Below, piece after piece: positions 1 through 20,211 of a stretch of 20,211 nucleotides of DNA. This DNA is from a virus. The DNA is taken from positions 1 to 20,211 of IMG/VR virus record IMGVR_UViG_3300006803_000127. The stretch is one strand, 5' to 3'. How positions within the stretch are numbered: the first letter of the stretch is position 1; the number at the start of each line of letters is the position of its first letter. Made by a program: the position numbers and the translations under genes. The notes under the pieces are model-generated. The model was not told the DNA's origin. It saw nothing but the letters and a program-made list of their open reading frames with translations, and did no database searches.

Positions 1-1694
1 CCTTCGTTTACCCAAGGATTTACTTCACGGACGGAGATGTTGGAAACAGTACCATTAAAGCTATCTGAATACACAAAGAGTTCCGCTACACCTATTATCC
101 AAGTGTTCGCCATAAAAATATAAGAATAAGTACCTACTCCATTTTCAAATACCAGACCTGTGCCGTCAAAAGGCAAGGTGACACTTCCCGAAGATACGCT
201 GTCAATAGTAATTTCTGCTTTGTAGAACTTGTTGTTTTCTAGGGGATCAGACGCATCAAAACCCATAAACCCTACCGTACCGTCTGATGTATATGTACCG
301 TCTCCGTTGTCCGTCCAGCCTCCATCATTTCTCTCTAACGGCCCAGCCCACAACTCAAACCCAAGCGGGTTAACTTGTGCGCCTTGCTCAATGTCGTAGA
401 GGTGGTGGCCTACGCGCGGTTCGTTGATAGCAGCAGTTTGCAAAATACCACTGGCATCAGTGTAAGTGGCTGTAGATGCACGGGCGTGAGTAGTAGCACT
501 CACAAGGTCCGTAGCTGTGCCGCCAGTGAAGTAACTACCCTCATCGAAAACTAGAGTTAGATCAGGGTAGAAGCCATTTTCTACATAAAAGATCAATGGG
601 TTGTTTGTTAGTATCGCCCGTGCCGAAGTTCCAGCTAGGAGACGTTCTGTTGTGTCGTACCACCCAGTAGGTAGAGGCGTAAGGGAAGCGGGCCATAAGA
701 TTTCAGAATTTAATGGTGTTATAACTCCATTAATGAGAGATGTCGCCGCGAGAGCATCAGTAAGCGCTGTCTCAACAGTTACCACATTCGCAGCCGTAGA
801 TACTACGTCAGCACCCGTCTGCACACGGTCAGCGGCTGTATTAACCGTATCAGCTTCCGTGAGAAGTAGATCAGCTGCCACTGCGGCTTTGTCGATAGCC
901 ACCTGTGCTGCGTCAGCAGACGTTGCGATCTGGTCTAAGTTGGTCTGCACAAGGTCCGCCGCCGTAGCGGCTGCATCTGCTGCTGTGGCAAGCGTATCAA
1001 GATTGGTTTGCACAAGGTCCGCTGCAACCTGTGCTGCATCTGCCGCGACTTGCGTTTGATCTGCATCTGTTTGCACAAGGTCCGCTGCAACTTGCGCCGC
1101 ATCCCCTGATGCTGCAAGCTGATCAATGTTTGTCTGCACAAGATCAGCCGCAACCTGTATGCGGTCAGCCGCGACTTGTGCCGTGTCGATCACAACTTGG
1201 GCCGCTGCTGCATTTGTCGCATTGATGTCTGGAACAGTTGGGCCATTTCCCCATCCGCTTGCCGTTCCGATCACAACCGCGTCCACAACAGGATCATCAA
1301 TCACAAGATCACGATTTATAGAACTGACCGGAAGCTTTGGCGATCTGCCGCTGCCTTCTGTCTTTTCTTGGAAGATTGCATAAACGCGATCCAACTCGAC
1401 ACTTAAACCACTTTTATCAATCGGGTCTTGCGTCGTGCGCCATTCATTTGTGCTTGAAACAACCGAAACTGTAACATTCGAAACAGCCACATCAAGCGTC
1501 AGGTTGTTTCCTGTCGTTCCGTAAAGATCAGATTGCAAGATTGTGTAAGCCGTTGTCTCAACATCATCGATCAGGACAATCACATCATCCTCATCCTGAA
1601 ATGGAAACGGAATATCAAAGGGACCATCGTCAGGCGTTACGCCAACCGCATAGTTTGCGACCCGTGGAAATTCTGCGTCGTTAATAATAGTCAT
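1..1694 (-). CDS. Tail fibre protein (partial, C-terminus beyond the window)
   Basis: The reading frame is open from an ATG at 1694 to the window's left edge, giving about 564 residues without a stop. The start follows AAGGTGG with about 8 nt spacing. The N-terminal 150 residues carry a motif ending DGPFDIPFPF and then beta-rich sequence, as in the T7 gp17-type N-terminal region that attaches the fibre to the tail. Residues 182-307 are six 21-residue Ala/Asp-rich repeats (AADLVQT...), probably an alpha-helical coiled-coil shaft. After them comes RASTATYTDASGILQTA, a module I recognise from many phage fibre and receptor proteins. Then follows a beta-sandwich-like stretch (GWTDNGDGTYTSDG ... 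VSNISVREV) resembling carbohydrate-binding domains. Likely role: trimeric host-surface receptor binding. It is the last visible gene of the late operon, 67 nt downstream of the gp16-like gene. The receptor and full length cannot be judged. Confidence 0.88.
   Translation of the reverse strand, partial: MTIINDAEFPRVANYAVGVTPDDGPFDIPFPFQDEDDVIVLIDDVETTAYTILQSDLYGTTGNNLTLDVAVSNVTVSVVSSTNEWRTTQDPIDKSGLSVELDRVYAIFQEKTEGSGRSPKLPVSSINRDLVIDDPVVDAVVIGTASGWGNGPTVPDINATNAAAAQVVIDTAQVAADRIQVAADLVQTNIDQLAASGDAAQVAADLVQTDADQTQVAADAAQVAADLVQTNLDTLATAADAAATAADLVQTNLDQIATSADAAQVAIDKAAVAADLLLTEADTVNTAADRVQTGADVVSTAANVVTVETALTDALAATSLINGVITPLNSEILWPASLTPLPTGWYDTTERLLAGTSARAILTNNPLIFYVENGFYPDLTLVFDEGSYFTGGTATDLVSATTHARASTATYTDASGILQTAAINEPRVGHHLYDIEQGAQVNPLGFELWAGPLERNDGGWTDNGDGTYTSDGTVGFMGFDASDPLENNKFYKAEITIDSVSSGSVTLPFDGTGLVFENGVGTYSYIFMANTWIIGVAELFVYSDSFNGTVSNISVREVNPWVNE
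774..1151 (-). repeat. Six tandem 63-bp units (21-residue repeats) in the tail fibre gene
   Basis: Four copies of TGCACAAG (plus strand) start at 946, 1009, 1072 and 1135, exactly 63 bp apart, and a diverged fifth (TGCACACG) lies at 820, a further 126 bp away. In translation this gives six 21-residue units (three heptads each) at fibre residues 182-307. The consensus is AADLVQTNxD, five variable residues, then ADAAQV. Units 1-4 are close copies; units 5 and 6, further downstream in the fibre, are more diverged. Similar repeats flank the array upstream (QVAADRIQV). The exact period suggests expansion by duplication, and the heptad pattern suggests a trimeric coiled-coil shaft. Confidence 0.9.
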
Positions 1695-1761
1695 GTCCGT
1701 TCCACCTTTTTAGTTTCCAACTGGCAGATTGGATGCTGCCCGAATGCTATGCTTTTCATTT

Positions 1762-4700
1762 TCACCGGTCTACCCCAGCCATGTTTCTCTCTAAACCGTC
1801 TACCAGCTTATCCATCGTGTCTCTCAACAAAATATGCCCACCAATGACAGGCATTGCCCAGCGCGCTTGGTTTGCGCCAGCCGGATTGCCTTGAAGTAAA
1901 TTGGCTGAACCCTTCACCGCGTTGGCAACAACTTGTGGACCAGCGCCAGCAAAGTCGAGCAATGCGTCTGTTCCGCTTGGCATATAGCCGTGCTTGGGAT
2001 CGAAGGGGAATGGATTTGAACCCGTCAAACCTATCGCACCTGTCTGGAACTTGTCACCATACATCGGCAACACGCCCATGATCCCAGATTGATCAATGGC
2101 CCGCCACAAGCGTTCGTCCATACCCTTTTCCGACCATTTCTCATCACCGGATCGCATGGCTGCGTTCATATACGCCAGACCAACAATAGAGGCGATGCCA
2201 GAGGCAACCTTCATCGAAGGCTCATCCATGCCAGCAATCATGATCTTGTTTGTAGCTGCCAGTGCGTAATTCCAGAATGAGAACGGCAAAGACAAAAGAC
2301 CAGAGTGAACCCGCCAGAAGTCGCCAGCATCCTCAAGGTCAGCCTTTTTGGCGTATTTATCCACCAGTGCATTCTTTCGAATGAACATCGTGCCATCCAC
2401 AATGATTGGCTTGTCTGCTGCACTTGCCAAGAGGATCGTGTTTTCGTTTGCCTGACCAATGGCTGCGCGAAACTTTGTCACCAGCTCCTCATCGCCCCAG
2501 GCTTGTGTGTTCGCCTGCCAATGTCCGCCTTCGACCTGTTCAATCGGTTCACGCGCCATGCGCTTTGCATCTGCTTCACTAATTCCAAAACGTGCAAGCT
2601 TTGCCATTTTGTCCGAGCGGAGAGTCCCCCCCCCTACCTCGTCAATCGCTTCTACAAAATCATGAACCTGAATAGCTGCATCGATCTCTTTCAACCTTGC
2701 TGTGAAAGGTGACAGACCGGACCATACAAACATTTTGCTGCCCATTGTCCGCATTGTCCGTTCAAAAGGCGTAATGTGAATTGGATCAAGACCCGTTTCT
2801 GCAAATGCCGCAAGTGCCGTGCCTTCCTGAACGTCCATCATGCCGCCCGCCAGTTTCAACTCGTCGGCGTTATTTCGGAAAGCCTGCTTTGTAACTTCAT
2901 CCATTTGACCAAAGGCTGTGCGAAACGTCCGCTTTAGCCCGTGCCGCATGACCAACATGCCAGTTTCTTGAACCGCATTCAGACCGGAAGACCCAAGGAA
3001 TGTTGCCATCGCCCAATTCTTCATGATCCCTGCTGCGCGGTTGTCGCCCCGTTCTGGGTTGCGAGCCACGCGGTTCAATACGCGATCAGCAGAAAACTTG
3101 ATGTCCCTTTCCATTTTGTTCCAGTGACGGTCAAAGTCGAGGTCTTCCTTGTCGCGCATTTTAACAAAGGCATCATTCAGCCTGTCAATTTCTGAACTGT
3201 TTAGATTGATCTGTGGCGCATCATCACCAAGATCATCTTTCAGGTGCTTGTTTGCGAATTCGACAAACTCGCTCATCGTGTCGTTGCCGCCGCGACGTGA
3301 CCAGTACCCAAAGACCTTTGCGATGTATTCTTCTTCTGCTGGCATCATGCGGCCGGAAGCTTTCATTGCTTCCCAATCTTTGGCATATCTGCCTTTGATT
3401 TTGAGCAAGTCTTCGAACTTCTTTGCCGAACTCGCGATGCGCAAATAAGACAGACGCTTCATCAATCCGGCTTCTGACCAGATTGCATGAAATGCTTCGT
3501 GATAAACGGTATCGATCCCCGCTTCGGGATGGATATACATCGTGCGCTGAGATGCGTCGTAATACCCGTTCAACTTTTTACCTGTTTCGCCAGATACTTT
3601 GACGTTATTTGGATCATTCTTTGACATGCGGCGCACCGCCACATGCGGCAAGCCCATTTTATCCAACGCAGCGCGATACGCTGGATGCTCATCTGTAAAA
3701 TCTTGATCAACAGGACGTGCCAGACGCTTATCCCAAGCTATGCGTTCAGCTTGCTTGGTCCGCATTAAAGCTTCCGCGAACCCATCCCGCGATGAAACGC
3801 CATCCACCGGACGCGCAAATGTGCGCGCCATTTCAATCGCTGGACCCATGCGCTCTGAGTAGACTTTCTGGACCATTGCGTAATCTGTTTCGATGAAGTC
3901 CGCGATGCCATTGCCGTTTGGTCCTTCTGCAAGAAGATGAGAGTTTGGTATGTCGAACTGACGGGTTCTGCCAAACGCAGGACGGTTTGGCTCACGCATC
4001 ATCATCAGCTCGTCTGGCTCTGCCTCGTCAAGGATTTTGGCAATCATTTCATCCGCGCGCTTGTCTACAGATTTTGCATCCGTTGCGGCTTTTACCCGCT
4101 CCCATTGGCTGCGATCTGGCGCTGCGTCCCTGCGCTTGCGCAACTCATCGATGCGGTACTTCGGCGCGTTCAGACTGCGAAGGCGAACAATCTCCTCTGT
4201 GATTTCATCCTTGCCCGGTTTCCAAACATCCATCCAAGGCTGCTGGCGCATCCAAGGCTTAACCACATTCTCTTTGAAGGCTTGGCGATGCTGCTTGATC
4301 CGGCTTTGCAGAAAGACCCGCGTGAAGTAATCCTCTTTTGGCTCATCTTCGGCGCGTGAAATGGCCTTTTTGATTTCTTCCATTTCCGCAACTGCATCAT
4401 CACTTTTGGCAATGCCCTCACGCAGATTGCGCAGACGTTGCTTGAGCAATTTAGCGTTGCCGATTACGCCGACCTCGCGGGCCACCATCAGATATTCTTC
4501 ATTCGCATTGCGCAAATGCTGCACCATCTGGTCCATTTCTGGAACGCCAGTCTTTTTGCCAGTGATCAGCGACTTGGAAACAATGTTGCGCCACTCTTGC
4601 GGCGTGACTGCTGCGCTTCCGTCTTTGCGCTTGCTGTTCTTGCGGGCAACCATGTTGCGCAAGTCCACGTCGCCAATGACCTTTACATCGTCATAGCCAA

Positions 4701-7056
4701 GATATTTGTTGTAAAGTTCCCGCTCGTGATCAAGCACCTGCCGTGTCACGCCATTCCAGCGCCGCCTGCGTGCGTAAACGCTTGGACCTAATGTGAGGCC
4801 CCGCGCATCAGTAGCGCGCGCGTAGGCCCCGTCAGCGATAAGCAGATCGATCAAGTCCCGCGCTTCCCCTGACAAAGCATTTCTGTGAATGCGCTTGTAG
4901 GGGCTGTCAGTCATGCGGGCGATGAATTCCAGCTTTTTGCTCTGCAAGATTTTGTTGTTTTCAATGCGCCACTTCTCAAGACCCTCTTGAGCCTTTAGGC
5001 CAGCCACTTCCTTTGCCCGCGCAATCTGGTTTTTGTACGATTGCGGCAGAACATCATCCAGCCTGTACCCCATACCAGAAAGCTTCGCGCGCAAGAGGTT
5101 TTCAAACTCCTCGCCATCACGCGCCTTGCCAGCAATTTCGTTTGAAGCCCTGACAATTTCCTCAAGGTCTTCTGCGCTTCTTATCTTCTTGGCGTCGATA
5201 GGAATGCTGTCAAAACGACCAAAGTTTGCGTTGCCCTTTTGCGGCCCAGCAAGAACAGTTTCACCCTCGTTCATTGCCTTTGTGGCTGCATCCGCATTGA
5301 ACGCGAAGTCGTCGCCTTTATTGGCGAGAAGGTTTTCACCCTGTACGTTTTTATTGATCTTCTTGGAAAGTGCGTCGAACTCTGCTGCCTGTTGGATTTT
5401 GAATTCACGGAATGCCGTGACGTTCTCAAACGTATCATCACCAGCTTTTGTCAGCGCTTTGTAACCTCTGATCATCGCTTCTTCGTTCACAATGACTTCG
5501 CCACCGACAACGCGCACCATCGGCGCTTCCGCCGCCGCAGCTCGTCCTGTTGGCACAGCTTCTCCTTGTGCCAAAATGCGCCCACCACTCGGATCAGCTT
5601 TGACCGTGTATGACCGTCCGCCTGCGCTTAAATTGGTTGAACCCACCGTGCCGCGTGCAATGTTTACTTCTCCGGCAAGAGTATCAAGTTGACGTGTAAT
5701 GCCACGGGCTTCAACACCAGCAATGCCGCCACCAATAAACCCTCCAAGAAGTGTCGCCATGCCGACCCGCACAAGACCTTCCTCGAAGGTCGCAGACGGG
5801 CTGACGTTGTGCCGCGCAAGTTCTGCACCGACCTCGAAAGCACCAGACGCAGCGCCAGCTTTTGTCATGCCGCGCACAAATGCGCTTCCCCCGCTTCTCA
5901 ATGCGGAATAGCCAATGCCCGCCGGAACGCCCATGCTTAGAATTGTGTCTGGCGAGATCATTGCGCCCGCAAAGTCGGCCATCCAATTTTCATTGATGCC
6001 CATTCTTTGACGCCGCTGCGCATCTTTTGTGTAGACGTTTTCAAGATACTTGAAGTGATCTTCGTTTTTCGCAGCCGCGAACCAAGATAAATCCTTGCCG
6101 CCGTACCCCCCCACCATTGCCCGATCAACGCCGGAAAATCCTTGCTCTCGTTCAAATGCTGCTGCTGCAAAAGACATTCCGACATATCGCGGGATGTTGG
6201 CGTTATCCATCACGCCATCAGTAAAAGCTTGCGCAGCCCCGCCGTGAATGATTGGCGCAGAACCAGACCCGCGCGTTATCCCATATCGGGATACCGGATC
6301 GATTTCCGCAGGTTCCGAAGCTCCACTAAGGTAATCTTTGCCAGTTCCCATCCATGCGTCGGTGCGCGCTTTGATGTCATAATCAGGATCAGACCAAGAT
6401 ACGGAAATGCCGCGATGCACATTGCTGTGGTTATTTGCGTCAATCCTCGCGCTTGTTGTCGGCACAAACTCATTCACACCGATATAGTCGGAAAACACTG
6501 GCACAAAGTCAGCATCCGCCATTGCCTGCTCGACCATCATTGGATTGACTTTGGACCGACTTGGGTTTGTCGAGACGCCTCCGTAATAGGCTGAACCTCG
6601 CCATACGGGACTACCCTGCCCGTTATATCCAGATTGCAGAACAGGCATCGAAGCCCATTCCTTCGCAATGTTTGTTCCGAATTCAGCCGCACTGATCCGT
6701 CCAGCTTGGTAATCAGACAGCCCGCGCCTTTCGAGCAATGTCATTGCGATCTGGTCTTGCCCAGCACCATCAAACATCATGTTCGGATCTACTTTGCCGC
6801 TCCGCACAAGCCCGTTCAGCGTTTTGTAGACAATTTGCACCGCCCCCGCCGCTGTAAACTGCTGCGCTCTTGGAAGGCTAAAGTTTTGACGCTGCTGATC
6901 CAGCACTTGCTGCACCGTCATTTGCGTGAGCGGCGTGTTTCCGCGATAGGCGGTTTTCAAATTCCAAGTGTCATAGGCGCGCGGATCGATGCGCCCATCT
7001 TGACCCATCCCGAACGAAGTCTCTGCGTTGTAAATAATGCTGAGAAGGTTATCCAT
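1762..7056 (-). CDS. Giant internal virion/ejection protein (T7 gp16-like) with lysozyme and zinc-peptidase signatures
   Basis: This 1764-residue protein follows the gp15-like gene with a TAATG stop/start overlap; AAAGGG lies about 10 nt upstream of the ATG. Residues 1-140 match the lambda R endolysin/GH104 pattern: NAET with a probable catalytic Glu12, AAGAVQIVYKTL (69-80), AGQDQIAMTLLERRG (98-112) and EWASMP (133-138). Residues about 365-455 are Gly/Ala-rich and hydrophobic (LLGGFIGGGIAGV), a candidate membrane-inserting segment. The middle (about 700-1080) is charged and helical. HEAFH at 1186-1190, followed by Glu1241-1243 about 50 residues later, is a zincin metallopeptidase signature. 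A second hydrophobic stretch lies near 1605-1635. By position and size it is the gp16-type ejectosome component, probably packaged in the head and injected to degrade peptidoglycan and form a DNA channel. A G9 tract encodes Gly1475-1477. Ejection role likely; peptidase activity inferred from the motif only. Confidence 0.85.
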   Translation of the reverse strand: MDNLLSIIYNAETSFGMGQDGRIDPRAYDTWNLKTAYRGNTPLTQMTVQQVLDQQRQNFSLPRAQQFTAAGAVQIVYKTLNGLVRSGKVDPNMMFDGAGQDQIAMTLLERRGLSDYQAGRISAAEFGTNIAKEWASMPVLQSGYNGQGSPVWRGSAYYGGVSTNPSRSKVNPMMVEQAMADADFVPVFSDYIGVNEFVPTTSARIDANNHSNVHRGISVSWSDPDYDIKARTDAWMGTGKDYLSGASEPAEIDPVSRYGITRGSGSAPIIHGGAAQAFTDGVMDNANIPRYVGMSFAAAAFEREQGFSGVDRAMVGGYGGKDLSWFAAAKNEDHFKYLENVYTKDAQRRQRMGINENWMADFAGAMISPDTILSMGVPAGIGYSALRSGGSAFVRGMTKAGAASGAFEVGAELARHNVSPSATFEEGLVRVGMATLLGGFIGGGIAGVEARGITRQLDTLAGEVNIARGTVGSTNLSAGGRSYTVKADPSGGRILAQGEAVPTGRAAAAEAPMVRVVGGEVIVNEEAMIRGYKALTKAGDDTFENVTAFREFKIQQAAEFDALSKKINKNVQGENLLANKGDDFAFNADAATKAMNEGETVLAGPQKGNANFGRFDSIPIDAKKIRSAEDLEEIVRASNEIAGKARDGEEFENLLRAKLSGMGYRLDDVLPQSYKNQIARAKEVAGLKAQEGLEKWRIENNKILQSKKLEFIARMTDSPYKRIHRNALSGEARDLIDLLIADGAYARATDARGLTLGPSVYARRRRWNGVTRQVLDHERELYNKYLGYDDVKVIGDVDLRNMVARKNSKRKDGSAAVTPQEWRNIVSKSLITGKKTGVPEMDQMVQHLRNANEEYLMVAREVGVIGNAKLLKQRLRNLREGIAKSDDAVAEMEEIKKAISRAEDEPKEDYFTRVFLQSRIKQHRQAFKENVVKPWMRQQPWMDVWKPGKDEITEEIVRLRSLNAPKYRIDELRKRRDAAPDRSQWERVKAATDAKSVDKRADEMIAKILDEAEPDELMMMREPNRPAFGRTRQFDIPNSHLLAEGPNGNGIADFIETDYAMVQKVYSERMGPAIEMARTFARPVDGVSSRDGFAEALMRTKQAERIAWDKRLARPVDQDFTDEHPAYRAALDKMGLPHVAVRRMSKNDPNNVKVSGETGKKLNGYYDASQRTMYIHPEAGIDTVYHEAFHAIWSEAGLMKRLSYLRIASSAKKFEDLLKIKGRYAKDWEAMKASGRMMPAEEEYIAKVFGYWSRRGGNDTMSEFVEFANKHLKDDLGDDAPQINLNSSEIDRLNDAFVKMRDKEDLDFDRHWNKMERDIKFSADRVLNRVARNPERGDNRAAGIMKNWAMATFLGSSGLNAVQETGMLVMRHGLKRTFRTAFGQMDEVTKQAFRNNADELKLAGGMMDVQEGTALAAFAETGLDPIHITPFERTMRTMGSKMFVWSGLSPFTARLKEIDAAIQVHDFVEAIDEVGGGTLRSDKMAKLARFGISEADAKRMAREPIEQVEGGHWQANTQAWGDEELVTKFRAAIGQANENTILLASAADKPIIVDGTMFIRKNALVDKYAKKADLEDAGDFWRVHSGLLSLPFSFWNYALAATNKIMIAGMDEPSMKVASGIASIVGLAYMNAAMRSGDEKWSEKGMDERLWRAIDQSGIMGVLPMYGDKFQTGAIGLTGSNPFPFDPKHGYMPSGTDALLDFAGAGPQVVANAVKGSANLLQGNPAGANQARWAMPVIGGHILLRDTMDKLVDGLERNMAGVDR

Positions 7057-9419
7057 TAGTAGCCGGCCCTTTCTCGCTGATAATCATATGCCGAAAGCGA
7101 TCCATTCGGGTCCAGACCAAACTGCTTTATTAATTCATGGAAGTCTTCAATTGAAGCTGGCGGGTTCGCAGAAACACTCTCCCTCAACCTTGCCATGTTC
7201 TCATGGTAGGATGCGAAATTGGCTTCCATTTCATCCATTGCGGGGCGTAAATCCAAACGCCAGCCACCAGTGACTTCCGTCATTCTGTTGGTTGTTCCAT
7301 CAATCATAAACACCCTGTAAACAGGGTTGTCTCTCGTTCCAGAACTATCCGGCACTAATTTGTAATGCTCACCAGCACGAAGCGGGCTGCTGCGCGATCC
7401 TTCGCCTTCGCGGTAGCCCATTGCCTCCCACATTTCCTCATATGTTTCAGCATCCACGTTTGCCAGAAGTTCATCGCGGATCAGTTTATCAGCTGCAAAT
7501 TCCCAAGGTTCAGCCTGTAGCAAATCTGCGCCCCAATCTGTTTCCCGATCCTCAAAACCAAGACTAAGAACCTCTGAATAAAGGGTTCGGAAACCTTCAG
7601 CTGCGCCAACGACTTCACCGCCAATTTGGCGTCCGAACCACTCCAGGCTTTCCATCGCAGATTTTGACTGTGGTGCGCCGTACCGCGTATCAGGATCGAA
7701 TGCCGAACGGGCAACGCCAAGCATTACGTCAGTTTCAGCCCAGCGCCCCTCAAGTGATTGATTGATCATGCTGATCACGTCTTCTTCGCTTTCACCCAAG
7801 CGCAGAAAAGTCTCATAAAGCATTTGCGCTTCTTTGATTTCTTGAGGCGCAGGATCAACGCCATCAAACGCATTGCCTCCCTGACTTAGAACTTCCATAA
7901 CGCGCGCTTCCATTGCTTTGCGTGCGTTTTCCGGCTGAACTCTTTCTCCGTTGAACAACCAGTTGTCGGCCGTATCCGCCCTTGTCAGTGCTTGGGCTAA
8001 AGCGAGATCAGTCCATTCCTGACCTGCCAACGAACTAATAAGGGTAGCCGCTTCCTCAAGGGGCGTATCGCCCGCGCTGCCGTTGTCCACCAAAGCAGAC
8101 GCCAGCGTGAACAATCGCTTTGTGTTTTCGCCAAGATTAACCGTCATGTCACGCACGTCGCCCGCGCGATTGGGCGCCAAACGTAAAGCCATCCATGTAT
8201 CATAAGCGCCATTCAGTGATGTCTCGTCGCTAATCGCGCCATGTTCAATTTGCTTGAATAATTCGTGCAACGATGTTGGGAAAATGCCCGCTGATTTTAC
8301 AGTTTGTATTGAATGCGCCAAATCCTCTGGCGACATTGTTGTCCAGTCGGTGTAATTCATTGCCCGACGCATACCCGTTTCAGGGTCGACCAAACCAATC
8401 TGATCCGCCACAACCATATCTCCGATATTTCTCGAAGTTTGGTTGTCGTCTGCGCGTCCAGTCGCATATTTCTTCATGTGGTTAAACGTGCTTTCAGCAC
8501 TCGTTCTGCCGTTTGCAGTGGCATAGAAAGCATTCAGCTTTGACGCCGCCTGCCGCAACATTTGCTCGGTCGGAACCTGATCGTTTGGCATGGTAAAGTA
8601 TTCCATGACGTCTGGATTATTCGTGTTCAAATCCGCAATGAGAACCGCAAGCTGGCCTTGGTTCATGGCTGCTACGTTTTGGTCCATGATCAAACGCTGC
8701 GTTCCTGTTGAAACAACAAGATCACTGATCATTGCATTCTTCTGTCCGTCACTCAGAATATGGCGCGGATAAGCGTTAATGTGCGCCACCTGATCACCAA
8801 GCACGGCGCTTGCAGCTTCCATTTCACCGGACTGAATAAGCTGTATCAATTGCTGCGAAACATTGTCATTTTGACCCAGCGCAGTTTCGCTTTGCTGCTG
8901 ATCCATCATCGCGCCTTGCGATCGCCCGATCTGCGCTCCCGCAGTGGTCTTCATGTCAGCCACGATGTCTTGGAACAAACCGCTGTACTGATCAGGAACC
9001 GATCCCTGCATTCCATCAAGACGCCCGTTTACCGCCGCTTGAAACTGCTCCAAATCATATGGAAATTCATTCTTCGCCGCTTCAACATGCGCCTTTACAG
9101 ACACCGCAAGGCGATCCGCGTACCGCGCTTCTACGTTGTCGGTATAAACCCGCTGCGCAATCCGGCCCCACGTCTTTGTGGGATCATCAGGCATTTGAGG
9201 TGTGCCGTTCTGGTCTTGAGAAAAGACAGCACTTCGCGCCAAGCCGATTGCTTTGTCTTCTGCCTCTTGGCCCATCAGGCGACCATATTTAGCCGCCTCC
9301 TCCGCCATCAGGTCAGACATTGCCCATACGTTGTTCAGCGCGACATTCTGCCGGCTCTTGATAACACCTGTCGGGCCTTGCTGAACTTGTACGCTTTCAC
9401 GCTTTCTTAGAACTGGCAT
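7056..9419 (-). CDS. Internal virion/ejection protein (T7 gp15-like)
   Basis: A 787-residue soluble protein, largely alpha-helical by composition (many Ala, Gln, Glu and Leu; long runs without Cys or Pro), with no signal peptide and no clear membrane segment. The ATG at 9419 follows AAAGGATAACGG, whose AAGGA overlaps the end of the gp14-like gene six bases away. The stop overlaps the start of the gp16-like gene by one base, so the two are probably translationally coupled. The identification rests on order (tubular B, small ejection protein, about 790 residues, then a giant protein), which matches T7 genes 12, 14, 15 and 16, and on length close to T7 gp15 (747). I see no catalytic motif. Likely role: the periplasmic tube part of the ejectosome that carries DNA across the envelope. 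Confidence 0.72.
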   Translation of the reverse strand: MPVLRKRESVQVQQGPTGVIKSRQNVALNNVWAMSDLMAEEAAKYGRLMGQEAEDKAIGLARSAVFSQDQNGTPQMPDDPTKTWGRIAQRVYTDNVEARYADRLAVSVKAHVEAAKNEFPYDLEQFQAAVNGRLDGMQGSVPDQYSGLFQDIVADMKTTAGAQIGRSQGAMMDQQQSETALGQNDNVSQQLIQLIQSGEMEAASAVLGDQVAHINAYPRHILSDGQKNAMISDLVVSTGTQRLIMDQNVAAMNQGQLAVLIADLNTNNPDVMEYFTMPNDQVPTEQMLRQAASKLNAFYATANGRTSAESTFNHMKKYATGRADDNQTSRNIGDMVVADQIGLVDPETGMRRAMNYTDWTTMSPEDLAHSIQTVKSAGIFPTSLHELFKQIEHGAISDETSLNGAYDTWMALRLAPNRAGDVRDMTVNLGENTKRLFTLASALVDNGSAGDTPLEEAATLISSLAGQEWTDLALAQALTRADTADNWLFNGERVQPENARKAMEARVMEVLSQGGNAFDGVDPAPQEIKEAQMLYETFLRLGESEEDVISMINQSLEGRWAETDVMLGVARSAFDPDTRYGAPQSKSAMESLEWFGRQIGGEVVGAAEGFRTLYSEVLSLGFEDRETDWGADLLQAEPWEFAADKLIRDELLANVDAETYEEMWEAMGYREGEGSRSSPLRAGEHYKLVPDSSGTRDNPVYRVFMIDGTTNRMTEVTGGWRLDLRPAMDEMEANFASYHENMARLRESVSANPPASIEDFHELIKQFGLDPNGSLSAYDYQRERAGY

Positions 9420-9425
9420 TTTCCG

Positions 9426-9959
9426 TTATCCTTTGTACCCGACGCTTCTCAAGAATGACCCGCCTCTGCTGAGAAAATCATCGCTGGTGGACCCATCTTT
9501 GTTGACGGTTCCGGTTTTGTATTCCTGATACGCACTTTCAGCCCCAGAAAGCGTTTTGAATGCCGCCATGTAACCCTTGAGCCTTGCAGCTTTGGCAGCG
9601 TGAACCCCAGCAACCTTTATCATCTTGCCTTCCTGCATCATCTGCATACTTTCCCAGCGCCCAGCCGACCGCAGCTTGCCAATGTTTTCATTAGCGTCTG
9701 CTTGGTTGCCTTCCTCAATGGACGCAAAGCTTAGATTTGAAGCCCCAGATACCGCCATCGCTGCCATGTTGGCCTCGGCTTGTTCTGCGTAAGACTTCAA
9801 AACCTGCGTTTCACCTTCGTTCGATCTGGCGGCAACCATGAAAGCCCCAAGTTGCAGCTGCGCCGCCTCGAAGTTGGCGTCCGCCTTAATACCGCGTGCC
9901 TCGATGTTGCCGCCCATAATTTGCAGACCTGCGTTTGCAGCTGAAAAAGCATCACACAT
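9426..9959 (-). CDS. Small internal virion/ejection protein (T7 gp14-like)
   Basis: A 177-residue protein beginning MCDAFSAANAGLQIMGG, with a hydrophobic, small-residue N-terminus followed by Ala/Gln/Glu-rich helices. T7 gp14 (196 residues) has the same build and also begins Met-Cys followed by an Ala/Ile/Gly-rich segment. The ATG at 9959 lies inside the end of the tubular B gene (8-nt overlap, ATGTGTGA). No strong SD is visible, so reinitiation by ribosomes finishing the upstream gene is likely. Next comes the gp15-like gene after 6 nt. Likely role: the head-stored protein that inserts in the outer membrane during DNA ejection. Assignment is from order, size and the N-terminus; sequence-level homology could not be tested. 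Confidence 0.7.
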   Translation of the reverse strand: MCDAFSAANAGLQIMGGNIEARGIKADANFEAAQLQLGAFMVAARSNEGETQVLKSYAEQAEANMAAMAVSGASNLSFASIEEGNQADANENIGKLRSAGRWESMQMMQEGKMIKVAGVHAAKAARLKGYMAAFKTLSGAESAYQEYKTGTVNKDGSTSDDFLSRGGSFLRSVGYKG

Positions 9960-12315
9960 ACATATTTAACGCCATCGCCTTGATGCCACCACGAGCAGGA
10001 TCACTGCCGCTGATCACCAAAGTTGGACTGCGCCCCCATTTTGTTACGCGATATTCGCGCCATTCATTGATTAAGCTTGGTATTTCCATTGCTGGAGCAT
10101 CGATAGCTGTCGGAATAGGTTTTCCCTCTACTTCACCATCCCAAATGTTGTCCCAATAAACATCGATTGACACAATCCGCTGCATCTTGCCTGCCCCAGG
10201 ACCGTTCGGCATGTTGAAAACAGGCGGCAAAACCTCAATCAACCAAGGAATTTCGTCACCGATAACAACGGAAAGGCGAAGCTCTGACGTAACAAAGTTT
10301 CCGCTGATGTCTGGCGTCACAGAAGGCAAAATTTCACGCCCATCATGAAGTACACAATTCCTGCTTGCGTGGTGCGCGCTAACCCAATCCGTTTGCTCTG
10401 TCACACCCGCCAAACCGACAAGCTTTGTCGCATCGTCGGAGTAGATTTCTTGACCTGTCGTGTCGAACTGGACAACGCTGTAATCACCATCGCGTTCAAT
10501 CACCGCAAATGCGCGGTTGAAAACACATGCCACGGAAACAAAGTTTGCGTTGACCATATCCCAGCGCATAAACCCCATGCTGTCGTCGCCACGGGCCGAG
10601 TGCATGACAAGCATTGATCCGTCTTCACTATTCACCAGCATAAAATAAGGCGTGGTTTCAATCGTGCCGCCTTCATAAATCGCCGTGTCTCGCGGCAATG
10701 CCATCCAATCTTGCGTGGCAACCGTCAAAGGTGGTGCGCGGTAGTTCGCGTCTTTGTTTTCCGCAATAAATTCCCGAACGTGATGCCCGTAAGCATCTAC
10801 AAACATTGCCGCACCATCGAATACGCGCGGAGTTGCGTATGCCGCACCATGTTGCGTTGTTGCCACCGCCCGCGCTGTCTCTTGTGTGATCGCCACACTG
10901 TCCGATCCTGGAATGTAGAATTCCGCGCTGTCCGTGAAGATCGACAAGTCATAACCCGCGACAAGATGTCTGATCCGCGCTTGCTCACCAACCCCCAGCA
11001 AAGAAACACCGTCCGTTGGCGATCCGTCACCCATATTGAAATTCTCAATTGTGAAAAGGCCAGAACCCCACATTGCATCCGGCAGGCTTTCTGTTCCGCC
11101 AAGCCACAAGCGACGCTGCCACAATCCACATGCTTGAGGCCAACCGCGCACGTCAGACATTGCGGCCTCTTTGATCCCGCTGCGCATCCCTGTCAGCTTG
11201 AACATTTCAACAGAATTACCGCCGCCAATTTCTTCGTTTGTTGGAACTGTTCCACCTGCATTGATCTCAAACGTGTCTTCATCGATCACACGATTAACCG
11301 TGTATGCCCCCGCTGTTCCAACAACATTTGCTGATCCCGTGCTTGATGACGCAATGCCCGCTGCCTCATTCAAGATGTTTGTCGCCGCGTAACTTACGCC
11401 GCTCAAATCAACATCTGAAACGCCAGTAAAGTAGATTTCATCGCCCGCTATTAAATTATGGCTAAAGGCAAAAACCTTCACAATTCTTGATCCCTTTTGA
11501 AACAAGAATGGATCAGCATCCAAATTATATGACAGGTTTTTATAGACCTTCACCGTGACTTCTGTTGCGCTCACATACGTCAGCACTTCGACTTCCCCGC
11601 CTTCGATGCGCAGTCGATTTCCGACATGATCAGCATCGAAAAAATCAACGTCTGTTGTGAGTGTTCCCGTACCAGCCGCAAGATCAAAACTGCTTACCAG
11701 AATTCCTGCTGCTGCTGCGACATGAACTCCGTATCCGGTCGCAAAACCTGCACTCGTATAGATCGTTGTGGTCACTTCGATCTCGTCAGTAAAATCAACA
11801 TAAGGCTCATAAACCTCAGTTTGGTCTGGCGCGACTTCGAACTCGAACAGATTTATCTCAAAGGAAGTTGCGTAAACGTCTGGAGGTGTGAATGTTTGAG
11901 CGATCTCAATCACAACAGGCTGAAAAGACGCATCACAAATAATGAACTGGTTGCGCGGCTTTGTCATGGTCATGAACCATTTTGTCTGGGCAGTCCAAGC
12001 GCATTCAGCCCCGCTGAAAGTTCCGGCGAGATTGAAGCCGCTGTCATATATGGCAACGGCCCCTGCCGTGAAAACCAGAATGAAGCTGCTTTTTTCCCCA
12101 GCTGCATATTCCCAGCTTTCAATCCGCGCTTCTTCCGTAAGGTCTTTCTTCCACTCACTTCCCCAGCGGCGCACACAACGTCCATCACTCAAGACCATCA
12201 TGTTTCGCGCATCCTTCACCGAGGACTGATAGGCGTTTGTATCCATGCGCCCAAGAACCGCATTACCAATACGCCCGCGCCGAAAGTTTGTCTGGAATGT
12301 TCTAAGGCGACCCAC
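9952..12315 (-). CDS. Tail tubular protein B / nozzle (T7 gp12-like)
   Basis: A 787-residue, beta-rich protein. The N-terminus (GRLRTFQTNFRRGRI ... GRMDTNAYQSSVKDARNMM) fits the nozzle-family pattern, in which a short basic start leads to a 'GR.D...Y..S....RN' segment and then an Arg/Trp-containing stretch (RCVRRWGSEW). Its length is close to T7 gp12 (794). The start is a GTG at 12315, preceded by GGGAG at about 7 nt and three bases after the tubular A stop (TAA TCA GTG). The end overlaps the gp14-like gene by 8 nt. It would form the lower part of the short tail below protein A and provide the fibre-binding surface and DNA gate. It is the commonest partner of the upstream adaptor gene in podoviruses, which supports the call. 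Confidence 0.88.
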   Translation of the reverse strand: MGRLRTFQTNFRRGRIGNAVLGRMDTNAYQSSVKDARNMMVLSDGRCVRRWGSEWKKDLTEEARIESWEYAAGEKSSFILVFTAGAVAIYDSGFNLAGTFSGAECAWTAQTKWFMTMTKPRNQFIICDASFQPVVIEIAQTFTPPDVYATSFEINLFEFEVAPDQTEVYEPYVDFTDEIEVTTTIYTSAGFATGYGVHVAAAAGILVSSFDLAAGTGTLTTDVDFFDADHVGNRLRIEGGEVEVLTYVSATEVTVKVYKNLSYNLDADPFLFQKGSRIVKVFAFSHNLIAGDEIYFTGVSDVDLSGVSYAATNILNEAAGIASSSTGSANVVGTAGAYTVNRVIDEDTFEINAGGTVPTNEEIGGGNSVEMFKLTGMRSGIKEAAMSDVRGWPQACGLWQRRLWLGGTESLPDAMWGSGLFTIENFNMGDGSPTDGVSLLGVGEQARIRHLVAGYDLSIFTDSAEFYIPGSDSVAITQETARAVATTQHGAAYATPRVFDGAAMFVDAYGHHVREFIAENKDANYRAPPLTVATQDWMALPRDTAIYEGGTIETTPYFMLVNSEDGSMLVMHSARGDDSMGFMRWDMVNANFVSVACVFNRAFAVIERDGDYSVVQFDTTGQEIYSDDATKLVGLAGVTEQTDWVSAHHASRNCVLHDGREILPSVTPDISGNFVTSELRLSVVIGDEIPWLIEVLPPVFNMPNGPGAGKMQRIVSIDVYWDNIWDGEVEGKPIPTAIDAPAMEIPSLINEWREYRVTKWGRSPTLVISGSDPARGGIKAMALNMYV

Positions 12316-12318
12316 TGA

Positions 12319-12924
12319 TTATCTCCCACCCGTCCGACGCGCTCGAATAAACGCTTTCGTATCAAGCTTGCTTTGTGTTCTTCCCTGCGCATCAGTTGAT
12401 TTTGCAAATCGCAGCATATTTGCTGATCTTTGATCGTACTGATTGGATAAGTCAAAATCCATTGTCAGCGGCAACGCCAGACGCGAAGCAAGGCGCATGA
12501 TGAAAGCCTCGCGGAAGTATCCGGGCCACTCTGAAGGATTTACCATTCTTGAATAAACAGCCGTGACTTTTGCTGGCGATGTCTCTTGAACCATCACCGC
12601 AACAAGTCGGCCGTAAATGTCGAATTTAGTTTTGTTGCCATCTACGAACACATTGCGCACGTTCTTGGCCTTCGTCGGCAATTGGTAGAACCCTTCCCAC
12701 GGATAGGGGGGTTCATCCAATACACGCACAAGTTCGGTATTTTCTTGCGCAAATCGCCAAGGATACATCGATAAAACGCCTTCGAGCGTATCCGCGTATG
12801 CGCGGTTTGCCGCGTCTGCCTTTGCACTGCTTTCCACAAATGAAACAATCGGCGGAATGCCGATCAGTGATAGCGCTGCATTTGTAACTTTGATGTCGCT
12901 ATCTGAAACGCTTAGGGTCGCCAT
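12319..12924 (-). CDS. Tail tubular protein A / head-tail adaptor (T7 gp11-like)
   Basis: I take the start at 12924 (MATLSVSDSDIKVTN, 201 residues) because AAAGGAGG lies 5 nt upstream. An in-frame ATG at 12966 would fall inside the loop of the terminator hairpin and lacks an SD. The sequence fits the gp11 family: an N-terminal helix 'VTNAALSLIGIPPI', then DANRAYADTLEGVLSMYPWRFA, which is the hallmark 'R.Y......L...PW.FA' pattern, and LALPLTMDFDLSNQYDQ near the C-terminus. Length is close to T7 gp11 (196). It forms the dodecameric ring beneath the portal and accepts protein B. Its SD is part of a stem that can also pair with the terminator, which may lower its translation relative to capsid. 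Confidence 0.9.
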   Translation of the reverse strand: MATLSVSDSDIKVTNAALSLIGIPPIVSFVESSAKADAANRAYADTLEGVLSMYPWRFAQENTELVRVLDEPPYPWEGFYQLPTKAKNVRNVFVDGNKTKFDIYGRLVAVMVQETSPAKVTAVYSRMVNPSEWPGYFREAFIMRLASRLALPLTMDFDLSNQYDQRSANMLRFAKSTDAQGRTQSKLDTKAFIRARRTGGR

Positions 12925-12927
12925 CGC

Positions 12928-12949
12928 GGCCTCCTTTGCAAAAGAGGCC
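12928..12949 (-). promoter_or_regulatory. Hairpin masking the ribosome binding site of the gp11-like gene
   Basis: On the minus strand GGCCTC, a 10-nt loop (TTTTGCAAAG) and GAGGCC form a 6-bp stem. The GGAGG of the AAAGGAGG site for the start at 12924 lies across the 3' arm. Folding would hide the SD. The 5' arm is the same sequence that forms the 3' arm of the terminator at 12944-12974, so the two structures exclude each other. Seen directly as base complementarity; any regulatory effect is inferred. Confidence 0.55.
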
Positions 12950-12974
12950 GACCGCCCAACAAGCAATCGGCCTC
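12940..12974 (-). terminator. Rho-independent terminator downstream of the capsid gene
   Basis: On the minus strand GAGGCCGA pairs perfectly with TCGGCCTC. Two G-U pairs and two G-C pairs extend the stem to 12 bp with a 7-nt loop (TTGTTGG), and TTTT follows directly. The T-run is short, so termination is probably partial. Its place between capsid and tubular A genes matches T-phi of T7, which lets capsid mRNA accumulate above downstream genes. Confidence 0.72.
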
Positions 12975-12989
12975 AAATTTCCACCACAC

Positions 12990-13010
12990 CCGCTGCCACA
13001 AGTGCAGCGG
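12990..13010 (-). promoter_or_regulatory. GC-rich hairpin immediately after the capsid stop
   Basis: On the minus strand CCGCTGC, a 7-nt loop and GCAGCGG form a perfect 7-bp stem starting 5 nt after the capsid stop codon. No T-run follows, so it is not a terminator by itself. It may protect the 3' end of capsid mRNA or work with the terminator hairpin 16 nt further on. Confidence 0.5.
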
Positions 13011-13015
13011 ATAGA

Positions 13016-13843
13016 TTAAGCCGTGGTCAACGTAGAAATAGCGTAGATGCCAGTGTCTTCGATCCCAACAGCACCCATAGACATGCAAGAAACTGCCGAC
13101 CAAGCGGAATAGGTGTTTTCCCAATCCCAGTTGGTGTTGATTTCTTTGTTGACGCCGTGACCGATCGCAGACTTGTGCCATGCGAGGTTTGTCGCAACAT
13201 TTGTGGTAATGTCGATATTTGGCTCAACAAGCCACATCACGCCCATCCACATTTTCGCAGTCATGCCGCCTTTGTATGGAAGGCTCTCTGTGCCAACAAA
13301 GTCCGCATTTGCAAACTCGGAAACCTTGAGCATCTGTACAAAGGTCTTCGGGTGAACAGCGCAGAAACGCTGACCATCATCAGGAACTTCCGCTGTCGAG
13401 AACGTCTCAACAATCGCAAGCATCTTGGCGAGGTCCATAGCTTCGCCAACCGCGCCCAGATCACTTGCGTTTGCGCCGGCTGTCAGTGCTGCAATGATAA
13501 TCTGGTCGGCTTTCTTGCCAAGACCGCCAACGTGAGTGCGAACGTGGGCCATTTTCTCGTCGGTGTTGACCTTCAATAGATCAAGATCGTCGATCAGTGT
13601 CGGGATATACCAGTCAACCATTGTGGCCGATACGCGCGTGTGCAGCGGATCGATGAATGTGTGCTGGGCGTTGCGGCTCTTGGATTGCGCTGCCAGTGAG
13701 CCAAAGATTTGGAAATACACAACAGAGCCGCGAACTGCGCCTTTGCGTGTCGTACCCATCAGGCGTGAGCCTAGCTGCTGGAATGAAATGTGAACGTCGC
13801 TGTTGTATTCTTCAACGAACGCTGTGTCGATTGATGGTGCCAT
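13016..13843 (-). CDS. Major capsid protein
   Basis: A 275-residue protein, starting at the ATG at 13843 with a perfect AGGAGG 7 nt upstream, the strongest ribosome binding site in the window. The sequence is typical of short HK97-fold coat proteins of podoviruses. It has an early VEEYNSDVHISFQQLGS region, a basic segment followed by IDPLHTRVSATMVDWYIPTLIDDLDL, an AHVRTHVGGLGKKADQIIIAAL helix, and a C-terminal DITTNVATNLAWHKSAIGHG ... WSAVSCMSMGAVGIEDTGIY portion. It follows the scaffold and gp13-like genes and precedes the tail adaptor, as expected. It is flanked by a leader hairpin and T8 run upstream and by two hairpins downstream, so its expression is set apart from its neighbours. No decoration domain or slippery frameshift site is seen. 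Confidence 0.9.
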   Translation of the reverse strand: MAPSIDTAFVEEYNSDVHISFQQLGSRLMGTTRKGAVRGSVVYFQIFGSLAAQSKSRNAQHTFIDPLHTRVSATMVDWYIPTLIDDLDLLKVNTDEKMAHVRTHVGGLGKKADQIIIAALTAGANASDLGAVGEAMDLAKMLAIVETFSTAEVPDDGQRFCAVHPKTFVQMLKVSEFANADFVGTESLPYKGGMTAKMWMGVMWLVEPNIDITTNVATNLAWHKSAIGHGVNKEINTNWDWENTYSAWSAVSCMSMGAVGIEDTGIYAISTLTTA

Positions 13844-13856
13844 TGTGCGGCCTCCT

Positions 13857-13888
13857 AAAAAAAAGTGAACATCCTCTTACGGGTGTTC
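13857..13888 (-). promoter_or_regulatory. Leader hairpin with T8 tract just upstream of the capsid ribosome binding site
   Basis: On the minus strand GAACACCC, GTAAGA and GGATGTTC form a stem of 5 plus 2 bp with one C-A mismatch, then AC and eight T residues, and AGGAGG begins directly after. It looks like a weak intrinsic terminator or attenuator, or a 5' stabilising hairpin, for capsid mRNA. The two bases between stem and T-run, and the mismatch, weaken the terminator reading. The 108-nt gap upstream of capsid (13844-13951) also holds two direct GGGGCCG copies (plus strand), but no sigma-70 or T7-type promoter that I can recognise. Confidence 0.4.
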
Positions 13889-13951
13889 CTCTTGATTGAC
13901 AGGAGGCGGGTAATCCAATCGGGGCCGCAGTCAGCCGTGAGGGGCCGTTTA

Positions 13952-14425
13952 TTAAGGCAGTGACGAAAACGTCACATAACCCTTAAACGGATCATTAACT
14001 TCCTTAGCTTTTATGTCAAACCCTAAGTAATGAAGCCAAGCGAGGCGCTTTGGCTGATTTGTCGGAACCACATTGAATAATGACCATCCATCTTCCGTCC
14101 AACCATTCTTCATTTTTCGGCAGTGACGGGTCATTGTGCGCCATTGGCTGTCTGCAAGATCAGTGCCAAGAAACCAAATAATCCCCGTTTTATTCTCCAA
14201 AGGAACCATGCCACCAATCCCGACGATGTGATCATCGATCCAGCTTGTCCAGAACTCACCATTGCCCGCAAAAGCTTCAAACATATCTTCCTTGAACGAC
14301 CAATTTGATATGCACTTGCCGTTGAGGCGCGCCAGCTCCGTTACCTCATCAACATCGCTTTGCCTGAGACATTCGCAAACCGTGCCAATGTCCCAGAGCG
14401 TTGACGGGAAAACCCCTGTCGTCAT
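13952..14425 (-). CDS. GNAT-fold protein, T7 gp13-like
   Basis: I place the start at 14425 (MTTGVFPSTLWD, 157 residues), where ATGA overlaps the scaffold stop; a longer in-frame start at 14455 has no advantage. Translation is probably coupled, as no good SD is visible. The core resembles T7 gp13: HIVGIGGMVPLENKTGIIWFLGTD (strand-turn-strand), a helix WRTMTRHCRKMKN, then LFNVVPTNQPKRLAWLHYLGFDIK, corresponding to the gp13 segment 'WNYVWVGNTSHIRFLKTIGA'. This is the acetyltransferase (GNAT) fold with the final Asn/His helix and LGF turn; the acetyl-CoA P-loop is weak. T7 gp13 is needed for correct ejection-protein incorporation, and a similar assembly role is inferred. Its place between scaffold and capsid is unlike T7, where it lies after gene 12. 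Confidence 0.68.
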   Translation of the reverse strand: MTTGVFPSTLWDIGTVCECLRQSDVDEVTELARLNGKCISNWSFKEDMFEAFAGNGEFWTSWIDDHIVGIGGMVPLENKTGIIWFLGTDLADSQWRTMTRHCRKMKNGWTEDGWSLFNVVPTNQPKRLAWLHYLGFDIKAKEVNDPFKGYVTFSSLP

Positions 14426-15267
14426 TGAGGATTGTTTTTCGCAAACTGCGCCCATTCGCCGCGCACCATTGCAGTGTAATCGGGATCGTCACCGAACCGC
14501 TTGTCAGCTTGCATTTCACGGATTTCGCCGCGTGTTTTCGGCGCGTTGCTTGGTGTTGGAACATCTCCAGGTGCAAAGTTGTTGTCACCCATTTTATCAC
14601 GGAAACGCTCCATGAACTCGACGCCTTTTGCCGTGGTCATGATTGCTTCGACAATCTGGTGATCATCCTTTGTGGTGTTGGCGTTGAGCCATCGGTTCAT
14701 TTCTCCAATGCGATCATCTGCGTTTTCGCCAAGTGCTTCTTTTTCTGCAATCGGATCAGGCATGTTTTCGTTGTAAAGATTGAGAAGATTTTCGTATCCC
14801 TCTTTGCCAACGGCATTTTCCTTGGCCCAATTCTTAATGCCAGCGTCCATTTCGTCTGTCATTTTGAAGTTGAGGTCTTCGGGACGCTCGTATCCCGCAA
14901 CGTCTTCTGGAACGCCGCGTTCTTCCATATATTTCTTCATGGCGTCTTGTGTCGCTTCGTCTTTGATTTCTGCGCGCAGATCGTCTGTCTTCTTCAAGAA
15001 CGACTTCGACATTTCGGAATAAGCTTTGGCCTGATCTTCTGGCGATTTGAACTTCTCCAAAAGCCAATCTGGGCGATCATTTTCACCGGCGGGCGGCGTC
15101 TGGTTCGAACCCTCATTTGAACCGTCGCCGCCATCGCCAGCTTTGAACATAGAGGGGGATTGTCCAGTTCCACCGCTATCTCCGTTGCCTGCATCATCTG
15201 GGACACCGCTCGCTGCACCTTCGTCTGCTGGCGCTCTTAGTATATGACCGTATTTCTTAATGAACAT
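14422..15267 (-). CDS. Scaffold (capsid assembly) protein
   Basis: A 281-residue, very acidic, Gly/Ser/Asp-rich protein just upstream of the gp13-like and capsid genes. Residues about 12-65 are low-complexity and disordered (GDSGGTGQ, GDGGDGSNEGSN). Then come helical segments (WLLEKFKSPEDQAKAYSEMSKS, DDLRAEIKDEATQDAMKKYMEERGV), and the C-terminus is RGEIREMQADKRFGDDPDY ... Such a disordered-acidic plus helical build with 'f.s.ed.akay.el.k' is typical of podovirus scaffolds (T7 gp9-like). AAAGGA precedes the ATG at about 10 nt. It would direct capsid polymerisation around the portal and leave before maturation. It ends in a 4-nt overlap with the next gene. Confidence 0.85.
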   Translation of the reverse strand: MFIKKYGHILRAPADEGAASGVPDDAGNGDSGGTGQSPSMFKAGDGGDGSNEGSNQTPPAGENDRPDWLLEKFKSPEDQAKAYSEMSKSFLKKTDDLRAEIKDEATQDAMKKYMEERGVPEDVAGYERPEDLNFKMTDEMDAGIKNWAKENAVGKEGYENLLNLYNENMPDPIAEKEALGENADDRIGEMNRWLNANTTKDDHQIVEAIMTTAKGVEFMERFRDKMGDNNFAPGDVPTPSNAPKTRGEIREMQADKRFGDDPDYTAMVRGEWAQFAKNNPQ

Positions 15268-15279
15268 GGCAGTGATCCT

Positions 15280-15564
15280 TTAATTTGATTTGGGTTCCGA
15301 ACGGCGACGCGCATCCATGATGCCATAAAGTCGCCGCATTCCTTCTTGCATCCGCAATTCACCGTCCGTTGCCGACGCTGGCATCACAGTCATGACCGTG
15401 ATCGATTGCAAATAATTCATCAACTTGTCACCTTCGGGTCCGGTCAGAACACTCCGGCAAACGCTGTTGATTTTTTCTTCTAAGTCGGCAGGCCGCGCAA
15501 AGGCGTCAATCGTGCCTTCTGCTTTCTGAGCGGCCCGCGCGCGCTTTTCTATAAACTCGCTCAT
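15280..15564 (-). CDS. Small portal-adjacent protein, possibly Bbp19 family
   Basis: A 94-residue protein whose ATG overlaps the portal stop (ATGA), with 12 nt to the scaffold start. The central part, SVCRSVLTGPEGDKLMNYLQS ... DGELRMQEGMRRLYGIMDARR, fits what I recall of the Bbp19-like phage family ('f.tpeG..vL..L' followed by 'EG.R.l...I'), which is often next to portal or scaffold genes. Its function is unknown. It is hydrophilic, with no membrane segment or Cys cluster. The C-terminus is basic (RRRSEPKSN). The family call is from memory of the pattern and needs a profile search. Confidence 0.55.
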   Translation of the reverse strand: MSEFIEKRARAAQKAEGTIDAFARPADLEEKINSVCRSVLTGPEGDKLMNYLQSITVMTVMPASATDGELRMQEGMRRLYGIMDARRRSEPKSN

Positions 15565-17108
15565 GCCTGCGGTGGTCCCATAAGCTGTTGCTGCTGCTGT
15601 TGCATTTGTTGCTCTTGCGCTGCTTGTGCTTGTTTCGCCATTTCATCCCCTAACTTCTTTGCGTCTTTGTAAATCCGGCTATCCAGCGCCATCCGCTTTT
15701 GCAACCAAGGCTGCAACTCGTCCAGATTATAAAGCGCCGCTGCTGCCTGTGGCCCGAATGCCCCAGCCCACATTTGATGGTGCTGCGTGAAGTTCTGCAA
15801 TTCGCGTCCGTACTGTGACTGCGCCAGAGGCGAGACAGACCGGAAACGGATACCTTTGCCCTTGAGCGTTGGCAGTTCGATGTCACCGCGCTTTTCCAAG
15901 ATATGCAAACACCGTTCCGTGTAGGGCTGGATGAACTCATAGAACACGCGGCTGAACCCTGCGGACGTGCGATAGGCTAGATCAGCCATTCTTTCGGCAA
16001 CTTCCGTCGCAGAAGCAGGTGTTTTGTTCGGATCAGCAAGCATATCGTTGTAAAGCGCGCGCTTGATGTTCATCCGCTGATCATTCAGCACAATATCACG
16101 CATGTTGAAATTGCCGCCGGCCGTGTTGACCTGCTGCAAGCCGCGTGATCCTGGCTCGATGTTCATAATCGTTCCGGGCAAAAGGTTTACCACGTCAGCG
16201 TTGATCGTCGCATCGCTGTCGCTTTGGTAGATTCCCACGATGTTCATCGCGGCGTTTTCCAGAACCATTTCCACCATGAGGTTTGTGGTGCGTATCGCGC
16301 CCATCGCCCGCAATAGCGGCCCACGGCCCCATGTCTCGCCCGCCGCTGTTGACCAGCGGAATGTGTGGAACGGGTTTGACCCGCGCCCCTTCAATGCACG
16401 ATCAATGATGATCTCGGACTTATCCTTCGTCATGACGATGTGGCGGTAGTTATACGGGCCTTTTTTGTAATCGACCCCCGTCCACTCAATCAGATCAACC
16501 ATCTTATCCTGCTCTCGCAAGACAATCTGTTTCAGCGCGCCCTTATTAACGAAGTTCGGATAGCTGAATTCAATTTGATCAGCCCGAACACTGTTTACGC
16601 GATACACGCCGCCCAGCATATCATCTGGCCCGCGCTCAATCGTAAAGTCTGTGATCGGAATGGCTTTGTGGTGAAACGCGCTTGCCCCGCCGCGCCGCCC
16701 TTCTTCATGCAGCAAGCATCCCGTAGACATCGAAAGGTCTGTGAAGGCTTCTGCCGTTTCCTGCGCCAGATTGGATCGCCAGATTTCCTCGAACATATAT
16801 TCGGTGATTTGATCCAGATCAGTGTTGATTGCTTTGCGGTCCTTGGCAGGAATGCTGCTGTCGGCTTCGAGCGATACAAAGTTGGTGAAAGCGGGCATCA
16901 AGCCCGCCTGCATCCGGCTCACAAATTCATCAACCGCGTTTGCGCCCGTTTCATCGAAGATGTCTTCGGCGTTGTCAGGCCCCATTGTTTGATTGAAGCG
17001 TTTGCGCGCGGGTTGCGTGAGCCTAATACAATCATCAAAAAGACCCTCGTACCTTTGGCGCTCGGCTTGAGATTTCTGAAACCGTTTGCTGAGTTCTTTC
17101 GGGTCCAT
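15561..17108 (-). CDS. Portal protein (head-tail connector, T7 gp8-like)
   Basis: A 515-residue protein, the usual length for T7-type portals (T7 gp8 is 536). It opens with SKRFQKSQAERQRYEGLFDDCIRLTQP, the family's N-terminal helix pattern, followed by FDETGANAVDEFVSRMQAGLMP. ETWGRGPLLRAMGAIRTTN at about 258-276 is the conserved 'GRGP' turn preceding the long stem helices, and ATEVAERMADLAYRTSAGFSRVFYEFIQPYTER is the crown-side helix region. The C-terminus ends in a Gln tract (about 490-515). The start at 17108 has AGGA about 8 nt upstream. The dodecamer forms the DNA entry and exit ring and docks terminase and tubular A. The next gene overlaps the stop by 4 nt. Confidence 0.93.
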   Translation of the reverse strand: MDPKELSKRFQKSQAERQRYEGLFDDCIRLTQPARKRFNQTMGPDNAEDIFDETGANAVDEFVSRMQAGLMPAFTNFVSLEADSSIPAKDRKAINTDLDQITEYMFEEIWRSNLAQETAEAFTDLSMSTGCLLHEEGRRGGASAFHHKAIPITDFTIERGPDDMLGGVYRVNSVRADQIEFSYPNFVNKGALKQIVLREQDKMVDLIEWTGVDYKKGPYNYRHIVMTKDKSEIIIDRALKGRGSNPFHTFRWSTAAGETWGRGPLLRAMGAIRTTNLMVEMVLENAAMNIVGIYQSDSDATINADVVNLLPGTIMNIEPGSRGLQQVNTAGGNFNMRDIVLNDQRMNIKRALYNDMLADPNKTPASATEVAERMADLAYRTSAGFSRVFYEFIQPYTERCLHILEKRGDIELPTLKGKGIRFRSVSPLAQSQYGRELQNFTQHHQMWAGAFGPQAAAALYNLDELQPWLQKRMALDSRIYKDAKKLGDEMAKQAQAAQEQQMQQQQQQLMGPPQA

Positions 17109-17117
17109 GATGGATTC

Positions 17118-17402
17118 CTATACTGCTGAGAAGAAAGAACGCGAAGAAGTCATGCCTGTCAGTCCAGCTGTTGAGGCTGTTCCTGACATAGTGCGACGCC
17201 GCGTGTCATAGCTTTTTTGGCGTGCGGAAATTGTATCTTGGCTGGCAACACGCGCAGCATTCTGCGTTTGTTTCGTGTTCTGAGCGATGATTTGCTTTTG
17301 CACTTTGGCTTGGGCTTTTTGGGCCTTGTCTGCGTTCTTCACACTTGCCGCCCCTATACCAAGCGCTCCTCCGATTACGATTGCTGAAATTGGATCACAC
17401 AT
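17118..17402 (-). CDS. Small MCDP protein upstream of portal, possible ejected virion protein
   Basis: I place the start at 17402 (MCDPISAIVIGGALGIGAAS, 94 residues), because AAGGTGAGAAAA precedes the ATG. Longer in-frame starts run into the terminase gene and translate as its shadow. Residues 5-20 are hydrophobic and Gly/Ala-rich, then a Gln/Ala/Lys-rich helical stretch (NADKAQKAQAKVQKQIIAQN), and the C-terminus is Ser/Thr/Gly-rich with basic residues (DTRRRTMSGT). Position directly before the portal and the Met-Cys start recall T7 gp6.7/gp7.3, small virion proteins ejected with the DNA, and the N-terminus also resembles the gp14-like protein here (MCDAFSAAN). This function is inferred from position and composition only; a tail assembly factor is the alternative. 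Confidence 0.6.
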   Translation of the reverse strand: MCDPISAIVIGGALGIGAASVKNADKAQKAQAKVQKQIIAQNTKQTQNAARVASQDTISARQKSYDTRRRTMSGTASTAGLTGMTSSRSFFSAV

Positions 17403-17460
17403 TTTTCTCACCTTTTTTGAGTAAATTTCACGCAGATCGTCTGCTTTTTCTTGTAAACGG

Positions 17461-18996
17461 TCAAGAACGACGGCCCCAAGACAGAATTTCACTCGCTTTT
17501 CTCGGTTTTCTTCCCGAAATGTTGTTTCTGGCGAATAAATTGCGCTTCGTGTTGGCTTGAATGGAAGTCGGCGCGTTTGTGTTTCGGCCGACCAGCTTCT
17601 TTCCGTACCCCATGCGCAGAACCGCATATTGCTCTGCGTCTGAAACGTGGCTGTAAATCGAGTGTTTATCGATCATGTCGCCCTGTTTGTTGTAGCAATA
17701 CCCGCCGCGCTTAGCATCTACGAGGTATTTGCAGCGAGAAGAAACAATGTAGCCGGCGCGCCCATCAACCATCGTGTTCATTTGCGTCTGAATGCCACCC
17801 ACCCGAATAACGGGATCGTTTGTGTATGCTGGCTGAATATCCAAGCCCGCTGCTTTGAAAATCTGGAACGGCGTGACTTCATCCGTCTGTGCGCGCTGAT
17901 CACCAGCCGGATCGCCCGTCATGATGATTTTATAGTCGGGGTATTCCGCTGCGATCTTCTTGCTTAGGTTTTTGGCAAACTCTGTTGCCGCCATATCCTT
18001 CGCCACCAGCTCATCGATGCACCGAACCTGCCCGCGCACATCTTGCAGAAATGCCGCCGCTGGCGTCAGTCCGAAGTCCACGCCGATATGGATTTCATGG
18101 CCTTTCGCCACTTCCAGCACTTCACTGACATGGGTTCCCTCGACAAAGCCGCTGTAGACAGGTCTGCCACCGAAAATGCGGCCGACCTTGTTTTGCAGCA
18201 TGTTTTGTATCCATTCACGGGTCTGACCTTGGATCAAGTTCGTGTAATAGCTGCCAAGCTGCCATTTGGCGTTTTCCCTGTTCGGGTTTAATTCATAGCC
18301 CGTCAGCTTCTTTTCATTGTCCAGAATATCCAGAACCGCTGGCGGCTGCGTGAAAAACTCCCAATTGTTTGGTTTTTCCATTGTCAGGCGGTCTTCTTCG
18401 GACATCCAATCGGGAACGGGGCTTTGACCGGACATAATTGCCCACCAGTGATCATCTGGCGGCGCGTTTGTGTCCATAATGACACAAGCATTGGTTGGCC
18501 CACCGTCCATAATGCGGGGATACCGACCGACGCGCGAAATTGCCGCCGTAATCACGCTGAGAGGTAATTCGCGGGCCTCATTGATCCAGATCATTGTGAA
18601 CTCGAAGCTGAGAAGTTTCCGAACGTCCTCCTCCCGATCAAGGGCCAAGAACCAGACCTCGCCTTCGACATCACCGAACTCAAGAGTTTGCCGAAATGGG
18701 GCGCGCCAGCGCATCCGTCCGAAGTTTTCCTCCGGTAGCCATTCCAGCCATGTTTTCACTGTCGTTGTTTCAAGCTGGGGTGTTGTGTTTCGAATAACAC
18801 CAAGACGGAATTTGCGCTTTCCCTCTTTGCCTTTCTGATCCACCGACTTTTGCTGCTGCAAAGCTTGTTTGAGGGATTCAACAACACATGCAACGGACTT
18901 GCCGGACCCAATCGGACCCTGCAAGCCGCGCACGAAAGCTTCGGACTTCATGAATTTGATGATTTCATCGCCGTCCGGCTTATATTTGAATTCCAT
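17461..18996 (-). CDS. terL: Terminase large subunit (packaging ATPase and nuclease)
   Basis: A 511-residue protein with all expected motifs. Walker A is GPIGSGKS (27-34). Walker B is FTMIWINE with catalytic Glu140. The coupling motif region is CVIMDTNAPPDDHW (171-184). An RNase H-like nuclease domain has acidic residues Asp307 (HIGVDFGL), Asp362 (MTGDPAGD) and Asp453 (HVSDAEQY). It powers DNA translocation into the prohead and cuts concatemers. The ATG at 18996 shares its A with the TGA of the upstream small gene. The next gene starts 58 nt after the stop; that gap holds a small GCAGA-CGA-TCTGC hairpin and the SD of the next gene. In T7 this gene comes last; here it is at the head of the structural cluster. 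No obvious small terminase subunit is next to it. Confidence 0.96.
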   Translation of the reverse strand: MEFKYKPDGDEIIKFMKSEAFVRGLQGPIGSGKSVACVVESLKQALQQQKSVDQKGKEGKRKFRLGVIRNTTPQLETTTVKTWLEWLPEENFGRMRWRAPFRQTLEFGDVEGEVWFLALDREEDVRKLLSFEFTMIWINEARELPLSVITAAISRVGRYPRIMDGGPTNACVIMDTNAPPDDHWWAIMSGQSPVPDWMSEEDRLTMEKPNNWEFFTQPPAVLDILDNEKKLTGYELNPNRENAKWQLGSYYTNLIQGQTREWIQNMLQNKVGRIFGGRPVYSGFVEGTHVSEVLEVAKGHEIHIGVDFGLTPAAAFLQDVRGQVRCIDELVAKDMAATEFAKNLSKKIAAEYPDYKIIMTGDPAGDQRAQTDEVTPFQIFKAAGLDIQPAYTNDPVIRVGGIQTQMNTMVDGRAGYIVSSRCKYLVDAKRGGYCYNKQGDMIDKHSIYSHVSDAEQYAVLRMGYGKKLVGRNTNAPTSIQANTKRNLFARNNISGRKPRKASEILSWGRRS

Positions 18997-19313
18997 CAGT
19001 GGATCGTGTTCTTTAGGCCCGACATCAACCCGCTGTGGATTGACTTCATCGCCAGCGGGAAGAACCTAGAAAACACATCGAATGTGTTTGTCCCGCAAAA
19101 CGCGACAGCGGTATCTGGGTGCGGCATTGCGCCCTTTTCAAACTCATCGCAGGTCAGCTTTTTAATCACCTTTCCCTGCTTGTTGGCAAAGACAAACAAA
19201 TTGTCCTCAAGAGCCGGAACCTCGACCAGATCAAACTGATCCATGAAATTCAGCGTCCGACCGCTTGCGCGGATCATCTGCTTTCCCAGCGTTATATTTC
19301 CGTGCTTAATCAT
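18996..19313 (-). CDS. Hypothetical protein preceding terminase
   Basis: A 105-residue protein I do not recognise. The ATG at 19313 has GAGGA about 9 nt upstream, and the stop overlaps the terminase start by one base, so it is a real cistron coupled to terL. The sequence has a beta-looking middle (FDLVEVPALEDNLFVFANKQGKVIKKLTCDEF), two Cys residues (C55 and C73 approximately) too far apart to be a zinc finger, and an FF..AMKSIHSGL helical end. It is at the usual place of a small terminase subunit but shows no helix-turn-helix and is shorter than most, so I do not call it that. No signal peptide or membrane segment. Confidence 0.7.
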   Translation of the reverse strand: MIKHGNITLGKQMIRASGRTLNFMDQFDLVEVPALEDNLFVFANKQGKVIKKLTCDEFEKGAMPHPDTAVAFCGTNTFDVFSRFFPLAMKSIHSGLMSGLKNTIH

Positions 19314-19324
19314 CTAAGAAATCC

Positions 19325-19522
19325 TCAAGCTTCTTCACACGCCATTTCCAATAACTCATCGCCATTGCCATTATGCACAACGAAAAAATCGCCATGCTCA
19401 TCCATGCCGCAAACCACAACATCAACCAACCCAAGTCTGCGTGCAGCGCCATAAACGCTTCCGGCATCCGGCGTATCTACTTCGGGCTTCTTGCTGGGGA
19501 AAAAAAGAATATCGCCGCTCAT
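19325..19522 (-). CDS. Small hypothetical protein (65 aa)
   Basis: A 65-residue acidic protein, MSGDILFFPSKKPEVDTP ... VVVCGMDEHGDFFVVHNGNGDELLEMACEEA, unrecognised. Its ATG overlaps the upstream gene's TGA (ATGA, 4 nt) and the next start follows 11 nt after its stop, so the gene order supports it. The C-terminal half reads as two beta strands with a turn (VVVCGMDEHGDFFVVHN) then a short helix, resembling small phage or host proteins that report an activity with a 'D..G.....' turn, but no family can be named. Function unknown. Confidence 0.65.
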   Translation of the reverse strand: MSGDILFFPSKKPEVDTPDAGSVYGAARRLGLVDVVVCGMDEHGDFFVVHNGNGDELLEMACEEA

Positions 19523-19890
19523 TCCCGACGCCCATTCTTCTTGGATTTATTACGCGCGCGCCCCAACATCTTCTTCTCGTCAGGCGACATCATCAAACTG
19601 ATCTTGCGCGGGCAATTACGGTACACAATCGACGTACCCCCAGGCTTTCCGTTCCACACACACCAATACCCGTCCTCATCAAACCATCCGGTCTTCATCT
19701 TAAACAAAACACCGTTAGGCGATCGATCCAACTCTCGACCAGATTTGGGGCGTATCTGCTTCTTCACAGACTCCACAAACTGATACCCAGCAACAGAACG
19801 CGATCCCCTCTCAGCAGGACGATTAACAGGCGCGTGAATTGGCTGAACCGTGCGCTCCGGCACAGGTGTATCTCTTTTGAAAAAGGTCAT
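19519..19890 (-). CDS. Hypothetical basic protein (123 aa), first gene of the operon
   Basis: I place the start at 19890 (MTFFKRDTPVPER) because AGAGGGGAAA lies about 8 nt upstream; an in-frame ATG at 19920 has no SD. The N-terminal third is Pro/Arg-rich and likely disordered, the middle is compact with aromatic residues (GVLFKMKTGWFDEDGYWCVW, then PGGTSIVYRNCP) and the end is very basic (KKMLGRARNKSKKNGRRE). The basic tail suggests nucleic-acid binding; a small terminase or DNA-end-binding role is possible but unproven. It opens the gene chain, directly after the noncoding stretch. Confidence 0.65.
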   Translation of the reverse strand: MTFFKRDTPVPERTVQPIHAPVNRPAERGSRSVAGYQFVESVKKQIRPKSGRELDRSPNGVLFKMKTGWFDEDGYWCVWNGKPGGTSIVYRNCPRKISLMMSPDEKKMLGRARNKSKKNGRRE

Positions 19891-19951
19891 GGCAGTTTCC
19901 CCTCTTAGCATTCTCAGCATGCCGTTATAATTAAGCCCAGTTCTTAGCTCA

Positions 19952-20004
19952 TTTCAAGCTGTCTGTTTACAATTAGGCTGCACTTCGTGCTTTCAACCTG
20001 TCTG
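19952..20004 (-). promoter_or_regulatory. Duplicated 14-mer (CAGACAG[G/C]TTGAAA), possible promoter or operator
   Basis: On the minus strand CAGACAGGTTGAAA (20004-19991) and CAGACAGCTTGAAA (19965-19952) match at 13 of 14 bases, 39 bp apart. Each ends in TTGAAA, close to a -35 hexamer. Downstream of the second copy lie TTAATT at 17 nt and TATAAC at 22 nt, neither a good -10 at the right spacing. It may be a tandem promoter or an activator/repressor site, 62 bp upstream of the first start codon. Not found elsewhere in the window by eye. Confidence 0.4.
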
Positions 20005-20100
20005 AACAACAACGACTTATTTCAGAAGTTTTGTCTGGGTTGGTGGTGAAGCACAGTGGCTCTTTTTTCCCTGCATTTTGTCTATGGTGGTGGGGGTATT

Positions 20101-20123
20101 ACAGGGGGGCCGTACCTGTTTTT
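20101..20123 (+). terminator. Possible plus-strand hairpin terminator
   Basis: On the plus strand ACAGG, a 9-nt loop (GGGGCCGTA) and CCTGT form a 5-bp stem, and five T residues run from within the stem's last base. It could stop plus-strand (antisense) transcripts. The stem is short and not GC-rich at its foot, so confidence is low; a protein-binding site is the alternative. Confidence 0.3.
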
Positions 20124-20124
20124 A

Positions 20125-20140
20125 CCCTACCCCCCCTCCC
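20125..20140 (-). other. Potential G-quadruplex tract
   Basis: The minus strand reads GGGAGGGGGGGTAGGG, four runs of three or more G separated by 1, 1 and 2 bases, so it fits the standard intramolecular quadruplex pattern with very short loops. It lies in the noncoding stretch upstream of the operon, on the non-template (mRNA-like) strand for that operon. A role in packaging, replication or transcription control is speculation. Confidence 0.45.
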
Positions 20141-20211
20141 ATGTGTCTTTCTCTCGCTGTGTGTATCACGAGCCTGAAAGGTCTATGTTTACCTGTATCT
20201 GCTGCCCGCCA

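Follow-up and report, generated by a model that had tools for sequence, protein, structure and literature searches.

An exchangeable slot carrying a probable zincin metallopeptidase in a giant T7 gp16-like ejection protein

The window analysed here (the whole stretch of 20,211 bases, a virus record) encodes a 1764-aa protein related to the internal virion protein gp16 of T7, and this protein harbours a domain that, to judge from its homologues and its predicted fold, is a complete and probably active zincin of the type found in phage polyvalent proteins. The domain lies in a slot whose contents differ among close relatives and a second type of zincin is also found at other sites of the same protein family, so that the peptidase looks like an accessory and exchangeable cargo. 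The exchangeable slot is the new element, as metallopeptidase (MPTase) cargo in injected phage proteins has already been proposed (Iyer et al. 2017, PMC5512222) and ejection proteins are already known to exchange their lysozyme domain in a mosaic fashion (PMC8954989).

The giant protein and its gene neighbourhood

The features of this region are the following:
1762..7056, minus strand: 1764-aa T7 gp16-like internal virion (ejection) protein
6511..6975, minus strand: lysozyme/transglycosylase-like N-terminal part, residues 28-182
1765..3153, minus strand: conserved C-terminal core, residues 1302-1764
7056..9419, minus strand: 787-aa neighbour, gp15-like by position
9426..9959, minus strand: 177-aa neighbour, gp14-like internal virion protein

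The giant protein was assigned from its collinearity with proteins of phage relatives and from the match of its residues 316-1082 to PHROG 342 (internal virion protein with endolysin domain, E 4.4e-31). A lysozyme in the same protein had been proposed by a sequence-only reading of this DNA, and a lysozyme-like N-terminus is indeed present: residues 28-182 match in tblastn several Rhizobium phage proteins annotated as transglycosylase or lysozyme (Paso and others, E 2e-12), a Pfam search giving no match for them. The C-terminal core is shared with the nearest relatives (46-80% identity) and is also found in distant phages. The 177-aa neighbour matches PHROG 418 (E 0.0027); the 787-aa neighbour matches no family in Pfam or PHROGs and has a weak BLASTP similarity to the upstream protein of a Vibrio phage (E 0.007). 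The giant gene lies within an internal virion protein block, after genes for tail tubular A/B-like proteins and the gp14-like gene, and the major capsid protein and head-tail connector genes are also neighbours. The predicted genes mark the region as the block of structural genes of a T7-like podovirus. By analogy with the role of T7 gp16 homologues in injection (PMC8954989), the 1764-aa protein would be packaged into the head and enter the cell on ejection.

Elsewhere in the window, a 167-aa ORF located between the capsid and scaffold-like genes (13952-14455) has, by eye, the look of a GNAT fold; annotated acetyltransferases also occur near the tail tubular genes of ZP6 and ctHz.

A zincin domain around the HEAFH motif

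Three features define the putative peptidase:
3262..3684, minus strand: zincin metallopeptidase core, residues 1125-1265
3487..3501, minus strand: HEAFH, residues 1186-1190, presumed to provide two His ligands and the catalytic Glu
3328..3333, minus strand: E1242 and E1243, a conserved Glu pair of which one member probably serves as the third metal ligand

The sequence-only reading had noticed HEAFH within TVYHEAFHAIW together with an acidic cluster, EEE, and had proposed a zincin whose two His and catalytic Glu are completed by a Glu ligand further downstream. The motif is confirmed at residues 1186-1190. The cluster is also present (residues 1241-1243, 3328-3336, minus strand), but only E1242 and E1243 are conserved, E1241 being variable. 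The stretch to which the domain had been assigned (3352-3501) covers HEAFH and ends before EEE, whereas the zincin core extends over ~3262-3684 and the slot over ~3154-3732.

An HExxH motif by itself is weak evidence, and it is the surrounding domain that makes the motif significant. HExxH is absent from the 14 other ORFs of the window that were checked. A near-identical protein encoded by a separate contig (L002, 99.8%) keeps HEAFH. In an alignment of 58 domains (A9), of which every row was required to contain HExxH, H1186, E1187 and H1190 are accordingly invariant (n=58, rows chosen for the motif). E1242, E1243 and A1246 are conserved in all 57 rows that reach them, a count that is partly selected, as the Glu pair was part of the second of two patterns used for scanning, and that leaves out L104, a relative whose frame is lost after the HExxH helix.

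The domain as a whole was compared with an independent profile built from 14 peptidase domains of giant phage or prophage ORFs, no slot member being included. This profile matches residues 1125-1265 of the window protein with an E value of 8.3e-9 (30.1 bits) and the relative L007 with 9.4e-12, the best of 300 shuffled controls reaching 7.3 bits. As the 14 domains had been gathered in ways that favour the HExxH helix, the search was repeated with this helix masked: the window protein scored 16.5 bits (E 1.6e-4) and L007 27.1, the best shuffle 10.7, and another relative, L008, 11.0, which is no better than the best shuffle. When the parts of the domain before or after the HExxH helix were searched alone, neither was significant for the window.

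The AlphaFold2 model obtained with A9 (pLDDT 78.8, pTM 0.75; pLDDT mostly 67-93 in the N-terminal helix and the three-stranded sheet) contains no zinc or zinc geometry. It shows an N-terminal helix, three strands, the HExxH helix (residues 1181-1195) and a second conserved helix (residues 1239-1255), the Glu pair lying on model helix 126-142 in AF2 numbering. This helix order fits a zincin, and the same order of elements around the HExxH and Glu helices was described for polyvalent-protein MPTases (Iyer et al. 2017, PMC5512222). A model built from only four sequences (pLDDT 47) was excluded from the evidence.

More distant similarities are weak. A profile search of the PDB returned IrrE orthologues (E 0.006 and 0.013) among similarly scoring helical and designed proteins. 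Foldseek found no significant match in the PDB, the zincins abylysin, selecase, lethal factor and IrrE recurring among its non-significant matches; against viral models, its top matches were giant structural proteins, many of them unnamed (E ~0.003, probability near 1), followed at lower ranks by polyvalent and virion RNA polymerase proteins. Pfam, NCBIfam and PHROGs gave no match for the window domain, and the other A9 members have scattered weak Pfam matches, the best being Peptidase_M13 (4 members, E 3.5e-4). In tblastn against 50,697 phage records, the best match of the window domain was the virion RNA polymerase (vRNAP) of phiCB2047-B, at a very weak E of 0.4. The dN/dS ratio of the domain relative to L007 is 0.17, with dS near saturation, and by this estimate the domain is under purifying selection.

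A chance HExxH in a helical structural protein devoid of any zincin has in its favour that 1.9% of shuffles of the 1764-aa protein contain the motif. Such an origin is extremely improbable and, at the level of homology, is ruled out by the full-domain profile match, which persists when the motif is masked; the predicted fold and the conservation also speak against it. Taken together, profile, conservation and model give good support to the zincin reading as far as homology and predicted fold are concerned.

A slot with different contents in close relatives

The zincin core belongs to a larger variable segment:
3154..3732, minus strand: exchangeable slot 1, residues ~1109-1301 (borders approximate), contents varying among relatives with both flanks aligning

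Relatives were collected by scanning IMG/VR with alignments of the C-terminal core, which gave 66 and 23 loci, and with the region ahead of the slot, which gave near relatives, including two proviruses from the sequenced Rhodobacteraceae Poseidonocella sp. HB161398 and Mangrovicoccus algicola that carry a zincin-filled form. A search for the C-terminal core in 395 Rhodobacteraceae genomes returned just these two known proviruses. The contents of slot 1 are listed below, equated records being joined by an equals sign:
HEAFH zincin: window, L007
HEFIH zincin: L008 = L076 = L082 = L103; L083
HEAIH zincin with a broken frame: L104
unrelated HEIMH zincin: L079 = L080 = L099
kinase-like domain: L078 = L095; L094
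helical stretches: L075 = L097; L090
empty: L077 = L096, L089, L091-L093, L100, L101

The protein of Pelagibacter phage Hodr matches residues 804-1080 and 1266-1709 with no gap between them, and other phages are alike. The kinase-like domains (L078:6373-6810 and L094:2-400; motifs GEGVFKKVF ... DIHMGN ... IDG) are 84% alike, and that of L094 has a weak Pfam match to the ABC1 atypical kinases (E 0.008). In L104, the giant protein is split over frames (6389-7906 and 7818-9338) and one of the breaks lies inside the slot zincin, an arrangement compatible both with a sequencing error and with decay.

Outside the slot, the core of these proteins is 46-80% identical to that of the window over residues 1313-1710, and in a core tree that leaves the slots out the slot-variable members form one clade (support 100/99). 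The seven slot states, mapped on 24 labelled rows, require seven changes (minimum six), below all 200 shuffles; near-copies add to this clustering, and the tree leaves the direction and the number of gains unfixed. Four independent slot lineages of the window zincin type were counted, of which the window with L007, L008 with L083 and the frame-broken L104 make up three, or fewer by descent. With so few slot lineages found, the frequency at which the zincin moves is unsure. The GC content of the zincin core (0.50) and slot (0.48) is slightly below that of the flanks (0.52-0.54), which is not strong evidence for a recent arrival.

A second zincin type and a second slot

An additional insertion site has its empty equivalent in the window:
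2494..2499, minus strand: slot 2 equivalent, falling between residues 1520 and 1521 and empty here; HExxH-bearing insertions in L026, L028-L030, L048, L108 and L109

Domains 45-46% identical to the HEIMH domain in slot 1 of L079 are also present in L026, L028-L030 and L048, where they are inserted after the equivalent of residue 1520. The slot 2 insertions of L108 and L109 are larger (~370 aa, HELNH and HELHH), show a weak kinship with the HEIMH type and have no match in Pfam. A profile restricted to the HEIMH type also finds Hodr (E 3e-10) and L012 (5e-10) at residues ~260-375, with both His replaced. By sequence, this second zincin type is thus found at three sites of the protein family and lacks the metal ligands at one of them. 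These copies suggest that the fold need not mean catalysis.

His-less copies of the HEIMH type lie near the N-terminus of Hodr-like gp16 homologues (L003:3612-7355, residues ~250-370; L009-L019), and the HExxH matches of L052 and L054 are distant from both slots. Residues 561-680 of the giant protein (window ~5017-5376; segment listed under 1684-5352) are sparsely occupied in relatives and may be another variable site. A His-less second-type zincin at residues ~600-690 was considered and received no support from profile searches.

Kinship with the peptidases of polyvalent proteins

A resemblance of the domain to the zincin-like domains of phage polyvalent proteins, raised in the sequence-only reading, was borne out as sequence kinship with MPTases of giant multidomain ORFs. 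The zincin of L104 matches (E 1e-4) a 3912-aa protein of Ruegeria phage 45A6 that also contains LPD38, helicase, methylase and acetyltransferase domains. LPD38 occurs in six of the 14 records that hold zincin relatives (ORFs of 2158-3941 aa) and is absent from the gp16-like proteins of the records checked. In Rhodobacteraceae genomes, the domain is present in open frames of 2217-5351 aa. Some polyvalent-protein MPTases are fused to lysozyme, and kinase domains also occur in polyvalent proteins, according to Iyer et al. 2017 (PMC5512222). The gp16-like slot therefore appears to take its domains from the pool that also supplies polyvalent proteins.

Possible roles of the peptidase

The analysis shows the domain together with its conserved residues and its kinship, and shows that its presence is modular and dispensable. 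Presuming zinc binding, peptidase activity, injection and a host target, these findings combine into the following scheme. The giant protein would be packaged in the head and would leave it together with the DNA. Its lysozyme-like N-terminus would open the cell wall and its conserved core would contribute to the building of the DNA channel. The slot zincin would ride along into the cell as accessory cargo and might then act early in infection by cutting a host protein, which could be a defence protein. A host-directed protease carried as accessory slot cargo and delivered at entry is the best reading, which we hold to have an even chance of being correct, and self-processing is its main rival. 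That a kinase-like domain can take the place of the zincin is in keeping with accessory enzymes being delivered to the host. A broader proposal, for which the chances appear slightly below even, is that at least two cargo slots swap unrelated enzymes (two zincin types and a kinase-like domain) and that the injection machine also serves as a modular carrier of early effectors directed at the host.

Under self-processing, the substrate of the zincin would be the giant protein itself, cleaved either in the head or following entry, for example so as to separate the lysozyme half from the channel half. The location of the zincin between these two parts is consistent with it, and autoprocessing was proposed for other polyvalent proteins by Iyer et al. 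(PMC5512222). However, L077, L089 and L100 have both parts and an empty slot, indicating that such a cut is not generally required, and N4 vRNAP is packaged uncut despite having such a domain; autoprocessing is therefore rather unlikely. The idea that the domain generally serves to process the ejection proteins of the phage itself, also suggested by the sequence-only reading, is weakened in the same way: in near relatives the slot is empty or contains a kinase-like domain, and no domain of the window's peptidase type was found elsewhere in the partial records of relatives that lack it in the slot. As the empty-slot relatives keep the rest of the protein, a general function in virion maturation is unlikely. 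The zincin fold might instead be kept as a structural or binding module, for packing or protein contact, as the second-type copies of Hodr and its relatives, which have lost both His, would suggest. Yet no member of the window's own type that retains the domain has lost any of the H, E and H or the Glu pair (HExxH being required of members), and the emptiness of the slot in some relatives also disfavours such a module, which is an improbable explanation.

Comparison with known systems

The window domain shares with the polyvalent-protein MPTases its sequence family, its core order and a lysozyme-like fusion (PMC5512222), but it sits in the middle of the protein, in a T7 gp16-like slot of varying content, and is not accompanied by LPD38; the passages of that article covered here do not describe such an exchange of slot contents. 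With T7 gp16-like proteins, the window ORF shares the PHROG match, the lysozyme-like N-terminus and the gene order near gp14-like and tail tubular genes, and differs from T7 gp16 by its 1764 aa and its cargo slots. T7 gp16 is not known to carry a peptidase. A review of ejection proteins mentions none (PMC8954989), and a partial literature search pairing 'internal virion protein' with 'zincin' returned nothing. N4-like virion RNA polymerases also have a C-terminal HExxH domain in a giant ejected protein (PMC12633501 and PMC5512222), whereas Pfam and PHROGs detect no RNA polymerase domain, including the T7 type, in the window protein. The nearest solved zincins are IrrE/PprI by profile (the IrrE orthologues above) and abylysin and selecase by fold; the similarity is weak, and those are stand-alone or HTH-fused enzymes and not virion proteins.

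These proteins may help to decide whether the peptidases of injected virion proteins are directed at the phage itself or at the host. Nearly collinear proteins with an empty, kinase-filled or zincin-filled slot provide natural deletion and swap controls and, together with the two proviruses in sequenced genomes, make this question open to bench work. The peptidase family itself is widespread in phage contigs yet missed by Pfam and NCBIfam models: it comprises A9 and L110 (TLNHEAIHALR...EEAIAE), and PHROG 10691, which has no name, takes in 20 of the 58 A9 members.
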